Assembly (NCBI RefSeq): GCF_039596395.1
Contig: NZ_JBCNJT010000001.1
Span: forward strand, 1,709,315 to 1,773,314
DNA: 64,000 nucleotides
Direction of reading: 5' to 3'
Origin: Fluviicola sp.
Lineage (GTDB): Bacteria; Bacteroidota; Bacteroidia; Flavobacteriales_D; Crocinitomicaceae
Shown piece by piece: positions 1 to 64,000 of this stretch; position 1 is the first letter of the stretch, and each line of letters starts with the position of its first letter. The notes under the pieces were generated by a model. The model made no database searches. It had not been told where the DNA came from and worked only from the letters and a program-made list of their open reading frames with translations. A program made the translations under genes and the position numbers.

Positions 1-144
<144 letters not shown>

Positions 145-196
145 CTACTGTAATATTTAATACTCTGTTTGCATCATTTCTGAATCCTGCAAAATT

Positions 197-226
197 AAAA
201 AAGGCCCTGTTTTCACAGAGCCTTTT
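197..226 (-). terminator. Rho-independent terminator behind the 959-aa adhesin gene
   Basis: On the minus strand an arm AAAGGCTCTG pairs with CAGGGCCTTT around a short A-rich loop, and a run of six T follows. It lies 14 nt past the stop of the adhesin gene and upstream of gapA, so it separates the two units. Confidence 0.8.
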
Positions 227-240
227 AACATCATTTATTT

Positions 241-3120
241 TTAGTGGAAGACTTGAACAAATCCTTGTTGTTCTACTTCTTCACCTGTCAGTAGTCTTGC
301 TTTAAACTTGTAGAAGTAAACTCCTTCACTAACTACTTCACCGTTCATGTTTCTTCCGTCCCATGCAGCACCCGGATCGCTGTATTCCGTGATCAGGTTA
401 CCCCATCTGTTGACGATGGAAATCTCAAACTTATCAACTCCGTCGTAATCCAGGTAGAATTTATTGTTACCTACTGTAGACGAAAGCACGATGATGTTCG
501 GTGCGGTAATGTAACAAACCTTCCCTCCGATTGTCATGGTCGAAGAATGCGAGTTACATTCATTCGAGGCAGTTACGGTATAAACTCCCGGCCCTACCGT
601 TATATCATGTCCAACCGTACCATCACTCCAAACGTATGTATCGTTTTGAGGATAAACTCCACAGGAAGTAACGATCGTTGATCCGATACAGATTACGGTA
701 TCCACTGTGTTTACGTAAGCGTAATTAATGAATTCGATATCGGAAGTCACCGAAGTATTACACTGGTTATCCGTAAAGGTGACCTGGAACGTTCCCGGTA
801 TACTCGAGGTTATGACGGGATTCAATACGTTCGCACTCGGCATGAAGTGAATATTCGTATCGGCACTTGACCAAACACCGCCGTTTGCAGCAACTGTTCC
901 GGAAACATTGTAGATGAAATTACAAGTAGATGTATCCGGGAAGATATCCGGCAACAAGAACAGAGTTACCTGTGCTGAAGTGGAGTTGTTACATACATTA
1001 TCGGTAAACGTCACGGTATATGTTCCGCTCGTAGTAGCCGTAATGATCGGATTTGTTGTTGTATCCTCCGGAAGGAAAATAACCTCCGGTGAAACCGCCG
1101 ACCAATGTCCTCCTGTCGGATAAACGAGCGTACCCGTCACATTGAATTGATCACCACAGAGAAGCGTATCGTTGAATATCTGAGGATAAGGCGGGAAGAT
1201 GATCGTCGAGGTGACCGTATCACTACATGCATTATCAATATACGAAACGGTATACGTTCCGGCTGTATTGGTCGTAATCAGGGGGTTATTATTCGTTGTA
1301 GAACTGAAGTTCAATCCTGCCGGAGTAGCACTCCAAACACCTCCTGCGTATGCCTGAGTACCGGTTACCTGGTAAGTCATATCACAAGCAATGGTATCCG
1401 GGAAAATGATCGGTAACGGCAAGCTGAAGATATCGAAAGTAGTATCGTAAGCACAACCGAAATCATCCACTACATTATAAGTATAGTAACTGTGTCCCGG
1501 TGCTGTAGTCTGAACAACAACTAATGTATCGTTCTGTCCGGAAACAATATTCGGAGAAGGACTCCAGAAACCGTCTACATAATAGTTTTGGTATGTTTCG
1601 AAATTCGGGTACAAAGATGCATCGAATACAATTCCCCACTGGAAAATATACCCGTCATCAATCCCCTGGTTATCCTGTACGGAAATCGTCCAGTTTCCGT
1701 CCAACGGACATCCGATGAAGTCATTGAAGTCTCCGTCGGGTGTATAAGTTCCCGGAATCATTGCTGTATTTCCGGAAGGGTTGCTATAGGTATTTCCCAA
1801 ATTGGCACAAATAGTACCGAAATCCGGATTCACAAAACTGAAACAGTATGTTTCAACCGGAGATCCCGGAGCACCACCGTCAGTATCCGTATCGCTACCC
1901 AGGGAAATTCCTCCACCTGAACAACCGTTTGGAACAAGTTCACCTCCACCAAAACCATTATAAGTATTCATCAATGAAACCATGGTTCCGTTCGGACAGG
2001 TCAATGTAATTTCCAAATCCCCGATAAAGGAATGCTCGATGTCCAGACAAATAGAAGAAATATCGGATGGTTGAGTTACTGTACCCGAACCTAATCCGGA
2101 AATGTTAATAGTTGTTTCATAAAGTTGTCCGTTTCCATCCGGAAGAAAAGTCAAACCGGCAAAACTTCCGCCGATCGTAAATTCTCCGCCCGGTACTTCC
2201 ACACCGGCAGTATCCTGTGCTGTTACCCCTCCGATCAAATCCGTTGGCGTACCGATACAAATAGTATCCTCAAGTGGCCCTGCAGTAGCAAAAGACGGTA
2301 AAATCGAAACACGCACTTTTGCAGTAATTCCTTTCAATTGAGGGAATTGATCAGTCATTTTCAAATCCACAAAATATCCCTGGCGCGCAGTAGGAACAAA
2401 CCAAACTGAATCATTGCTGATCCCTAATGGTCCTACGTTAGAAATCGTCCAGTTGTAATTGATGTTGTCCAAATTCTGAGAGTACCCGTAACCCGTTGAC
2501 TCCAAAGAATAAGGGAATAAAGGTTTTGCAACAAATAAAATACTGTCACCCAAACATACGTTTACATAACCGGTATCAATCGGGTTCAAAACGTTTTGAG
2601 GATTCCCGTTCACGTAAGCTTCCAGGTGAGGATAGTAAGGTTGAGCCAGGTTACCACAGGCAACTTTGGCAATCCATCCTGTTCCGTCATTGGCGCCGTC
2701 TGTTTTGAATCGCACTGTCAGACATCCGCTCGGGTTATTCTCAAAACTTGCCTGCCAGTTTGCTCCCGTAGGGTTTACCGCCGAGTTGGTAGCAGCAAGC
2801 AAAGGTGCTGAAGTATTCGGTCCGTCATAAATATAAAGGGTATCCGACGGGTGAATGTCAAATTCGTAACCGATATTCGTAGCAAAAGCAATGGAAACTT
2901 TGGTTCCTTGTGTCAAATCCGGACAAAAAGTAATGGTATCGTCAAAATTGGCAGAGTAGTTACCTGTCATGTCAATAAAGTTCACACCACCTGCTCCCAA
3001 TGCCGAACAATCCAATTGGTTTGCACCAACGTAATCCGGATCAGACATGGTCATCATTTGTCCGTATGAAACTGATCCCAGGAAAAGGGACCCGATCGCG
3101 ATCAATAGCTTATTTCTCAT
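241..3120 (-). CDS. Secreted multidomain adhesin with CUB, P-type and gliding-type C-terminal domain (T9SS)
   Basis: A 959-aa protein with a signal peptide (residues 1-20, ending SYGQ). A CUB-like domain lies around residues 30-155, with a YIYDGPNTSAPLL strand. A proprotein-convertase P-type beta domain lies around 320-510 (DIEHSFIGDLEITLTCPNG). Three Ig/PKD-like repeats of about 72 aa follow, each opening with a pattern like IFPDTxxC and closing with GTYTVTFTDNxC. The last 85 residues form a CHU_C/gliding-motility type domain (FEISIVNRWGNLI, AWDGRNMNGE, VSEGVYFYKF), the type B signal recognised by the type IX secretion system. It is therefore expected on the cell surface. Its start overlaps the stop of the 117-aa gene by 4 nt (ATGA), so the pair is translationally coupled. 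The ligand is unknown. Confidence 0.85.
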   Translation of the reverse strand: MRNKLLIAIGSLFLGSVSYGQMMTMSDPDYVGANQLDCSALGAGGVNFIDMTGNYSANFDDTITFCPDLTQGTKVSIAFATNIGYEFDIHPSDTLYIYDGPNTSAPLLAATNSAVNPTGANWQASFENNPSGCLTVRFKTDGANDGTGWIAKVACGNLAQPYYPHLEAYVNGNPQNVLNPIDTGYVNVCLGDSILFVAKPLFPYSLESTGYGYSQNLDNINYNWTISNVGPLGISNDSVWFVPTARQGYFVDLKMTDQFPQLKGITAKVRVSILPSFATAGPLEDTICIGTPTDLIGGVTAQDTAGVEVPGGEFTIGGSFAGLTFLPDGNGQLYETTINISGLGSGTVTQPSDISSICLDIEHSFIGDLEITLTCPNGTMVSLMNTYNGFGGGELVPNGCSGGGISLGSDTDTDGGAPGSPVETYCFSFVNPDFGTICANLGNTYSNPSGNTAMIPGTYTPDGDFNDFIGCPLDGNWTISVQDNQGIDDGYIFQWGIVFDASLYPNFETYQNYYVDGFWSPSPNIVSGQNDTLVVVQTTAPGHSYYTYNVVDDFGCAYDTTFDIFSLPLPIIFPDTIACDMTYQVTGTQAYAGGVWSATPAGLNFSSTTNNNPLITTNTAGTYTVSYIDNACSDTVTSTIIFPPYPQIFNDTLLCGDQFNVTGTLVYPTGGHWSAVSPEVIFLPEDTTTNPIITATTSGTYTVTFTDNVCNNSTSAQVTLFLLPDIFPDTSTCNFIYNVSGTVAANGGVWSSADTNIHFMPSANVLNPVITSSIPGTFQVTFTDNQCNTSVTSDIEFINYAYVNTVDTVICIGSTIVTSCGVYPQNDTYVWSDGTVGHDITVGPGVYTVTASNECNSHSSTMTIGGKVCYITAPNIIVLSSTVGNNKFYLDYDGVDKFEISIVNRWGNLITEYSDPGAAWDGRNMNGEVVSEGVYFYKFKARLLTGEEVEQQGFVQVFH

Positions 3121-3470
3121 TTCTTACGAGTTTTCATTTCATTATCAAGAACCCAGGTGGATTTTACCACCAATAAATCAGTCGTACCTGTGATCCCGTA
3201 ATACTGGGTTCTGTCGGTAATTTTAATCCCCATAGCCGCAGGGTCAACCAATTTCGCTTTTTGAGACGTGATTTCACCGTTCACCGTTAGCTCTTTTCCT
3301 TTAGGACGGGCAATGATATAAGTCCCGTTCTTTGCAGCATATTCCTGCATTTCTTTAGAGACAACCGGCTCTTGTGCCGTGGCTGGCTTGCTTGCATCCT
3401 TGCTCAAATTCTGCCCGTAGGCTAAACTTGCTCCAAGAAAAACAATCGTGGAGAATATTGTTTTTTTCAT
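3117..3470 (-). CDS. Small secreted protein of unknown function coupled to the adhesin
   Basis: A 117-aa protein with a clear signal peptide (MKKTIFSTIVFLGASLAYGQ). The mature part is hydrophilic and Lys-rich, with a predicted strand-rich core (NGTYIIARPKGKELTVNG). No family was recognised. Its stop codon overlaps the adhesin start by 4 nt, so both are made from one mRNA. This suggests a periplasmic or surface partner of the adhesin (inference). It is divergent from the transketolase operon, with 135 bp between the starts. No TAnnTTTG box was seen on this strand. Confidence 0.75.
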   Translation of the reverse strand: MKKTIFSTIVFLGASLAYGQNLSKDASKPATAQEPVVSKEMQEYAAKNGTYIIARPKGKELTVNGEITSQKAKLVDPAAMGIKITDRTQYYGITGTTDLLVVKSTWVLDNEMKTRKK

Positions 3471-3576
3471 GTTTATAGTTTGCGATTCGTAATTCTAGAC
3501 TCCTTTCTTAAAAAAAGAGTTGCATGAACGTTTAAAAGTAGTTAAAAAAAAAAGAAGTGGAAGCAAATATAAACCT

Positions 3577-3584
3577 TAGATTTG
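3577..3584 (+). promoter_or_regulatory. Candidate -7 promoter box of the transketolase operon
   Basis: TAGATTTG fits the Bacteroidota -7 consensus TAnnTTTG and ends 21 nt before the ATG at 3606. No convincing -33 TTTG element is visible. Confidence 0.5.
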
Positions 3585-3605
3585 CATTGCCAAATAGCAA
3601 TAATA

Positions 3606-4448
3606 ATGGAGATTCAACAATTACAAGCAGTTGCCTCACAGGTACGAAGAGATATCGTTCGCATGGTTTCAGGAGCAAATTCAGGGCATCCGGGAGGATC
3701 ATTGGGATGTGCAGATTTCTTAACAGTTCTTTACTTTGAGATTATGAAACACAATCCGGATCATTTTTCAATGGACGGAAAAGAGGAAGATTTATTTTTC
3801 CTTTCAAACGGTCATATTTCTCCGGTGTGGTACTCTGTGTTAGCAAGAGCAGGTTATTTTCCGATTGATGAATTGGGGACTTTCCGTAAGTTGAATGCAA
3901 GGTTGCAGGGACATCCGAGTACGGATAAAAAAATTCCGGGCGTAAGAATGGCTTCCGGATCTCTGGGACAAGGCCTTTCCAATGCAATCGGTGCGGCTTT
4001 AACCAAAAAACTGAACAACGATAACCGCACTGTTTATACCCTGCACGGTGACGGTGAATTACAGGAAGGCCAGATTTGGGAAGCGGCTATGTATGCAGCA
4101 GCCAATAAGGTCGATAATTTAATTGCTACCATTGACTACAACGGCCGCCAGATCGACGGTGATGTGGAAGATGTACTTTCCCTGGGAGACCTGAGCGGAA
4201 AATGGCAGGCTTTTGGATGGGAAGTTTTGGAAATGGACGGACATAACTATACGTCTTTGATTGAAACCATTAACAAAGCAAAAAGCATGACCGGAAACGG
4301 AAAACCGATCGTCATTATTATGAAAACTGAAATGGGTCAGGGAGTTGACTACATGGTTGGTTCTCACAAATGGCACGGTGTAGCTCCGAATGTCGAGCAA
4401 TTACAGCAAGCTTTAATTCAATTGGAAGAAACTCTAGGAGATTATTAA
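3606..4448 (+). CDS. tktA: Transketolase, N-terminal (thiamine diphosphate-binding) subunit
   Basis: A 280-aa half-length transketolase. It carries the ThDP motif starting GDGELQEGQIWEA and closing in ATIDYNG, an SGHPGGSLG start and an SNGHISP segment. It combines with the C-terminal subunit encoded at 5809 to move two-carbon ketol units between sugar phosphates in the non-oxidative pentose phosphate pathway. The ATG at 3606 is preferred over an in-frame TTG at 3582 because the TAnnTTTG box covers that TTG. The stop overlaps the vWA gene start by one base (TAATG). Split transketolases are known in several bacteria; having the two halves separated by another gene is unusual. Confidence 0.92.
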   Translation: MEIQQLQAVASQVRRDIVRMVSGANSGHPGGSLGCADFLTVLYFEIMKHNPDHFSMDGKEEDLFFLSNGHISPVWYSVLARAGYFPIDELGTFRKLNARLQGHPSTDKKIPGVRMASGSLGQGLSNAIGAALTKKLNNDNRTVYTLHGDGELQEGQIWEAAMYAAANKVDNLIATIDYNGRQIDGDVEDVLSLGDLSGKWQAFGWEVLEMDGHNYTSLIETINKAKSMTGNGKPIVIIMKTEMGQGVDYMVGSHKWHGVAPNVEQLQQALIQLEETLGDY

Positions 4449-5806
4449 TGAAATACTGCGCGGTCATTGTTTGTTTGTTCTTTTTGAGCTTTTCGAAAGC
4501 TCAGGGACAACAACTGACCCGTATTTTATTCATCCTGGATGCTTCCAATTCCATGAATGCCAAATGGGACGGAGCACAGACCCGCATTGATGCAGCAAAA
4601 GAACTGTTGATCAAAACAGTCGACAGCCTGAACGGATCGGCCAATCTTCAGATCGGTTTGCGCGTTTACGGTCATCAGTCCCCGATCACTGCAACCTACC
4701 AGGATTGTAACGATACCAAACTGGAAGTTCCTTTCGGGCCGGATAATTTCACCAGAGTCCGCAATAAGATCAAAACGGTATTGGCGAAAGGAACAACACC
4801 TATCGCACGCTCGCTGGAAGCTGCAGCATCCGATTTCCCGGATACGAATGCACGGAATATCATTATTTTGATCACCGACGGGCTGGAAGCCTGTGACAAC
4901 GATCCTTGTGTCATTGCAAAAAAATTGCACGATAAAGGAGTAAAAGTGACACCTTTCGTCATCGGTCTGGGACTGGATATCTCCTACCTCGATCAATTCA
5001 AGTGCATCGGGAGTTATATGGAAGCTGAAACAAAGGAATCTTTCAGGAATGTGCTGAAAACCGTGGTTTCGAAAGCAGTGATCAATACAACCGTACAGAT
5101 CAATCTCAATAATATCCATAAGGTCCCGAATGAAACGGACGTAACCATGTTTTTGTATAAGGCCGGAACCAAAGAATTGATGTACACATTTGTTCATACA
5201 TTGGACCGCCAGGGAAATCCGGATACGTTAACCATGGACCCGAATTTCAAGTACGACCTGGTTGTAAACACCATTCCGAAAGTCTACAAAAACAACATCG
5301 GTATTATCAAGAATACACACAATGTTATTCCGGTTGATTGCCCGCAGGGATTCATCAAATTACGCTTTACCAATGCAACGAGTCCTTACCAGGTGATTTC
5401 CCGAGTTTATAAAAAAACAGACCAGTTAACTTTGAATTCACAGCTGGTAGGCTCAACGGATAAATACATTGTTGGCGAATATGAGGTCGAAATTCTCACG
5501 CTTCCGCGTATTTATCACACGGTGAACGTCACGCAAAGCAGCACGGAAACCATCGATTTGCCTGCACCCGGTCAGTTGAATTACAGCGCAACTAAAATGG
5601 TAGCGGCTCAAATCTTCGTGGAAAGCGACAACGGCAAAGTGGATTGGGTTTGCAACCTGGACCAGGTCAACCTGAAAGGCCTGATCTTTCTGCAACCCGG
5701 AAATTACCGTGTTGTTTACAGGCAAAAACAACTCCGGGCAACCACCTACACTGTAGAAAAGAAATTTAAAATACAATCCAATAAAACAACTTCGATTAAT
5801 TTATAA
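4448..5806 (+). CDS. Secreted von Willebrand factor A domain protein between the two transketolase subunits
   Basis: A 452-aa protein with a signal peptide (residues 1-19, FSKAQG) followed at once by a vWA domain. The metal-ion-dependent adhesion site is intact: D31-x-S33-x-S35, Thr116/Thr117 in KGTTPI and Asp144 in LITDG. The domain extends to about residue 215. The remaining 240 residues are beta-rich, apparently two carboxypeptidase-regulatory/Ig-like modules, with no recognisable T9SS tail or membrane anchor. It probably binds a protein ligand through a divalent metal in the periplasm. The start at 4448 overlaps the tktA stop and the signal peptide begins there; the longer reading frame has no signal. 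Only 2 nt separate it from tktB. Confidence 0.85.
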
Positions 5807-5808
5807 CA

Positions 5809-6762
5809 ATGAAGCAATTTGAAATTTTAGGAAAAAAAGATACCAGATCTGGTTTTGGTGAAGGTTTATTAGAAATCGGCCGTCAGAACCCGGATGTAGT
5901 AGCATTGTGTGCGGATCTGACAGGATCTCTTAAAATGGATGCATTCCTGAAAGAATTCCCTGATCGCTTTTTCCAGGCCGGAATTGCAGAGGCAAACATG
6001 ATCGGAATGGCTGCAGGTATGACCATCGGAGGGAAAATTCCTTACACGGGAACATTCGCTAATTTTTCTACCGGGCGTGTTTACGATCAAATCCGTCAAT
6101 CGGTAGCATACTCTCAGAAAAACGTAAAAATTTGTGCTTCACACGCAGGTTTGACATTGGGTGAAGACGGTGCAACTCACCAAATCCTGGAAGATATCGG
6201 GATGATGCGCATGTTGCCGCACATGACCGTGATTGTTCCTTGTGATTTCAACCAGACAAAACAGGCAACGATGGCAATTGCTGCACATCAGGGACCTGTT
6301 TACCTGCGTTTCGGAAGACCGGTAGTTCCTATTTTCGTGCAGCCGGATGCCACATTCACCATCGGTAAAGCAGATTTATTGATCGAAGGAACAGATGTAA
6401 CCATCATTGCATGCGGACATTTGGTATGGAAATCCATCGAAGCAGCTCAGCAATTGGCCGAACAGGGAATCAGTGCAGAAGTAATAAATATGCATACGAT
6501 TAAACCTTTGGACGAAAAAGCAATCCTAGACTCTGTTAGTAAAACCAAATGTGTGGTTACTGCAGAAGAACACATGTTGAACGGAGGTTTGGGTGATGCT
6601 GTTGCACAGGTGCTTTCGCGCCACATGCCTTTGCCTCAGGAATATGTTGGAGTAAACGATACATTCGGGGAATCGGGAACACCTGATGAACTAATGGTAA
6701 AATACGGTTTGGATACACCGAACATTGTTGAAGCAGCTAAAAAAGTGATTAAACGCAAATAA
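5809..6762 (+). CDS. tktB: Transketolase, C-terminal subunit
   Basis: A 317-aa protein holding the pyrimidine-binding and C-terminal domains of transketolase. Visible marks are the early Gly-Glu pair in [29 protein letters not shown] (with the Glu that activates ThDP), and [19 protein letters not shown]. The C-terminal domain has [11 protein letters not shown]. It completes the active site with the TktA half. It starts 2 nt after the vWA gene, and the ECF sigma factor gene starts 4 nt after it, so it is deep inside the operon. Confidence 0.92.
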
Positions 6763-6766
6763 AAAC

Positions 6767-7330
6767 ATGAGTCAAATTCCCGATGAAAATACTATCATTT
6801 CTTATTTTCATCGGGATGATGATTTGGCCTACACCGCTTTTACGTGGATCGTAGACCTGCACAGTAAAAGACTCTATACCACCATTCGTCGCTGGATCAA
6901 CAATCACGAAATTACCAACGACATCCTACAGGAAGTTTTCATTAAGATCTGGAACAACCGCAAGCAATTTCAGGGAAACAGTGCTTTGTTCTCATGGATT
7001 TACCGGATTGCATACAATGAAACCATTCATTTCCTGAAAAAAGAAAACAAGCACAAAAGCCTCGATATTTCAGAACCGGTTGTTTCGTTCTCGCATCAAT
7101 CAGAACATTACGGCAAAATCTCTTCCGAAGAAATATCCCAACTCTTATTTGAAGCAATCGAAACCTTGCCGGAAAAACAACGCATGGTATTCGAGTACAA
7201 GTATTTTGAGGATTTGAAATACGAAGAAATTGCCAAATTAACCGGAGGTTCCGTAGGAGGCTTGAAAGCCAATTACTTCCACGCAGTCGGAAAGATCGAA
7301 GAATTTTTAAAAGGCAAATTAAACCATTGA
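6767..7330 (+). CDS. ECF-family RNA polymerase sigma factor
   Basis: A 187-aa sigma-70 family protein. Region 2 lies around residues 25-95, with DILQEVFIKIWNNR and FSWIYRIAYNETIHFLKK, the -10 recognition part. Region 4 lies around 125-180, with IETLPEKQRMVFEYKYFEDL and a helix-turn-helix YEEIAKLTGGSVGGLKANY. It directs RNA polymerase to a stress or surface regulon. It follows tktB by 4 nt and precedes a single-pass membrane protein by 22 nt, which fits a sigma/anti-sigma arrangement. The signal and target promoters are unknown. Confidence 0.9.
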   Translation: MSQIPDENTIISYFHRDDDLAYTAFTWIVDLHSKRLYTTIRRWINNHEITNDILQEVFIKIWNNRKQFQGNSALFSWIYRIAYNETIHFLKKENKHKSLDISEPVVSFSHQSEHYGKISSEEISQLLFEAIETLPEKQRMVFEYKYFEDLKYEEIAKLTGGSVGGLKANYFHAVGKIEEFLKGKLNH

Positions 7331-7352
7331 ACGAACTAATAATCTTAGAGTT

Positions 7353-7898
7353 ATGAGCCAGGAGGACAAACATATTGTGGATGATTTACAGGTGAACCGG
7401 ATTCAAATGCCTTCAGATTCGTATTTTGAAGCGTTGAAGCAGAATATCCTTGCTGAAATCGAAAACAATGTCCCGGTAGCTAACGGGACTAAAAAGAAAG
7501 AGCAAACACGAATTATTTCCATGTATCGCCGGTGGTACGTTTGGGGATCTGCTGCAGCAATTGGTGCTTTTGCCCTTCTCTTCCCCTGGAACAACTCCAA
7601 TCCTTCACCCGATTCCGAACCAGTTAACCTGTCTTCTGTAAGTAACGAAGAGATCTATGATTATCTGAAAGAAAACATTGAAGACCTCGATGCCGAAACC
7701 ATTGCAGTTCATTTAAGCGATGATGCACTTGCAAATTCGTACGGATTGCAAACGGAAGAAACTACTCCGGCGAAAGAAGACCTGGAAACGTTTTCGTCCA
7801 AATCAACTATGCTGGAGCATATTGAGGACGAAGAAATCCTGGATTACCTCAAAGAAGAATCCGGTGAATTGGACGAATATTTACTCATCGAAAGTTAA
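7353..7898 (+). CDS. Single-pass membrane protein, candidate anti-sigma factor
   Basis: A 181-aa protein with a cytoplasmic N-terminus of about 60 residues, one membrane helix around residues 66-80 (VWGSAAAIGAFALLFPW) and a very acidic outer tail. The tail repeats an EEI-x-DYLKE motif, once near residue 105 and again near 160. Position directly after an ECF sigma gene and this topology suggest an anti-sigma factor, but no ASD zinc motif (HxxxCxxC) is visible, so the role is inferred from context. Confidence 0.65.
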   Translation: MSQEDKHIVDDLQVNRIQMPSDSYFEALKQNILAEIENNVPVANGTKKKEQTRIISMYRRWYVWGSAAAIGAFALLFPWNNSNPSPDSEPVNLSSVSNEEIYDYLKENIEDLDAETIAVHLSDDALANSYGLQTEETTPAKEDLETFSSKSTMLEHIEDEEILDYLKEESGELDEYLLIES

Positions 7899-7949
7899 AA
7901 ATCCCTCGATCCGTCAGCAAAACCGGCGGATATGAAAAAATGAAAAACC

Positions 7950-8441
7950 ATGAAAAGGATACAAAAATTAGCACTGATCTTACTTCCTCTCCTGTTTACG
8001 GCAAACGTGTTTGCCCAGGGACCCGGCGATGAAAAAGACAAAGACAAGATCGAAGCGTTAAAAGTAGGATTCATCACCAAAGAATTGAACCTGACTTCAA
8101 CGGAAGCGGAAAAATTCTGGCCTGTTTACAACGAGATGGACGGGAAAATGAAAGATTTACGCAACGATTGCCGGAAAATCAACCAGGATATGCGCGAATC
8201 CGAAGACAAAATGTCTAATGAAGATGCCAAAAAGAAACTGGCAACCCTTTTCGAGAACGATCAAAAAGAACTGGACCTGAAAAAAGAGTACAGCGAAAAA
8301 TTTATTAAGATCATCGGCGAAAAAAGAACCCTAAAACTCTTAAGTTTGGAACATGAATTCAGACGGGTGCTCCTCGAACGGTTAAAAGACCGCCGGGAAG
8401 GAGTTCCGCAAGACAGAAAACCGCATGGAGGCAAACCGTAA
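7950..8441 (+). CDS. Periplasmic Spy/CpxP-like protein, possible sensor for the ECF sigma factor
   Basis: A 163-aa protein with a signal peptide (MKRIQKLALILLPLLFTANVFAQ) and a charged, all-helical mature part. The stretch LNLTSTEAEKFWPVYNEMDG matches the helical start of LTxxQ/Spy-like proteins, which resemble Spy and CpxP chaperones. Homologues next to flavobacterial ECF genes are commonly named sensor of ECF-type sigma factor. It may hold the membrane protein in check or chaperone periplasmic proteins. Its end overlaps the next gene by 17 nt in another frame. Confidence 0.75.
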   Translation: MKRIQKLALILLPLLFTANVFAQGPGDEKDKDKIEALKVGFITKELNLTSTEAEKFWPVYNEMDGKMKDLRNDCRKINQDMRESEDKMSNEDAKKKLATLFENDQKELDLKKEYSEKFIKIIGEKRTLKLLSLEHEFRRVLLERLKDRREGVPQDRKPHGGKP

Positions 8442-9627
8442 AGAAGATTTTTTAAACCATTTAGGACAAACAAATCCCTTCCCCTATTTAATTGATGTTG
8501 AATCGGCGGAAGGGATTTTTATTTACGACAAATCCGGGAAACGCTACACCGATATGATTTCCGGGGTTTCGGTAACAAATATCGGGAACCGTCACCCGCA
8601 GGTCATCAAACGCATCCGGGAACAACTGGACAAGTACCTGCACGTAATGGTTTACGGGGAATTCATCCAGGATGCTTCCCTTGAAATGTCGCGTTTACTC
8701 CGGAAATTCCTCCCGGCAGAATTGGATTGCGTATATCCGGTAAATTCCGGGACGGAAGCCAATGAAGCTGCATTAAAACTGGCAAAACGCGTGACCGGCC
8801 GTACCCAGTTAATTGCGTTTAAAGGTTCGTACCACGGAAATACACACGGTTCTTTGAGTGTTTCGGCAAACGAGATCAAAAAAACACCGTTCCGCCCGCT
8901 ACTTCCGGATGTGGATTTCATTCGTCTGAACGAACCGGAAGATTTGAAACGGATCACCAACCGGACTGCAGGAGTCATCCTGGAAACCGTTCAGGGAGAT
9001 GCCGGAGTTCGCAAAGCTTCCGGTGAATTTCTACGGGCATTGCGCAAACGATGTGATGAAGTGGGCGCGCTGTTGATCTTCGATGAAATTCAATGCGGAA
9101 TGGGAAGAACCGGGAAAATGTTCGCATTCGAGCACAGCGGTGTTGTTCCGGACATCCTGACTTTGGGAAAAGCACTAGGCGGTGGTTTACCCATCGGCGC
9201 TTTCATTTCCAAATATGCCTACATGAACCAGTTGAGTCATTCACCGATGCTGGGACACATTACCACCTTCGGAGGAAACTCTGTCATTAACGCCGCAGCC
9301 TGGGGAACGTTGGAAGTATTCGAATCGGAGATCGATTTCAACGAAGTTGAACGATTAGGTGCACTGCTGGAAAGTTATTTACAGGAAATCGATGAGATCT
9401 TCGAAATCCGCCGCGAAGGAATGATGTTTGCCTGCGACATGGAAAGTGATGCACGCGTGGCAAAAGTCGTGGAACGCTTACTGGAACTAGGAGTCATCAG
9501 TTTCTGGTTCCTTTCACATCCGTACAGTTTCCGTCTTTCGCCACCTTTGAATATCACGGAGGAACAAATCCACGAGGTCGGGAAATTGATTCAACAGGCA
9601 GTTGCAGAAACCAATTATCAATTATGA
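8425..9627 (+). CDS. Class III pyridoxal-phosphate aminotransferase
   Basis: A 400-aa fold-type I aminotransferase of the acetylornithine/ornithine transaminase subgroup. It has the phosphate-binding GTEANEAALKLAKR, the cofactor Asp in IFDEIQCGMGRTG, and the Schiff-base Lys in LTLGKALGGGLPIGAF. The exact substrate is not readable: there are no arginine-pathway genes nearby, so ArgD is not claimed. The start ATG at 8425 lies inside the preceding gene and fits the family N-terminus. An AT-rich hairpin begins directly after its stop codon. Confidence 0.85.
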   Translation: MEANRKEDFLNHLGQTNPFPYLIDVESAEGIFIYDKSGKRYTDMISGVSVTNIGNRHPQVIKRIREQLDKYLHVMVYGEFIQDASLEMSRLLRKFLPAELDCVYPVNSGTEANEAALKLAKRVTGRTQLIAFKGSYHGNTHGSLSVSANEIKKTPFRPLLPDVDFIRLNEPEDLKRITNRTAGVILETVQGDAGVRKASGEFLRALRKRCDEVGALLIFDEIQCGMGRTGKMFAFEHSGVVPDILTLGKALGGGLPIGAFISKYAYMNQLSHSPMLGHITTFGGNSVINAAAWGTLEVFESEIDFNEVERLGALLESYLQEIDEIFEIRREGMMFACDMESDARVAKVVERLLELGVISFWFLSHPYSFRLSPPLNITEEQIHEVGKLIQQAVAETNYQL

Positions 9628-9692
9628 ATGAAATAATTATCAAGGGAGATTCCTTTCTTGATAATTCATAATTGATCATTCATAATTATTTC
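9628..9692. repeat. AT-rich 3'-end hairpin (AATTATCAAG family)
   Basis: AATTATCAAG pairs with CTTGATAATT around a 12-nt loop, and the flanking AATTATGAATGA and its partner CATTCATAATT extend the stem. It begins one base after the aminotransferase stop codon and probably ends transcription. Confidence 0.65.
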
Positions 9693-9746
9693 TGTCAGCA
9701 CAAACGATTTCCTGAAATTCTTCGTTAGTCAAACAAACGCTTTACC

Positions 9747-10907
9747 ATGAAGGGAATATTCATCCTGTTTTTAGGCCTTACCACCTGTATTCATGCACAA
9801 ACATGGACTTCTGTCAGTTCCGTTCCAACAGCCGGGCGAGATGATGGAATTTGTTTTTCCCTCCATGGATTCGGATATATCGTAACAGGATATCTTGGTA
9901 CATTCAACGAAAGCAACCAATTATTCCAATACGATCCTGCTGCCAATTCCTGGAATGAAAAAGCACTGTTCCCGGGAACTCCGCGCCAATATTCAACAGT
10001 TTTTACCCTGAAAAACAAAGCTTACCTGATTGGCGGCTATTCAGAATCAGGACAGGCACTGAAAGATGTCTGGCAATACGATTCATTCACGGATTCGTGG
10101 ACACAACTAAGCGACTTCCCGGGAGTTGCCCGCTGGCATGCAACTGCTCTTCAGATCCAGGAAACCGGGTATTTTGGGATGGGAACAACAGCAGATTCTA
10201 CCCTGTCCGATTTCTGGAAATACAACGTTGACCTGGATTCCTGGACCAGGCTTTCCGATTATCCCGGAGGACCGAATCGCAGCGTATTGGGCTTTCCATT
10301 ATTGAACGAAGGAATTTTCGGGGAAGGGTTTGATATCAATCCTATTACCTATTCTCCGGCCTGGTTTTCCTACAATCCGGGAACTGCAATATGGACGCCG
10401 ATTTCTCCCCTTCCTTCCGGATTGCGTTCTTACGGAACAGCCATCAGTACCGGTTTCAGTGCTGTCGTTTGCGGCGGAATGGATCAGAACAGTGTGTTTC
10501 ACAACGATTGTTACCTGCTCGATCATACCAAAACCTGGCAACCTGTCGGGGCGCTTCCTCCCAATGGACTGAAAGGTTCCAAAGGATTTACGCTGAACGG
10601 GAATTTCTATTTGGGAACAGGCCTAAACGCCAATATGACCCGGATTTCAGACTTTTATAAACTCGAAATGCCGGTTTCAACGGTCCAGGAAACCATGCTT
10701 TTTCCCAATCCGAGCAAGGATTATTTCAACCTGATCTCAGAACCCAACGCCAAAGTTTCCGTGTTCTCGGTCGGTGGACAACTTCTTCAAAGCTTAAAGA
10801 CAAATGATGCAGGCTTTTTGGAAATCAAACAATTGCCGACCGGATTGTATGTATGCCTGATCGAAGGGAAAAATACTTCGGAAATCAAAAAAATTGCGAA
10901 ACTATAG
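9747..10907 (+). CDS. Secreted kelch-repeat protein with T9SS type A sorting domain
   Basis: A 386-aa protein with a signal peptide (first 18 residues, IHAQ). Five or six kelch motifs follow, typically ending in a Tyr-Asp or Tyr-Asn plus W-x-x-L (NQLFQYDPAANSW, DVWQYDSFTDSWTQLSDFP, FWKYNVDLDSWTRLSDYP). These would form a beta-propeller. The last 75 residues are a type A T9SS sorting domain, with LFPNPSKDYFNL, a VFSVGGQLLQSL core and a final LPTGLYVCLIEG strand. It is expected to be exported and surface-attached. The propeller's ligand is unknown. A GTTCAAAAG-type repeat follows its stop. Confidence 0.87.
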   Translation: MKGIFILFLGLTTCIHAQTWTSVSSVPTAGRDDGICFSLHGFGYIVTGYLGTFNESNQLFQYDPAANSWNEKALFPGTPRQYSTVFTLKNKAYLIGGYSESGQALKDVWQYDSFTDSWTQLSDFPGVARWHATALQIQETGYFGMGTTADSTLSDFWKYNVDLDSWTRLSDYPGGPNRSVLGFPLLNEGIFGEGFDINPITYSPAWFSYNPGTAIWTPISPLPSGLRSYGTAISTGFSAVVCGGMDQNSVFHNDCYLLDHTKTWQPVGALPPNGLKGSKGFTLNGNFYLGTGLNANMTRISDFYKLEMPVSTVQETMLFPNPSKDYFNLISEPNAKVSVFSVGGQLLQSLKTNDAGFLEIKQLPTGLYVCLIEGKNTSEIKKIAKL

Positions 10908-10909
10908 AA

Positions 10910-11006
10910 GGTTCAAAAGGTTCAACTGTTTAAATGTTCCAAATTGATCCCGATAGCGATCGGAACTTTGAACTACTAAACTTTTGAACTCTTTAACTTT
11001 TGAACT
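10910..11006. repeat. GTTCAAAAG-type intergenic repeat, copy 1
   Basis: Left arm GGTTCAAAAGGTTCAA and right arm words such as TTTGAACT and CTTTTGAACT are complementary. A small nested hairpin CCGAT-AGCG-ATCGG sits between them. It starts 3 nt after the kelch gene stop, between two plus-strand genes. Confidence 0.75.
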
Positions 11007-11039
11007 TCTCTGAAATTAGTTCTTTCGCTCCCCAGTAGC

Positions 11040-11047
11040 TATATTTG
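11040..11047 (+). promoter_or_regulatory. Candidate -7 promoter box of the FUSC gene
   Basis: TATATTTG matches TAnnTTTG and ends 19 nt before the ATG at 11067. It lies just downstream of the GTTCAAAAG repeat that would end the kelch transcript. Confidence 0.5.
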
Positions 11048-11066
11048 TTAGGAAATTCACTTTTCT

Positions 11067-13226
11067 ATGCGGTTCCAACCGATTAAGCAGTTTAACACCA
11101 TTCTTCAACAGGAATACCTGGAACCAACCATCAGTTGGTCGATCCGGGTGGTTTTGGCGTTAAACGTTCCCTTGATCGTTTTCCCGATGTTCCTCGGTTT
11201 TTCCTATCACATTATCTGGGCGGCTTTCGGAGCTTACATGCTCACGCTCATTGATTACAGGGGCTCGCACTACAAAAAGATGCTGATCCAGTTTGTAGAA
11301 GCGATTCTCATTCTGATTGCAGCCATTCTCGGGATGAACATCGGAGATTCCGTGACACTTTCCGTCATCGGGATGCTGGTAATAGGCGTTTTTGCTGCTT
11401 TGATCCGCAACTGGAGCGATTACGGATCAACGATCGGTGTCGGAGTAGGATTCTTCTACCTGTTCGGAATTTCCAATCCCACGCATTTTACGGAATCACT
11501 GGTTTACGGGAAATACATCCTGTTCGGTGCAGCCTGGGCCATTGCCATTATCTTTTTGTCCTTTCCTTTTTCTGCTTCAAATCCTTTAAGAAGATCCGTT
11601 GCAACCATCTGGAAACGGAATACCGATTACCTCGATGCGCTGATCGAGCAATTCCTGGAACCGGATGCCAAGCGGGATTTATTGAAAATTACTGCCAAGG
11701 AAATTGAGATCCGCAGTTCGATCGATAAATCCATGGAGTTGTTTAACCGGCGGAAAGAAAATTCCACCTTCAAAGCCGAACACTACGATCAGATGATCGA
11801 AATCCGGAAGTCTGCGGCTTATTTCGGGGCAAGTATTAAATTGCTGCACGAAGAATTGGAATCTATTAAAAACGAACCGGTTTTACTGCAAAACCGATCG
11901 ATTCTTTATAAAACACTTTCTGCTTTGTCACAGGCTTCCGCCCGGCTTTCCATTGTCATTTTTACCTTTCGCGGGGAGGATCTGACCATGGCAAAAGTCC
12001 GTATCAAGCGTTTTGAGATTGCAGCCGGAATTTTGAAAGAGAATTTGCAGCAACAGGATCTGTCGGAAGACCACAAACTGATCCTGAACCAGTTTATTGT
12101 GAGTTTGAACCAGTGTCAGCAGTTCATGGAAAACACCATTCAACTCATGAATCAGAAGTTGAGTTTCAAACGCAGCAATTACTTCGAGAATTACAAATTA
12201 TCGTTCAACCATTTCATTGCCGGATTGCAGCCTCGAGTATTGTTCCAGATCGTCAGGGAAATTTTCAACCTGGATTCCCAGCAGTTCAAATATGCACTTC
12301 GTGTCGGATTGGGGCTTGCGTTGTCCGTTTTCATGTTCAAATTCTTTAAAATTGATCACGGGCACTGGATTGCCTTAACCCTGCTTATTGTCATTCAACC
12401 TTATTACGGGGCAACACGCAAAAAAGGATTTGAACGGATCATCGGGACGGTTGCCGGAATTCTTGTCGGTGGGGCAATTATGTTGCTACCGATCAAGCAC
12501 GAACAGTTTGTCGTCATCCTGATCTTTATTTCCTTCTTCGTGGCTTATTACCTGCGAAACAATTACAAAGTCGGGGTTTTCTTCGTGACCATCATGCTTG
12601 TTGTCATGATGCAGCTTTCCAAACAGGGTTCCTGGGATTTGATCTGGTGGCGCGTACTTTCGACATTAATCGGTTCTGCACTGGCGATTCTCATCAGCTT
12701 TGCTTTCTGGCCTATTTGGGAAAAGCAGCGCTTCCCGGCATTATTGAACAGTTCTTTCAATCAAAACCTGTTCTTCCTGAACCAGGTTGTTTTGAGTTAT
12801 CAGAAAAAACTTCCGGCTGGAATTACCTGGCACAAAAGCCGCAGGTTGAGCGAAGCAGCAAATAACAACTTATTTGCCTGTATCCAGCGCATGTATGAAG
12901 AACCACAGGCTCACCAGCGCCAGATTGACGTGCATTTTGCAAAAGTCGGTTCGAATATCCGCATTTCCCGGGAGATTACCAGCCTGGCTTTTTCCCTCGA
13001 AAAAGAAACTTCCGGAAAATTGACTGAAATCCTGAACGATTACATGGAATCCATCCAGGTTATTTTCTACCAATTCATTCAACAAGAAAAAGAAATGGAT
13101 TTCAAACCGCTCAAAACCATTCTGCAAGACCCGGTCTTCGAAGAAAACGAGCAATTCCAGGCAATCCAGGTGGATTTGGAGAAAATTGTGTTTGAATTGG
13201 AGGCGTTGAAGGCGTTTAGGGGCTAG
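11067..13226 (+). CDS. FUSC-family (YccS/YhfK-like) inner membrane protein
   Basis: A 719-aa membrane protein with two hydrophobic blocks, around residues 25-170 and 400-560, each with five or six short helices. They are separated by a long helical cytoplasmic region (about 180-390). This is the duplicated layout of the FUSC/aromatic acid exporter-like family; the second block contains RVGLGLALSVFMFKF and a GTVAGILVGGAIMLLP glycine-rich helix. Relatives such as AaeB export small aromatic acids, but YccS-type members have no proven substrate. It appears to be a single-gene unit. No partner AaeA-like adaptor is next to it. Confidence 0.85.
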   Translation: MRFQPIKQFNTILQQEYLEPTISWSIRVVLALNVPLIVFPMFLGFSYHIIWAAFGAYMLTLIDYRGSHYKKMLIQFVEAILILIAAILGMNIGDSVTLSVIGMLVIGVFAALIRNWSDYGSTIGVGVGFFYLFGISNPTHFTESLVYGKYILFGAAWAIAIIFLSFPFSASNPLRRSVATIWKRNTDYLDALIEQFLEPDAKRDLLKITAKEIEIRSSIDKSMELFNRRKENSTFKAEHYDQMIEIRKSAAYFGASIKLLHEELESIKNEPVLLQNRSILYKTLSALSQASARLSIVIFTFRGEDLTMAKVRIKRFEIAAGILKENLQQQDLSEDHKLILNQFIVSLNQCQQFMENTIQLMNQKLSFKRSNYFENYKLSFNHFIAGLQPRVLFQIVREIFNLDSQQFKYALRVGLGLALSVFMFKFFKIDHGHWIALTLLIVIQPYYGATRKKGFERIIGTVAGILVGGAIMLLPIKHEQFVVILIFISFFVAYYLRNNYKVGVFFVTIMLVVMMQLSKQGSWDLIWWRVLSTLIGSALAILISFAFWPIWEKQRFPALLNSSFNQNLFFLNQVVLSYQKKLPAGITWHKSRRLSEAANNNLFACIQRMYEEPQAHQRQIDVHFAKVGSNIRISREITSLAFSLEKETSGKLTEILNDYMESIQVIFYQFIQQEKEMDFKPLKTILQDPVFEENEQFQAIQVDLEKIVFELEALKAFRG

Positions 13227-13260
13227 TACTTCTTATTGTTAAGATAAGGCGGTCTATCTA

Positions 13261-13305
13261 TCTCCCTCCTTGAGGAGGGACTAAGGGAGGTGGCTAGTGT
13301 GGGCG
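13261..13305 (+). repeat. REP-like hairpin repeat upstream of the DUF559 gene
   Basis: A stem TCCCTCC-TTGA-GGAGGGA (13263-13280) is followed by AAGGGAGG and the tail TGGCTAGTGTGGGCG. The same layout recurs at 13811-13854, so the nuclease gene between them is flanked by direct repeats. Confidence 0.75.
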
Positions 13306-13343
13306 TCTCTTGCGATTATCGATTTTTCTACTTAAATTAAAGT

Positions 13344-13739
13344 ATGAAAACATTTAGCCACAATCACGACAACCCCAAACTGAAAGAGTATGCCCGTGAA
13401 TTACGGACTGAGACTGTTTCCAAAGCAGAAAAGGTGATCTGGAAAGGATTGCTCTCCAGGAAACAAACCGGGGAACGCTTTCTGCGGCAACACCCTATCT
13501 ATCACTTTATCGTGGATTTCTTTGCCCCTGAGATCGGGCTGATTATTGAGATAGACGGAAATTCGCATTTCAGTAAGCCGGATTATGACCGCTACCGCGA
13601 AGATAAACTGGTTTCGCTGGGTTATACGCTGATCCGCTTTAAAGAAGGGGATGTGATCTGGAATATGGATGTGGTCTCGGAACAGGTGCGGCATGTGATT
13701 CATGCTTTGAGAGCGGGGATGCCTTCTTCTTCCTCCTGA
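13344..13739 (+). CDS. DUF559 (Vsr-like) endonuclease-domain protein
   Basis: A 131-aa protein of the DUF559 family, related to very-short-patch-repair endonucleases and the PD-(D/E)xK fold. The core shows a basic helix RQHPIYHFIVDFFAPE, in which the Asp is a likely metal ligand, then LIIEIDGNSHF with the Glu-x-Asp pair and a conserved His. It ends with GYTLIRFKEGDVIWNMD. The length is normal for the family. DUF559 proteins are widespread in Bacteroidota but their target is not established. The gene lies alone between REP-like hairpin repeats (13261 and 13755-13854), which suggests it belongs to, or travels with, these repeats. Confidence 0.85.
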   Translation: MKTFSHNHDNPKLKEYARELRTETVSKAEKVIWKGLLSRKQTGERFLRQHPIYHFIVDFFAPEIGLIIEIDGNSHFSKPDYDRYREDKLVSLGYTLIRFKEGDVIWNMDVVSEQVRHVIHALRAGMPSSSS

Positions 13740-13754
13740 TTCTCAAGCCAACTC

Positions 13755-13800
13755 TCGATCCTCACGCCACCCTCCTTTATCCTCCCTCAAGGGAGGAGAC
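13755..13800 (-). repeat. REP-like hairpin repeat, inverted copy
   Basis: Read on the minus strand: stem CCTCCC-TTGA-GGGAGG (13781-13796) followed by AAAGGAGGGTGGCGTGAGG. It is the same element as at 13261 and 13811 in the opposite orientation. A further half copy of its GGAGGGTGG end lies at 13864-13879. Confidence 0.65.
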
Positions 13801-13810
13801 TCAGATCCGC

Positions 13811-13854
13811 TTCTCCCCTTGAGGGGAGATCGAGAGGGGTGGTTAGTGTAGGCG
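13811..13854 (+). repeat. REP-like hairpin repeat downstream of the DUF559 gene
   Basis: Stem TCTCCCC-TTGA-GGGGAGA (13812-13829), then GAGAGGGG and the tail TGGTTAGTGTAGGCG. The tail differs from that of the upstream copy at only two positions. Confidence 0.75.
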
Positions 13855-13875
13855 ATCCTCCTTCACCACCCTCCT

Positions 13876-15156
13876 TTATAAACTATCCAAAAAATCCAAC
13901 AACACCACGTGCAGTTTATCCAGTTCTTCTTCCGAAATGCAATATGGCGGATTGAGGTATAGAATATTTCCCAACGGACGGATCAAACAGCCTTTTTCCA
14001 GGAAAAAATCGTACGCGCGATCACGAATGGATGAAAAGTAATTGTTTCCCTCGCCGGTTTCTACTTCAAAACGCAAAATAGTACCGCACAAACCGATCTC
14101 TTTCACTTTCGGATGCGTTTTCAGCGCTTCGATGAAATAGCGGTGACGTTCTTCGATCCATTCGATGGAATCCCAGGTTTCGGGTTGTTCGAACAGGTCC
14201 AAACTCGCATTTGCTACTGCACAAGCCAGCGCGCTTCCCGTAAAGGAATGTCCGTGCAATAAGGCTTTTGCTGTTTCGGGATGCAAAAAAGCATCGTAGA
14301 TCTCATTGGTGGCGACAGTCAATCCCAACGGCAAGATTCCTCCCGTCAATCCTTTCGACAAACATACAATATCGGGTTCCTGCTCACAGAAATTATGAGC
14401 AAATAACTTTCCTGTCCTTCCCCAACCCGTCATGACTTCGTCAAAAATAACGAGTGCATGGTATTTTTTCGCCAGTGCCACAAAAGCATCCAGCCAAGTT
14501 GAATCGTACATGCGCATTCCCGCCGATCCCTGGACCAAAGGCTCCACAATCACTGCGGCAACTTCTCCGGTTTTCAGGATTTGCTCCGCTTGAATCAAGG
14601 ATTGACTTCTTGCTTCGTCTTTCGGGAAATCGATGAAATCTACCTCAAAGAACAAATGCTCGAAAGGCTTGTTGAATGCACCGCGCTGACCGATCGACAT
14701 CGCACCGAATGTATCTCCGTGATATGCACCGTCGAGAGCAATGACGCGTTTTTTAGTTTCATTCTTATTGAACCAATACTGGAATGCCATTTTTAAAGCC
14801 ACTTCAACGGCTGTTGAACCATCGTCCGAAAAGAACACTTTTTCCAGTTTTTCCGGAAGTAAGGATGAAATGCGTTCCGCCAGGCGGATTGCCTGCGGAT
14901 GTGTTGCCCCTGCAAAGATTACGTGATCCAGCTGTGAGAATTGTTCCGTCAAAGCCTGCCCCAAATAAGGATGGCCGTGTCCGTGTACATTTACCCACCA
15001 GGAGGAATTTGCGTCGATGTATGTTTTTCCGTTTGAATCAAAGAGTGTTGTTGCTTCTGCTTTTACAATGTGTAACGGTTCTTTCGCCGTTTGCATTTGT
15101 GTAAATGGATGCCAAACGTGTTTTTTGTCTTGTTCTAAGCCTGTTGCTCTATCCAT
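13876..15156 (-). CDS. bioA: Adenosylmethionine-8-amino-7-oxononanoate aminotransferase (biotin synthesis)
   Basis: A 426-aa class III aminotransferase that transfers the amino group of S-adenosylmethionine to 7-keto-8-aminopelargonate, giving diaminopelargonate. The BioA signature HVWHPFTQMQ is at residues 13-22, with the SSWWVNVHGHGHP substrate segment, VFFSDDGSTAVEVALKMAFQY, the cofactor Asp in IFDEVMTGWGRTG and the Schiff-base Lys in CLSKGLTGG. Its start overlaps the end of bioD by 22 nt, so the two are co-translated. The order bioD-bioA gives consecutive pathway steps. bioF, bioB and bioC are not in the window. Confidence 0.95.
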   Translation of the reverse strand: MDRATGLEQDKKHVWHPFTQMQTAKEPLHIVKAEATTLFDSNGKTYIDANSSWWVNVHGHGHPYLGQALTEQFSQLDHVIFAGATHPQAIRLAERISSLLPEKLEKVFFSDDGSTAVEVALKMAFQYWFNKNETKKRVIALDGAYHGDTFGAMSIGQRGAFNKPFEHLFFEVDFIDFPKDEARSQSLIQAEQILKTGEVAAVIVEPLVQGSAGMRMYDSTWLDAFVALAKKYHALVIFDEVMTGWGRTGKLFAHNFCEQEPDIVCLSKGLTGGILPLGLTVATNEIYDAFLHPETAKALLHGHSFTGSALACAVANASLDLFEQPETWDSIEWIEERHRYFIEALKTHPKVKEIGLCGTILRFEVETGEGNNYFSSIRDRAYDFFLEKGCLIRPLGNILYLNPPYCISEEELDKLHVVLLDFLDSL

Positions 15157-15749
15157 AACCGGGCTGCTTGTTGTATGCTTTCTGTTGAAAATTCGTTGAT
15201 TTCAGGAATGGTGGTAATGGAAAGATCGGGAAAGTGTGAATGATAAATGCGCTCGGAAGCTTCGTTCCGGTCTCCGTTGACAATCAAACCTGCAATCGGG
15301 ATTTCGCGCATCATCAATGCATTTAAAGTTAACAAGGTATGATTGATACTTCCCAGATAATGCCTGGTTACCACATAAACAGGAAGCTCCCACAACTGGA
15401 ATAGGTCGATGTAGCACAAGCCATCATCATTCAGCGGAACCATTACACCTCCTGCTCCTTCGATGATGGTTGTTTTGGAAAAACGGGGAAGGTCGAACTG
15501 CTCTTCCGTCAATTCAACACCGTCCAAACGGGCTGCTTCGTGCGGTGACATGGCGTGGTTCAGCAACACATTTGCAGGAATGACGTTCGTTTCAGAAGTG
15601 TGTGATCTTACAAAATCGCTGTCCAAAGCATGCAAATCGCCGGCTTGAACGGGTTTCCAGTAATCTGCTTTCAATGCTTCGCAAAGTACGGCACTGACAA
15701 CGGTCTTCCCTACTTCGGTTCCAATTCCGGTTACGACATAAGTTTCCAT
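15135..15749 (-). CDS. bioD: ATP-dependent dethiobiotin synthetase
   Basis: A 204-aa protein that closes the ureido ring of dethiobiotin from diaminopelargonate, CO2 and ATP. The P-loop GIGTEVGKTVVSA is at residues 8-20. IIEGAGGVMVPLND is the conserved Glu-Gly-Ala-Gly-Gly segment, and GLIVNGDRN is the nucleotide-specificity loop. The length is close to the usual 210-230. It is first in the bioD-bioA operon, about 55 nt from pheT upstream. Confidence 0.95.
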   Translation of the reverse strand: METYVVTGIGTEVGKTVVSAVLCEALKADYWKPVQAGDLHALDSDFVRSHTSETNVIPANVLLNHAMSPHEAARLDGVELTEEQFDLPRFSKTTIIEGAGGVMVPLNDDGLCYIDLFQLWELPVYVVTRHYLGSINHTLLTLNALMMREIPIAGLIVNGDRNEASERIYHSHFPDLSITTIPEINEFSTESIQQAARLWIEQQA

Positions 15750-15804
15750 GATTTACGCTCCAATCGATTTATAGAAAAGTATAAGTTACGAAATCTTCCG
15801 GTTC

Positions 15805-18237
15805 TTATCTCAATTCTGCTCCCAATTGTTTTTCCAGTTCTGTGCGGATCGAATTCATGATCCCGTCTACCTGTGTGTCTTTCAATGTTTGCTCCACGTC
15901 CTGGAAGGTAAAGGAAACCGCGTAGGATTTTTTGCCTTCCGGAAGGTTCTTTCCTTCGTATACATCAAACAAACCGACTTTCTGCAGGATTTTCTTGTCT
16001 ACTTTCTTCGCAATCTGTTCGATTTCTGCAAAACGGACCTTCGAATCCAATAACAAGGAGAAATCACGTCGCACTTCAAATGTTTTCGGCAATTCCTTGT
16101 ACTGAACTTTTACCAGTTTCAGGGAATCCAGGATAGCATCCCAATCCAGATCAGCCACAAATACGTCTTGTTTCACCCCGAAGTGTTTTTTCACTTTCTG
16201 ATTGGCCCAGCCCAACGTTCCTACTACATTTTTCAGGATACGGATTTGGTATCCGTCCGCTAAAACTGACTGGTCCTGCAGGTTTTCTTCCTGTATAAAG
16301 CCAGCAAGTCCCAATCGTTCGAATAAATTGGAAATCACTCCTTTCAAGGTAAATAAGGTAGATTTCTCCAATTTTTGCGACCACGATTCTTCCTGCTTAT
16401 TTCCAGTCATCAAGACCAGCAAACGCTTATTTTCCGAATAACTATCGTTTTCAAAAGAATACGTCTTCCCGAATTCGAACAAACGCAAATCCGGATTTTG
16501 GCGGTTCTGGTTGTGCGCAACCGTCTCCATTGCCTGGAATAACAAGCTTTGACGCATTACGGCCAAATCCTGGCTTAAAGGATTCAGCATACGAACCGCT
16601 TTTTCGACCGGGAATTGAGTTCCTCCCAATTTCTCCGCATATTGCGGGCTCGTCAGGGAATTATTCATCATTTCGTGGAAGCCCATCCCGGCCAACACTT
16701 CTGCCAGGTTCACTCCCAAACGCTCCAGATCCGGTTTTTGGCCAAACACCAGCGAGGTATTCAATTTTTCAGGAAGCGGAATCTGGTTAAATCCATAAAT
16801 GCGCAATACTTCTTCAATGACATCGATTTCGCGATCCACGTCTACGCGGTAATTCGGAACGGAAAGTTCCAATGCTTCATTCGTAGCAGAAAGCACTTCA
16901 AAATCCAATGAAATCAAAATATTTTGAATCACAACAGGAGCAATTTCATGTCCCAGCAATTGATTGATACGCTTATAACACAGTGTTACCGTTCTTTTTT
17001 GGATGGGTTCCGGATACAAATCCACCGTTTCCATTCCCACTTTTCCGCCGGCAACTTCCCGGATTAACTGGACTGCTCTTTCCAAAGCGTAGGGAACCAA
17101 GTCCACATCCACGCCGCGTTCGAAACGGAAACTGGCGTCTGTAGACAAACCGTGTCTTTTTGCAGTTTTACGCACTGAAACCGGCTGGAAATACGCCGCT
17201 TCCAAGAACACATTGGTCGTTGTATCGGAAATTCCGGAGTGATTCCCTCCGAAAACTCCCGCAATACACATCGCTTCTTTTTCATTGGCAATCACCAGAT
17301 CTTCTTCATTCAATTCGCGCTCCACACCATCCAGTGTAATCATCTTCTCTCCTGCTTTTGCCGTGCGAACAATTACTTTCCCGTTCACCACGGAAGCATC
17401 GAATGCATGCAGCGGAGTTCCCAATTCACGCATCACGTAATTCGTTACGTCCACCACATTATTGATCGGAGATAAACCAACCGCTCTCAATTTATTTTGC
17501 AGCCACGCCGGAGAAGCTTTCACTTCCACTCCGCTGATGGTAATTCCCATGTAGCGCGGGCATTTCTCTGTATTTTCAACCACCACGGAAACCGGAAGAT
17601 CGGCTTCTTTTACGGGTTTCTTTGTTTCTTTCAGTTGCAATGTTGCAGTGCTTCCTTCGTGACAAGCCATATACGCAAGTACGTCGCGTGCAACACCAAT
17701 ATGTCCCATAGCATCTGCACGGTTCGGCGTCAAACCGATCTCGATCTGAACGTCGCTTTCCAACTCCAGGTATTCAGCCGCAGGAGTTCCGGGCTTGGCA
17801 TCCGGATTTAAAACCAAAATCCCGTCGTGACTTGTTCCCAGTCCCAATTCGTCTTCGGCACATAACATTCCGAACGATTCTACATCGCGGATTTTGGAAA
17901 CCTTCATTTTCAAAGGTTCATCCGGTTTCGGGTACAAAACAGCCCCAACCTGCGCCAGGATTACTTTCTGTCCGACAGCTACATTCGGTGCTCCGCAAAC
18001 AACCTGCAAGATCTCTTTCCCGTTGTTTACCTTCGTCACTTTCAGCCGGTCCGCATTCGGATGTTGTTCACATTCAATCACTTCTGCAACTACAACACCT
18101 TCCAGTCCGCCTTTCACACTTTCAATGGTCTCAAAACCTTCTACTTCCAAACCTGTATCTGTCAGAAGCTGATCTAATTGTTCCGGGGATTTGTGAACCG
18201 GTAAAAACTCGTGTAACCAAGCGGATGAAATTTTCAT
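15805..18237 (-). CDS. pheT: Phenylalanine-tRNA ligase beta subunit
   Basis: An 810-aa bacterial PheT. It has the N-terminal tRNA-binding EMAP-like domain (about 40-155, QHPNADRLKVTKVN), a B3/B4 editing domain (about 210-380), the B5 DNA-binding-like domain (about 400-470), a catalytic-like core and a C-terminal ferredoxin-fold anticodon-binding domain (last 95 residues, VRRDFSLLLDSKVRF). With PheS it charges tRNA-Phe. ATG 18237 is preferred: MKISSAWLHEFLP is the standard start, and the 8-residue longer form has no support. pheS is not adjacent, which is common in Bacteroidota. Confidence 0.95.
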   Translation of the reverse strand: MKISSAWLHEFLPVHKSPEQLDQLLTDTGLEVEGFETIESVKGGLEGVVVAEVIECEQHPNADRLKVTKVNNGKEILQVVCGAPNVAVGQKVILAQVGAVLYPKPDEPLKMKVSKIRDVESFGMLCAEDELGLGTSHDGILVLNPDAKPGTPAAEYLELESDVQIEIGLTPNRADAMGHIGVARDVLAYMACHEGSTATLQLKETKKPVKEADLPVSVVVENTEKCPRYMGITISGVEVKASPAWLQNKLRAVGLSPINNVVDVTNYVMRELGTPLHAFDASVVNGKVIVRTAKAGEKMITLDGVERELNEEDLVIANEKEAMCIAGVFGGNHSGISDTTTNVFLEAAYFQPVSVRKTAKRHGLSTDASFRFERGVDVDLVPYALERAVQLIREVAGGKVGMETVDLYPEPIQKRTVTLCYKRINQLLGHEIAPVVIQNILISLDFEVLSATNEALELSVPNYRVDVDREIDVIEEVLRIYGFNQIPLPEKLNTSLVFGQKPDLERLGVNLAEVLAGMGFHEMMNNSLTSPQYAEKLGGTQFPVEKAVRMLNPLSQDLAVMRQSLLFQAMETVAHNQNRQNPDLRLFEFGKTYSFENDSYSENKRLLVLMTGNKQEESWSQKLEKSTLFTLKGVISNLFERLGLAGFIQEENLQDQSVLADGYQIRILKNVVGTLGWANQKVKKHFGVKQDVFVADLDWDAILDSLKLVKVQYKELPKTFEVRRDFSLLLDSKVRFAEIEQIAKKVDKKILQKVGLFDVYEGKNLPEGKKSYAVSFTFQDVEQTLKDTQVDGIMNSIRTELEKQLGAELR

Positions 18238-18258
18238 TGTTGTGTATTTTTCGAAGTC

Positions 18259-18266
18259 CAAATTTA
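18259..18266 (-). promoter_or_regulatory. Candidate -7 promoter box of pheT
   Basis: TAAATTTG on the minus strand fits TAnnTTTG and lies 21 nt upstream of the pheT ATG at 18237, in a divergent intergenic region shared with the TonB receptor gene. Confidence 0.5.
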
Positions 18267-18324
18267 AGAAAAAGCGGGGAAAGCGAGGTTTAATTTGACA
18301 TAAAAGCGTTAAATTCGTTCACAC

Positions 18325-18332
18325 TAATTTTG
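18325..18332 (+). promoter_or_regulatory. -7 promoter box abutting the TonB receptor start
   Basis: TAATTTTG ends only 2 nt before the ATG at 18335. If it is a normal -7 box, transcription starts at or just inside the start codon, giving a leaderless mRNA. Confidence 0.5.
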
Positions 18333-18334
18333 GA

Positions 18335-20728
18335 ATGAAATCCCTCATCACACAATTCTTATTTCTCCTTGCCATCTCTGCTTCCTGGGGACAGGAAAAC
18401 GCTACGATCAGCGGCTATATTCACGAAGGAAGTTCCGGAGAACCCATCATTGGCGGACAAGTTTATGTTCCTTCTATCCGGAAAGGAGCGGTTACCAATG
18501 AATTCGGATTTTATTCCCTAACGCTCCCGAAAGGTTCCTATGAACTCATTTATCGCGGTGGCGGATTGCCGAATGACACGATATCAATCAACTTAACACA
18601 GGATACCACTATCACTTCCGAACTGGGAAAAACCACTACCATCGAGGAAGTGGAAATCAACGCCAAAAAGGCAGACAATGTCAACTCCACGAAGATCGGC
18701 CAGATCGAACTGGACATTAACCAAATCAAAAAACTGCCCGCATTTTTAGGAGAAGTCGACGTTTTGAAAACGATCCAGCTGCTCCCCGGAGTTTCATCCG
18801 TGAGCGAAGGCGGCCAGGGATTTTACGTACGCGGTGGTGGCCCAGATCAAAACCTGGTTTTACTGGACAATGCCCAGGTTTACAACGCCTCTCACCTCTT
18901 CGGATTCTTCTCGGTTTTCAATTCAGATGCCATCAAAAATGTGAACCTGATCAAAGGAAGTATGCCCGCCAATTTCGGAGGAAGGCTTTCGTCTGTATTG
19001 GAGGTTAATATGAACGAAGGAAACAACAAGAAATTCAAGGTAACCGGTGGTTTGGGATTAATTTCTTCCCGCCTGACACTGGAAGGTCCGATTGTAAAAA
19101 ACAAAGGTTCGTTCATTGTTTCTGCAAGAAGAACGTATGTCGATCTGTTCATGAAGGCATTCATCAAAAAATCCAGCGCATTTTACGGATCAAGCTACTT
19201 TTTCTACGATTTGAATGCCAAGCTGAACTACCGCCTCGGGCCAAAGGATAAAATTTACCTGAGCGGGTATTACGGAAAAGACCTCTTTAATTTCGGGAAT
19301 AAAAAAGAAGATTTCAGCGTCAAAATGCCCTGGGGGAACGGAATTGCCGCTTTGAGATGGAACCACCAGTTCAGCAGTAAATTGTTCATGAACACCACGG
19401 CAACACTGACGGATTACCTTTTCAGTTTCGGTTCCGAACAGGACCAGTTCAAATTTGAATTAAAGTCCGGAATCCGCGATTATGGCGGCAAAGTGGAATT
19501 ATCCTATTTCCCGAACACCCGTCATTCCATCAAAACGGGTGTCGATTATTTATACCACACTTTTACACCGACCAGTGTTTCTGCTTCCCAGGATGAAGTG
19601 GTTTTCGATACCGGGTTGGCGCAGAAATTATACAGCCACGAATCCGGAATTTATTTCCTGGACGAAGTGGACATTGCTTCCTGGCTGCGTGTAAATGCAG
19701 GAGTTCGCGTGAGCATGTACCAATTCACCGGTCCGTTTACGCGCTATTACAAAGGCGTGACCGGGCATACGGATTCCACCAAAACGTATGAAAAAGGAGA
19801 TATTATCAAATCCTATTCCGGGTTCGAGCCTCGGATTTCTGCACGTTTCCTGCTGAAAGACAAAAGTTCGATCAAGGCAGGTTTCACATACAACAATCAA
19901 TATGTGCATCTGGCAAGTCTGAGTGCGGTTTCGCTTCCTACCGATATTTGGTACCCGAGTACTGACAAGGCGCACCCTCAAAAAGGCTGGCAGGCAAGTT
20001 TGGGTTATTTCCGGAATTTCAACGACAACAAATGGGAAACTTCCGTAGAGGTTTACTACAAAAAAATGGAGAATGTCATCGAATTCAAACAAGGAGCTTT
20101 ACCTTCAGACAACGTCAATGACAACACGGATAACTTATTGGTTTACGGAACCGGATGGAGTTACGGAGCCGAATTCTTCATCAAACGCACATTCGGAAAA
20201 TTAACCGGATGGATCGGTTACACGCTGGCAAAATCAGACCGCTACTTCCCGGATATCCAGGCTGCGAAATATCCTGCAAAATACGACAGAAGACACGATT
20301 TGACTTTGGTAGGAACCTACGAATTGAACAAGCGCTGGACTTTCGGGTTTTCGTTCATTTATGCATCCGGAAATACTTTAACATTGCCAAACAGCTGGTA
20401 TTTCAACAACCAGGATTTGTTGTTCAATTACGGCCCGAGAAACTCCACACGAATGGCACCGTACCATCGTCTGGACATTTCAGCAACCTGGTACGACAAA
20501 CCGACCAAGACGAAGATCGACCGCAAAACCGGTGAAAAAATTGAAGTCGTGAAAAAGTTCAGGCAGAACGTCGCTTTCTCTGTCTACAATGTCTACAACC
20601 GTGCGAATCCTTATTTTTTGTATATTGATAACGATGGAAATATTCAATCGAACGATTTTAAAATATCGGTCAAACAAGTATCCTTATTTCCAATTTTACC
20701 GAGTGTCACATGGAATTTCGAGTTTTAA
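18335..20728 (+). CDS. TonB-dependent outer membrane receptor with carboxypeptidase-like N-terminal domain
   Basis: A 797-aa outer membrane transporter. It has a signal peptide (1-19, SASWGQ), then a carboxypeptidase-regulatory-like beta-sandwich (about 22-100, SGEPIIGGQVYVPSIRKGAVTNEFGFY), then the plug domain (about 125-225) with LPAFLGEVDVLKTIQLLPGV and FYVRGGGPDQNLVLLDNAQVY. The rest is a 22-strand-type barrel ending in ILPSVTWNFEF, with the terminal Phe typical of barrel proteins. It takes up a ligand with energy from TonB. The next gene overlaps it by 19 nt and encodes a DUF4249 lipoprotein, a standard partner. The substrate is not indicated. Confidence 0.92.
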   Translation: MKSLITQFLFLLAISASWGQENATISGYIHEGSSGEPIIGGQVYVPSIRKGAVTNEFGFYSLTLPKGSYELIYRGGGLPNDTISINLTQDTTITSELGKTTTIEEVEINAKKADNVNSTKIGQIELDINQIKKLPAFLGEVDVLKTIQLLPGVSSVSEGGQGFYVRGGGPDQNLVLLDNAQVYNASHLFGFFSVFNSDAIKNVNLIKGSMPANFGGRLSSVLEVNMNEGNNKKFKVTGGLGLISSRLTLEGPIVKNKGSFIVSARRTYVDLFMKAFIKKSSAFYGSSYFFYDLNAKLNYRLGPKDKIYLSGYYGKDLFNFGNKKEDFSVKMPWGNGIAALRWNHQFSSKLFMNTTATLTDYLFSFGSEQDQFKFELKSGIRDYGGKVELSYFPNTRHSIKTGVDYLYHTFTPTSVSASQDEVVFDTGLAQKLYSHESGIYFLDEVDIASWLRVNAGVRVSMYQFTGPFTRYYKGVTGHTDSTKTYEKGDIIKSYSGFEPRISARFLLKDKSSIKAGFTYNNQYVHLASLSAVSLPTDIWYPSTDKAHPQKGWQASLGYFRNFNDNKWETSVEVYYKKMENVIEFKQGALPSDNVNDNTDNLLVYGTGWSYGAEFFIKRTFGKLTGWIGYTLAKSDRYFPDIQAAKYPAKYDRRHDLTLVGTYELNKRWTFGFSFIYASGNTLTLPNSWYFNNQDLLFNYGPRNSTRMAPYHRLDISATWYDKPTKTKIDRKTGEKIEVVKKFRQNVAFSVYNVYNRANPYFLYIDNDGNIQSNDFKISVKQVSLFPILPSVTWNFEF

Positions 20729-21663
20729 TTGCCTTACTTAGCCTGATTGTATTTCTTGGCAGCTGTACCAAGGAAGTAAAGATCGATATCCCCGGTTTCG
20801 AAGAAAAAGTAGTCATCGACGGACGCATCGAAACAGGAATGCCCCCGATCGTTTTGATTTCCAAAACGCAGGACATTTATTCACCTACCACTTTGGAGGC
20901 TTTTCTGAATAGTTTCCAGTCAGGAGCAACTGTTACGGTTTCAGACGGAACGAACACGGTTGTCCTGGATGAGATCTGTTCGGATAATCTTCCTCCGGGA
21001 ACTGAAACCATGGCAGCGGCATTATTCGGAATTCCGGAAGATGAGTTGGCCAATTATCATTTATGCGCTTATTCTACGTTCAATACTGCTATCTGGGGAC
21101 AAGTCGGGAAAACCTATTCCCTGAAAGTAGAGCTGAATGGCGAAGTATTTACTTCCAGTACTCAAATCGTTACTCCCACACCGCTGGATTCCGTTTACTG
21201 GAAACAGGATCCGGGAGCCAATGCGGGATACGGTTATTCCTGGGCAAAACTAAGCGATCCGCCGGGATTTGACGCTTACATGTGGGAAGTAAAACGCATC
21301 AATATGGTCAATGGAAACACCAAAGATCCGGCGTTTAAAGCGACATTCAGCCCGGTAATCGATGACGAGTTCTTCAACGGGCAAACCTTCGACTTCTTCT
21401 ATGAGAATCCGTTTACCTGGGACGATGAAACCGTTGCTGGCCCTGATAAAGGTTATTACAAACAGGGAGATTCCGTGGTGATCAAATTCTCCAAGATCGA
21501 TGCAGCGGTTTATGAGTTTTTGGAAAAGAAATACATGCAACTGGGCACGGCCGGAAATCCGTTTGCTTCACCCACGACTATTCCTACCAATATACAGGGA
21601 GGAGCAATCGGTTTGTGGGGCGGCTATTCTCCTTCGTTTGATACGTTGTATTGCGTTCCTTAA
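20710..21663 (+). CDS. DUF4249-family lipoprotein, partner of the TonB receptor
   Basis: A 317-aa lipoprotein: the signal peptide ends in the lipobox FLGSC (Cys at residue 20). The mature part opens with EEKVVIDGRIETGMPPIVLISKTQ, typical of DUF4249, and ends GLWGGYSPSFDTLYCVP. Such proteins are encoded beside CarboxypepD-reg/TonB receptors in Bacteroidota and probably sit on the outer face of the receptor, as SusD does for SusC (inference). It overlaps the receptor gene by 19 nt. A GTTCAAAAG repeat follows the stop. Confidence 0.85.
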   Translation: MEFRVLIALLSLIVFLGSCTKEVKIDIPGFEEKVVIDGRIETGMPPIVLISKTQDIYSPTTLEAFLNSFQSGATVTVSDGTNTVVLDEICSDNLPPGTETMAAALFGIPEDELANYHLCAYSTFNTAIWGQVGKTYSLKVELNGEVFTSSTQIVTPTPLDSVYWKQDPGANAGYGYSWAKLSDPPGFDAYMWEVKRINMVNGNTKDPAFKATFSPVIDDEFFNGQTFDFFYENPFTWDDETVAGPDKGYYKQGDSVVIKFSKIDAAVYEFLEKKYMQLGTAGNPFASPTTIPTNIQGGAIGLWGGYSPSFDTLYCVP

Positions 21664-21733
21664 AAGTTCAAAAGTTTAAGAAGTTGAAATGTTTAAAGCA
21701 TTGAACCTTTTGAACCCTGTCGGGTTTTGAACC
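21663..21733. repeat. GTTCAAAAG-type intergenic repeat, copy 2
   Basis: Left arm AAAAGTTCAAAAGTTTAAG pairs with the right arm TTGAACCTTTTGAACC. It begins at the stop codon of the DUF4249 gene. Confidence 0.75.
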
Positions 21734-21786
21734 ATCCGATGTTATTTCATTTTAACAATTTTAACGCTCAGCTAGCAGATACCTAT

Positions 21787-21794
21787 TAACTTTG
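21787..21794 (+). promoter_or_regulatory. -7 promoter box abutting the acyltransferase start
   Basis: TAACTTTG ends 4 nt before the ATG at 21799, which predicts a leaderless or near-leaderless transcript for the two-acyltransferase operon. Confidence 0.55.
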
Positions 21795-21798
21795 TGCC

Positions 21799-22611
21799 AT
21801 GGAAGAACAGGAAGATTTCATTAACGTACGGAAATTGATCCAAAGCAAGAATCCACGACTGATCAAATGGATTCCCGGGTTTATTATCCGTTATTTGGAG
21901 CGGATTCTTCACCAAAAACGGATCAATCATTTTTTGCGTACACACCAAACTAAAAACCAGGATTTTTGTAAGGATGTTTTGGCAGAGATCGGGGTTTCCT
22001 ACTCTATTAAAGGCATAGAGAACATTCCGAAAACCGGGAAATGTGTGATTGTTATGAATCACCCACTCGGCGGAATGGATGCAATGGCCCTGGTAGACGG
22101 ATTGCGTCATCACCGCACGGATATCAAATTCATCGTAAATGATTTGCTGCTGAACCTGGAACCTTTAAGGGATATTTTCGTCGGAATCAACAAGCATGGA
22201 AAAACAAAAAGCAGTTCTTTGCTCCAGGTAAATACCCTTTTTTCGTCGGATCAATTGGTTTGCGTATTCCCGGCCGGTTTGGTGAGCCGCAAAAAAAACG
22301 GTGTTGTAAAAGACCTGGAATGGAAAAAAGCATTCGTGAAGCAGGCCCGGATCAATGATCAACTCATTGTTCCCGTTCATATTGACGGAGAATTGTCGAA
22401 CTTTTTCTACCGTTTGGCAAATTTTCGTAAATTTCTCGGAATAAAGGCAAATATTGAAATGCTTTACCTGGCTGATGAAATGTTTCGTCAAAATGGAAAA
22501 CACATCCAATTTACCGTGGGGAAACCCGTGGAAGCAAAAACGTTAGATACAAAGACATCAGACGTTGAATGGGCTGAATGGTTCCGCAATTACGTCTACA
22601 CATTGAACTAA
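21799..22611 (+). CDS. glsA: PlsC-like O-acyltransferase, candidate glycine-lipid enzyme GlsA
   Basis: A 270-aa acyltransferase with the catalytic H-x4-D motif in MNHPLGGMDAMAL (about residues 91-103) and a phosphate/lipid-binding VCVFPAGLVSRKKNG block. The family (PlsC/OlsA-like, hemolysin-type) transfers an acyl chain to the hydroxyl of a lyso-lipid at the inner membrane. The next gene encodes a GNAT OlsB-like N-acyltransferase. This pair matches glsA/glsB of Bacteroides thetaiotaomicron, which make glycine lipids; the same protein types make ornithine lipids in other bacteria. The symbol rests on family and neighbourhood only. The head group cannot be read from sequence. Confidence 0.72.
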   Translation: MEEQEDFINVRKLIQSKNPRLIKWIPGFIIRYLERILHQKRINHFLRTHQTKNQDFCKDVLAEIGVSYSIKGIENIPKTGKCVIVMNHPLGGMDAMALVDGLRHHRTDIKFIVNDLLLNLEPLRDIFVGINKHGKTKSSSLLQVNTLFSSDQLVCVFPAGLVSRKKNGVVKDLEWKKAFVKQARINDQLIVPVHIDGELSNFFYRLANFRKFLGIKANIEMLYLADEMFRQNGKHIQFTVGKPVEAKTLDTKTSDVEWAEWFRNYVYTLN

Positions 22612-22616
22612 AACAC

Positions 22617-23531
22617 ATGAAACCAATTATACCTCCTGTTGATAAGGAAATTATCAAGAAAGAACTTGCTGAAGTCGGATTGGTAAGAACAACCCGAAAA
22701 GGTGATAACGAGATTTATTTCGTAAACTGCCACACTGCTCCCAACATCGTCCGGGAAATCGGTCGTTTGCGGGAAGTAACTTTCCGTTTTGCGGGAGGTG
22801 GAACCGGTGAAGAACTGGACCTGGATGAATACGATACGGACGAAATCTGCTACAACCAGCTGATTGTCTGGGATCCGGAAGACGAAGTGATCATCGGCGG
22901 ATACCGTTTCATTTTGTGTAAAGACGCTATTGATGAGCACGGGGAAATCCATCTGTCGACCACACATTATTTCGATTTTTCGGAGCATTTCGTAAAAGAT
23001 TACCTCCCAACGACCTGTGAATTAGGCCGAAGCTGGGTACAACCCGATTATCAGCCGGCTCAAAATCCGCGCAAAGGCTTGTTTGCACTGGATAATATCT
23101 GGGACGGGCTCGGTGCATTGGCAATCAATTATCCGTTCATCAAATACTTCTTCGGAAAAGTGACCATGTACCCGAATTACAACCGGGAAGCACGCGATTT
23201 CCTGTTGCATTTCATGCATCATTATTTCCCGGATACGGAAAACCTGATGGTCCCTTATCATCCGTTGAAAACAGAATACGACACGACTTTCGTGGAAGAG
23301 CAATTAAAAGGACTGGATTTCAAAGACGGTTTCAAGGTATTGAATTCCTTCGTGCGCAAACATGGAGAAAATGTTCCGCCCCTGGTGAATATTTACATGC
23401 ACCTTTCACCGACCATGAAAACATTCGGAACAGCCGTAAACCCCGATTTCGGGAATGTGGAAGAAACCGGTATTTTGGTAACGATTGCTGATGTTTACCC
23501 GGATAAAAAGGAACGTCATTTAACTTATTAA
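22617..23531 (+). CDS. glsB: OlsB/GlsB-type N-acyltransferase (GNAT fold)
   Basis: A 304-aa member of the hemolysin-like/OlsB acyltransferase family. The N-terminal half has IGRLREVTFRFAGGGTGEEL and EDEVIIGGYRFILCKD, typical of the acyl-carrier-protein-using GNAT fold, and YFDFSEHFVKDYLPTTCELGRSWV. In known systems this enzyme attaches a 3-hydroxy fatty acid to the amine of glycine or ornithine, and the neighbouring O-acyltransferase adds the second chain. The ATG at 22617 lies 5 nt after the glsA stop and is preferred over the longer frame that overlaps glsA. The DinB-like gene follows after 3 nt. Confidence 0.78.
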   Translation: MKPIIPPVDKEIIKKELAEVGLVRTTRKGDNEIYFVNCHTAPNIVREIGRLREVTFRFAGGGTGEELDLDEYDTDEICYNQLIVWDPEDEVIIGGYRFILCKDAIDEHGEIHLSTTHYFDFSEHFVKDYLPTTCELGRSWVQPDYQPAQNPRKGLFALDNIWDGLGALAINYPFIKYFFGKVTMYPNYNREARDFLLHFMHHYFPDTENLMVPYHPLKTEYDTTFVEEQLKGLDFKDGFKVLNSFVRKHGENVPPLVNIYMHLSPTMKTFGTAVNPDFGNVEETGILVTIADVYPDKKERHLTY

Positions 23532-23534
23532 GGC

Positions 23535-23984
23535 ATGGATCACGAATTTGCAAGCTGTTTTACCAAAGACCTGGATTCTTTAGCAAAAGAAATAGCGCTT
23601 TGCGAGGAAGAAACTTTGTGGAAAGTCCTTCAGGGAGTTACAAACTCCATCGGAAACCTGACACAACACCTGATCGGGAACCTGAACCATTTCATCGGGG
23701 CAATTTTGGGAGAAACCGGATATGTGCGAAACCGGGATGCGGAGTTTTCGGAACGTTACCTGACTAAAGCAGAAATGATCACCCAATTGAATGCAACCGC
23801 TCAAATGCTTGAAAAAGTATTGGATGCATTGACAGAAGAAGATTTTAAAAAGAAATACCCGTTGGAGCCATACCATTACCCGATGACAACCCGTCACATG
23901 ATCCTGAAGCTGGCAAGTCATTTGGGATATCATTTAGGGCAAGTGAATTATTTGCGCAGGATTGCGCAAGGTTCAGAAAGTTAA
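23535..23984 (+). CDS. DinB-like/DUF1572 four-helix protein
   Basis: A 149-aa all-alpha protein with the DinB/YfiT superfamily pattern: His residues in NLTQHLIGNLNHFIGAILG, and near the end MILKLASHLGYHLGQVNYLRRI, where the HLGYHLGQ helix holds the usual metal-binding His pair. DinB-like proteins are mostly metal-dependent thiol transferases or of unknown role. It is last in the operon with the two acyltransferases, but a functional link is not obvious. A GTTCAAAAG repeat starts right after its stop. Confidence 0.75.
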   Translation: MDHEFASCFTKDLDSLAKEIALCEEETLWKVLQGVTNSIGNLTQHLIGNLNHFIGAILGETGYVRNRDAEFSERYLTKAEMITQLNATAQMLEKVLDALTEEDFKKKYPLEPYHYPMTTRHMILKLASHLGYHLGQVNYLRRIAQGSES

Positions 23985-24090
23985 AAAAGGTTCAAAGGGT
24001 TCAACTAATTATCAAGTTATAGGCAAACTATTCAAATAGGATTTAAATTCAATTTGACTTTTGAACTTTTGAACTTTTGAACTTTTGAAT
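23985..24090. repeat. GTTCAAAAG-type intergenic repeat, copy 3
   Basis: Left arm AAGGTTCAAAGGGTTCAA is complementary to a right arm with four tandem TTTTGAACT-type units (24055-24089). It fills the gap between two converging genes and may act as a two-way terminator. Confidence 0.75.
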
Positions 24091-25001
24091 TAAATCAAAT
24101 ACGTTTCCCCGTCTTCCACCACGCTCACATTTTCAAAAACCGCCGTTGCTTCTTCTAAATGCTTCAAGCCATTTTCATAACGCGCACTGAGATGTCCCAG
24201 CAATAACTTTCCGACTTCTGCTTGTCTGGCGATTGTAGCAGCTTGTTGAGCCGTTGTGTGGAATGTTTGCTGGGCGCGGTCCAGTTTATCCTGTAGAAAG
24301 GTTGCTTCGTGGTAAAGCACATTTACGTTTTTGACATATTCTACAATGCGTTCATCAAAAATCGTATCCGAACAATAAGCGTATGATTTACTCGGTTTTG
24401 CAGTATAAGTGTATTCTTCCGCATAAATCATTTCTCCTGATTCCAGCTGCACATCCAAGCCTTGTTTCAGTTTTGGAATGAGGGTCAGGGAAAGTCCGGC
24501 TTCTTCAAACCGTTCTGCATTCAGCTTTCGCTCTTTCGGCTTTTCTTTGATCAGGAAACCATTTGTTGGAATGCGGTGTTTCAAAGGAAAAGTCCAGATC
24601 TCGATGAGTTTATCCTCAAAGAGCAAGCGGTGTTCCTTTCCGTTTAAAGGCACAAAATGAAGATCAAAGCCCAGTTTTGCGCCTCCTACTTCCAGTTGCA
24701 GGCGGATAATCTGTTCCAATTCTTCCGGTCCGTAAATAGTCAATCCCTTATCTCTTCCCAATAAATGCAGAGAACTTAAAAGCCCGACCAACCCGAAGAA
24801 ATGATCTCCGTGCAGGTGAGAAATTAGAATGTGATTGATTTTCTGAATGTGGATGTGGTACTTTCGCAACTGTACCTGTGTACCTTCGCCGCAATCGATC
24901 AGGATGTGGCGGTCGTTACAATAGACGTATTGAGAAGTCGGATTTCTGTATGAAGTGGGCAAAGCAGCACCTGAACCTAATATGGTTACTTCAAAATTCA
25001 T
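24090..25001 (-). CDS. rnz: Ribonuclease Z (tRNA 3'-end endonuclease)
   Basis: A 303-aa metallo-beta-lactamase-fold nuclease. The zinc motif SHLHGDHFFGL is around residues 61-71, with ILGSGAALPTSYRNPTSQYV at the start, SYAYCSDTIFDERIV with a metal-binding Asp, and a final LLLGHLSARYE with a conserved His. It removes 3' trailers from tRNA precursors in the cytoplasm. The length is typical for the short form. It starts 4 nt after a STAS-domain gene on the same strand, so the two are probably co-transcribed, a pairing also known from other Bacteroidota. Confidence 0.94.
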   Translation of the reverse strand: MNFEVTILGSGAALPTSYRNPTSQYVYCNDRHILIDCGEGTQVQLRKYHIHIQKINHILISHLHGDHFFGLVGLLSSLHLLGRDKGLTIYGPEELEQIIRLQLEVGGAKLGFDLHFVPLNGKEHRLLFEDKLIEIWTFPLKHRIPTNGFLIKEKPKERKLNAERFEEAGLSLTLIPKLKQGLDVQLESGEMIYAEEYTYTAKPSKSYAYCSDTIFDERIVEYVKNVNVLYHEATFLQDKLDRAQQTFHTTAQQAATIARQAEVGKLLLGHLSARYENGLKHLEEATAVFENVSVVEDGETYLI

Positions 25002-25005
25002 GAGC

Positions 25006-25344
25006 TTAGATCAATACTGATTTAGCTTCAGTCAGTGTTTCGGAAATACTCAGCACTTTATCCAATTGGGCAATACGGATCATTTTTGCAACATTTTCCT
25101 GCAATCCGCAAAGTATGAATTGGCCGTTCGTGTCTTTACACAGGCGATTTGCCGTCAAAACAGCCGACAAGCCGGAAGAGTCACAATATCTGGTTTTGGA
25201 AAGATCCAGGATAATGGAATTCACCCCGTTCTTACTTAAAACAAGCAATTCACTTTTCAGATCAGGAGCATTGGAAGCATCCAGTTTTTCTACGGAAGAC
25301 TGAATGACTGTATAATTGGTATCTTGTGCAATAATAAAATTCAT
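25006..25344 (-). CDS. STAS-domain protein, anti-sigma-factor-antagonist type
   Basis: A 112-aa single STAS domain. The signature IILDLSKTRYCDSSGLSAVL carries Asp55-Ser56-Ser57-Gly58, one of the serines being the usual phosphorylation site of SpoIIAA/RsbV-type antagonists. Such proteins switch partners with a kinase of the HATPase_c type. A SiaB-family kinase gene lies about 5 kb away at 30141, making it a possible partner (inference). It heads the STAS-rnz unit with a promoter box 17 nt upstream. Confidence 0.85.
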   Translation of the reverse strand: MNFIIAQDTNYTVIQSSVEKLDASNAPDLKSELLVLSKNGVNSIILDLSKTRYCDSSGLSAVLTANRLCKDTNGQFILCGLQENVAKMIRIAQLDKVLSISETLTEAKSVLI

Positions 25345-25361
25345 GTTGCCACAGTGTTTAT

Positions 25362-25369
25362 CAAATGTA
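25362..25369 (-). promoter_or_regulatory. Candidate -7 promoter box of the STAS-rnz operon
   Basis: TACATTTG on the minus strand, 17 nt upstream of the ATG at 25344. Confidence 0.5.
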
Positions 25370-25408
25370 ACAAAATATTCTTTCTTAGCCTCTGAAAATG
25401 AAAAGACT

Positions 25409-26338
25409 TTAGCGCCCGATCTTTGCAGCCAACAAATAAATCACTGCCATTCGCACCGCTACCCCATTCTCAACTTGCTGAAGGATAATGGATTGCTTTG
25501 AATCCGCTACATCGGAAGTAATTTCCACTCCGCGGTTAATTGGTCCCGGGTGCATCACGATAATTTCCTTGTCCAGGCTATCGAGTATTTCTTTGTTCAA
25601 CCCGTATTGCATGGAATATTCGCGCAAACTCGGGAAGTACTGAATATCCTGTCTTTCCAATTGAATGCGCAGCATATTTGCTACATCGCACCATTCCAAA
25701 GCTCTTCTCAGGTTGTGTTCCACCTTGATTCCAAGGGTATCGATGTATTTCGGGATCAGGGTCGTTGGTCCGCAAACCATGACCTCTGCACCTAATTTCT
25801 GAAGGGTGTAAATATTGGACAAAGCCACGCGTGAATGCAGGATATCTCCAACAATCACCACTTTTTTTCCTTCTACGGAACCCAATCGCTCACGGATCGA
25901 AAAAGCATCCAGTAATCCCTGGGTAGGATGTTCGTGCGTACCGTCGCCGGCATTGATCACACAGGTATTGGTTCTTTCCGAAAGGAATTTTGCTGCTCCC
26001 GGATTCGGATGGCGCATCACCACCATATCCACTTTCATGGAAAGAATGTTGTTTACGGTATCGATGAGTGTTTCTCCCTTTTTTACCGAACTGGAGCTTG
26101 CAGAAAAGTTGACAACATCTGCTGAAAGACGTTTTTCCGCCAACTCAAAGGAAAGGCGTGTACGTGTTGAATTCTCAAAAAAGAGATTGGCAATCGTAAT
26201 ATCACGAAGGGAAGGAACTTTTTTGATCGGTCGATTAATAACTTCCTTAAAACTATCGGCAGTTTTAAAGATCAATTCGATATCCTGACGAGTCAAGTCT
26301 CGAATTCCAACTAAATGATCAACACTTAAATGCTCCAT
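25409..26338 (-). CDS. pyrB: Aspartate carbamoyltransferase catalytic subunit
   Basis: A 309-aa enzyme making N-carbamoyl-aspartate from carbamoyl phosphate and aspartate, the first committed step of UMP synthesis. The carbamoyl-phosphate loop FFENSTRTRLSF lies around residues 53-64 (Ser57-Thr58-Arg59-Thr60). HPTQGLLDAFSIRE and VMHPGPINRGVEI are the other family motifs. No pyrI regulatory subunit is adjacent, so it resembles the Bacillus-type trimer-only enzyme. The start overlaps the pyrR stop by one base, so the two are coupled. Confidence 0.95.
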   Translation of the reverse strand: MEHLSVDHLVGIRDLTRQDIELIFKTADSFKEVINRPIKKVPSLRDITIANLFFENSTRTRLSFELAEKRLSADVVNFSASSSSVKKGETLIDTVNNILSMKVDMVVMRHPNPGAAKFLSERTNTCVINAGDGTHEHPTQGLLDAFSIRERLGSVEGKKVVIVGDILHSRVALSNIYTLQKLGAEVMVCGPTTLIPKYIDTLGIKVEHNLRRALEWCDVANMLRIQLERQDIQYFPSLREYSMQYGLNKEILDSLDKEIIVMHPGPINRGVEITSDVADSKQSIILQQVENGVAVRMAVIYLLAAKIGR

Positions 26339-26877
26339 TATTCGGGTGTATACAATACAATTTTATCTTTTCCTTCGCTGCTTTTCCACTCCACGGTTAC
26401 GCGCTCTGAATCCAGCGTATCGACTGCTTTTCCCACGTAATCCGCCTGAATTGGCAGATCGCGCTGAAATCTCCGGTCGATCAGCACCATCAATTCCACA
26501 CGAAGCGGCCGGCCGAAAGCCATCAGGGCATCCAATCCGGAACGGATCGTTCTTCCGGTGTAAAGTACGTCGTCTATCAATACCACGTTCTTTCCTTCGA
26601 TCGTAAAATCAATGTTGGTCACGTTCGGGATCAGCGGTTTTTCCCGTCTGCGGAAATCATCCCGGTAAAAAGTGATATCCAGCTGACCGCAGGTTACTTT
26701 TTCTCCGCGCACATTTTCCAGGATTTCTTTCAGCCTTTCGAGCACAAAAATTCCTCTCGGCTGCAGGCCGATCAATACGGTATTTGAGAAGTCGTCGTGA
26801 TTTTCGATTAATTGATAAGCAAGACGGTTCATGGTTAACTGAACCTGCTGTTCATCTAAAATGACTTGCTTTTCCAT
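26338..26877 (-). CDS. pyrR: PyrR bifunctional regulator / uracil phosphoribosyltransferase
   Basis: A 179-aa type I phosphoribosyltransferase with the PRPP loop VVLIDDVLYTGRTIRSGLDAL around residues 97-117 and an ATP-grasping flap region RREKPLIPNVTNID. In Bacillus PyrR binds UMP and the leader mRNA of pyr genes to cause attenuation, and it has weak UPRT activity. Here the -7 box lies 5 nt from the ATG, so no leader RNA is expected at this locus and attenuation in front of pyrR itself is unlikely. It is coupled to pyrB. Confidence 0.93.
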   Translation of the reverse strand: MEKQVILDEQQVQLTMNRLAYQLIENHDDFSNTVLIGLQPRGIFVLERLKEILENVRGEKVTCGQLDITFYRDDFRRREKPLIPNVTNIDFTIEGKNVVLIDDVLYTGRTIRSGLDALMAFGRPLRVELMVLIDRRFQRDLPIQADYVGKAVDTLDSERVTVEWKSSEGKDKIVLYTPE

Positions 26878-26882
26878 CGGAA

Positions 26883-26890
26883 CAAATGTA
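26883..26890 (-). promoter_or_regulatory. -7 promoter box abutting the pyrR start
   Basis: TACATTTG on the minus strand ends 5 nt before the pyrR ATG (26877), leaving no room for an attenuator leader. No clear -33 element was seen. Confidence 0.55.
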
Positions 26891-27051
26891 ACAAAAGGAT
26901 TCGATTAATGCATCATTTTTTCGATTTTCTATCCTCAAACTAAACCGTTTTAACGCCCGATCTTCGCATTTGAAATTATTAAGAATCAATTTTTTACCGT
27001 TCAATCAATAAAGTAAATATTTTACTCTTTTTTCATTGATTTAAAAAAAAC
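26891..27051. other. AT-rich intergenic region, no gene seen
   Basis: About 160 bp between pyrR and the 51-aa ORF. It is strongly AT-rich, with a T-run (27042-27049 on the minus strand) just after the 51-aa ORF's stop that could end that operon. No other gene or RNA was recognised. Confidence 0.5.
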
Positions 27052-27207
27052 TTAATGTACTTTTGGAACAGGATCGAAAGAATTTTCACAATTTTCTATT
27101 TTGATATTTTTAATTTGGAAATTTGGATGTCGGAAGATATTTACTTTTTCATAGGGTTGGTTATTGGTTATAAATTTTGAAACGTAAATCCGGCATCTAA
27201 ATTCCAT
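27052..27207 (-). CDS. Small 51-aa protein after the SUI1 factor (previously easy to miss)
   Basis: A 51-codon frame starts one base after the SUI1 stop codon and is preceded by a strong AGGAGG Shine-Dalgarno-like site, which is formed by the last SUI1 codons and ends 5 nt before the ATG. The protein opens MEFRCRIYVSKFITNNQPYE and ends FDPVPKVH. It alternates hydrophobic and charged residues, which suggests beta strands, and has two Cys. No family was recognised. The tight spacing supports translation with SUI1. The alternative is a chance frame in AT-rich DNA. Confidence 0.5.
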   Translation of the reverse strand: MEFRCRIYVSKFITNNQPYEKVNIFRHPNFQIKNIKIENCENSFDPVPKVH

Positions 27208-27208
27208 T

Positions 27209-27556
27209 TTATCCTCCTTTTCGCTTGGTTTTATAACCTTCTTTTGTCAATAATTCAATGACTTTATCGCGAAAAGATCCCTGAATAATAATTTCCCCGT
27301 CTTTAGCAGTTCCTCCTACTCCGCATTTGGATTTGAGCATTTTTCCCAATTCTTTCAGATCTTCGTCAGTTCCTACAAATCCCTCAACCAAAGTCACTTC
27401 CTTTCCCGCACGTTGTTTTTTATCCAAAGAAACATACAGCAATTGTTTGGCAGGTTCCAACGTTTCGGCCTCTTCATTTTCTTCAAAATCGTACGAGAAA
27501 TCCGGGTTCGTGGAATACACTACATTTACCCGTCCTTTATTGTTTTTCTTACTCAT
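27209..27556 (-). CDS. SUI1/YciH-type translation initiation factor
   Basis: A 115-aa protein whose C-terminal 80 residues form the SUI1/eIF1-like fold (KLLKS-type helix then CGVGGTAKDGEIIIQGSF, and VIELLTKEGYKTKR at the end). The N-terminal 40 residues are charged and probably flexible. YciH-like proteins affect start-site fidelity in bacteria, but the physiological role is little known. It overlaps the lipoprotein gene upstream by 4 nt (ATGA), and a 51-aa frame follows after 1 nt, so it sits inside an operon of cell-envelope genes. Confidence 0.88.
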   Translation of the reverse strand: MSKKNNKGRVNVVYSTNPDFSYDFEENEEAETLEPAKQLLYVSLDKKQRAGKEVTLVEGFVGTDEDLKELGKMLKSKCGVGGTAKDGEIIIQGSFRDKVIELLTKEGYKTKRKGG

Positions 27557-28353
27557 TTGTATTTTTCTATTAGTGTCGCTTTAATGTCATCGGTCAGTAA
27601 ATAGGTTGGATTTTTATCCAACGCCGACCGGATTCCGTTCGGAGAACGAACATCGTATAATATTACGTCTTTTCCAAGTGATTTAACCGCATTTACGTCG
27701 GAAATATCAATATCCGAATTCCGGAAAACCGCGCCTGCTGATAAGTTGTTGTCGGAATAGCTTAAAAACTGATCCGCATCTACCGAATTGTAATACACCT
27801 CAAAGCCCAATCCTTTGATCGTAGGGACAAACCTCCTGGAATTGGTCACGATTGCCAGATTTCCGTTGTAAAAATACTGTTTTGCCTGTTTTAAGGCATC
27901 TATAACACGGGTAGAATCTACCACACCGATTTCTGTTCCGTCCGACTCTTTCAAATCGATCAGTAAACGAATTCCTTTCAGATCGGCAGGGAGATCTGTT
28001 AAGCGGATTAATTGTTCTTTTTCCAGCGATTTGTATTTCAGCCCGGATAAATATCCGTCTTCTTTTTGCGGAATGTACCCCGATCCTGTGGATTCTTCAC
28101 TTAATTCCGGATCGTGGAACAGCCACAAAGTACCGTTAAGCGATAACTGCGCATCTACTTCGACCATCTGTACTTTTTCGAAACTCCGTGCATATTTGTA
28201 GGCTTCCAGGCTGTTATCGTGGTAATTACTGCTGGAAATATGAAGTCCCGCACAGGCATGGCCACCGATCACGACATCCGGATACAAGTCTTTGTGTTTC
28301 TTGCAGGAAAGAAGCACCAAAACCGAAAGTGCTATGCCGAATTTAGAATTCAT
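27553..28353 (-). CDS. Lipoprotein with glycerophosphodiester phosphodiesterase-like TIM barrel
   Basis: A 266-aa protein with a lipobox ending VLLSC (Cys near residue 17). The mature part matches the PI-PLC-like/GDPD family: GGHACAGLHIS near the start with the conserved His, then MVEVDAQLSLNGTLWLFHDPE with the Glu/Asp pair and the catalytic-type His-Asp, and LLIDLKES further on. The family splits glycerophosphodiesters into glycerol 3-phosphate and an alcohol. The first His sits in GGHAC instead of the usual HRG, so activity should be checked. ATG 28353 gives the proper signal peptide; the frame could start 6 codons earlier. Confidence 0.8.
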   Translation of the reverse strand: MNSKFGIALSVLVLLSCKKHKDLYPDVVIGGHACAGLHISSSNYHDNSLEAYKYARSFEKVQMVEVDAQLSLNGTLWLFHDPELSEESTGSGYIPQKEDGYLSGLKYKSLEKEQLIRLTDLPADLKGIRLLIDLKESDGTEIGVVDSTRVIDALKQAKQYFYNGNLAIVTNSRRFVPTIKGLGFEVYYNSVDADQFLSYSDNNLSAGAVFRNSDIDISDVNAVKSLGKDVILYDVRSPNGIRSALDKNPTYLLTDDIKATLIEKYK

Positions 28354-28855
28354 GGTAATATCCGATTTCAAAAAAGTAATTCCACATCAAAAAATGGTTT
28401 CTTCTTTCGTTGTATGCATCGTATTTCCATTCAACCGCCGGACCAATTCCACCCGTGACTGCAACCCGGTTATAGATACCAACATCTAACCTGCAGCCAA
28501 GAAAACTTTCTGTGAGGTGAATCAAGGGATGCTTTTCAGGAATTTTGGTGTTTAAGACCGAATAAGAAAGCCTGATTACGGGAGAAATGGCGATCCAGTC
28601 AATGAGTTTGGAACGGTAGGAAATGTCATAACCGATAGCCGGTTTGAATTGTCCCTGGAAAATGGTGTTGTTTATACCGAATCCGATGAATACTTCGTGG
28701 GAAAGCTTTTTTTTGATGAGTTGGCCGCGTACATGGAAAAAGAAATCCTGCGGATGGTATTGAATATCAGCCCCGATAGAATAAATTGCGGAATCCTGTG
28801 TTTTTCCCAAAAAAGGAATGAATAGAAACACCAAAAAAGCAAGCTTTCGAAACAT
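28343..28855 (-). CDS. Small outer-membrane beta-barrel protein, unknown family
   Basis: A 170-aa protein with a signal peptide (MFRKLAFLVFLFIPFLGKTQ) and alternating polar/hydrophobic strands. It ends NYFFEIGYYHEF, with a C-terminal Phe as in barrel proteins. Eight strands would fit the length. No named family was recognised; acyloxyacyl hydrolase- or OmpW-like barrels are alternatives. It overlaps the lipoprotein gene by 11 nt and heads the operon. Confidence 0.7.
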   Translation of the reverse strand: MFRKLAFLVFLFIPFLGKTQDSAIYSIGADIQYHPQDFFFHVRGQLIKKKLSHEVFIGFGINNTIFQGQFKPAIGYDISYRSKLIDWIAISPVIRLSYSVLNTKIPEKHPLIHLTESFLGCRLDVGIYNRVAVTGGIGPAVEWKYDAYNERRNHFLMWNYFFEIGYYHEF

Positions 28856-28859
28856 GCTT

Positions 28860-28867
28860 CAAAAATA
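28860..28867 (-). promoter_or_regulatory. -7 promoter box abutting the barrel-protein start
   Basis: TATTTTTG on the minus strand, 4 nt from the ATG at 28855; predicts a leaderless operon mRNA. Confidence 0.55.
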
Positions 28868-28887
28868 ACCCAATGCTTTAGCTAAAA

Positions 28888-29028
28888 CTAAAGTTTCGGG
28901 CACTTTTTACAGTGATATCCTTTTCTTTTGTATTTCTTGCAACAATCTTTCTTCTTGTCGCAAGAACAATTATTGCATGTGAACAGAGGTAAAATCGTTT
29001 GCTGGGAGGAAACTTCTTTTTTAACCAT
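28888..29028 (-). CDS. 46-aa Cys-rich, Lys-rich small protein
   Basis: A 46-codon gene too short for usual gene cut-offs. Eight of the last 29 residues are Cys or metal-friendly His: the pattern is C-x2-C-x-C at residues 18-23, C-C at 29-30, His39-Cys40 and C43, with many Lys between (CDKKKDCCKKYKRKGYHC). This could bind a metal ion or cluster, or nucleic acid. No family was recognised. A good promoter (TACCTTTG at 29051-29058, with a TTG 19 nt further upstream) supports expression. It stands alone between the HDAC-like gene and the barrel-protein operon. Confidence 0.7.
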   Translation of the reverse strand: MVKKEVSSQQTILPLFTCNNCSCDKKKDCCKKYKRKGYHCKKCPKL

Positions 29029-29050
29029 CTTTATTTAGACTAATTCTACA

Positions 29051-29058
29051 CAAAGGTA
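29051..29058 (-). promoter_or_regulatory. Promoter of the 46-aa Cys-rich gene
   Basis: TACCTTTG lies 22 nt before the ATG, with TTG 19 nt further upstream on the minus strand. This is the most complete -33/-7 pair noticed in the window. Confidence 0.6.
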
Positions 29059-29110
29059 ATCGTTGAAACTAAATTAGCAAGGATTGTTCACTATTTATTT
29101 TGTTAAAAAC

Positions 29111-29230
29111 AGGTTCAAGACCGATGGCTCAATGGTTCAAAGAGATAAAAGGGTTCAGACCGTTAGATAGTTGAACTTTTCAACCTTTGAACATTTGAAC
29201 ATTTGAACTTTTGAACTTTTGAACTTTTAA
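29111..29230. repeat. GTTCAAAAG-type intergenic repeat, copy 4
   Basis: Right arm with tandem TTTGAACAT and TTTTGAACT units (29169-29228) facing a left arm with GGTTCAAGA, GGTTCAAAG and GGGTTCAG. It abuts the stop codon of the HDAC-like gene. Confidence 0.75.
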
Positions 29231-30139
29231 CTATTTGGAAAATAACTGATGCGCCAATCGGAACACATGCATGTGGGCATTTACAATATCGCGTATATCC
29301 TTGCTGTATCCACCTCCCATACTGCATACAACCGGAATATTCCGTTCCCTGGCAGCATGCAATACAAATTCATCCCTCAGCCGAATACCGTTCTGTGTCA
29401 CCTTCAATTTTCCCAATTTATCAGATTCCAGGATATCGACACCGCATTGATAGAAGATAAAATCCGGATTGAATGCTTCCAGTACCGGGGTGAGTTCTTT
29501 CTTCAAAATACTCAGGTAGCTTTTATCGTCCAGGAAAGTTTCCAGGTGAATGTCTTTATCCGATTGTTCTTTGTGGATCGGGTAATTGGCTCCTCCGTGC
29601 ATACTGAAGGTAAATACTTCCGGAACATTCCGGAATATTTCTGCGGTACCGTTTCCCTGGTGAACATCCAAATCTACAATCAGGATGCTTTTAAACAGTT
29701 TTTGATCCAACAGCCATTGTGCCGCTATTGCCTGGTCGTTCAACAGGCAAAAACCTTCTCCTCTATCTGTAAATGCGTGATGTGTTCCTCCCGCGATGTT
29801 CAGGGCTGCTCCCCCGTTCTTCACCATTTCGGCACACAAGCGCGTTCCTTCCATGATCCTCAATTCGCGGTTGATCAACTCTTCCGTGTGAACAAATCCA
29901 CTCACACGTTGTTCTCTCGGTGAACAATTCAGGTTCAGCAATTTTTGCAGGTATTCTTCCGTGTGCACTTTACGCACGACGTCCAGGTTAATTAAATCGG
30001 GCTGCAAAAAATCGGGTTCTTCCAAAATTCCCTCGTACTGCAATTGTTGGTGCAATAAGCCGTATTTTTCCATCGGAAAGCGGTGATTTTCGGGAACGGA
30101 ATGAATGTAAGAAGGGTGATACGCAACAAAAAAAGACAT
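29231..30139 (-). CDS. Histone deacetylase-like (class II/AcuC type) zinc amidohydrolase
   Basis: A 302-aa member of the arginase/deacetylase superfamily. It has the His pair H120-H121 in GGTHHAF and the zinc ligands in IVDLDVHQGNGT (Asp156, Asp158, His160), with a further Asp in FYQCGVDILESDKLG. A GGGYSKDI glycine loop near the end holds the transition-state Tyr. It removes acetyl or similar groups from lysines, polyamines or small amides; the substrate is not indicated. It starts 1 nt after the SiaB-type kinase gene, so the two are co-translated. Confidence 0.9.
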   Translation of the reverse strand: MSFFVAYHPSYIHSVPENHRFPMEKYGLLHQQLQYEGILEEPDFLQPDLINLDVVRKVHTEEYLQKLLNLNCSPREQRVSGFVHTEELINRELRIMEGTRLCAEMVKNGGAALNIAGGTHHAFTDRGEGFCLLNDQAIAAQWLLDQKLFKSILIVDLDVHQGNGTAEIFRNVPEVFTFSMHGGANYPIHKEQSDKDIHLETFLDDKSYLSILKKELTPVLEAFNPDFIFYQCGVDILESDKLGKLKVTQNGIRLRDEFVLHAARERNIPVVCSMGGGYSKDIRDIVNAHMHVFRLAHQLFSK

Positions 30140-30140
30140 C

Positions 30141-30716
30141 TTAAGCTTGTACTCTGTCTACATCCGTGGAAATGGTGAAAAGCATCAATTCGTCATTTAC
30201 AGGGATGAATTGGTAGTTCAGTAAACTTTTGGATTTCATTCTCATCGTAATGAAACCCAGCCCTGCTCCTCCTTTATCGGAAATCAATCCGTTGTTGAGT
30301 GTTTCCAGGTAAAAAGCTTTTACTTCTTCTTCAGACATTGCATTCAGGCGATCCAGGTACGAAGCCAGTTTTTCCTTTTCGGAGATTTCCGTAAGGTTTC
30401 CCAAAGCAATGCGGTAAGCTTTATCATTGAAAGCAACGATAATCAGAGCTTGTTGTTCGTTATCCCATTTTCTGCCGTGAATCAGGATGTTTTGCAATCC
30501 TTCGATCAGGATAGAAAAAACACGTTTTACCAATGTTTTTTTGTCGCCTGCAGAAATCATGAAATCTTCGGTCGTCAATGTGAAACTATTGACTAAATCC
30601 TGGTTCAACGGACCAAAGTGAGCAACCTGAACGGAATTGAAATGCGCGTCCTTAACGTCTTGAATCCAAGAGGCCAATATTGTTTTGGGTTCTATGTGAA
30701 GCGTACCAGGTTGCAT
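30141..30716 (-). CDS. SiaB-family (DUF6272) protein kinase, HATPase fold
   Basis: A 191-aa protein of the SiaB type. The N-box helix is IEGLQNILIHGRKWDN (Glu and Asn for Mg-ATP), and the glycine-rich lid is DKGGAGLGFITMRMKS near residue 150. In Pseudomonas SiaB phosphorylates SiaC, countering the phosphatase SiaA, to control a diguanylate cyclase and aggregation. No SiaC (DUF1987) gene is visible here; the STAS protein at 25006 could be an alternative target. The ATG 30716 is used, not the in-frame TTG one codon before. A weak box TATATTTA lies about 19 nt upstream. Confidence 0.82.
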   Translation of the reverse strand: MQPGTLHIEPKTILASWIQDVKDAHFNSVQVAHFGPLNQDLVNSFTLTTEDFMISAGDKKTLVKRVFSILIEGLQNILIHGRKWDNEQQALIIVAFNDKAYRIALGNLTEISEKEKLASYLDRLNAMSEEEVKAFYLETLNNGLISDKGGAGLGFITMRMKSKSLLNYQFIPVNDELMLFTISTDVDRVQA

Positions 30717-30763
30717 CAACTGTAAACAGTCAGTAAATATAGCAAAGCAAAAAAGAACTTCTT

Positions 30764-33700
30764 TTAATCAATGAGCAAATGAACATTTCCCTGCCACATT
30801 TTACCGTCCGCAGTTATTAATTGGTAGAAATAAACCCCGTCATCCACTTTTTCTCCGCTCATATCAACACCTCCCCAATTATTTTTATAGTTGTCCGATT
30901 CAAACACCACATTCCCCCAACGATTCTGGATCACCAGTCTGGAGTTCGGTTTCAAATTCGTGATGTAGAACTCATCGTTGGTATGATCTCCGTTAGCCGT
31001 TACGATGTTCGGAATTTTGATCTCTCCGAAGATATCAAACGGTTTCGTAATGGAATCGATACATCCGTCAACGGTTTCTATAACCAAAGTCATGTTGTAA
31101 GTTGCCTCGACCATTGAATTGTAAGTGGCAGAAGATCCTGTTCCTACCAAACCTACTCCTGAAACGGTCCAGCTGTAATTCTGGAAAGGCCCGCCTGTAC
31201 TTGTACTGGTAAAAGTAATCACTTCGCCCGGAGATGCACTCGGATTAGAGATCGAGAAATTGGCATTCGGAGATGGATCCGAACCAACAACTACCAGAGC
31301 TCCGCTTGTTACACATCCGTTCACATCCGTTACTGACAAAGTGTACATTCCCGCAGTCAAATTCGAAATATTCAAAGAAGTCAATGAAGATCCGTCCCAG
31401 GTATAAGTAAACGGCCCGCTTCCGGAAACCTGGATACCGTTGATCGCCCCGTTATTTCCCTGGCAGCTTTCATTCGTTACAATCATTCCCGACATATCTA
31501 TTACCGGCGGCGGAACAACTCCTACAAAAAAGCTTGCATTCACCTGGCAACCGGCATTATCCGTAACTGTCAGGGTGTAATTTCCGGTCGTCAGATTTAT
31601 AGCATTGATCGTATTCTGAACCGGTGTAGTGTTCCAGGAATAGGAATATGGAATCGTTCCACCTGAAACAGTTACTCCAAAAATGGATCCCGATCCCGAA
31701 GCACAATTATCATTGGAAATGACTGCACTATTCGTATTTAAAGCAAGAGTCGATGTATTTGAAACCGTAAACGTTTGCTGCACGGAGCAGTTTTGATCAT
31801 CTGTCACGCTGATTGTGTAGTTTCCGGGTGTCAGATTCGAAATATCCAGCGTTGTAGCACTGATATTTGTCCAGGAAAATGTCGGATTAATTCCTCCGGT
31901 GATCTGCAATCCACTGATAGCACCTGTGTTGGTACAAGTATTTGTGATCGACAAAGAACTTTGATCGAGGATCAATGGAACCACCGGATCAATTGTAAAC
32001 GGCCCGCCGCTTACACTGCATCCGAATGCGTCTGAAACGACTACGTTGTAAGTTCCCGGAGATAAATTCGTTTGATTTAAAGTAGGACTCGCTACTCCGT
32101 TCCAGGTATATGTCAAAGTTCCTGTACCCGTAGCAGTAAGGCCGGAAATTGTTCCGTCATTCATCGCACAGGTTTCATCCGTTGCAACACCATTGGTGGT
32201 GTTCAGTGTAGGCCCCGCGATGTTGTTAACCGTAAAAGGACCTGCGTTGGCAGTACATCCTAAGTTGTCAGTAACCAGCAAATTGTAAGTACCGGAAGGA
32301 ATATTTGAAGGATTCAAAGTATTGTAAGCTCCGGAATTCCAGTTGTAGGTATATCCTGCTTGCCCGCCTGTAACGGTCAATCCTGAAATCGCTCCGTTTG
32401 ATTGGTTACAATGTGCGTCCGTAATGGAAACAGCTGCCGAATTGATCACCGGATTGCTTGAAGCTCCGATAGAAACCGGTCCTGCAGAAGCCGTACAGCC
32501 CATATTATCAGTTACGACCAGGTTATAGGTCCCACTGCTCAAACCGGTAATATCCAACGTTGAATAAGCACCCGAATTCCAGTTGTAGGTTAGTCCTGTT
32601 CCCGTTGCAGTAATTCCGGTGATGCTTCCATTATTCAATCCGCAGGTTGTACCGGTAACCACCATGTTTGAAGTACTGATGGATGGTCCAGGAGATTGGC
32701 CTACATTAAATGGCCCTGCTATGGCATTACATCCGAAAGCATCGGAAACCAGCAAACCGTAAGTTCCACCCGGAATATTCGTGTGATCCAGAGTAGGACT
32801 TGCCACCAAATTCCAACTGTAAGTCAGAGTTCCTGTACCCGTTGCAGTAATCCCGGTGATTGATCCGTCATTTCCGGCACAGGTTTCATTCGTGATTACC
32901 ACTCCGGAAGTATTGATCACCGGTCCTGCAATGTTGTTAACTGTGAAAGGCCCTGCATTTGCGGTACAACCCAGGTTATCCGTAACCTGCAAAGTATAAT
33001 TTCCTGCCTGAATACCGGAAAGGTTCAGCGTGCTATAAGCACCCGAATTCCAGTTGTAAGTGTATCCCGGTTGCCCGCCTGAAACAGTTAATCCCGAAAT
33101 TGCCCCGTTTGATTGGTTACAATGTGCATCCGTAATAGAAACTGCTCCTGCATTAATAACCGGAGCGCTGGAAGTTCCGATGGCAACCGGCCCTACAGAA
33201 GCTGTACACCCGATATTGTCCGTAACAACCAGGTTGTAATTTCCACTGCTCAAACCGGTAATATCCAAAGTGGAATAAGCTCCGGTGTTCCAGTTATAGG
33301 TCAAACCTGTTCCGGTAGCGGTGATTCCGGTGATACTTCCGTTGTTTGCTCCACAGGTCGTTGCTGTAACAAGCATGTTGGTCGTACTGACTACCGGTCC
33401 GGAGTTTTGTCCTACGTTAACCGGTCCCAAAGAAGCTGTACATCCGTTGTTATCCGTAACCACCAGGTTATAAGTTCCTGCGTTCAGTCCTGAGATATTT
33501 AAAGTGGAGTAAGCACCGCTATTCCAGTTATAAGTCAATCCGGTTCCAGTGGCAGTAATTCCTGAAATAGATCCACCACCTCCCATACAGGACGCATTGG
33601 TTACCACCATGTTGGTAGAATTGATTACCGGGCCTCCGGAAGTACCGATCGTGTATGGACCCGAAGTTGCCGTACAACCAATACCGTCAGTGACCAAAAC

Positions 33701-35785
33701 AGTGTAAGAACCCGCCGCAGCGTTGCTTAAATTCATACCGGGAGTTGTAACCCCGTTCCAGGTGATGGTCACTGTTGGTGCACCACCGGAAGTTGTCAGT
33801 CCCGTAATAGATCCGCCTGCCGAACAGGTTGCATTTGTTACTACAGCCGTTCCGGAAATAGTCGGACCTCCGACGGTAACCGTTACCGGAATCCGGAATG
33901 TTCCATTCGGGCAAAAGCCTACATAATAGGTTGTTGTTGCCGTAGCTGATGGAATATTCAGCGTTAATCCTGTTCCCACAGAAGTATTTCCGGTGTAAGT
34001 TGTGTACCATGTAATGTTTGCATTGGTAATCGGTGAAGGTAAAGTACCCTGAACAGTTACCGACAAAGTAGCAGGACTTCCGCTACATACCGCTGCGTTG
34101 TTTGCTATTAAATTGTAATAAGGTTGTGTCGCTAAACTGGAACCAGTGGAACCATTTGTAGCACCATTCGGAGGAAAATTCGCTACGATATTGGTAGTTA
34201 AACTCCCAGCGATAGTAACTATACCGCTATTTCCGCCATTTGTAGATACCGCAGGGGTTCCGGAAGTGTAATTCACAAATCCACCGGCTCCTCCACCTCC
34301 GGGGCCATCTGCCTCCACTCCGGATGCAAACGAACCAAAGTTTAACGCGTTATCTCCACCGTTTCCTCCATTCGCACTTAAAGTCACCGTAGCAGGAATT
34401 GCCGTACCATTCGAAATAATAACGGCACCTCCTCCCCCAGCACCACCGGCTCCATCCACTCCTCTTTTCACTCCGATACCGGCTGTTTGGTTTAGAGGAT
34501 TCGAATTTTGTCCGTTAGCACCGTTTGCTTCTATAGTACCGGTCCCGGTAATAGATCCGTATGATTGAATAAAAACGATCCCGCCCCCGGCACCACCGCT
34601 TCCACCCTGGCTGTTGTCCATTTCACCGGCACCACCGCCACCACCCATAAAAATACGGGTTGCATCGTAGGTCAAAGGATGTCCTCCTAATCCACCTTCT
34701 TTTCTTCTGCTGTCGGCTTGCCATGCAGAATTATTGGGGCCTACTGTTGCTTCATTCTGATCGTTTTGTGCACCGGAATATCCTCCGCGTCCACCTCCCG
34801 AACTATTTGCTGATAGTGGCTCCAACCCATAAAAAGCGGAATAAGCCGGATTTAGAACACCGGTTCCGGTATAAGCTCCTGCTCCGAAGTTTGAACCACC
34901 ACCACCGCCGGCATTTTTGTAATTCCCGCCGCCGCCGCCGTTGGCCGCAGCACCCATTCCGTAACGGGAATAATAAGTAATTGTCAAATCTCCGGTAGCA
35001 GTTGCTGCTCCACCGATTCCTTCTCCTTTTTCGCCACCTTCAGAAGCAGCTGAATACCCAGGTTTTCCTACATCCGTGGCATTTCCCGGACCGTTTGAAG
35101 TATTGTCTGTCACCCCTCCTCTGAAACCATAACCGGAAGCAAGGATTTTAGAGTTTGTTCCGAAATTCACTGTTCCGTTTACTTCCAAAGCTACAATACC
35201 TCCGGTAGCTCCGTTCCAGGCTACAGGAACTACAGTAGCACTTGGATTTAAAGTCAAATTTCCAAGTCTGGGTACACGAACTACCTGTACGTGTCCTGTT
35301 GCGGTGTATGAATTTTTCAAAGCACATCTGACGGTAATACCCGTTGATCCGGAAACAGAAAGGACTTCTGCATATTCGTATTTCCCGGAATTATTGTAAT
35401 TCGTAACCGTTCCCCAGTCTTTGCGGTAATTATTCATATTCCCCAAATCTCCCATTGCACTGTTGGAAAGCGTATAGTTACCACCCCATCCGGCAGGAGC
35501 CGGTTCAGCAGGTGTTGTAACAATATCCAGCGATGCTCCCTGCATTTGAATAATCAGGATCAAATCTCCCGGGGCCAACGCTGTTGTTAGAACAGGTCCA
35601 TTTGTAAGTGTATTTGAAGTAACGGTTAAAGAGGTTGCACCGACAGCAATGTTTGCGGTGACATCCGTGTATGCGTTCAGTACAATCCCTGTTCCGCTAA
35701 CGGTATAATCACCATTCTTGGCTTTCTGACTGAATAAAAAGTTGTTGATTAACAGTAGTAATATGGAAAGAAGGATAGACTTCAT
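30764..35785 (-). CDS. Giant SprB-repeat surface adhesin with gliding-type C-terminal domain
   Basis: A 1673-aa protein. Signal peptide (1-20, NNFLFSQ); a glycine-rich region around 190-530 (GGGGGAGEMDNSQGGSGGAG-like stretches); a disulfide/Ig-like segment around 560-635; then eleven SprB-type repeats of about 79 aa (638-1501), each with a C-x-N-G-x-I-x-G start, Y-x-W centre and NYTLxVTDNxGC end; a PKD domain (about 1505-1585); and a CHU_C type B T9SS domain (about 1587-1673, VIQNRWGNVVFES, GVDMSGEKVDDGVYFY). SprB of Flavobacterium johnsoniae is the gliding adhesin moved along the cell, so a role in surface adhesion or gliding is likely (inference). Repeats 3-5 and 6-8 are a duplicated three-repeat block. 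Confidence 0.88.
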   Translation of the reverse strand: MKSILLSILLLLINNFLFSQKAKNGDYTVSGTGIVLNAYTDVTANIAVGATSLTVTSNTLTNGPVLTTALAPGDLILIIQMQGASLDIVTTPAEPAPAGWGGNYTLSNSAMGDLGNMNNYRKDWGTVTNYNNSGKYEYAEVLSVSGSTGITVRCALKNSYTATGHVQVVRVPRLGNLTLNPSATVVPVAWNGATGGIVALEVNGTVNFGTNSKILASGYGFRGGVTDNTSNGPGNATDVGKPGYSAASEGGEKGEGIGGAATATGDLTITYYSRYGMGAAANGGGGGNYKNAGGGGGSNFGAGAYTGTGVLNPAYSAFYGLEPLSANSSGGGRGGYSGAQNDQNEATVGPNNSAWQADSRRKEGGLGGHPLTYDATRIFMGGGGGAGEMDNSQGGSGGAGGGIVFIQSYGSITGTGTIEANGANGQNSNPLNQTAGIGVKRGVDGAGGAGGGGAVIISNGTAIPATVTLSANGGNGGDNALNFGSFASGVEADGPGGGGAGGFVNYTSGTPAVSTNGGNSGIVTIAGSLTTNIVANFPPNGATNGSTGSSLATQPYYNLIANNAAVCSGSPATLSVTVQGTLPSPITNANITWYTTYTGNTSVGTGLTLNIPSATATTTYYVGFCPNGTFRIPVTVTVGGPTISGTAVVTNATCSAGGSITGLTTSGGAPTVTITWNGVTTPGMNLSNAAAGSYTVLVTDGIGCTATSGPYTIGTSGGPVINSTNMVVTNASCMGGGGSISGITATGTGLTYNWNSGAYSTLNISGLNAGTYNLVVTDNNGCTASLGPVNVGQNSGPVVSTTNMLVTATTCGANNGSITGITATGTGLTYNWNTGAYSTLDITGLSSGNYNLVVTDNIGCTASVGPVAIGTSSAPVINAGAVSITDAHCNQSNGAISGLTVSGGQPGYTYNWNSGAYSTLNLSGIQAGNYTLQVTDNLGCTANAGPFTVNNIAGPVINTSGVVITNETCAGNDGSITGITATGTGTLTYSWNLVASPTLDHTNIPGGTYGLLVSDAFGCNAIAGPFNVGQSPGPSISTSNMVVTGTTCGLNNGSITGITATGTGLTYNWNSGAYSTLDITGLSSGTYNLVVTDNMGCTASAGPVSIGASSNPVINSAAVSITDAHCNQSNGAISGLTVTGGQAGYTYNWNSGAYNTLNPSNIPSGTYNLLVTDNLGCTANAGPFTVNNIAGPTLNTTNGVATDETCAMNDGTISGLTATGTGTLTYTWNGVASPTLNQTNLSPGTYNVVVSDAFGCSVSGGPFTIDPVVPLILDQSSLSITNTCTNTGAISGLQITGGINPTFSWTNISATTLDISNLTPGNYTISVTDDQNCSVQQTFTVSNTSTLALNTNSAVISNDNCASGSGSIFGVTVSGGTIPYSYSWNTTPVQNTINAINLTTGNYTLTVTDNAGCQVNASFFVGVVPPPVIDMSGMIVTNESCQGNNGAINGIQVSGSGPFTYTWDGSSLTSLNISNLTAGMYTLSVTDVNGCVTSGALVVVGSDPSPNANFSISNPSASPGEVITFTSTSTGGPFQNYSWTVSGVGLVGTGSSATYNSMVEATYNMTLVIETVDGCIDSITKPFDIFGEIKIPNIVTANGDHTNDEFYITNLKPNSRLVIQNRWGNVVFESDNYKNNWGGVDMSGEKVDDGVYFYQLITADGKMWQGNVHLLID
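31985..33404 (-). repeat. Two tandem 711-bp blocks inside the SprB-repeat region
   Basis: Repeats 3-4-5 (about 32693-33404) and 6-7-8 (about 31985-32692) match in order: NNGSITGITATGTGLTYNWN, then DAHCNQSNGAISGLTV, then ETC-x-x-NDG. The shared GATTGGTTACAATGTGC word recurs exactly 711 bp apart (32400 and 33111), a whole number of codons. Confidence 0.85.
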
Positions 35786-35852
35786 GGTATCAATTTGGAT
35801 AAAACTAGTTCTTTAAAGAGACGCCAAATTATACAAAAGGTTGTAATTTCTG

Positions 35853-36335
35853 TTATATTTTTTTGGATATTTCCTTCATGATATAACTCACTGCCGGACA
35901 CACTTCCATGTTCTTTCTGGTTAGTTGTAAAATCTGGTACATATTCTTCCGGTCCGTGTGCGGATATTCCCTGCATGCCAAAGGCCTGTCTTCGTATACG
36001 GAACAATAATTATCGGCCCCTAAAAAAGGACACGGAGCGGTTCGCAGCACGTAATCCTGATCTTCGTCAATTCTTAAGTAAGTATCGATGAATTTGCTTT
36101 CCGGCATGCGCAAACGTTTGGATAAGCGCTTGATATCCACATCCCGGAAAATTGGGCTGGTAGTTTTACAGCAATTTGCACAGGCCAGACAATCGATTTT
36201 GCGAAATGCTTCGTTGTGTAAGGAATGGAATTGTTCATCCAGTGTCCGGTTATTCACCTTTTTGGCCTTTTTGATCCACTTGGTGAAAAATTCCTTCTCC
36301 GCCTTTCCATAATCGGTCAGTTCTTTCAAATTCAT
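35853..36335 (-). CDS. YkgJ-family cysteine-cluster protein
   Basis: A 160-aa cytoplasmic protein with the YkgJ pattern CLACANCCKTTSP around residues 50-62 and a second cluster CPFLGADNYCSVYEDRPLAC at about 102-121. The Cys residues are thought to bind zinc or an iron-sulfur cluster; the function of the family is unknown. The start is set by MNLKELTDYG, with a TAATTTTG box only 4 nt before it. The gene stands alone, 67 bp from the divergent flavoprotein gene. Confidence 0.87.
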   Translation of the reverse strand: MNLKELTDYGKAEKEFFTKWIKKAKKVNNRTLDEQFHSLHNEAFRKIDCLACANCCKTTSPIFRDVDIKRLSKRLRMPESKFIDTYLRIDEDQDYVLRTAPCPFLGADNYCSVYEDRPLACREYPHTDRKNMYQILQLTRKNMEVCPAVSYIMKEISKKI

Positions 36336-36339
36336 GCCA

Positions 36340-36347
36340 CAAAATTA
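36340..36347 (-). promoter_or_regulatory. -7 promoter box abutting the YkgJ gene start
   Basis: TAATTTTG on the minus strand ends 4 nt before the ATG at 36335. Confidence 0.55.
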
Positions 36348-36401
36348 ATAGAAACCCATGCTGAATGTTAAAGTATTGCTTAATTTTAGTCCGATAGACT
36401 T

Positions 36402-37895
36402 ATGGAAAAATTTGATTTAGTTATTATCGGTGGCGGGCCTGCAGGTTATGCAGCAGCCATGCGAGGAATTGACTACGGTAAACGTGTCTGCCTGATCGAG
36501 AAAGACCGCGTGGGAGGCGCAGGTGTTTACAACGGCGCTTTGTCATCCAAAACATTGTGGGAAATTTCCCAGAAAGTTGCATCGGTAAATGACACGATCG
36601 GTGGTAAGGGACGGGAGAAATTTTACCTTTCCTGGCAAGATGTGGATGCTACCGTTGACGAAGCCGTTTTTGAGCGCAAATTCCAGTATTCCTGCCACTT
36701 AAAGCTACTTCAAACGGAAACGATGGACAAACTGCTGAAATACGAACGCGGAACAGCCAGTTTCCTTTCCCCGCATGAAGTAGAGATTGTTCAGCACGAT
36801 GGTGACCGCACGGTTGTCTACGGAGAAAACATCATTATTGCCAGCGGAAGCCGTCCCCGCAAAATGAAGGACGTGAATGTGGACGAACAAACAATTCTGA
36901 CCAGTGACGGTATTGAAAACCTGACGGATTATCCCAAAAGTCTCGTAATCGTCGGAGCCGGAGTCATTGGTTGTGAATATGCCACGATCTTTTCAAACTT
37001 CGGAAAAACCAAAGTATACCTGATTGACCGGGCAGACCGCATTCTTCCTTTTGAAGACCCGGATATTTCGGCGATTGTGAGTGAGAACCTGGAAGAAAAA
37101 GGAGTTACTATCCATCACAATGCCCAGTTGGAACGCCTGGAAAACCTCGGAAATGAAGTAGAATATGAATTGAGCTATCCGGATGGATCAAGAGAAGTGA
37201 TCCGCGTGGAAAAAGCGCTGCTTTCCATTGGACGTGTTCCGAATATTGAAAGCCTTAAAATGGAAAATGCCGGTGTTTTGATGTCCAAACGCGGACAACA
37301 CATCGGTGATGACGATACGGTAACGAATGTTCCGCATATTTATGCGGTCGGAGACGTTTCAGGACGGATTGCTTTGGTGAATATGGGAGAAATTGAAGCC
37401 CGGCATGCCGTTGAAAGAGCATTCGGGACCATCCGTGAACGCCTGAGCTATGACAACGTTTGTACGATCATGTTCCTGCAGCCGGAAGTTGCTGCTGTGG
37501 GGATCAATGAAATGCAGTGCATTGAAAAAAATATCCCGGTAAAAATCGTAAAGATTGATTATTCGGTGATTGCCCGCGCCATTGCCATGCGCAAAACTGA
37601 AGGATTTTTCAAGATTATCGTAACCAACGACAGCGATATGAAAGTACTAGGAATGCGCGCTGTGGGAGAACATGCTTCTACTGCTATCCAAACCATCGGG
37701 CTGATCATGAAATTAGGGCTTCCTATTCATGTGATTGCAGAACTCGTTCATCCCCACCCTTCTATTGCCGAAGGAATCCAGGAATGTGTGAGAATGCTGT
37801 TAAACCGTTCGTTATTCAAATCGTCTGTATTCAAAGACAAACTGGCTTGTTATTCGCTGGTTGACGGTGTGAAAACACCGTTGGAACGTCTATAA
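36402..37895 (+). CDS. Dihydrolipoyl dehydrogenase-like flavoprotein lacking the redox disulfide
   Basis: A 497-aa two-dinucleotide-fold oxidoreductase. The FAD motif is IIGGGPAGYAAA (residues 8-19), the NAD motif IVGAGVIGCEYATIF is near 185, and the dimerisation domain ends with HPHPSIAEGIQE, the catalytic His-Glu pair. Where lipoamide dehydrogenase has C-x4-C (GGTCLNVGC), this protein has Gly41 and Ala46 in VGGAGVYNGALSSK, so both redox cysteines are missing. It cannot work as a normal lipoamide dehydrogenase. A transhydrogenase (SthA-like) or NAD(P)H-quinone type reaction is possible. It is a single-gene unit, followed by a perfect palindrome. Confidence 0.87.
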   Translation: MEKFDLVIIGGGPAGYAAAMRGIDYGKRVCLIEKDRVGGAGVYNGALSSKTLWEISQKVASVNDTIGGKGREKFYLSWQDVDATVDEAVFERKFQYSCHLKLLQTETMDKLLKYERGTASFLSPHEVEIVQHDGDRTVVYGENIIIASGSRPRKMKDVNVDEQTILTSDGIENLTDYPKSLVIVGAGVIGCEYATIFSNFGKTKVYLIDRADRILPFEDPDISAIVSENLEEKGVTIHHNAQLERLENLGNEVEYELSYPDGSREVIRVEKALLSIGRVPNIESLKMENAGVLMSKRGQHIGDDDTVTNVPHIYAVGDVSGRIALVNMGEIEARHAVERAFGTIRERLSYDNVCTIMFLQPEVAAVGINEMQCIEKNIPVKIVKIDYSVIARAIAMRKTEGFFKIIVTNDSDMKVLGMRAVGEHASTAIQTIGLIMKLGLPIHVIAELVHPHPSIAEGIQECVRMLLNRSLFKSSVFKDKLACYSLVDGVKTPLERL

Positions 37896-37898
37896 ACA

Positions 37899-37928
37899 CG
37901 TGGGCACGCGATTAATCGCGTGCCCACG
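37899..37928. repeat. Perfect 30-bp palindrome (GCGATTAATCGC family), probable two-way terminator
   Basis: Arm CGTGGGCACGCGATT and its exact reverse complement AATCGCGTGCCCACG, with no loop. It lies between two converging genes (flavoprotein and folD) and shares the core GCGATTAATCGC with the palindrome at 40388. Confidence 0.85.
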
Positions 37929-37945
37929 GTTATACACCAATACTA

Positions 37946-38824
37946 TTATTTTCCTTTCAAGTCCATTGCTTTCAGCGTATTGATCATCAACGACGCGATT
38001 GTCATTGGTCCTACTCCACCAGGAACCGGCGTAATCGCTGACGTTTTCGGAGCTACTTCCTTGAAGTCGACGTCACCGGCCAATCTCCAGCCTCTTTCTC
38101 TGGTCGGATCTTCGATACGTGTAGTTCCGACATCGATCACAACAGCACCTTCTTTCACCATGTCAGCCGTGATGAATCCCGGGATTCCGACTGCCGCAAC
38201 CAAAATATCGGCCTGAGAACAAATTTCTTTGATATTTTCCGATTTGGAATGCACGAGTGTTACCGTGCAATTTCCGGGATCTGTATTTTTCCCTAAAAGC
38301 AAGCTCAAAGGTGTTCCTACGATATTACTTCTTCCTACAACCACACAATTCTTACCGGCAGTCTGAACTTTGTAGCGACGCATCAATTCCACGATTCCCG
38401 CAGGTGTTGCAGGAACAAATCCCGGAATGTTCAGCATCATGTTTCCTACGTTGATCGGGTGAAAACCATCCACGTCTTTCTTCGGGTCAATGGACAACGT
38501 CACTTTCATTTCATCGATATGGGCCGGAAGCGGAAGCTGTACAATGTATCCGTCGATACTTTTATCTTCGTTCAGGGATTGAATCTTCTTTAAAAGTGTT
38601 TCCTCCGAAATCGAATCGTCGTAACGGATCAACGTACTTTCAAAACCGATTTCCTCACATGCTTTCAACTTGTTATTGACGTAAGTAACAGAACCACCGT
38701 CCTTTCCAACCAAAATTGCTGCCAAATGAGGAATTTTCTTTCCTGCAGCTTTGCGCTCGGCAACCTGAATAGCTAATTCTTTTTTGATTACTTCGGAAGC
38801 GTCCTTACCACTTAATATCTGCAT
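37946..38824 (-). CDS. folD: Bifunctional methylenetetrahydrofolate dehydrogenase/cyclohydrolase
   Basis: A 292-aa FolD interconverting 5,10-methylene-, methenyl- and 10-formyl-tetrahydrofolate with NADP. Motifs: [20 protein letters not shown] with the catalytic Lys and Tyr, [39 protein letters not shown] (NADP binding) and [16 protein letters not shown] 38824 is preferred because MQILSGKD is the family start; an earlier in-frame TTG lies in the promoter box. Confidence 0.96.
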
Positions 38825-38842
38825 GTTGTGATTTTTTTGTTG

Positions 38843-38850
38843 CAAAGATA
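38843..38850 (-). promoter_or_regulatory. Candidate -7 promoter box of folD
   Basis: TATCTTTG on the minus strand, 18 nt upstream of the ATG at 38824. Confidence 0.55.
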
Positions 38851-39063
38851 AGGTTTACATCGATTTAGTACTTCATTTAATGGGATACAAATTTGGACTA
38901 GTTGTGAAATTTTATAAACAATCATTGATTTAGCAATAAAATAATCACACAAAAACCCATTTTACTCAACGAAACCAAGGGTTTAATCAAAGAATGATTT
39001 TTAAATCCAACCATTTAAAACACCGGTCGTCTTTAAGATAGAAACGACAAAAAACAAAATGTC

Positions 39064-39450
39064 ATGGAAAACAAACTTGCTAAGAAACGCTTTATTCAGA
39101 CCTCTGCAATTCAGCAAATTAATGAAGCTACTATTGTTTTGAAGCATTTTATTGAACTGAGTGCAAAATTATTGCCTTTCTTCAATGAATTGTCTAAAAA
39201 GAGCGTCCTGCTTCCACAAGAACTAAGTGATCGCAATAAGATTATCGAAGTTTACCAAAGTTATGGTTTCGATACGAGTACTTCGGAAATATTGATGGAA
39301 TCGGATATTTTGGAGGTCATTCAACAAACATTCAAATCGATTGAAAAACGTCGTCCGGGAAAAGACTCCGATTCGGATAAACTGATGACCATTTTCCAGA
39401 ACAAACACCACCAACTGGTTCAAAACTGGAGATTAACGGACATGAATTGA
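39064..39450 (+). CDS. Hypothetical helical cytoplasmic protein
   Basis: A 128-aa protein with no signal peptide or membrane segment. It looks all-helical and charged (KRFIQTSAIQQINEATIVL, then a Lys/Arg-rich region EKRRPGKDSDSDK near residue 110). No family was recognised. The ATG is the first in frame, with a pattern of A-rich sequence before it. An AATTATCAA hairpin starts at its stop codon. Confidence 0.65.
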   Translation: MENKLAKKRFIQTSAIQQINEATIVLKHFIELSAKLLPFFNELSKKSVLLPQELSDRNKIIEVYQSYGFDTSTSEILMESDILEVIQQTFKSIEKRRPGKDSDSDKLMTIFQNKHHQLVQNWRLTDMN

Positions 39451-39477
39451 ATTATCAATTTTGACCTCTTGATAATT
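39450..39477. repeat. AT-rich 3'-end hairpin between converging genes
   Basis: AATTATCAA (39450-39458) pairs with TTGATAATT (39469-39477) around a 10-nt loop. It starts on the last base of the stop codon of the 128-aa gene. Confidence 0.65.
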
Positions 39478-39494
39478 GATAATTAAATCATTGA

Positions 39495-40358
39495 TCATTC
39501 CTCTTTGATCCATCCGTAAATCCAGGTATCGGCAAAATTTGCGGGATTAATCACGCGGTTTTCTTCTGCCACAGGAGCTCCGTGCATAATCACGAAACGC
39601 CATTTTCCTTTTTCAGCTAAAACGGAATAAACCGTTGAATCCGGGTAACCGGCAATGATATTCTTTTGGGACCTTCCGGGCCAGGCCGCTTCGGTAATTT
39701 CTTCGGGAGACCAGTAAAGGATTTCTTTGGATTTTGCGAAATAGAACTTCCCGTTGAAAGTTGACTTATCGGGAAAAAACTTACCGAGCATTCCTGTATC
39801 ACGGCCTAAAAAATAGCGCTTTATCAAAGTCATTTTAGTATCAACCAATCGCAGGCGATTCAGATTGTGTGAAGCATTTCCACAACAGGGATATTGATGG
39901 TGATAAAATAAAATTTCTTTCGTGTTCGGATGAATTTTATAAGCCAGCAAATGTCCCATTTCATTATAAACGGAAACCGGTTCACCCTTGATGGTCATAA
40001 AAATTTCGAGCCGTTCCTTATCTTTCTCTTCTGTCGGGTATCCGTTGAAAACAAGTTCCGGGATTTTGTCATTATTCAGGTCGATCAATTGATACAGGGA
40101 AGCAAACTGTTTGTAGTAATTCACAAACAGCGCCGAGGGATCGTAGGCTTTCGTCCCGATGTGATCAATCAGATCATTGTTAAACAGAAATTCCACCATT
40201 TTGGCTTTCAAGGCTTCATTCCTCACCTGGATTTTGGAAAAATCAGTTTCCGGGTTTGCGATAAAGATCTTTGGATCCACACGTGTCATTTCTACATAAC
40301 AGAATGCAGACAGGGAAAAACCAAAAAGCAATAAGGCTGTTAATTTCAATTTCATCAT
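39495..40358 (-). CDS. Secreted protein of unknown function
   Basis: A 286-287-aa protein with a signal peptide (cut near SAFC-YVEM). The middle contains YYKQFASLYQLIDLNNDKIPELVFNGY, where DLNNDKIPEL resembles the calcium-binding DxNxDxxPEL loop found in secreted proteins, and HHQYPCCGNASHNLNRLRL. No family was recognised. Two adjacent ATGs (40358 and 40355) are possible; the second lies 4 nt after a TATCTTTG box, the spacing seen at other genes here. A GCGATTAATCGC palindrome lies upstream, between it and clpC. Confidence 0.68.
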   Translation of the reverse strand: MMKLKLTALLLFGFSLSAFCYVEMTRVDPKIFIANPETDFSKIQVRNEALKAKMVEFLFNNDLIDHIGTKAYDPSALFVNYYKQFASLYQLIDLNNDKIPELVFNGYPTEEKDKERLEIFMTIKGEPVSVYNEMGHLLAYKIHPNTKEILFYHHQYPCCGNASHNLNRLRLVDTKMTLIKRYFLGRDTGMLGKFFPDKSTFNGKFYFAKSKEILYWSPEEITEAAWPGRSQKNIIAGYPDSTVYSVLAEKGKWRFVIMHGAPVAEENRVINPANFADTWIYGWIKEE

Positions 40359-40359
40359 T

Positions 40360-40367
40360 CAAAGATA
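40360..40367 (-). promoter_or_regulatory. -7 promoter box abutting the secreted-protein gene
   Basis: TATCTTTG on the minus strand lies 1 nt before the first ATG and 4 nt before the second. Confidence 0.5.
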
Positions 40368-40387
40368 AAAAATGTGGCTGAAAACCA

Positions 40388-40415
40388 GTAGGGGCGCGAT
40401 TAATCGCGCCCCTAC
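40388..40415. repeat. Perfect 28-bp palindrome (GCGATTAATCGC family)
   Basis: Arm GTAGGGGCGCGATT and its exact reverse complement AATCGCGCCCCTAC, without a loop. It lies about 20 bp beyond the clpC stop codon and probably ends the clpC transcript. Confidence 0.85.
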
Positions 40416-40435
40416 ATTATTTAAACTAATCTGAA

Positions 40436-42955
40436 TTATTTCTTAGCTGCCTTTGTCTTTCCTTTTTCAATGGAAATTTTCAAGCTTGCATTTGCTTCAT
40501 CGATATCCAGTACGATTGTATCTCCTTCGTGCAGATTTGCTTTGATAATCTCTTCTGCCAACGGATCTTCAATGTATTTCTGGATCGCTCTTTTCAACGG
40601 TCTTGCTCCGAATTTCTCATCGTATCCTTTGTCTACAATGAAATCCTTCGCTTTTTCCGTCATGGAAGCATGGTAACCCAATACTGCAATACGCTCAAAC
40701 AATTTCACCAACTCCAGGTCGATGATCTTGTGAATACTTTCTCTCGTTAACGAGTGGAAAATGATCATATCATCAATACGGTTCAGGAATTCCGGCGCAA
40801 ACGCTTTTCTCAATGCGTTCTGGATAACTGTCTTCGCATTTTCGTCGCGCTGATCATTCTGGGATTTCGTTCCGAAACCAACTCCTGTTCCGAAGTCTGC
40901 CAACTGGCGTGCTCCGATGTTCGAAGTCATAATCAGGATCGTGTTCTTAAAGTCGATCTTACGACCTAAACCGTCTGTCATGTGTCCGTCATCCAATACC
41001 TGCAACAACAGATTGAATACATCCGGATGTGCTTTCTCGATCTCATCCAGCAAGATGATGGAATAAGGTTTACGTCTTACTTTCTCCGTCAATTGTCCAC
41101 CTTCTTCGTATCCCACATATCCCGGAGGCGCTCCGACCAATCGGGAAATAGAGAATTTCTCCATGTATTCCGACATATCGATACGGATCAGTGAATCTTC
41201 CGAATCAAACAGATATTTCGCCAGTACTTTTGCCAATTGTGTCTTACCGACACCTGTTGGCCCCAGGAAGAAGAACGAACCGATCGGCTTGTTCGGATCT
41301 TTCAATCCTGCTCTGTTTCGCTGAATGGCTTTCACCACTTTTTCAACTGCTTCATCCTGTCCGATTACTTTCCCCTGAAGCTCATCAGCCATAGTAGCCA
41401 ATTTACCCATTTCAGTTTGAGCAACACGTGTTACAGGAATTCCACACATCATGGAAACCACTTCTGCAACGTCTTCTTCCGTTACCACAACACGTTTCGC
41501 TTTGGAATCTTCTTCCCAGCGTTTTTTCGCTTCTTCCAGGCGATCCTGTAACTTACGCTCAGAATCACGCAGTTCAGCCGCTTTTTCGTATTGCTGCGAT
41601 TTGATTACTTCGTTCTTTTGATCTTTCAAAGCCTCAATTTCCTGCTCGATATCGATAATATCCTGCGGAACATTGATGTTTGTGATGTGTACACGGGAAC
41701 CAACTTCGTCCAAAGCATCGATTGCTTTATCCGGTAAGTGCCTGTCTGTGATATAACGCTCGGTCAATTTCACACAGGCAGCCAATGCTTCGTCCGTGTA
41801 AGTCACCATGTGGTGATCTTCGTAACGCTCCTTGATGTTGTTCAGGATCTGGATCGTTTCTTCGATGCTTGTAGGCTCGATCAATACTTTCTGGAAACGA
41901 CGTTCCAAAGCACCGTCTTTCTCGATGTACTGTCTGTACTCGTCCAAGGTTGTAGCACCGATTGCCTGCATTTCTCCACGTGCCAAAGCCGGTTTGAACA
42001 TGTTGGAAGCATCCAGTGAACCACTTGCACCACCCGCACCGATGATGGTGTGGATCTCATCAATAAACAAAATAATATCCGGGTTCTTTTCGATTTCAGA
42101 CATCACTGCCTTCATTCTTTCTTCGAACTGACCGCGGTATTTTGTACCTGCGACCATCGAAGCCAGATCCAACGAAATGATTCGTTTATTAAATAATACG
42201 CGTGAAACTTTTCGCTGCACGATTCTCAGTGCCAATCCTTCTGCGATAGCACTTTTCCCTACTCCGGGCTCTCCGATCAAAATCGGGTTATTCTTTTTTC
42301 TGCGTGATAAGATCTGAGACACCCGCTCAATTTCTTTCTCACGTCCAACAATTGGATCCAGTTTTCCGGCTTCTGCCATTTTCGTAAGGTCACGCCCGAA
42401 ATTATCCAAAACCGGAGTTTTAGACTTAGGGTCACTCGCTTTGCGCTGGCTTGCTCCAAATGTTTGATCATCATCTTCGGAAGAAGACGACATTTCTGCT
42501 CTTGGTAATTTATTTTCGTCGACCATATTCTCTAATTCCTCGTGAACTGTATTATAATTAACTCCGTAGCGGTTCAGTACCCTGCAAACTACGGAATCTT
42601 CATCCTTTAACATCGAAAGTAACAAATGTTCAGTACCGATCATAGGGCTCTTGAACAATTTCGCTTCCAAATATGTAATTTTTAACAAACGTTCTGCTTG
42701 TTTTACCAGAGGGATATTCGCACCGACAGGCGAATTCGATTTTGATGCCTCCAGCAATGGTTTTTCTAATTCTGCTTTTAACTTTTGTAGATCCAGGTTG
42801 AATCCGGTCAGGATCCGCACAGCGTTCCCCTCTCCTTCACGCAAGATTCCAAGCAAGAAATGTTCTACCCCAATAAAGTCATTCCCCAAACGCAAAGCTT
42901 CTTCTCGACTGAAGCTGAGTACGTCTTTTACCCGGGGTGAAAATTTCGCTTCCAT
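40436..42955 (-). CDS. clpC: ATP-dependent Clp protease ATP-binding subunit ClpC
   Basis: An 839-aa AAA+ unfoldase. Two N-terminal Clp repeats lie around residues 1-145; the first ATPase module has Walker A GEPGVGKS (228-235) and Walker B IILFIDEIHTI; a UVR/M-type coiled coil lies near 430-480; the second module has GPTGVGKT and IILLDEIEKAHPDVFNLLLQ; a ClpB D2-small domain ends the protein. It feeds proteins into ClpP for degradation. The UVR-type coil and N-domain identify ClpC. It is transcribed alone, divergent from gyrA. Confidence 0.94.
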   Translation of the reverse strand: MEAKFSPRVKDVLSFSREEALRLGNDFIGVEHFLLGILREGEGNAVRILTGFNLDLQKLKAELEKPLLEASKSNSPVGANIPLVKQAERLLKITYLEAKLFKSPMIGTEHLLLSMLKDEDSVVCRVLNRYGVNYNTVHEELENMVDENKLPRAEMSSSSEDDDQTFGASQRKASDPKSKTPVLDNFGRDLTKMAEAGKLDPIVGREKEIERVSQILSRRKKNNPILIGEPGVGKSAIAEGLALRIVQRKVSRVLFNKRIISLDLASMVAGTKYRGQFEERMKAVMSEIEKNPDIILFIDEIHTIIGAGGASGSLDASNMFKPALARGEMQAIGATTLDEYRQYIEKDGALERRFQKVLIEPTSIEETIQILNNIKERYEDHHMVTYTDEALAACVKLTERYITDRHLPDKAIDALDEVGSRVHITNINVPQDIIDIEQEIEALKDQKNEVIKSQQYEKAAELRDSERKLQDRLEEAKKRWEEDSKAKRVVVTEEDVAEVVSMMCGIPVTRVAQTEMGKLATMADELQGKVIGQDEAVEKVVKAIQRNRAGLKDPNKPIGSFFFLGPTGVGKTQLAKVLAKYLFDSEDSLIRIDMSEYMEKFSISRLVGAPPGYVGYEEGGQLTEKVRRKPYSIILLDEIEKAHPDVFNLLLQVLDDGHMTDGLGRKIDFKNTILIMTSNIGARQLADFGTGVGFGTKSQNDQRDENAKTVIQNALRKAFAPEFLNRIDDMIIFHSLTRESIHKIIDLELVKLFERIAVLGYHASMTEKAKDFIVDKGYDEKFGARPLKRAIQKYIEDPLAEEIIKANLHEGDTIVLDIDEANASLKISIEKGKTKAAKK

Positions 42956-42997
42956 AACTCACTTAATTTAAGATTCAGGTACAACAAGTGCACCTTA

Positions 42998-43005
42998 CAA
43001 ATATA
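42998..43005 (-). promoter_or_regulatory. Candidate -7 promoter box of clpC
   Basis: TATATTTG on the minus strand, 42 nt upstream of the clpC ATG at 42955. No HrcA/CIRCE-type inverted repeat or CtsR box was recognised beside it. Confidence 0.45.
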
Positions 43006-43166
43006 CAAACGGATTAAATGTTAATAAGTACATCGAAATAGCATTTTTTCACCATTTTTTGTTAGTAAAAATCCTTTTACCCTTCTTTTTTGTTGCTATA
43101 AATAAACTAATTTCGAAACTTGCTTTTAGCACGCAAATTTCGTGCATAATTTAAAACTATGACAAG

Positions 43167-45728
43167 ATGGCAGATGGAGAAAAGATAATCCAGATTAACA
43201 TCGAAGATGAAATGAAATCGGCGTACATCGATTATTCGATGTCCGTAATCGTATCCCGCGCACTTCCTGATGTGCGTGACGGATTTAAACCGGTACACCG
43301 CCGTGTATTATATGGTATGCAAGATTTGGGGGTTTACTCCAATCGACCGTACAAAAAGTCAGCTCGTATTGTAGGAGAGGTATTGGGTAAGTATCACCCA
43401 CATGGTGACAGTTCGGTTTACGACACCATGGTGCGTATGGCGCAGGATTGGTCTTTGCGTTATCCATTGGTTGACGGGCAGGGAAACTTCGGATCTGTTG
43501 ATGGTGACAGTCCGGCAGCTATGCGTTATACCGAGGCACGTTTACGCAAGATCGCGGAAGAAATGCTGGATGACCTGGATAAGGAAACCGTAGATTTCGC
43601 TCCGAACTTTGACGACTCTTTACAGGAGCCGACCGTATTACCGTCTAAAATCCCGAACCTGCTGGTAAACGGAGCAAGTGGTATCGCCGTAGGTATGGCA
43701 ACCAATATGGCGCCGCACAATTTAGGTGAAGTTGTTGACAGTATCATTGCTTACGTTGACAATAAAGATATCGAGGACGAAGAATTATTGCAGTACGTGA
43801 AAGCACCTGACTTTCCGACAGGCGGTATTATTTACGGTGTTGACGGAGCACGCGAAGCCTTATTGACAGGCCGCGGGCGCGTAGTTATTCGTGGAAAAGC
43901 AGAGATCGAAGAATCCGGAGGCCGTGAACAGATCATCGTTACGGAAATTCCATACCAGGTGAACAAAGCAGAAATGATCAAAAAAACTGCTGAACTGGTA
44001 AATGACAAAAAGATCGAAGGTATTTCTGACATTCGTGACGAATCTGACAGAAATGGTATGCGTATCGTGTTTGAATTGAAGCGCGAAGCCATTCCAAACG
44101 TTGTTCTGAACAAACTATATAAGTATACGGCTCTTCAAAGTTCTTTCTCTATCAACAACATTTGTTTGGTAGACGGAAGACCGCGTTTGCTGAACCTGAA
44201 AGAAATGATCTCTGAATTCGTAAAATTCAGACATGAAGTAGTTGTTCGCAGAACCAAATACGAATTGCGCAAAGCAGAGGAGCGTGCTCATATCTTAGAA
44301 GGTTTGATCATTGCTTCCGACAATATCGACGAAGTGATCGCTATGATCCGTTCTTCGAAAAGCCCGGAAGAAGCACGTGAGCGTTTGATGGAGCGTTTTT
44401 CGCTGTCAGATATTCAATCCCGTGCGATCGTTGAGATGCGTTTGCGTCAATTGACCGGACTGGAGCAGGATAAATTGCGTGCAGAATATGCTGACTTGAT
44501 GGCCCTGATCGCAGACCTGAAAGATATTTTGGAGCGTGAAGAACGCAGAATGCAGATCATCAAAGACGAATTAACGGATGTCCGTGCAAAATACGGTGAT
44601 GCGCGTCGTTCAACGATCGAGTACTCTGCTTCTGAAATGAAGATCGAGGATTTGATCCCGGATGAAGAAGTAGTTATTACCATTTCTCACGCAGGATACA
44701 TCAAACGTACGAACCTGGATGAATTCAAGGTTCAGAGCCGCGGTGGTATGGGATCGAAAGGTTCTACTACCCGCGACAAAGATTTCTTAGAGCATTTGTT
44801 CGTTGCTACGAACCACAATTACCTGTTGATCTTTACCGAAAAAGGACGTTGTTTCTGGATGCGTGTGTTTGAAATTCCGGAAGGAAACAAAACCGCAAAA
44901 GGAAGAGCGATCCAAAACTTGTTGAACATCGAACAGGACGATAAGATCAAAGCGTATGTGAAAGTCAAAGATCTGACTGACAAAGAATACGTGGAGAACA
45001 ACTTCATCGTGATGTGTACGAAACAAGGTATCATCAAGAAAACATCGCTGGAGGCTTATTCCCGACCGAGAGCAAACGGTATCAACGCGATCACGATCCG
45101 TGAAAACGACGAGCTATTGGAAGCACGATTGACTGACGGAACAAATGAAATGGTCCTTGCTACCAAAGCGGGACGTGCTATCCGTTTCAACGAGGAGAAA
45201 GTTCGCCCGATGGGACGAAATGCTTCCGGTGTTAAAGCGGTAACGCTTCAGAATGAAAAAGACGAAGTGGTAGGAATGATCTGCGTAAAAGATAAGGCAG
45301 AGACCATCATGGTTGTTTCTGAAAAAGGTTATGGAAAACGTTCCTTCCTGGATGATCCGGAAGACGGCGAACCAGTTTACCGTATTACCAACCGCGGAGG
45401 AAAAGGTGTGAAAACAATTTCGATCACGGATAAAACAGGACCGCTTTTAGCAATCAAGACTGTTGCCGACGAAGACGATTTGATGATCATTACCAAAGCC
45501 GGAGTTACGATCCGTATGCACATTGACAGCATTCGTGTGATGGGACGTGCCGCTCAGGGTGTTCGTCTGATCAACTTAAAAGGAAATGCCGAGATTGCTG
45601 CAGTAGCACGCGTACCGCGTTCCGATGAAGAAGATGAAGAATTTGACGGCGAAGGAGGAACAATCACCGACGGGCCTGTTGAATCTGCGGGGTCAGAGGA
45701 AACAACGGAAACAAATTCGGAAGAATAA
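43167..45728 (+). CDS. gyrA: DNA gyrase subunit A
   Basis: An 853-aa type IIA topoisomerase subunit that cuts and rejoins DNA to introduce negative supercoils with GyrB. The catalytic Tyr121 is in [10 protein letters not shown]. The quinolone region [19 protein letters not shown] is unaltered, with Ser82 and Asp86 at the positions matching Ser83 and Asp87 of E. coli, so a fluoroquinolone-sensitive enzyme is predicted. The C-terminal beta-pinwheel starts after residue 500 with a GyrA-box-like SRGGMGSKG, and the tail is very acidic. A TPR-protein gene follows closely. Confidence 0.96.
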
Positions 45729-45811
45729 TTATGGAAAATAGTTTTGTTTGCATCTTTAAGGTCGATAATGGCATAAAAGTTGGAAACATGACACAGCAAA
45801 TAATTAAAATT

Positions 45812-46921
45812 ATGAACTATTTGAATATGACTAAAGGTGCATTGATGGTAGGGATCGTAATGATCTCGTCGCTTTCTTTTGCTCAAAAAAAGGTTGAAAC
45901 GGACGCTGCTTTGGCATTCCAAAACTATGAGAAGGCTCAAATGACCGGAGACATGGTGGAAATGAAAAAGCAGTTGATCAAAGCAAAAGAATCCATTGAT
46001 TTGGCATCTACCAACGCGGAAACGGAAAAAAGCCCAAAAACATTGTTCCTGAAAGGAGAAATCTACACATCCCTGCTTTTGGTAAAAATGCTCGGAGATG
46101 CAGAATTCAACAAAAATGTTCCTGAAAATGCGAAGGAAATTTCCGTGAAGGCTTATAAAGAAGCTTATGACATTTCCAACAAGTATGATTCAGACATTCA
46201 AAACAGTGTGAATACCATCAAACAAATGCTTTACACAACCGGTTCTGCGGCATTCGATGCTAAGAAATATAAGGAAGCAATGATGGCGTTCGGTACTGTA
46301 AATGATTATACGGCAGTTTTGAATCAGTTGGATACAACTGCAATTTATTACGCTGGTATCGCTGCTGAAAATGATTCCAATTACGTTCAGGCTGCGGAAT
46401 ACTATAAAAAAGCTGCTGAATCAAACTACAAACCGGATCTGATCTACCGTTCTACGGCAATGGCATATATCAAGGCTGGTCAAAACGATAAAGCAGTTGA
46501 ATTCCTGAAGCAAGCTATTGCAAAATCTCCGAAAGACAAACACTTGTATTTCGCATTGGGAACTATTGCCATGGAAATGAACGACGACAAAACGGTACTT
46601 GAAAATCTGAACAAGGCAGTTGAAATTGATCCGAATTATGCGGATGCTTACTACAACTTAGGAAGTTATTTCTCCAGTAAAGGATTTGATTTACGTCAAA
46701 AAGCAGGAAGCCTTCCTCCGAACGCTAAAAAAGAATCGGATGAATTGCTTGCTAAAAGTTTGGAATTCTACGGTTTTGCTATGGAACCACTTGAAAAATA
46801 CGTTACTATTTCCCCGAAAGATGTAGATGTATTGAACAGTTTGGTGAAAATCGCAAGAGCGTTGAAGAATACGGAAAAAGAAGCAAAATACAAGCAAATG
46901 CTTGATGCTGCCAGAAAGTAA
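45812..46921 (+). CDS. Secreted or periplasmic TPR-repeat protein
   Basis: A 369-aa protein with a signal peptide (MNYLNMTKGALMVGIVMISS then LSFAQ). Several tetratricopeptide repeats follow, clear examples being about AGIAAENDSNYVQAAEYYKK, AYIKAGQNDKAVEFLKQAI and NYADAYYNLGSYF. TPR domains mediate protein-protein contacts; the partners are unknown. The frame is open from 45731, directly after gyrA, but the signal peptide fits the ATG at 45812 best (45788 and 45827 are also possible). A TAGTTTTG box at 45739 may give it its own promoter. A strong terminator follows. Confidence 0.8.
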   Translation: MNYLNMTKGALMVGIVMISSLSFAQKKVETDAALAFQNYEKAQMTGDMVEMKKQLIKAKESIDLASTNAETEKSPKTLFLKGEIYTSLLLVKMLGDAEFNKNVPENAKEISVKAYKEAYDISNKYDSDIQNSVNTIKQMLYTTGSAAFDAKKYKEAMMAFGTVNDYTAVLNQLDTTAIYYAGIAAENDSNYVQAAEYYKKAAESNYKPDLIYRSTAMAYIKAGQNDKAVEFLKQAIAKSPKDKHLYFALGTIAMEMNDDKTVLENLNKAVEIDPNYADAYYNLGSYFSSKGFDLRQKAGSLPPNAKKESDELLAKSLEFYGFAMEPLEKYVTISPKDVDVLNSLVKIARALKNTEKEAKYKQMLDAARK

Positions 46922-46941
46922 TAACTCATTGAATTATCAAG

Positions 46942-46970
46942 AAGGCTTTCATCAGATGAAAGCCTTTTTT
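46942..46970 (+). terminator. Rho-independent terminator after the gyrA-TPR unit
   Basis: AAGGCTTTCATC pairs with GATGAAAGCCTT around a 2-nt centre and is followed by six T. Confidence 0.85.
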
Positions 46971-47202
46971 ATTTTACCACCCGGAAACTTCACAAATTTG
47001 CCAATTTGCCTGTTTGCCAAATGGCAAACAAATAGGCGTCAGAGTGTTATTCTTACTACGAAGCATGTAACCAAACTAAAATACCCACGTTTAAAAAAGG
47101 CATCTCCTCTCTTTTAAATTCAGAAACAAACAGGAATTAACGGAAAATTAAAACCCCGTTTCCTGTGAAATTCCTATCTTAGCCGTCCCAAATAAAAACA
47201 AA

Positions 47203-47982
47203 ATGAAAAACATTCTTGTCGTAATTTGTTTAGTTGTCGGTTTTCAATCCTTTGCTCAATTGAGCGCTGTAAGAGGAAAGACATTTTACAACTTCTGGCT
47301 AAATCTGCCGGATTCCAGTACCCTGAATAACAATCCCCCGGTTTTGATTTTCCTTCACGGAAAGAGTTTGAGCGGAACCGATTTGAACCGTGTCAAGAAA
47401 TACGGCGTTATCCACGAAATTGAAAAAGGCCGGAAAGTTCCTGCTATTGTGATAGCACCGCAAGTTGCATCCGGTTCCTGGAACCCGGACAAAGTACTGG
47501 AAGTATTGGAATACGTCCAAAAGCACTATAAGACAGACACAAACCGCGTGTATGTTTGCGGAATGAGCCTTGGCGGTTACGGAACTATGCATTTTGTGGG
47601 GAAACATGCTGACAAAATTACAGCTGCCGTTGCATTATGCGGTGGCGGAAATCCGAAAGATGCCTGCAACCTGGCAAGTATTCCTATGTGGATCCAGCAT
47701 GGAAACCGGGATGAGGCTGTTCCGGTTCGTTATTCGCGTGAAATGGTTACAGCTATTAAAAATTGCAACGACGGAAAAAACCTGATTTATACAGAAATTG
47801 CGGGCGCGAACCACGGAGCTTTGGAACGCATTTTCCGCGCGGATGAAATGTATGACTGGTTATTTGCACAAGTCAGAACAGCGGCCGGTGAAGTAGTGAT
47901 GGTTGCTGCGCCAAAGAAAACGGAAACGTTGACTCAGGAAAAACCTGCTGAAAGTAAAGGCGTTAGCGGGGCAGCGAAATAA
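47203..47982 (+). CDS. Secreted esterase/phospholipase-like alpha/beta hydrolase
   Basis: A 259-aa hydrolase with a signal peptide (18 residues, FQSFAQ). The nucleophile elbow is CGMSLGGYGTMHF (Ser), followed by MWIQHGNRDEAVPVRYS with the acid Asp and GANHGALERIF with the catalytic His, in the order of an esterase or carboxylesterase. LIFLHGKSLSGTDLN gives the oxyanion strand. The natural ester is not predictable. The C-terminal 25 residues are a low-complexity Thr/Glu/Lys tail (APKKTETLTQEKPAESKG) with no sorting motif. A hairpin starts right after its stop. Confidence 0.85.
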   Translation: MKNILVVICLVVGFQSFAQLSAVRGKTFYNFWLNLPDSSTLNNNPPVLIFLHGKSLSGTDLNRVKKYGVIHEIEKGRKVPAIVIAPQVASGSWNPDKVLEVLEYVQKHYKTDTNRVYVCGMSLGGYGTMHFVGKHADKITAAVALCGGGNPKDACNLASIPMWIQHGNRDEAVPVRYSREMVTAIKNCNDGKNLIYTEIAGANHGALERIFRADEMYDWLFAQVRTAAGEVVMVAAPKKTETLTQEKPAESKGVSGAAK

Positions 47983-48059
47983 TTGAGATTGTAAAATTGA
48001 GAATTGAAAAGATTTTAACCAACCTTTACTTTTCAATTTTTACATTATCCATTTTCAAT
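47983..48059. repeat. AT-rich hairpin between two converging genes
   Basis: TGTAAAATTGAGAATTGAAAAG on the left pairs with CTTTTCAATTTTTACA on the right. It fills the whole gap between the esterase and protease stop codons. Confidence 0.6.
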
Positions 48060-49373
48060 TCATCTAAACTGTATCGCGGAATATTTAAAGCTGATGATCA
48101 TCTCATCGAATTGCTTGATGAAATCCTGCCCGAGGTTTCCGTCAAAATCGGCATCTACTTCGCCTACATGATCTTTTCGTACCTGTACATCGTGCAGGGT
48201 TACTTCCGAATTTCCGACAGCAAGATTTACTTTCGGCAGGACGTATCCTTCGTATTCGACCATTCCTCCTGCTCCGCCGGATTTCAGGGTTTGCTTCTTC
48301 CCTTTCTTCTCCACTTTCTTTTTATACTTCGTATAATATGCGCTGTTCAAAGAAGTTTCAACCGCTCCGGTATCAAACGAAAATTGCAGCGTGTCCGAAT
48401 CCTGTGTCACCTGGACAACCGGGACGAAGCCGTTCAGGATCATGTTGCTTTTCGCGTAAACCTCTGAAGTTTTAGGGATAATCAACTCATCAGCCTTTGT
48501 CATATGGATTTCTTCCAAATTACGGATCACCGGAAACCCGATAATTCCCTGGATCGAATAATTGACTTCTGAAAAAGTCAGGTCTTTATCATCAAACACC
48601 AGGAAAACCACATTTTCGCAAATTACCGTTCCCCCTGTTCCTGAAGGATCTCCCATTTTCAATTCTTTCACAACTGCCAGGTCACTTTTCACCTTTGCAC
48701 CGGTAATTGCCGAAACATTGAATTGGATCGGGATAATCTCACAGCCCATTTCAAGAGCTACAGATCTTTGGATGACCGAAAAATTTGCGCCGGTATCAAA
48801 TACAAAATTCCGGGTCTTGCCGGAGATCGTTACCGGAACATTCGCCAGTCTGGCATGATCACGTGTCAGTTGGATCCTCACATCCGCCGGACGATGAACG
48901 AACTGCTTACCCGAATTTTCCAATCCTTTCCAAATAGTTGCGGTATTGGACAAATCGGCAATTTCGTCTTCTGTACATACATGGCTGAAATTATCCAGGA
49001 TGTACTGATTTGTAAAATAAGCGTCTTTGTATTCGAACAGGTTCACGAGATTCAACTGTTTGACCAGCAAAATTTCCTTGAACAGTGAATCATTATTCAT
49101 TTTCCCTGCTCCTTCCAGGAAATCTTCAATGGCTTCGTTCGATTCCCTGAAATGGGAAAACGCATTTTCTACCAAACTCCAGTAATAGAAATAAACTTCC
49201 TTGTCGATCCGCGATTTATTGGCGATGAGCAATTCTTTTACTTCAAAGAAATCTTTCTTTTGCGCCAGTATTCCAAGTTCCAAATAGAACTTGTCTTCGT
49301 CAAAAGGTTTATTCTTTTGAGCATGAGAGAATAAACCGGATAAGCAAATGAGAATAGTAAACAGGTTTTTCAT
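48060..49373 (-). CDS. Secreted retropepsin-like aspartic protease with two active-site motifs
   Basis: A 437-aa protein with a signal peptide (MKNLFTILICLSGLFSHAQ). Residues up to about 150 are helical and TPR-like. Two aspartic-protease motifs follow, each with FDTGA: the first in NFVFDTGANFSVI near residue 195, the second in FSFDTGAVETSLN near 330, each followed by a beta-barrel-like half. Pepsins have two such halves in one chain while retropepsins have one per subunit, so this may be a two-domain single-chain enzyme. The substrate is unknown. It is a single-gene unit. Confidence 0.8.
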   Translation of the reverse strand: MKNLFTILICLSGLFSHAQKNKPFDEDKFYLELGILAQKKDFFEVKELLIANKSRIDKEVYFYYWSLVENAFSHFRESNEAIEDFLEGAGKMNNDSLFKEILLVKQLNLVNLFEYKDAYFTNQYILDNFSHVCTEDEIADLSNTATIWKGLENSGKQFVHRPADVRIQLTRDHARLANVPVTISGKTRNFVFDTGANFSVIQRSVALEMGCEIIPIQFNVSAITGAKVKSDLAVVKELKMGDPSGTGGTVICENVVFLVFDDKDLTFSEVNYSIQGIIGFPVIRNLEEIHMTKADELIIPKTSEVYAKSNMILNGFVPVVQVTQDSDTLQFSFDTGAVETSLNSAYYTKYKKKVEKKGKKQTLKSGGAGGMVEYEGYVLPKVNLAVGNSEVTLHDVQVRKDHVGEVDADFDGNLGQDFIKQFDEMIISFKYSAIQFR

Positions 49374-49497
49374 ACATATTTTCGCTGAAGGATGAAGATA
49401 ACCAAATCCTCCAAATAACTTTCATTTTCCCTCAATGGTTTACTAAAGCTAAGCTTTTTCTTCTTTGCGGTTAACTTGTATTGATTGCAGCTTTTTC

Positions 49498-50667
49498 TCA
49501 TTTCAATTCAGACCACTTCTTTTGAACGATTTTTTTGAATTCGTCTTTCTTGAAAGCACGTTCATTGATACCATCGTATTCTTTTACGATATTCCCGTTC
49601 CACAAGTAGAATACTCCGGGAGTATCTTTTGTTCCGCCCAGAACTGTCCAGAATGCAGCCACATCCAAAATCTTAAACGGATACTTTCTCCCTGCAAAGG
49701 CAAAAAAGTCAGGGATCAGTTCTGCTTCTTCGTCCATAAAAACGATCTTCATTTCCGGGAAATCCGGATCTTTTGAAGCCAGATCCGTCAGGGCTTTTGC
49801 GGTTTCCTTGCAATGGTCACAACCCGGAGCAAAGAAGCACAGGATTTTACGTCCTTTATCGATATCCGCATATTGAGAAGCAAACCCGGATTTTTTTTGC
49901 TTTGGTGCATCTACTACTTTTTCTTCTTCCGTTTTCTCAACATTGTGATCTTTTTCCAATTCCTTCAGATCAACAGGAGCTATGGATTTTTTATCTTCCT
50001 GTTTAGTGGAGTTAGCCGCATCTTTCACTTTCGGATCGGTTTCTTCCGCATTTTTTGTCTGCTCAGCTTCCTCATCCATGTTCATTTCCTGCATCATTTC
50101 AGCTACCAGTTCATCACTGGATTTACGCTGGATCGGTCCTACCATGAACACCGCAAGGATTGAAGCGAAAGTAATTGCGGCAAGGAACGAGAAATTCAAA
50201 CGATCATCCTGCTTAGACGTTTTTTGGTACAAGATCACCAGCAATCCCATGCCGATAATGTTCTTGATCAAAGCCTGAACAGGAGTCATCGGCAATAAAG
50301 ATCCGAAACATCCGCAATTCCCGCTATTTCCGCTTGAAGCAATTTCGTAGCTCAAATGAATGCTGAAGATCAACAACATCAGGAACGACATCGGTACTAC
50401 TAACCGCTTGAAATAATTCTTTTGAAGCAGCAAAATTCCCAAAGCCAGCTCGCACCCGATCAAAATCCGTGAAAAATAAGCCGCAGCCGTTTCACTGAAT
50501 CCCATCGGGATCAATTGTTTCACCTCAAATGTCGGCAAAGCCAAATTCGGAGAAGGATACAATTTTGCCACTGCCGAAAGCAGGAACATAAATGCCATTA
50601 ACCCTTTGATGATCATCGGGAGTTGTTTGTTCACAAATCCCTGTTTTTCTAAGCCGGTAGTTGTCAT
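49498..50667 (-). CDS. MauE/DoxX-like membrane protein fused to a thioredoxin domain
   Basis: A 389-aa protein. The first 190 residues hold about five membrane helices of the MauE/DoxX type, with the CGCFG motif of this family in NSGNCGCFGSLLP (near residue 122). A charged Glu/Lys-rich linker (about 195-275) leads to a thioredoxin-fold domain with the active-site CDHC in FFAPGCDHCKETAKAL (about 298). MauE-like proteins help form disulfides in the periplasm, and the fused thioredoxin domain could pass electrons to or from the CGC pair. The partners are unknown. It is a single-gene unit. Confidence 0.8.
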   Translation of the reverse strand: MTTTGLEKQGFVNKQLPMIIKGLMAFMFLLSAVAKLYPSPNLALPTFEVKQLIPMGFSETAAAYFSRILIGCELALGILLLQKNYFKRLVVPMSFLMLLIFSIHLSYEIASSGNSGNCGCFGSLLPMTPVQALIKNIIGMGLLVILYQKTSKQDDRLNFSFLAAITFASILAVFMVGPIQRKSSDELVAEMMQEMNMDEEAEQTKNAEETDPKVKDAANSTKQEDKKSIAPVDLKELEKDHNVEKTEEEKVVDAPKQKKSGFASQYADIDKGRKILCFFAPGCDHCKETAKALTDLASKDPDFPEMKIVFMDEEAELIPDFFAFAGRKYPFKILDVAAFWTVLGGTKDTPGVFYLWNGNIVKEYDGINERAFKKDEFKKIVQKKWSELK

Positions 50668-50864
50668 AATGCGATTTTATGCCTCTAAAATAATAGAAAC
50701 AGGCGTGCTTGCTTTCCTTTTTAGGAAAAGCTTAACAAAATTCCGGTGGAGGAACGCGGAAGAACACAACGTTAAATAAAGTACCTATTCCACCAAGCCT
50801 CTATGAACTGGCCCTCCAATTCAGCAAGAAAATTAATAAAATCCCTATTTTAAGTTCGTAAGAA

Positions 50865-51815
50865 CTACACCCTGTTAATAATGTAATCCCCGAACCAGGA
50901 TTTTTGATCCGTAAAGCGCTGTTGTACCGACAAAGGAGACTGATCAATGATCTTTTTCAGGATGTCATCGTTGTATTTCCGGGAAATTTCCGTGTGGATG
51001 CGTTCGTTTTCATCGAAAGCAAATTGTGCATTGATGGATTTAATATCCACCACCTGTTTTTTCGTGCTCTTTAAGAAACTCTTCGCAATTCCTTCGGATT
51101 CGTGGTATTCAGGATCGTGCACAAAAGCGTTCAGATCGAAATTCGCTTGCAACTCGCGGTTCATCCGTTCCAGTAAGTTCAGGTTAAAATCGCGGGTGAT
51201 ACCTGCAGAATCATCATAAGCAGGAAGAACAACTTCCTTTTCCTTGATCAGATCCACCCCTAAAACGATCTTATCTCCCTGATTCAGGTTTGCACTCAAA
51301 GAGGCCACGAAAGACTTCGCCTGTTCATCCGACATGTTCCCGATGTTCGAGCCCAGGAACAGAATGATTTTTCTGTTCGGTGACTTTTTCAGATCGTTCA
51401 GCATTTGAAAATAATCCCCGTGAAGACTGTTAATCGAAAGTTCCGGAATTTCTTCCTTCATCCGGTGCTCCAACCCTGTCAAGGCATTGGAAGAAATGTC
51501 TATCGGTACGTATTTGAAAGTTACCCGGGCGCGGATCAGTTCAAACAGCAAGTGAATGGTTTTTGTTCCGTCGCCGGCACCCAATTCCACCACTTCGATC
51601 TCTTCTCCTTTTTGAATGTCGAAACTGGAGACGATATCTGCCGCCTGCTGCTGAAAGATTTCCATTTCCGAACGTGTCAGGTAATACTCCGGCATGTTCA
51701 TAATCTGTACGAATAATTCATCTCCCCGTTTATCGTAGAAATACTTGGAAGGAATTTGTTTCGGAGTTTGAGAAAGTCCAAACTTGACGTCTTGTTTAAA
51801 TTGTTCTAATATCAT
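50865..51815 (-). CDS. egtD: L-histidine N-alpha-methyltransferase (ergothioneine synthesis)
   Basis: A 316-aa DUF2260/EgtD methyltransferase. The SAM site is VVELGAGDGTKTIHLL (about residues 75-90); the second motif is ILFLGSNIGNMSDEQ, and NLLERMNRELQANFDL is a family helix. It methylates histidine three times to hercynine (trimethylhistidine). It starts 1 nt after the egtB stop, so the two are co-transcribed in the order of use. Confidence 0.93.
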   Translation of the reverse strand: MILEQFKQDVKFGLSQTPKQIPSKYFYDKRGDELFVQIMNMPEYYLTRSEMEIFQQQAADIVSSFDIQKGEEIEVVELGAGDGTKTIHLLFELIRARVTFKYVPIDISSNALTGLEHRMKEEIPELSINSLHGDYFQMLNDLKKSPNRKIILFLGSNIGNMSDEQAKSFVASLSANLNQGDKIVLGVDLIKEKEVVLPAYDDSAGITRDFNLNLLERMNRELQANFDLNAFVHDPEYHESEGIAKSFLKSTKKQVVDIKSINAQFAFDENERIHTEISRKYNDDILKKIIDQSPLSVQQRFTDQKSWFGDYIINRV

Positions 51816-51816
51816 C

Positions 51817-52965
51817 TTACTTTGCTAATCTGATTCCTGAATATTGCCATTGAAAATGTGGGTGGAAAAAGTTTCGGTAGGTCCTTCTGCTATGATTGAG
51901 AGATGTTGCAACGGAAGCTCCGCGCAATACCATTTGATTGATCATGAATTTTCCGTTGTATTCGCCAACTGCTCCTGCTGCGGTTTTGAACCCGGGATAC
52001 GGCAAGTAGGCACTGTTTGTCCATTCCCAGCGTTTTCCCCAGCCAAAGAAAGCACAGCTGGCTTCCCATTCAAACTCGGTGGGTAAACGCATTCCTTTCC
52101 AGCTGGCAAAAGCCTGTGCTTCGTAATAGGAAACATGACTGAGAATCGCATCCGGATCGACTTCCTTCAGGCCCGCAAGCGTGAAATAATGCCATTTCCC
52201 GTTGATTTTATGCCAATACAAGGGATTTGTAATCTTATTTTCATTTAGCCACGACCAGCCTTCGTCCAGCCAGCAATCAAACCGGGAATAGCCGTCTGCA
52301 TCTATAAATTCGATGTATTCTCCGTTGGTGACCAATGATTTTGAAATATCAAAAGGCTGTAAATAGACTTTGTGTTTATTCAGTTCATTGTCAAAACAAA
52401 AACTTCCGCCGTCGTGACCGATCTCGTATATGCCTTCTTCCATGCTAACCCAGCCGGATTCCGTGTTGTGATCAGCCAACAGATTGAAAGATTCGTCGTA
52501 AACCGGGAAAATCGGGTTGTGACCAAGCGTATATTTCAAATCAGTGATCAGCAATTCCTGGTGCTGCTGTTCGTGGTTCAACCCCAGTTCGATCAATTCA
52601 CTTAACTCCTGAGAAATCTCATGAGACAATAATTCGTTCATTCCCTGGTCCACATAAGCGCGGTACTGGTACACTTCAGAAACTCCCGGCCTTGTTATGT
52701 TTCCCCTGTCAGCCCGGAAAGTGCGTTCACCGATCGTATTGTAATACGAATTGAACAGGAAACCGAAATCCGGGTGAAATTCTTTGTAGCCATTGAGGTT
52801 TTTCTTCAGGATCATTTCTTCAAAAAACCAGGTCGTATGTGCCAAATGCCATTTCGGGGGACTTGCAAACGGAACCGGTTGCGGAACGTAATCTTCCACC
52901 TGCAAAGGCCTGCACAATTGTTCTGTTCTATTACGTACTTCTAAGTATTTTTCTCTCAAATGCAT
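51817..52965 (-). CDS. egtB: EgtB: iron-dependent hercynine sulfoxide synthase
   Basis: A 382-aa protein that joins hercynine to a thiol donor (gamma-Glu-Cys or Cys) with oxygen and iron. The DinB-type N-terminal domain has the iron ligands His43 (HLAHTTW) and His131/His135 (HEQQHQE). The C-terminal FGE-sulfatase-like domain runs from about residue 170, with SYYEAQAFASWKGMRLPTEF and a final QWQYSGIRLAK. The ATG at 52965 (MHLREKYLEV) is used; the frame could start 3 codons earlier at TTG. Without an EgtA or EgtC nearby, cysteine as the sulfur donor is possible. Confidence 0.92.
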   Translation of the reverse strand: MHLREKYLEVRNRTEQLCRPLQVEDYVPQPVPFASPPKWHLAHTTWFFEEMILKKNLNGYKEFHPDFGFLFNSYYNTIGERTFRADRGNITRPGVSEVYQYRAYVDQGMNELLSHEISQELSELIELGLNHEQQHQELLITDLKYTLGHNPIFPVYDESFNLLADHNTESGWVSMEEGIYEIGHDGGSFCFDNELNKHKVYLQPFDISKSLVTNGEYIEFIDADGYSRFDCWLDEGWSWLNENKITNPLYWHKINGKWHYFTLAGLKEVDPDAILSHVSYYEAQAFASWKGMRLPTEFEWEASCAFFGWGKRWEWTNSAYLPYPGFKTAAGAVGEYNGKFMINQMVLRGASVATSLNHSRRTYRNFFHPHFQWQYSGIRLAK

Positions 52966-52974
52966 AAAATCCAA

Positions 52975-53265
52975 TTAATCCTCAACAACCTGAACACCTT
53001 TCCAAAAAGCCACTTTTCCTTCAATGCTTTTCGCCAACTCTGAGGTTTTCGGGTAATACCAGGCAGCATCTTTATTGGTTTCACCGTTTACTTCCAGGGA
53101 ATAATAGGAAGCTACTCCTTTCCAGGGACAAGTTGTATGTGTATCAGAATCTTTAAAATATTCCTTCTTGATTGCTTCTTCGGGGAAGTAATGATTTCCC
53201 TCTATGATAACCGTTTTTTCACTTTCAGCAATAACGGTATCGTTCCAAATTGCTCTTTTCATCAT
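52975..53265 (-). CDS. DUF427-family protein linked to ergothioneine genes
   Basis: A 96-aa protein of the DUF427 family, with ESEKTVIIEGNHYFPEEAI, CPWKGVASYYSLEVNG and NKDAAWYYPKTSELAKSI. The family has no established reaction. It lies 9 bp upstream of egtB on the same strand. Its first codon pair is ATG-ATG; either start is possible. Confidence 0.85.
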   Translation of the reverse strand: MMKRAIWNDTVIAESEKTVIIEGNHYFPEEAIKKEYFKDSDTHTTCPWKGVASYYSLEVNGETNKDAAWYYPKTSELAKSIEGKVAFWKGVQVVED

Positions 53266-53509
53266 TCAGTATTTAGTAATTCAATTGGGGGTTCGGGTCT
53301 TAGTCAAAAACTTCATCCAAATCAAGGTACGAAAAGAAAGTGAAAAGAGATTTCAGTTTCCCGAAATTTAATTGCTAATTAATCCAAATTTCTCCTGAAC
53401 CCGGGAACCCCGAAGGAATAGCAATCCGAGGGAAAATGCATGTTTGTCATTACAATCAACCGATAAGTTCTTACATTTAGAATTCCATTTGATTTAAAAA
53501 CAACCATTC

Positions 53510-54388
53510 ATGTCAAACATTCAACTCATTATTGAAGAACGCGCCGCAGACATCGGGAATTTCCTGGTTGGCCGGCTATTGCCTTTCCGCCAGAAACGCG
53601 CAGTTGGCCCGTTTGTATTCATTGATCACATGGGACCTGCGAAGCTGAGCGATCATGAAAACCTGGATATCGGGCCGCACCCGCATATCGGATTATCGAC
53701 ATTGACTTATTTGTTTGAGGGAGCTATTATGCACCGTGACAGTGTCGGTTCGGCGGTTGAAATCCAGCCGGGAGCAGTCAATTGGATGACTTCCGGGAAA
53801 GGCGTGGTTCATTCCGAGAGAACACCGGAATACCTGCGTCATTCGGAAAAACACTTGCACGGATTACAAATCTGGGTAGCTCTTCCCAAGGAACTGGAAG
53901 AAATGGAGCCTTCGTTTACGCATATCGAAGCCGCTGAAATTCCGGAATGGACAGAAAACGGCGTTTATTACAAAATGGTTGCAGGTGAAGCTTTCGGAAG
54001 AAAATCTCCTGTTCCGGTTTACAGTCCGCTTTATTTCCTGGAAATTAAAACCACGGAAGCAGCAACTATCAACATCGGCGATCAATTATTCGGGGAAAGT
54101 GCTTTATATATCCTGGAAGGAAGTATCAAAGACGGTGACGAAGCCTTTGGCCCGAAACAGATTTTGATTGCCAAGAATGCCGAATTGTGCACATTCGAAA
54201 TGTCGTCCAACACAACGGTTTATATTTTCGGAGGAGAAGCATTTCCGGAAGAACGTTTCATATTCTGGAACTTTGTTTCTTCCCGGAAAGAACGCATTGA
54301 AGAGGCCAAACAAGCATGGATTGCGCAGACCTTTCCTAAAATTGAAGGAGAAACGGGCTTTGTTCCTTTACCGGAACCTAAATTTTAA
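53510..54388 (+). CDS. Pirin-family cupin protein
   Basis: A 292-aa bicupin of the pirin family. The N-terminal cupin holds DIGPHPHIGLSTLTY with metal-binding His residues, MHRDSVGS, and WMTSGKGVVHSERTP with the third His and a Glu. The C-terminal cupin is less conserved. Bacterial pirins include quercetinases and stress-response proteins; the substrate is not shown here. It is transcribed divergently from the ergothioneine genes, and a hairpin begins at its stop. Confidence 0.88.
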   Translation: MSNIQLIIEERAADIGNFLVGRLLPFRQKRAVGPFVFIDHMGPAKLSDHENLDIGPHPHIGLSTLTYLFEGAIMHRDSVGSAVEIQPGAVNWMTSGKGVVHSERTPEYLRHSEKHLHGLQIWVALPKELEEMEPSFTHIEAAEIPEWTENGVYYKMVAGEAFGRKSPVPVYSPLYFLEIKTTEAATINIGDQLFGESALYILEGSIKDGDEAFGPKQILIAKNAELCTFEMSSNTTVYIFGGEAFPEERFIFWNFVSSRKERIEEAKQAWIAQTFPKIEGETGFVPLPEPKF

Positions 54389-54455
54389 TTAAAAATTATG
54401 AATGTAAAATTCAAAAGATTTTGGATTCTGAATTTTGCATTTTGAATTCATAGAA
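54389..54455. repeat. AT-rich 3'-end hairpin after the pirin gene
   Basis: ATGAATGTAAAATTCAAAA pairs with TTTTGCATTTTGAATTCAT around AGATTTTGGATTCTGAAT. It starts at the stop codon, as for the other 3'-end hairpins. Confidence 0.6.
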
Positions 54456-54456
54456 G

Positions 54457-54738
54457 ATGATAGAAGTAAAACAATTTGACAAAGAAAACAAAGGTTTTTT
54501 CAAAGCAACGGAAGACGGCAAAGAAGCCGGAAGAATGACTTATGCGTGGGTGAATGACGACCGCATCATTATTGATCACACAGAGGTGAGCGGTGAATTC
54601 AGGGGAAGAAGTGTCGGGAATTTAATGGTGCAGGCGGCAGTAGAATTTGCCCGGAAAGCCGGTATCAAAATCATTCCTTTGTGTCCGTTTGCCAAAAGCG
54701 TATTTGATAAAACTCCGGAGTACAAAGATGTACTTTGA
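54457..54738 (+). CDS. GNAT/YidJ-like N-acetyltransferase, short form
   Basis: A 93-aa single-domain protein of the YidJ/N-acetyltransferase-14-like group. It has IIDHTEVSGEFRGRSVGNLM with the acetyl-CoA-binding Arg-Gly-x-x-x-Gly pattern, then AVEFARKAGIKIIPLCPFAK and VFDKTPEYKDVL. These small proteins are widespread; the acceptor is unknown. A GTTCAAAAG repeat starts right after its stop. Confidence 0.87.
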   Translation: MIEVKQFDKENKGFFKATEDGKEAGRMTYAWVNDDRIIIDHTEVSGEFRGRSVGNLMVQAAVEFARKAGIKIIPLCPFAKSVFDKTPEYKDVL

Positions 54739-54810
54739 AAGTTCAACATATTTAATAAGTTCAAAAAGTCCAAAGTTTTTGAACTCATTGAACCCTCTAT
54801 TGAACTATTC
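54737..54810. repeat. GTTCAAAAG-type intergenic repeat, copy 5
   Basis: Left arm AAAGTTCAACA with AAGTTCAAAAAG, right arm TTTTTGAACTC with ATTGAACT. It fills the gap between the converging GNAT and PhnA-like genes. Confidence 0.7.
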
Positions 54811-55376
54811 TACTTCTTAACGAATTGTGTCAGGATATAGATCGTTTGTCCATCTACTTTCCCTTCGATTAATGTAGGATCGTTGTGAACCAGGCGGATA
54901 TTTCTGACAGCTGTACCGCGTTTCGCAGTAATGGTAGAGCCTTTCACATCCAGGTCCTTGATCAGGACAACCGTGTCTCCTGCTTTCAGTTCCGCCCCGT
55001 TGGAATCGATGTGTTTCACCGCGTCTTCATCTTCCATTCCGGATTTTGCCCAGGAAAGTTCCTCATCACTTAAATAGATCATTTCGAGTAAATCATTCGG
55101 CCAACCTTCCTGTTTCAATTGGTCGAGCATGCGGTAAGACACCACTTTAACAGCCGGGACTTCACTCCACATAGCATCGTTCAGGCATCTCCAGTCGTTC
55201 GGAACAATTGCTTTTTTCCCTTCCAACTGATCTTTCAGGTTTTGGCAGATCAGGATAAAGTCATCCGCAGAATTTCCATCGGATGGTTGTACCTGGTAAA
55301 CCTGCAAATCATCTGTTGATCCGCTCAACTCACATTTTTCGCCGCTGCGAAGATTCAATTGTTTTTCGAAATTCAT
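54810..55376 (-). CDS. PhnA/YjdM-like protein with a half-lost zinc ribbon
   Basis: A 188-aa protein whose last 70 residues match the PhnA (YjdM) domain (GDTVVLIKDLDVKG, KRGTAVRNIRL, TQFVKK at the end). The N-terminal extension is of the kind seen in Bacteroidota. The zinc ribbon should have two Cys pairs, but here the pairs read CELS (Cys15, Ser18) and CQNL (Cys44, Leu47), so one cysteine of each pair is gone. PhnA is named from phosphonate growth but its true role is unclear. It is read from a TACCTTTG box 4 nt upstream. Confidence 0.82.
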   Translation of the reverse strand: MNFEKQLNLRSGEKCELSGSTDDLQVYQVQPSDGNSADDFILICQNLKDQLEGKKAIVPNDWRCLNDAMWSEVPAVKVVSYRMLDQLKQEGWPNDLLEMIYLSDEELSWAKSGMEDEDAVKHIDSNGAELKAGDTVVLIKDLDVKGSTITAKRGTAVRNIRLVHNDPTLIEGKVDGQTIYILTQFVKK

Positions 55377-55380
55377 GAGG

Positions 55381-55388
55381 CAAAGGTA
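55381..55388 (-). promoter_or_regulatory. -7 promoter box abutting the PhnA-like gene
   Basis: TACCTTTG on the minus strand ends 4 nt before the ATG at 55376, directly downstream of a terminator hairpin, so the gene has its own start. Confidence 0.55.
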
Positions 55389-55396
55389 TAAAACAA

Positions 55397-55422
55397 AAGC
55401 CCCGACGATGAATGTCGGGGCT
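55397..55422 (-). terminator. Rho-independent terminator of the 1185-aa adhesin gene
   Basis: AAGCCCCGAC pairs with GTCGGGGCTT around a short loop, and on the minus strand it runs into TTTTGTTTT. It lies 36 nt past the adhesin stop. Confidence 0.85.
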
Positions 55423-55458
55423 TATTTAGTATGCTTCTAATTAAAAGCGGTACTAGTA

Positions 55459-58400
55459 CTATTGAATCACTACACGGTATACTTTTTCAGCATTCGCATT
55501 GGATAGTTTAAAGAAGTAAGTTCCTCTTTCAACGTTTCCAAGATTCACTGCATTCACACCGTTTGTAATCGTATTGTTTCCTGTTTCAACTACCCGTCCG
55601 TTAACGTCTGTTACTACCAGGTTCAATGATTCCGTGCTCAAACCGGATTCGATGTACACCAATCCTGTAGAAGGGTTCGGATACAAATTCACTGACTCAA
55701 GTGTATTCTCATCCACTGACAACCAATCACAAGTTGTAACTACCGTAATCACCACGTTTGCAGTATCATTCGGACAAACCCCGTTACCGGTAATGTATTT
55801 GTAATTAAAGCTTCCTGCGAATGTTCCTGTCATTATCTGTGAGTTCGGCATAATGTTGTTTGTAGGGTTGTACCAATCACCCCCCATATCAACAGTTCCG
55901 CTTAATCCGGAATACAAATCGATCGGTTCATTCTTACATGCTGTAATGGAACCGTCAGTACCTGCACTTGAAGGAGGATAGATCATCACTACTGCAGATA
56001 CCGTATCAACCAAACATCCGTATGTGATGTAATCAACATTAACTGTTCCTGCAGGTACGAATTGAGGATTGAACATGGTGTCATTTACAATCGTTGCCGG
56101 GTTAGGAGAGAAAGTCCATGTTCCCTGAGTATCAGTGATTGTAACGATATCGTTCAAGTCAACCAACCCTGTTGTTTGACAAATATCCATTGTTCCGCCT
56201 GTTCCTGCAGAAGTTCCACGCTCAATCAGGCTATAATCATCCACTGATAAAACATCATTGAAGAAGAATGCGGATACTTCCGTTCCGAATACGTAAACAC
56301 CAGAAGTTGCAGGTGTGAAACAGAATGTTGCTTTTTTGTACGTTTCGTCCGTTACATCAGAAGAAGTTACGAAATCACCCAATGATGTTGCTCCTGAAGA
56401 AGACTGGGTTGTATTTACGTAAACTGTTCCGTTCCACCCGCTTTCACCGTCTCCGGCCCACATGAAGCTGAACTCATAGTTTCTGCCTGCAACCAATTGG
56501 AATTCAGGTGTCCATAATACGTCATTTGATCCACCATATACTCCTACAAAGTTAGATCCTGAATTAGCCGGATTTCCAGTCATCCCGGAGTCATCTGAGA
56601 ACCAATCCCCGAAGTTGGCTGCCCAACAGATCGGGTATACTCCGTAATCCACTGCTGGCATAGATTCAAAATCTTCACTCCATGGAATAGCCGTAATAGG
56701 TGCACAAAGTGTTGTTCCACTTACCAATGTCCAGTAAGATGAATCTGTAGAACTACAAACCGCTTGCACATAAATGTCATAAACTGTAGAAGCATTCAAT
56801 CCTCCCACTGTGAATGATGCGGAAGAAGTTTGCTGAGCAGAATCTAATCCTGTTCCTGTTCCCGGTACAAATCCAGGAACTCCCCATTCGATGTTCCAGG
56901 TAGTTTCACTGTCACCCGGAGTCCATGAAATATCAATAGAATTCGTAGTTTCATTAGCTGTTTGCAAATCAGATACCGGTAGACAAGTTGGGATAGGAAC
57001 TACCACAAACGTATAATCTTCTGCTTCTCCTTCTCCCGGACCGTTATTCGTATTCAATGTACAAGCGTCTGTCGGAGAACTGTTGTAGTAATCAGCCAAA
57101 ACACGCATTCTGTAAGACCCAACAGCTGTTCCTAAAGGAACATTAAAAGAACCTGAGAAGAAATCCTGGTATCCGAACGATTGGAATACTTGTTCGCTTG
57201 ATTCGAAAACCATGTTATCATTCCAGTCTACCCAGATTCCCAATCCGAAGGTATATCCGCTTTGAGAACCGAATTCTGCTGTAAAGTTTACATTTGGTCC
57301 GCCCTCAAACTGAGAAACAGTCATAGCTGTTGCATCTGTGTAGCCGTTTGGCCCGATTCCTGAATTCAAATTGGAAATATTGGAAGTTGCTCCCCCGGTA
57401 GTTGAGAAATTGTTCAAATAGTATTCCTGATCAGAAGTTCCGAACTCACAATATCCGGTGTATCCTGAAATAGGACCGGTCCATGTACTTTCATCACCAC
57501 CTCCGCAATCTGCCTGCACATAGAAGTCATACAACGTATTCGGAGTTAAAGGAGAGGCCGTAAAGTTTGGAGTTCCGGAAGCTGTTGCCGGTGTTCCTGT
57601 ACCAGGCGTAAATCCAGCCGGTCCGTATTCGATGTTCCAATCCGTTTCAGTACCTTCCGCTGTCCATGAAATATCAATAGAAGTTGTAGTCGCACCATCA
57701 AATGTCAAACCTGAAATTGGCAAACAGCTTGGGATCGGTGTTACTTCAAAAGTATAGTCTTCCACTTCTCCGTAACCGAAATCCGAAACACAAGCACTTG
57801 AAGGTGCACCGTTGTCCGGATCTGTCAAAATACGCATTCTGTATGTTCCGACTGCGGTACCGGCAGGCACGTCAAAAGAACCTGAGAATGACTCATCATA
57901 ATATCCCGGGCTAAACATTTGTTCTCCCGATTCGAAAATCATATTATTATTCCAGTCTACCCAAATACTAAATCCAAAATAATCGTTCAGATCTACCTGG
58001 AAGTTAATAGAAGGACCTCCGTCAAAGCTGGAAACAGTCATTGCAGTTGCATCTTCGTATCCGTTAGGACCAAACCCAGAACCTATGTTCGAAATATTGG
58101 AAGTGGTTCCTCCTGTTGTAGAAAAGTTATTGATTCTATAATACGGATCAGCTCCTTCGAATTCACAGAAACCTGTGTATCCCGTAATCGGGCCAATCCA
58201 CACACTTTCATCTCCGCCCCCGCAATCTGCCTGAACATAAAAATCATAGCTCACGCTGTCGGTTAAAAGGTTTGCTGTAAAACCGGTTGTTCCGCTGGCA
58301 GTTGCCGGTGTTCCGGAACCAGGCATAAATCCTGACGGACCGTATTCAATATTCCAATTGGTTTCTGTCCCACCTGCTGTCCAGTCAATCGTTAATGAAT

Positions 58401-59016
58401 TTGGCGAAGCTGATGTCACGTAAATATCTGATACCTGAGCACAACTCACTTCTTCCACTACTATGTTGTCAACTATCCACCAGTATCCCCAGTCTCCGGT
58501 CCATCGAAAGCGTACCTGAGCATTCGAAGCCCCATTGGCTGCATTGGTAATATTAATCGTAGTATGCTCCGGATCATCCGTGTCTACACCTCCACTCAGA
58601 ACTTCTACCCAAGTGGTTCCGTCCCATACTTCCACATAGTAAACAGCACCCGTACCTCCGAAGTCGCTTGCATCGTAAAAAGTCTGATCAAATGTCAACA
58701 TGATGTAACCTGTTACTGCACTAGCATCAAATGCAGGGGATTCAAGAGCTGCATTTTCCGGTCCGGAACCAGATTGATTAAAATCGCTGTCAAAAATGGC
58801 AGCCGGGTCTGTAATCGGTGCATTTAGAGTCTGGCCTCCGGGATTATCGAAGTACCAAACTTCCCCTCCGCCCTGGATGTCATTATTCGTCCATCCGGTG
58901 GGAGGCGTAGTACCTGTGGCAGAAGCAAAATCTTCGCTAAAGATCACTTGCGCCGATAGGTTGTTTGAAAGCTGTAAAAACAGCATACAACCTAACAAAG
59001 TGTAAATTTTCCTCAT
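55459..59016 (-). CDS. Secreted GEVED/fibronectin III adhesin with T9SS type A tail
   Basis: A 1185-aa protein: signal peptide (1-23), MAM-like/choice-of-anchor J domain (about 24-190), then two FN3-plus-GEVED units (about 190-427 and 427-675), a third FN3 (675-770), a second anchor-J domain (770-940), a region with two Ig-like segments (940-1095), and a type A T9SS sorting domain at the end (LYPNPSTGLVYIES, GTYFFKLSNANAEKVYRVVIQ). GEVED is recognised from GYGEVEDYTFEV and GEGEAEDYTFVV. It is exported and anchored at the surface. The protein at 59372 has the same first and last parts, so the two are paralogues. The ligand is unknown. Confidence 0.85.
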   Translation of the reverse strand: MRKIYTLLGCMLFLQLSNNLSAQVIFSEDFASATGTTPPTGWTNNDIQGGGEVWYFDNPGGQTLNAPITDPAAIFDSDFNQSGSGPENAALESPAFDASAVTGYIMLTFDQTFYDASDFGGTGAVYYVEVWDGTTWVEVLSGGVDTDDPEHTTINITNAANGASNAQVRFRWTGDWGYWWIVDNIVVEEVSCAQVSDIYVTSASPNSLTIDWTAGGTETNWNIEYGPSGFMPGSGTPATASGTTGFTANLLTDSVSYDFYVQADCGGGDESVWIGPITGYTGFCEFEGADPYYRINNFSTTGGTTSNISNIGSGFGPNGYEDATAMTVSSFDGGPSINFQVDLNDYFGFSIWVDWNNNMIFESGEQMFSPGYYDESFSGSFDVPAGTAVGTYRMRILTDPDNGAPSSACVSDFGYGEVEDYTFEVTPIPSCLPISGLTFDGATTTSIDISWTAEGTETDWNIEYGPAGFTPGTGTPATASGTPNFTASPLTPNTLYDFYVQADCGGGDESTWTGPISGYTGYCEFGTSDQEYYLNNFSTTGGATSNISNLNSGIGPNGYTDATAMTVSQFEGGPNVNFTAEFGSQSGYTFGLGIWVDWNDNMVFESSEQVFQSFGYQDFFSGSFNVPLGTAVGSYRMRVLADYYNSSPTDACTLNTNNGPGEGEAEDYTFVVVPIPTCLPVSDLQTANETTNSIDISWTPGDSETTWNIEWGVPGFVPGTGTGLDSAQQTSSASFTVGGLNASTVYDIYVQAVCSSTDSSYWTLVSGTTLCAPITAIPWSEDFESMPAVDYGVYPICWAANFGDWFSDDSGMTGNPANSGSNFVGVYGGSNDVLWTPEFQLVAGRNYEFSFMWAGDGESGWNGTVYVNTTQSSSGATSLGDFVTSSDVTDETYKKATFCFTPATSGVYVFGTEVSAFFFNDVLSVDDYSLIERGTSAGTGGTMDICQTTGLVDLNDIVTITDTQGTWTFSPNPATIVNDTMFNPQFVPAGTVNVDYITYGCLVDTVSAVVMIYPPSSAGTDGSITACKNEPIDLYSGLSGTVDMGGDWYNPTNNIMPNSQIMTGTFAGSFNYKYITGNGVCPNDTANVVITVVTTCDWLSVDENTLESVNLYPNPSTGLVYIESGLSTESLNLVVTDVNGRVVETGNNTITNGVNAVNLGNVERGTYFFKLSNANAEKVYRVVIQ

Positions 59017-59371
59017 AATTTTTAGTGTATTGTATAGATTATTGAAGCATAATATTACTTAATAATATGCCAGCTTAAAGACTCGTTTGTCCTGATTTTT
59101 GTTGCTTTAAAGGGCTGAAAAATGTTTTTTTTCGTTTCAACTAATTATTATTTATCAATAATTGATCAAGCAATTTGCGCGTAATCTATTGATTTATCAG
59201 TATAAAGCCAAAACAATCCTGAAAATCAATTTAGTAGCGATTACATGCCGGAAGATTACCTGATAGTTATCCACAATGTTCAATTATTAACAAACTTGTG
59301 TTCTCCTTATAAGAAACAAAACCCCGATTTCCTTAAATAAAGAAAATCGGGGCTTGTTAGTGTTCATATAG
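59017..59371. other. AT-rich region between the two paralogous adhesins
   Basis: This 355-bp stretch holds the upstream region of the 1185-aa gene and the terminator of the 697-aa gene (59321-59354). It has no gene I trust. A single DnaA-box-like word TTATCCACA lies at 59268-59276. A 31-codon frame at about 59245 on the plus strand runs into the terminator and is probably chance. Confidence 0.5.
59321..59354 (-). terminator. Rho-independent terminator of the 697-aa adhesin gene
   Basis: CCCCGATTT pairs with AAATCGGGG around an A/T loop. On the minus strand the tail is TTTTGTTTCTT, much like the one at 55397. Confidence 0.82.
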
Positions 59372-61465
59372 TTATTGAATAACTACACGGTATACTTTTT
59401 CTGCCTGCTCATCGAAAACCTTAAAGAAGTAAACTCCTTTCTGTACATGGCTCAAATCTACAGCGTTTGTTCCTGCAGAAACTGTGTTCTTCCCGGCATC
59501 GATTATTCTTCCGTTCACATCTGTAATTTCAAGGCTGAACGTTCCCTGTGCAAATGTTGACTCTATAAATACCACTCCGGTTGATGGATTCGGGTAAAGG
59601 CTCATTTCCTCCAAAGCGTTTTCAGCTACTGACAACCAATTACAGTTCGTAACTGAAACAACAATTCCTGATGTATCGTCCGGACACACACCGTTTCCTG
59701 TCACATATTCATAATTATACTGTCCCGGGAAATTTCCTGTCATTACTTGTGAACCAGGTAATACATTGTGCATCGGGTCATACCAGTTTCCTCCGAAGTT
59801 TACTGTTCCTCCCAATCCGGAATACAAATCGATCGGTTCATTTTTACATGCCGTAATAATCCCGTCAAGTCCTGCTGTTGAAGGAGGATAAATCGTAATA
59901 ACCGCTGAAGCTGTATCCTGCAAACAGCCTTCTGTAATGTAATTTACAGTAACAATTCCTGCAGGTACATATTGAGGATTGAACATCGAATCGTTCACGA
60001 TAGCAGACGGATTCGGTGAGAATGTCCAGGATCCTATTTCGTCATTTTTCACAATGATGTCATTCAGATCAACTAGACCTTCTGTCTGACAAACATCAAG
60101 AGATCCGTTTGTTCCGGCACTCGATGCTCTTTCAATCAGGCTGAAATCATCTACCTGAAGGTAATAAGGATTACCATCTGAATCAGCACTTACGCCAAAC
60201 TTATAAATACCGGAAGTTGTCGGTGTGAAACAAGTAATATGGCTAGTAAAATTGTCAGCCGGAACTTCCGAAGGAGTAATAAATGTTCCGGTAGGCAATG
60301 TTGCTACCATACCTGTTTGTGTATTCAGGGAAACTACCTCCGCATTCCATCCGTCATAATCTCCTTCAGTAGCAAAGAAGAACTTGAATTCGTAATTTCT
60401 TCCTGCCGTTAATTGAAACTCAGGAGTCCATAACGTATCCGCCCCGGTCCAGGAGAATCTGGCCATATAATTTTGTCCGGAATAAGCCGGTACTCCGACA
60501 TTGAAGGATCCGTCATAATCAGAGAACCAGTTATCTACCGAAGCTGACCAGCAATTCTGGAAGTATCCGTAACCAAGTTCGGGCATGGATTCAAAATCTT
60601 CAAACCATGGAAGATTTGTAACCGGAGCACAATCTGTAGCTCCTGAAACTAGTGTCCAGTAAGATTCTTCGCTTCCGCAATTTGCACGAACATAGATATC
60701 ATAAGACATTCCCGGATCTAGTCCGCTGAGTGTGTATGGATTTGTAGTTGCTGATACGGAACCGATTTCAGTTCCTGTTCCCGGTACAAAACCAGGCGCA
60801 CCGTATTCGATATCCCAGGCAGTTTCAGAACCATTGATTGTCCATGAAAGGTCGAATGAATTTGTTCCTGCATCATCAATCATTAAATCGGAAACAGGAA
60901 TACAGGATACTTCTTCAATCATTATGTTATCCACGATCCAAAACCAAGACCAGCTTCCAACCCATTTGAAACGCACCTGTGCATCTGATGCCCCGTTCAA
61001 ATCAGCTGTAATATCCAAAAGGATGTGTTGCGGATCTGTAGGGGAATCGGTAAAAATAGAGTAAACCTCTACCCATGCACTTCCGTTCCAAACCTCCACG
61101 TGTGCTTCTCCATTGGCACCGCCATCAAAATATTGGTCAAAAGACAGGAAAATAGCATTCGTGATAACACTCGCATCAAATAACGGAGATTCCAGTGCTG
61201 CCACCTCGGGAATACCATCGTTTCCATAATGATCACTATCAAAAATAGCTGCCGGATCAGAAATCGGGGCATTGAATGTTCTTCCTCCGGGATTGTTAAA
61301 CTCCCAAACCTGTCCCCCACCTGCAATGTCATGATTGGTCCAGTTAGTAGGTGGTGTAGTTCCGGTTGCGGAACTGAAGTCCTCCGAAATGATAACTTGA
61401 GCTGAAAGGCTGTTCGATAGCTGTAATAAAAACGAACAACCTAACAAAAGGTAAATTTTCTTCAT
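59372..61465 (-). CDS. Secreted fibronectin III adhesin with T9SS type A tail (paralogue)
   Basis: A 697-aa protein with a signal peptide (1-23), a choice-of-anchor J domain (about 24-190), one FN3 (190-275), a second anchor-J domain (275-450), two Ig-like segments (455-610) and a type A T9SS domain at the end (LYPNPSTGVVFIES, GVYFFKVFDEQAEKVYRVVIQ). It is close to the 1185-aa neighbour in the first 190 and last 250 residues but lacks the two FN3-GEVED units. The pair probably arose by tandem duplication. Both have their own terminator. Confidence 0.87.
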   Translation of the reverse strand: MKKIYLLLGCSFLLQLSNSLSAQVIISEDFSSATGTTPPTNWTNHDIAGGGQVWEFNNPGGRTFNAPISDPAAIFDSDHYGNDGIPEVAALESPLFDASVITNAIFLSFDQYFDGGANGEAHVEVWNGSAWVEVYSIFTDSPTDPQHILLDITADLNGASDAQVRFKWVGSWSWFWIVDNIMIEEVSCIPVSDLMIDDAGTNSFDLSWTINGSETAWDIEYGAPGFVPGTGTEIGSVSATTNPYTLSGLDPGMSYDIYVRANCGSEESYWTLVSGATDCAPVTNLPWFEDFESMPELGYGYFQNCWSASVDNWFSDYDGSFNVGVPAYSGQNYMARFSWTGADTLWTPEFQLTAGRNYEFKFFFATEGDYDGWNAEVVSLNTQTGMVATLPTGTFITPSEVPADNFTSHITCFTPTTSGIYKFGVSADSDGNPYYLQVDDFSLIERASSAGTNGSLDVCQTEGLVDLNDIIVKNDEIGSWTFSPNPSAIVNDSMFNPQYVPAGIVTVNYITEGCLQDTASAVITIYPPSTAGLDGIITACKNEPIDLYSGLGGTVNFGGNWYDPMHNVLPGSQVMTGNFPGQYNYEYVTGNGVCPDDTSGIVVSVTNCNWLSVAENALEEMSLYPNPSTGVVFIESTFAQGTFSLEITDVNGRIIDAGKNTVSAGTNAVDLSHVQKGVYFFKVFDEQAEKVYRVVIQ

Positions 61466-61573
61466 ATGTTTTTGGCATGTTTAAATACAAACACAATGAT
61501 AATTGATTTAACATCCAATCACAATAATTGTCAACTCAATTTTAGTGGAAACGTGGAATCCAATATTGAACGA

Positions 61574-61607
61574 AAACTTAACTGTTTTTTATGAAAAAGT
61601 TAAGTTT
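61574..61607 (-). terminator. Possible terminator of the lipoprotein gene
   Basis: A 10-bp perfect inverted repeat, AAACTTAACT with AGTTAAGTTT, around a 14-nt loop. It lies 36 nt after the stop at 61643 and is followed on the minus strand by TTTTCGTTC. The stem is AT-rich, so it is weaker than the others. Confidence 0.45.
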
Positions 61608-61642
61608 CTACTTCTTGATTTATCAATAATTGAAAACACAAT

Positions 61643-62287
61643 TCACCTGGAATAGTCGGTGTGCTGCCACTGAATCCAATATTCCTGTAAACCTTCCTTT
61701 GTCCGGAATAACCGACTGACCCACAACCTTTTATTCTTCACAATCTTGCTCGGACTGGAAAGCAAATCATGTTTTCTCTTTTTCAGCTCTGGCTTATGCC
61801 CCCAGCCACCGGAATGGTCAAAGGCCGTCATCGCCTGATTTTTAGGCACGCGCTTGAAAGGAATGTAGATTTTATATTCTACATAATTGGAGTCTCCGTT
61901 CATTCCTTTGGTGGATAACCGGATGCGATTAAAGTCTACTTTACTGTACAAACTGTCGCGGTATAATTGTTTGAGTTTTTTACCCACATATTCACACATT
62001 TTGTTGGAATATTGGTGTGCCACATCCGTGCCGTTCAGATCCAATTGATTGATATAACGTTCCGAAACAAACTCTACTCCGCGATACATTCCGCTACAGG
62101 CTGAATCGGTACAAAAAGGAGTGTCAATGATACAGGTAAAAGGCAAATTGTGAGAAGAGTCCAGGATCATTTCATCCTGGTTTTCTCCTGCATAGATCTG
62201 TTTATTACCGTTGCTTTCACAGGAAAAAGCAAGCACCACCAAAAAAATAGCTGTAAATCCCGAAATAATGCGCAATCCTTTATTCAT
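61643..62287 (-). CDS. Lipoprotein of unknown function
   Basis: A 214-aa protein with a lipobox ending VLAFSC (Cys near residue 23). The mature part has a conserved-looking CIIDTPFCTDSACSGMYRGVE with three Cys, a KVDFNRIRLSTKGM strand, and a basic C-terminus (KKRKHDLLSSPSKIVKNKRLW). No family was recognised. The ATG at 62287 starts the signal peptide and is preferred to the 16-codon longer frame. It is divergent from the GH5 gene, 129 bp apart. Confidence 0.68.
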   Translation of the reverse strand: MNKGLRIISGFTAIFLVVLAFSCESNGNKQIYAGENQDEMILDSSHNLPFTCIIDTPFCTDSACSGMYRGVEFVSERYINQLDLNGTDVAHQYSNKMCEYVGKKLKQLYRDSLYSKVDFNRIRLSTKGMNGDSNYVEYKIYIPFKRVPKNQAMTAFDHSGGWGHKPELKKRKHDLLSSPSKIVKNKRLWVSRLFRTKEGLQEYWIQWQHTDYSR

Positions 62288-62416
62288 CCCTTTAAAAATA
62301 ATTGAAATTGGCAATTCAAAATTGATCGGTGCCAATTTTTCAGAGGAAGAAGCGATGATGCTGTCTTTTAATTTCCAATTCTCAATTTCCTTATATTCGC
62401 TTCAAACTACGACTCT

Positions 62417-63874
62417 ATGCGAAAACTGCTTCTTACTTATTTGATCTGTTTTTCAGGAATACCTGCATTTACTCAGGCAAACTGGAACAATACTTCTTTT
62501 GTACATCGTTCGGGAAGGCAGATACTGGATGGAAACAATACACCGATCCGATTGGAAGGAGTAAATCTTGGTGGCTGGCTTTTGTGGGAAGGATGGATCT
62601 GGGGATCCGGTTACACGCAGGAAAAAACCATCTATAACCGGATTAAAAACAAAGTAGGGCAAGCCAGTGCAGATGCTTTTCGCGATTCGGTTTATCATCA
62701 TTTTATCACCCGGAAAGATATAGAGGCTATTTCCGGCGAATGTTTTAACCTCGTCCGGCTTCCTTTCAATCATACGATCCTGGAAGATGATGCTAATCCT
62801 TATGTATACAAGCAATCCGGATGGGACTTACTTGACAGTGTACTTGATTGGTGTGAAGACAATGATTTGTATGTACTTTTCGATATGCACAGTGCTCCCG
62901 GCGGGCAATCGACGTATTTTGTAACCGACCCTGATTCTCCCAATATGTGGGCGGATCCTGTTTATCAAACACGCACGGCTGAACTCTGGAAAGCCATTGC
63001 AAATCGCTATAAAAACCGTGGAATTGTTGCCGGATATGATCTGTTGAACGAACCGGTAGCTCCTGCCGACAGCACACTTGTACAGTTTTACGAATTATTG
63101 GTGGATTCCATCCGGACCGTTGATACCAACCACATGCTTTTTATCGAAGGAAAAGATGCCTCAACCGATTTCAGTATCTTCACTTCCCTACCCGACCCGA
63201 ACATGGTTTTTGCCTTCCACTTTTACAGTTGGTTTGTATGGAATATCCCGGACGCACTGGACGAATATGTGGCATTATCACAAAACATGAATGTTCCGGT
63301 GATGTGTGGTGAATGGGGTGAAAACAATTATGCTCCTTTGAGTACCACGCTTGATTATTTCAAGGATCCGGCCAAACAGATCAGCGGAGAAACTTTCTGG
63401 ACCTGGAAAAAAATGTTTAGCGGTGGTAACTATCCCTGCTATGTCGGAGTGGATACCAGTTCACTCTGGAACAAATCCATCAAATGGATCTCAAACGGGT
63501 TTAATCCCAATCCGACAGTGGCTGAAATGCAGCAGGGAATGAACGAGTTTGTCCAGAACATGAAATTCCAGCATTGTTTCTTCAATGATTCGATGAGTGA
63601 TCTTTTGAAAGCTTGTTCGGGTACTGCTTCACTTCCGGAGAACGGGGAAGAATTCTTTCAACTCATACCGAATCCGGCAAATAAGCAAGTGCTTATCCAT
63701 GCGTCATTCGAACCCGGAACGATCCGCATCTATAACCCTCGCGGACAATTGATCGAGTCCATCACTATTTCAGGGACAAGTTACATACTCGATCTTTCCG
63801 GATATACGAACGGTATTTACTTTATCTGCCCGGAACGAACTGCACACGCACAAAAGCTCGTTGTTCACCATTAA
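62417..63874 (+). CDS. Secreted glycoside hydrolase family 5 enzyme with T9SS type A tail
   Basis: A 485-aa beta-1,4-glucanase-type protein. After the signal peptide (1-20, FTQ) the TIM barrel runs to about 400, with LEGVNLGGWLLWEGW, the acid/base Glu212 in YDLLNEPV, and the nucleophile Glu299 in PVMCGEWGEN. The last 75 residues are a type A T9SS domain (LIPNPANKQVLIHASF, IYNPRGQLIES, YTNGIYFIC). It probably hydrolyses a beta-glucan outside the cell; the GH5 subfamily was not assigned. A variant box TATATTCG lies 17 nt upstream. Its stop overlaps the converging thioesterase stop by 4 nt. Confidence 0.9.
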   Translation: MRKLLLTYLICFSGIPAFTQANWNNTSFVHRSGRQILDGNNTPIRLEGVNLGGWLLWEGWIWGSGYTQEKTIYNRIKNKVGQASADAFRDSVYHHFITRKDIEAISGECFNLVRLPFNHTILEDDANPYVYKQSGWDLLDSVLDWCEDNDLYVLFDMHSAPGGQSTYFVTDPDSPNMWADPVYQTRTAELWKAIANRYKNRGIVAGYDLLNEPVAPADSTLVQFYELLVDSIRTVDTNHMLFIEGKDASTDFSIFTSLPDPNMVFAFHFYSWFVWNIPDALDEYVALSQNMNVPVMCGEWGENNYAPLSTTLDYFKDPAKQISGETFWTWKKMFSGGNYPCYVGVDTSSLWNKSIKWISNGFNPNPTVAEMQQGMNEFVQNMKFQHCFFNDSMSDLLKACSGTASLPENGEEFFQLIPNPANKQVLIHASFEPGTIRIYNPRGQLIESITISGTSYILDLSGYTNGIYFICPERTAHAQKLVVHH

Positions 63875-64000
63875 TCTCTCAGGATCTTAACAGGCTGCTT
63901 GTTTTCGTCGATTGCCACAAACGTAAATTCTCCGGTTACCGCTTTTTCGCGCACGTCCGAATACATTTGCTCGGTAAAAATCTCTACCCGTATTTTCAAA
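63871..64000 (-). CDS. Acyl-CoA thioesterase, C-terminal part (runs off the window)
   Basis: Only the last 43 codons are seen. The visible segment VEIFTEQMYSDVREKAVTGE, followed by FTFVAIDENKQPVKILRD, matches the end of hotdog-fold YciA/BACH acyl-CoA thioesterases, which split acyl-CoA into fatty acid and CoA. The N-terminal half and active site are outside the window. Confidence 0.72.
   Translation of the reverse strand, partial: LKIRVEIFTEQMYSDVREKAVTGEFTFVAIDENKQPVKILRD

Follow-up and report, generated by a model that had tools for sequence, protein, structure and literature searches.

The DUF559 Gene and Its Flanking Repeats

The window, by which we mean the whole stretch of 64,000 nucleotides of Fluviicola sp. 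DNA that was analysed, contains a small DUF559 gene lying between hairpin repeats, and a class-III aminotransferase gene adjoins these repeats. The features are given below by their positions in the window.

13229–13829, plus strand: approximate extent of the unit common to both DUF559 copies of the genome (82% identity; a 522-column main block and a 76-column block)
13263–13293, plus strand: triplex-type motif 1, TCCCTCC-TTGA-GGAGGGA-CTA-AGGGAGG-TGG
13344–13739, plus strand: DUF559 gene, 131 aa, predicted Vsr/EDxHD-like nuclease fold (Pfam, alignment, AF2, Foldseek)
13767–13797, minus strand: triplex-type motif 2, TCCTCCC-TTGA-GGGAGGA-TAA-AGGAGGG-TGG
13812–13842, plus strand: triplex-type motif 3, TCTCCCC-TTGA-GGGGAGA-TCG-AGAGGGG-TGG
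13866–13879, minus strand: half motif of 14 nt (third arm, loop and TGG only), identical to 13767–13780
13876–15156, minus strand: class-III aminotransferase gene

An earlier note on this DNA had described the gene as lying between hairpin repeats, one of them inverted, with a half copy near 13864, and this arrangement was recovered at the positions above. The two tails that it had called nearly identical are present as it wrote them, TGGCTAGTGTGGGCG at 13291–13305 and TGGTTAGTGTAGGCG at 13840–13854. The half repeat overlaps the final bases of the aminotransferase gene and looks like the remnant of an earlier copy that was trimmed there.

The 131-aa protein matches PF04480 (DUF559) in Pfam with 89.4 bits against a cut-off of 20.6, and it keeps all 12 residues that are invariant in a 29-sequence alignment (E29, W33, F46, Q49, D58, F59, E69, D71, G72, H75, D82 and R98). 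Its AF2 model (pLDDT 88.3, pTM 0.82) retrieved 3hrl (NGO0050; 6.5e-7), 3r3p (the catalytic domain of I-Bth0305I; 1.1e-4) and 1vsr (1.2e-2) in Foldseek, with PvuRts1I/AbaSI and Vsr as weaker-scoring fold relatives after 3hrl and 3r3p. These matches, together with the invariant E, D and H residues, indicate an EDxHD/Vsr-like fold with a conserved acidic/His core, and the window protein is a putative Vsr-fold (EDxHD-type) nuclease. The EDxHD label for DUF559 follows PMC9403480. YcjD was placed near Vsr in 2005 (PMC1189080). For Caulobacter VsrA, a DUF559 protein, a mismatch-repair role is proposed in the literature, which ties it to the response to lost cytosine methylation. A defence role was considered and rejected because PADLOC returned only two weak matches for the window protein and none for YcjD.

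Each complete repeat consists of a pyrimidine arm, a TTGA loop, a purine arm, a 3-nt loop, a third purine arm and TGG. The third arm is the exact mirror of the purine arm in all three repeats (GGAGGGA/AGGGAGG, GGGAGGA/AGGAGGG and GGGGAGA/AGAGGGG); the internal A of the G-rich arm changes position from repeat to repeat, and the third arm tracks it in mirror order. This mirror third arm is an addition of the present analysis and was not part of the earlier note. With up to 3 mismatches allowed, the window holds 3 matches, and the maximum in 100 dinucleotide shuffles was 0. The DNA hairpin energies of the repeats are −6.1 to −7.6 kcal/mol with z of only −1.1 to −1.9, and the repeats would therefore not stand out by folding energy. 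The Rfam family whalefall-1 (RF01762) matches at 13260–13294, 13758–13800 and 13809–13843 with 18–25 bits, the gathering score being 37, and no repeat in 20 related loci reached that score. The name was not adopted for the repeats because all matches lie below the gathering score. In PMC2864571, whalefall-1 is known from environmental sequences only, and the family may contain triplex DNA repeats.

Copies in the Genome and Its Relatives

A genome-wide search for the repeat, which had been proposed earlier, found 17 copies at up to 3 mismatches, with none in the backward control. A Y/R pattern that fixes only the purine and pyrimidine classes, TTGA and TGG found 20 copies, and the same pattern read backwards found 0. 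The third arm is mirror-exact in 20 of the 20 copies, and the stem is perfect in 19. Fifteen of these copies have asymmetric arms, and none of the fifteen is a direct repeat. The genome has two DUF559 matches, and 7 of the 20 copies have one of these genes within 500 bp (expected 0.011); as in RAYT/REP systems, a low-copy gene is accompanied by more numerous gene-less repeats. The two DUF559 genes are paralogues whose likeness is limited to the motif-gene-motif unit, with 82% DNA identity that ends near the motifs, and the genes flanking the two units do not match each other. Several repeats sit just downstream of genes, and the tmRNA gene is found about 130 bp upstream of one dispersed copy (L011, 968–1371).

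Within the family, only the genome of the window has the TTGA class of motif; it was found in neither of the 2 same-genus genomes and in none of the 21 others. DUF559 is absent from the two same-genus genomes examined. It is carried by five other family members, four of which have other motif types beside it. Among 100 genomes of the order, the backward Y/R pattern matched once, in one genome (G575), and the sole forward match outside the genome of the window (G565) was not mirrored.

Mirror Symmetry and Triplex Layout

A hairpin followed by a mirror purine arm is how an intrastrand triplex of the purine-motif type (class II) is laid out. All 20 copies in the genome of the window have its elements, namely a pyrimidine arm, a purine arm, a mirror third purine arm and short loops. 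Since many stems near DUF559 genes are nearly palindromic, a direct-mode finder was also enriched there (49 motifs within 250 bp vs 59 in mirror mode; 26 vs 32 loci), and the choice between mirror and direct order was therefore made on asymmetric arms only. In a first scoring, without T*AT and with duplicates kept, 11 of 240 asymmetric hairpins were perfect in mirror order vs 23 in direct order; after de-duplication (84 hairpins) the means were 0.69 for mirror and 0.67 for direct, with no clear mirror preference. This unclear outcome led to a triad code applied to de-duplicated asymmetric purine hairpins near DUF559, in which the third arm sets G against G and either A or T against A. Full triad matches were then found for 16 of 76 hairpins in mirror order vs 6 in direct order, and for 26 vs 7 when second loops of up to 28 nt were admitted. 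With third arms swapped between loci in 300 shuffles, the corresponding mirror counts reached at most 6 and 7.

Intrastrand triplex repeats are in print as PIT, boxC or TM, named TM_ECO in E. coli (Holder 2015, PMC4666352; also Hoyne 2000 and 2002). They share with the present repeats the order of pyrimidine arm, loop, purine arm, 3-nt loop (TTA or CCG in E. coli) and third purine arm. Both include some inverted pairs and dispersed copies, and TM_ECO no. 9 is the motif beside ycjD. They differ in that the arms in the genome of the window are asymmetric, so that a mirror repeat can be told from a direct one, and in that a partner gene, DUF559, is named here. PMC4666352 presents the repeat without a partner and reports that mobility activities were not found beside TM_ECO. 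It also reports that single-stranded TM_ECO forms a triplex in vitro and that footprinting in vivo gave no support for a stable triplex in the E. coli chromosome. The triplex loci of E. coli are reported to be unstable.

The E. coli K-12 gene ycjD (b1289) is a DUF559 gene (167 bits), and TM_ECO no. 9, which the published table places at 1,351,239–1,351,204, is some 168 bp away from the 3' end of this gene. Of 5426 genomes, 3364 match the sapF-ycjD query region at 80% or more, and in three strains that were read, efflux genes adjoin sapF instead, in agreement with PMC12817139. The E. coli control genome of the profile search gave no PF04480 match, though ycjD of MG1655 scores 167 bits; it may be a strain without ycjD.

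Association of DUF559 with the Motif Across Taxa

DUF559 is present in 170 of 296 genomes of the phylum. For the association analysis, 84 genomes were put in random order and the top 60 used, with one random match from each. The source was 140 out of about 150 matches among those listed, weaker ones not being included; the matches left out lay near contig ends, had internal stops in some cases or, in a few, were missed by oversight. A strict motif lies within 500 bp at 32 of these 60 loci (on both sides at 15) compared to 3 of 115 control windows. Within 250 bp there are 59 motifs (1.98 per kb vs 0.017–0.034 per kb at 1–7 kb), and the reverse-complement control gave 0 in the 60 loci. Most of the 28 loci that lack the strict motif carry, by eye, relatives that are decayed or have a longer second loop. 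With the same finder, the motif was found at 22 of the 30 top DUF559 loci vs 0 of 30 loci of Y1 transposases in the phylum, the two genome samples being overlapping rather than identical. In the order of the window, where weak and truncated matches were also counted, 12 of 29 DUF559 loci have the motif.

Named loci from many phyla (Proteobacteria, Chloroflexi, Verrucomicrobia, Planctomycetes, Elusimicrobia, Omnitrophota, an archaeon and others) have the motif in 65 of 80 cases, 31 of them on both sides, at 3.04 vs 0.039 per kb; this rate is inflated and should be read as an upper figure because the loci were drawn by a profile of 7 sequences, at least 6 of them motif-linked. The association of repeats elsewhere with DUF559 genes, whose absence would by the earlier note have refuted its proposal, is seen in both the phylum and the named loci, and the motif shows no such association with Y1 genes. 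Where a locus has two motifs, these resemble each other (0.78 vs 0.64 shuffled), and the nearest flanking motifs form an inverted pair at 34 of the 42 loci with both, as the terminal inverted repeats of a classical IS or MITE do. In N. gonorrhoeae (L283), three tandem units of about 281 bp come after a DUF559 gene, and each of them contains an inverted motif pair.

Co-occurrence also holds at the level of whole genomes. A CTCTCC-type motif is found in 47 of the 296 phylum genomes, with 0 in the backward control, and DUF559 is present in 38 of these 47 vs 132 of the 249 others (p 3.5e-4). With strong DUF559 matches only, the counts are 36 of 47 vs 90 of 249 (p 3e-7), and by genus, counted by hand, 33 of 36 vs 59 of 104 (p 8e-5). 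Nine of the 47 motif-bearing genomes have no DUF559 match; one phylum genome (G001) has 8 CTCTCC-type motifs and zero DUF559 matches. A Mantel comparison of DUF559 and motif gave r 0.55 (n 95, permutation maximum 0.20), a correlation that shared descent could explain.

Presence, Absence and Insertion into Genes

Every argument for the mobility of DUF559-motif units is comparative. Association, mirror symmetry, duplication as a unit, presence/absence and in-frame insertion are each established by sequence comparison. At an orthologous site in Pseudomonas, 30 loci (the best 30 of 92 matching genomes out of 119, with L251 as the source genome) comprised 8 with the gene and motifs, 3 with motifs alone, 6 with an empty spacer of 8–33 nt, 5 with other sequence and 8 with no recognisable right flank. 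None of the 6 empty sites has a motif. The other sequence (L268–L270, L272 and L280) consists partly of inverted repeats that by eye resemble ordinary Pseudomonas REPs. One pattern found 231 motifs in P. fluorescens PfAR1, where the DUF559 gene sits between two complete inverted motif pairs and the commonest length among 20 sampled inverted pairs is 143 bp. Target-site duplication was not seen in these 20 pairs (flank match mean 1.9 vs 1.7 shuffled, with approximate ends), and 12 of the 20 (L341–L360) share a further conserved block left of the left motif, which suggests a composite MITE. The missing duplication and the extra left sequence make any placement of the unit's ends approximate. The third arm points outward in the P. 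fluorescens pairs and inward in the dispersed pairs of the window's genome, and the idea that it always marks the outer end was dropped for this reason.

Insertion in frame into protein-coding genes was a further feature of the family. At 27 of the 60 phylum loci, the DUF559 domain is part of an open frame longer than 350 aa. In ten such frames that were searched, DUF559 was found inside LeuRS (at two sites), MetH, RecG, HsdR, HsdM, an M23 peptidase frame and a type ISP enzyme, as well as ahead of HisF and coproporphyrinogen oxidase. At one leuS site, an in-frame motif-DUF559-motif insert replaces a 7-residue variable loop in 2 of 30 orthologues (the best 30 of 58 matching genomes, with L291 as the source), and the other 28 have neither insert nor motif. 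Neither carrier has a second full-length match to the leuS query. The motifs within inserts are translated as peptides, e.g. PSPEGRE and LPTGEDLGG. In-frame DUF559 domains were observed at one leuS site in L291, L299, L130 and L136, at another leuS site in L092, L118 and L131, in metH in L081 and L110, and in recG in L096 and L140, with motif-derived peptides at the joints. The host proteins were confirmed by Pfam for L136, L092, L081 and L140 and identified by reading for the rest; they include essential proteins. An HsdR frame (L119) contains two inserted nuclease domains, GIY-YIG and DUF559.

Relation to Known Mobile Systems

REP/REPIN-RAYT systems are similar in that a low-copy nuclease gene is flanked by hairpin repeats that are commoner elsewhere and often form inverted pairs. 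They differ in that RAYT (TnpA-REP) is an HUH Y1 transposase, whereas DUF559 has an unrelated nuclease fold, and in the triplex third arm. There is no HUH Y1 domain beside the repeats, the protein being PF04480 and the Y1 loci lacking the motif. The GTAG/CGTC tags of REP described in PMC3733652 occur, on either strand and within about 6 nt of the hairpin edge, in 1 of 20 copies. Homing endonucleases of the EDxHD/Vsr type such as I-Bth0305I (3r3p) and NGO0050 (3hrl) resemble DUF559 in sequence and fold and are mobile, gene-invading enzymes, but DUF559 lies outside introns and inteins as far as was read, is bounded by triplex repeats and has gene-less derivatives. Rickettsia palindromic elements are palindromic units that lie in frame within protein genes; they are alike in this respect, and the unit here differs in containing a nuclease gene. 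Classical IS and MITE elements share the inverted terminal motifs and differ in target-site duplication, which the 20 P. fluorescens pairs do not show. A literature search that had most subscription journals and preprints outside its reach found no paper joining DUF559 to triplex repeats.

Proposed Mechanism and Alternatives

The reading that we prefer, with a probability of about two in three, is a REP-like mobile system in which a Vsr-fold nuclease, rather than an HUH transposase, partners triplex-forming repeats and DUF559 moves both its gene and gene-less copies. The gene and its flanking repeats would form one small mobile unit. In each repeat, the pyrimidine arm would pair with the purine arm, and the mirror third arm would lie in the major groove through reverse-Hoogsteen triads (G*GC, A*AT or T*AT). 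The DUF559 protein would most likely recognise the folded single-stranded element, for example in the lagging-strand template, and nick at its edge; nicking would then move or copy its own gene and the gene-less copies, as pairs and as singles. We infer the triplex recognition, the nicking, the single-strand route and the role of DUF559 rather than a host enzyme as driver. The process would parallel REP/RAYT, except that the nuclease is unrelated and a triplex stands where REP has its tagged hairpin. The interpretation given in the earlier note is supported in part. Its core idea, that DUF559 rather than a RAYT partners REP-like hairpins, has strong support from the association and from the genome-level co-occurrence; what the note had overlooked is that the hairpins are triplex motifs (PIT/TM) with a mirror arm and that units insert in frame.

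Among the alternatives, the strongest is a homing-type DUF559 that cuts existing triplex repeats spread by something else, with the gene copied in by repair. Such an enzyme would account for the missing target duplication, the I-Bth0305I catalytic domain is among the closest solved relatives, and the PfAR1 gene does lie between two complete inverted pairs. We nevertheless regard homing as unlikely: the uninserted leuS alleles, 28 of 30, read straight through without a motif, the 6 empty Pseudomonas sites have none either, and Y1 transposases, the sole other mobiliser family tested, show no association (0 of 30). Less probable still is a role in repair or structure processing, in which DUF559, as a Vsr-like nuclease, would clear away stalled triplexes, with repeats and gene kept together for regulation and neither of them mobile. 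Its fold, the methylation response of Caulobacter VsrA and the reported instability of E. coli triplex loci would fit such a role, but dispersed paralogues, presence/absence and in-frame inserts in leuS, metH, recG and hsd look like an invader and not like a housekeeping gene.

Two further readings concern the repeats themselves. Protein dimers favour inverted over mirror symmetry, which argues against the view that the third arm is mirrored for a reason other than a triplex, e.g. as a protein-binding site. The arms moreover co-vary in mirror register, with A or T opposite A. The same view has a variant in which the elements are transcription terminators, in keeping with the several repeats just downstream of genes; this variant was not favoured because no terminator-like site was found at the repeats, and PMC4666352 cites earlier work as finding no promoter or terminator activity of triplex repeats in E. 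coli. In favour of a non-triplex reading, the in vivo footprint in that paper gives no support to a stable chromosomal triplex. On balance, we hold a non-triplex origin of the arm to be very improbable. Hardly credible at all is that these are ordinary REP elements moved by RAYT with DUF559 as a bystander. Inverted pairs of hairpin repeats do resemble REPINs, and the genome has one partial Y1_Tnp match, but no motif adjoins that gene, none occurs at the 30 phylum Y1 loci, and the mirror third arm and the near absence of the edge tag also speak against it; a RAYT origin was rejected on the single partial match without a motif and on the phylum count.

Implications

A bolder reading, which we hold tentatively and at a little under even odds, sees here a distinct class of prokaryotic mobile element. 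Its Vsr-fold nuclease would read an intramolecular triplex as the signal for its ends, spread gene-less triplex pairs, and insert in frame into genes, even essential ones, while leaving them functional. Such a class would explain the orphan PIT/boxC/TM repeats in E. coli and in the other groups in which they are abundant. With DUF559, a repeat long known but without a partner seems to gain its enzyme. The family occurs widely and is still a "protein of unknown function" in Pfam, and joining it with triplex repeats gives both a testable role, for which ycjD and TM_ECO of E. coli K-12 offer a laboratory model. The reported instability of triplex loci also gains a simple explanation from this link. 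Another unexpected result, open to a separate check, is the set of in-frame inserts in LeuRS, MetH and RecG. Should the nuclease indeed read the triplex, an intramolecular DNA triple helix would have in it a natural protein partner.
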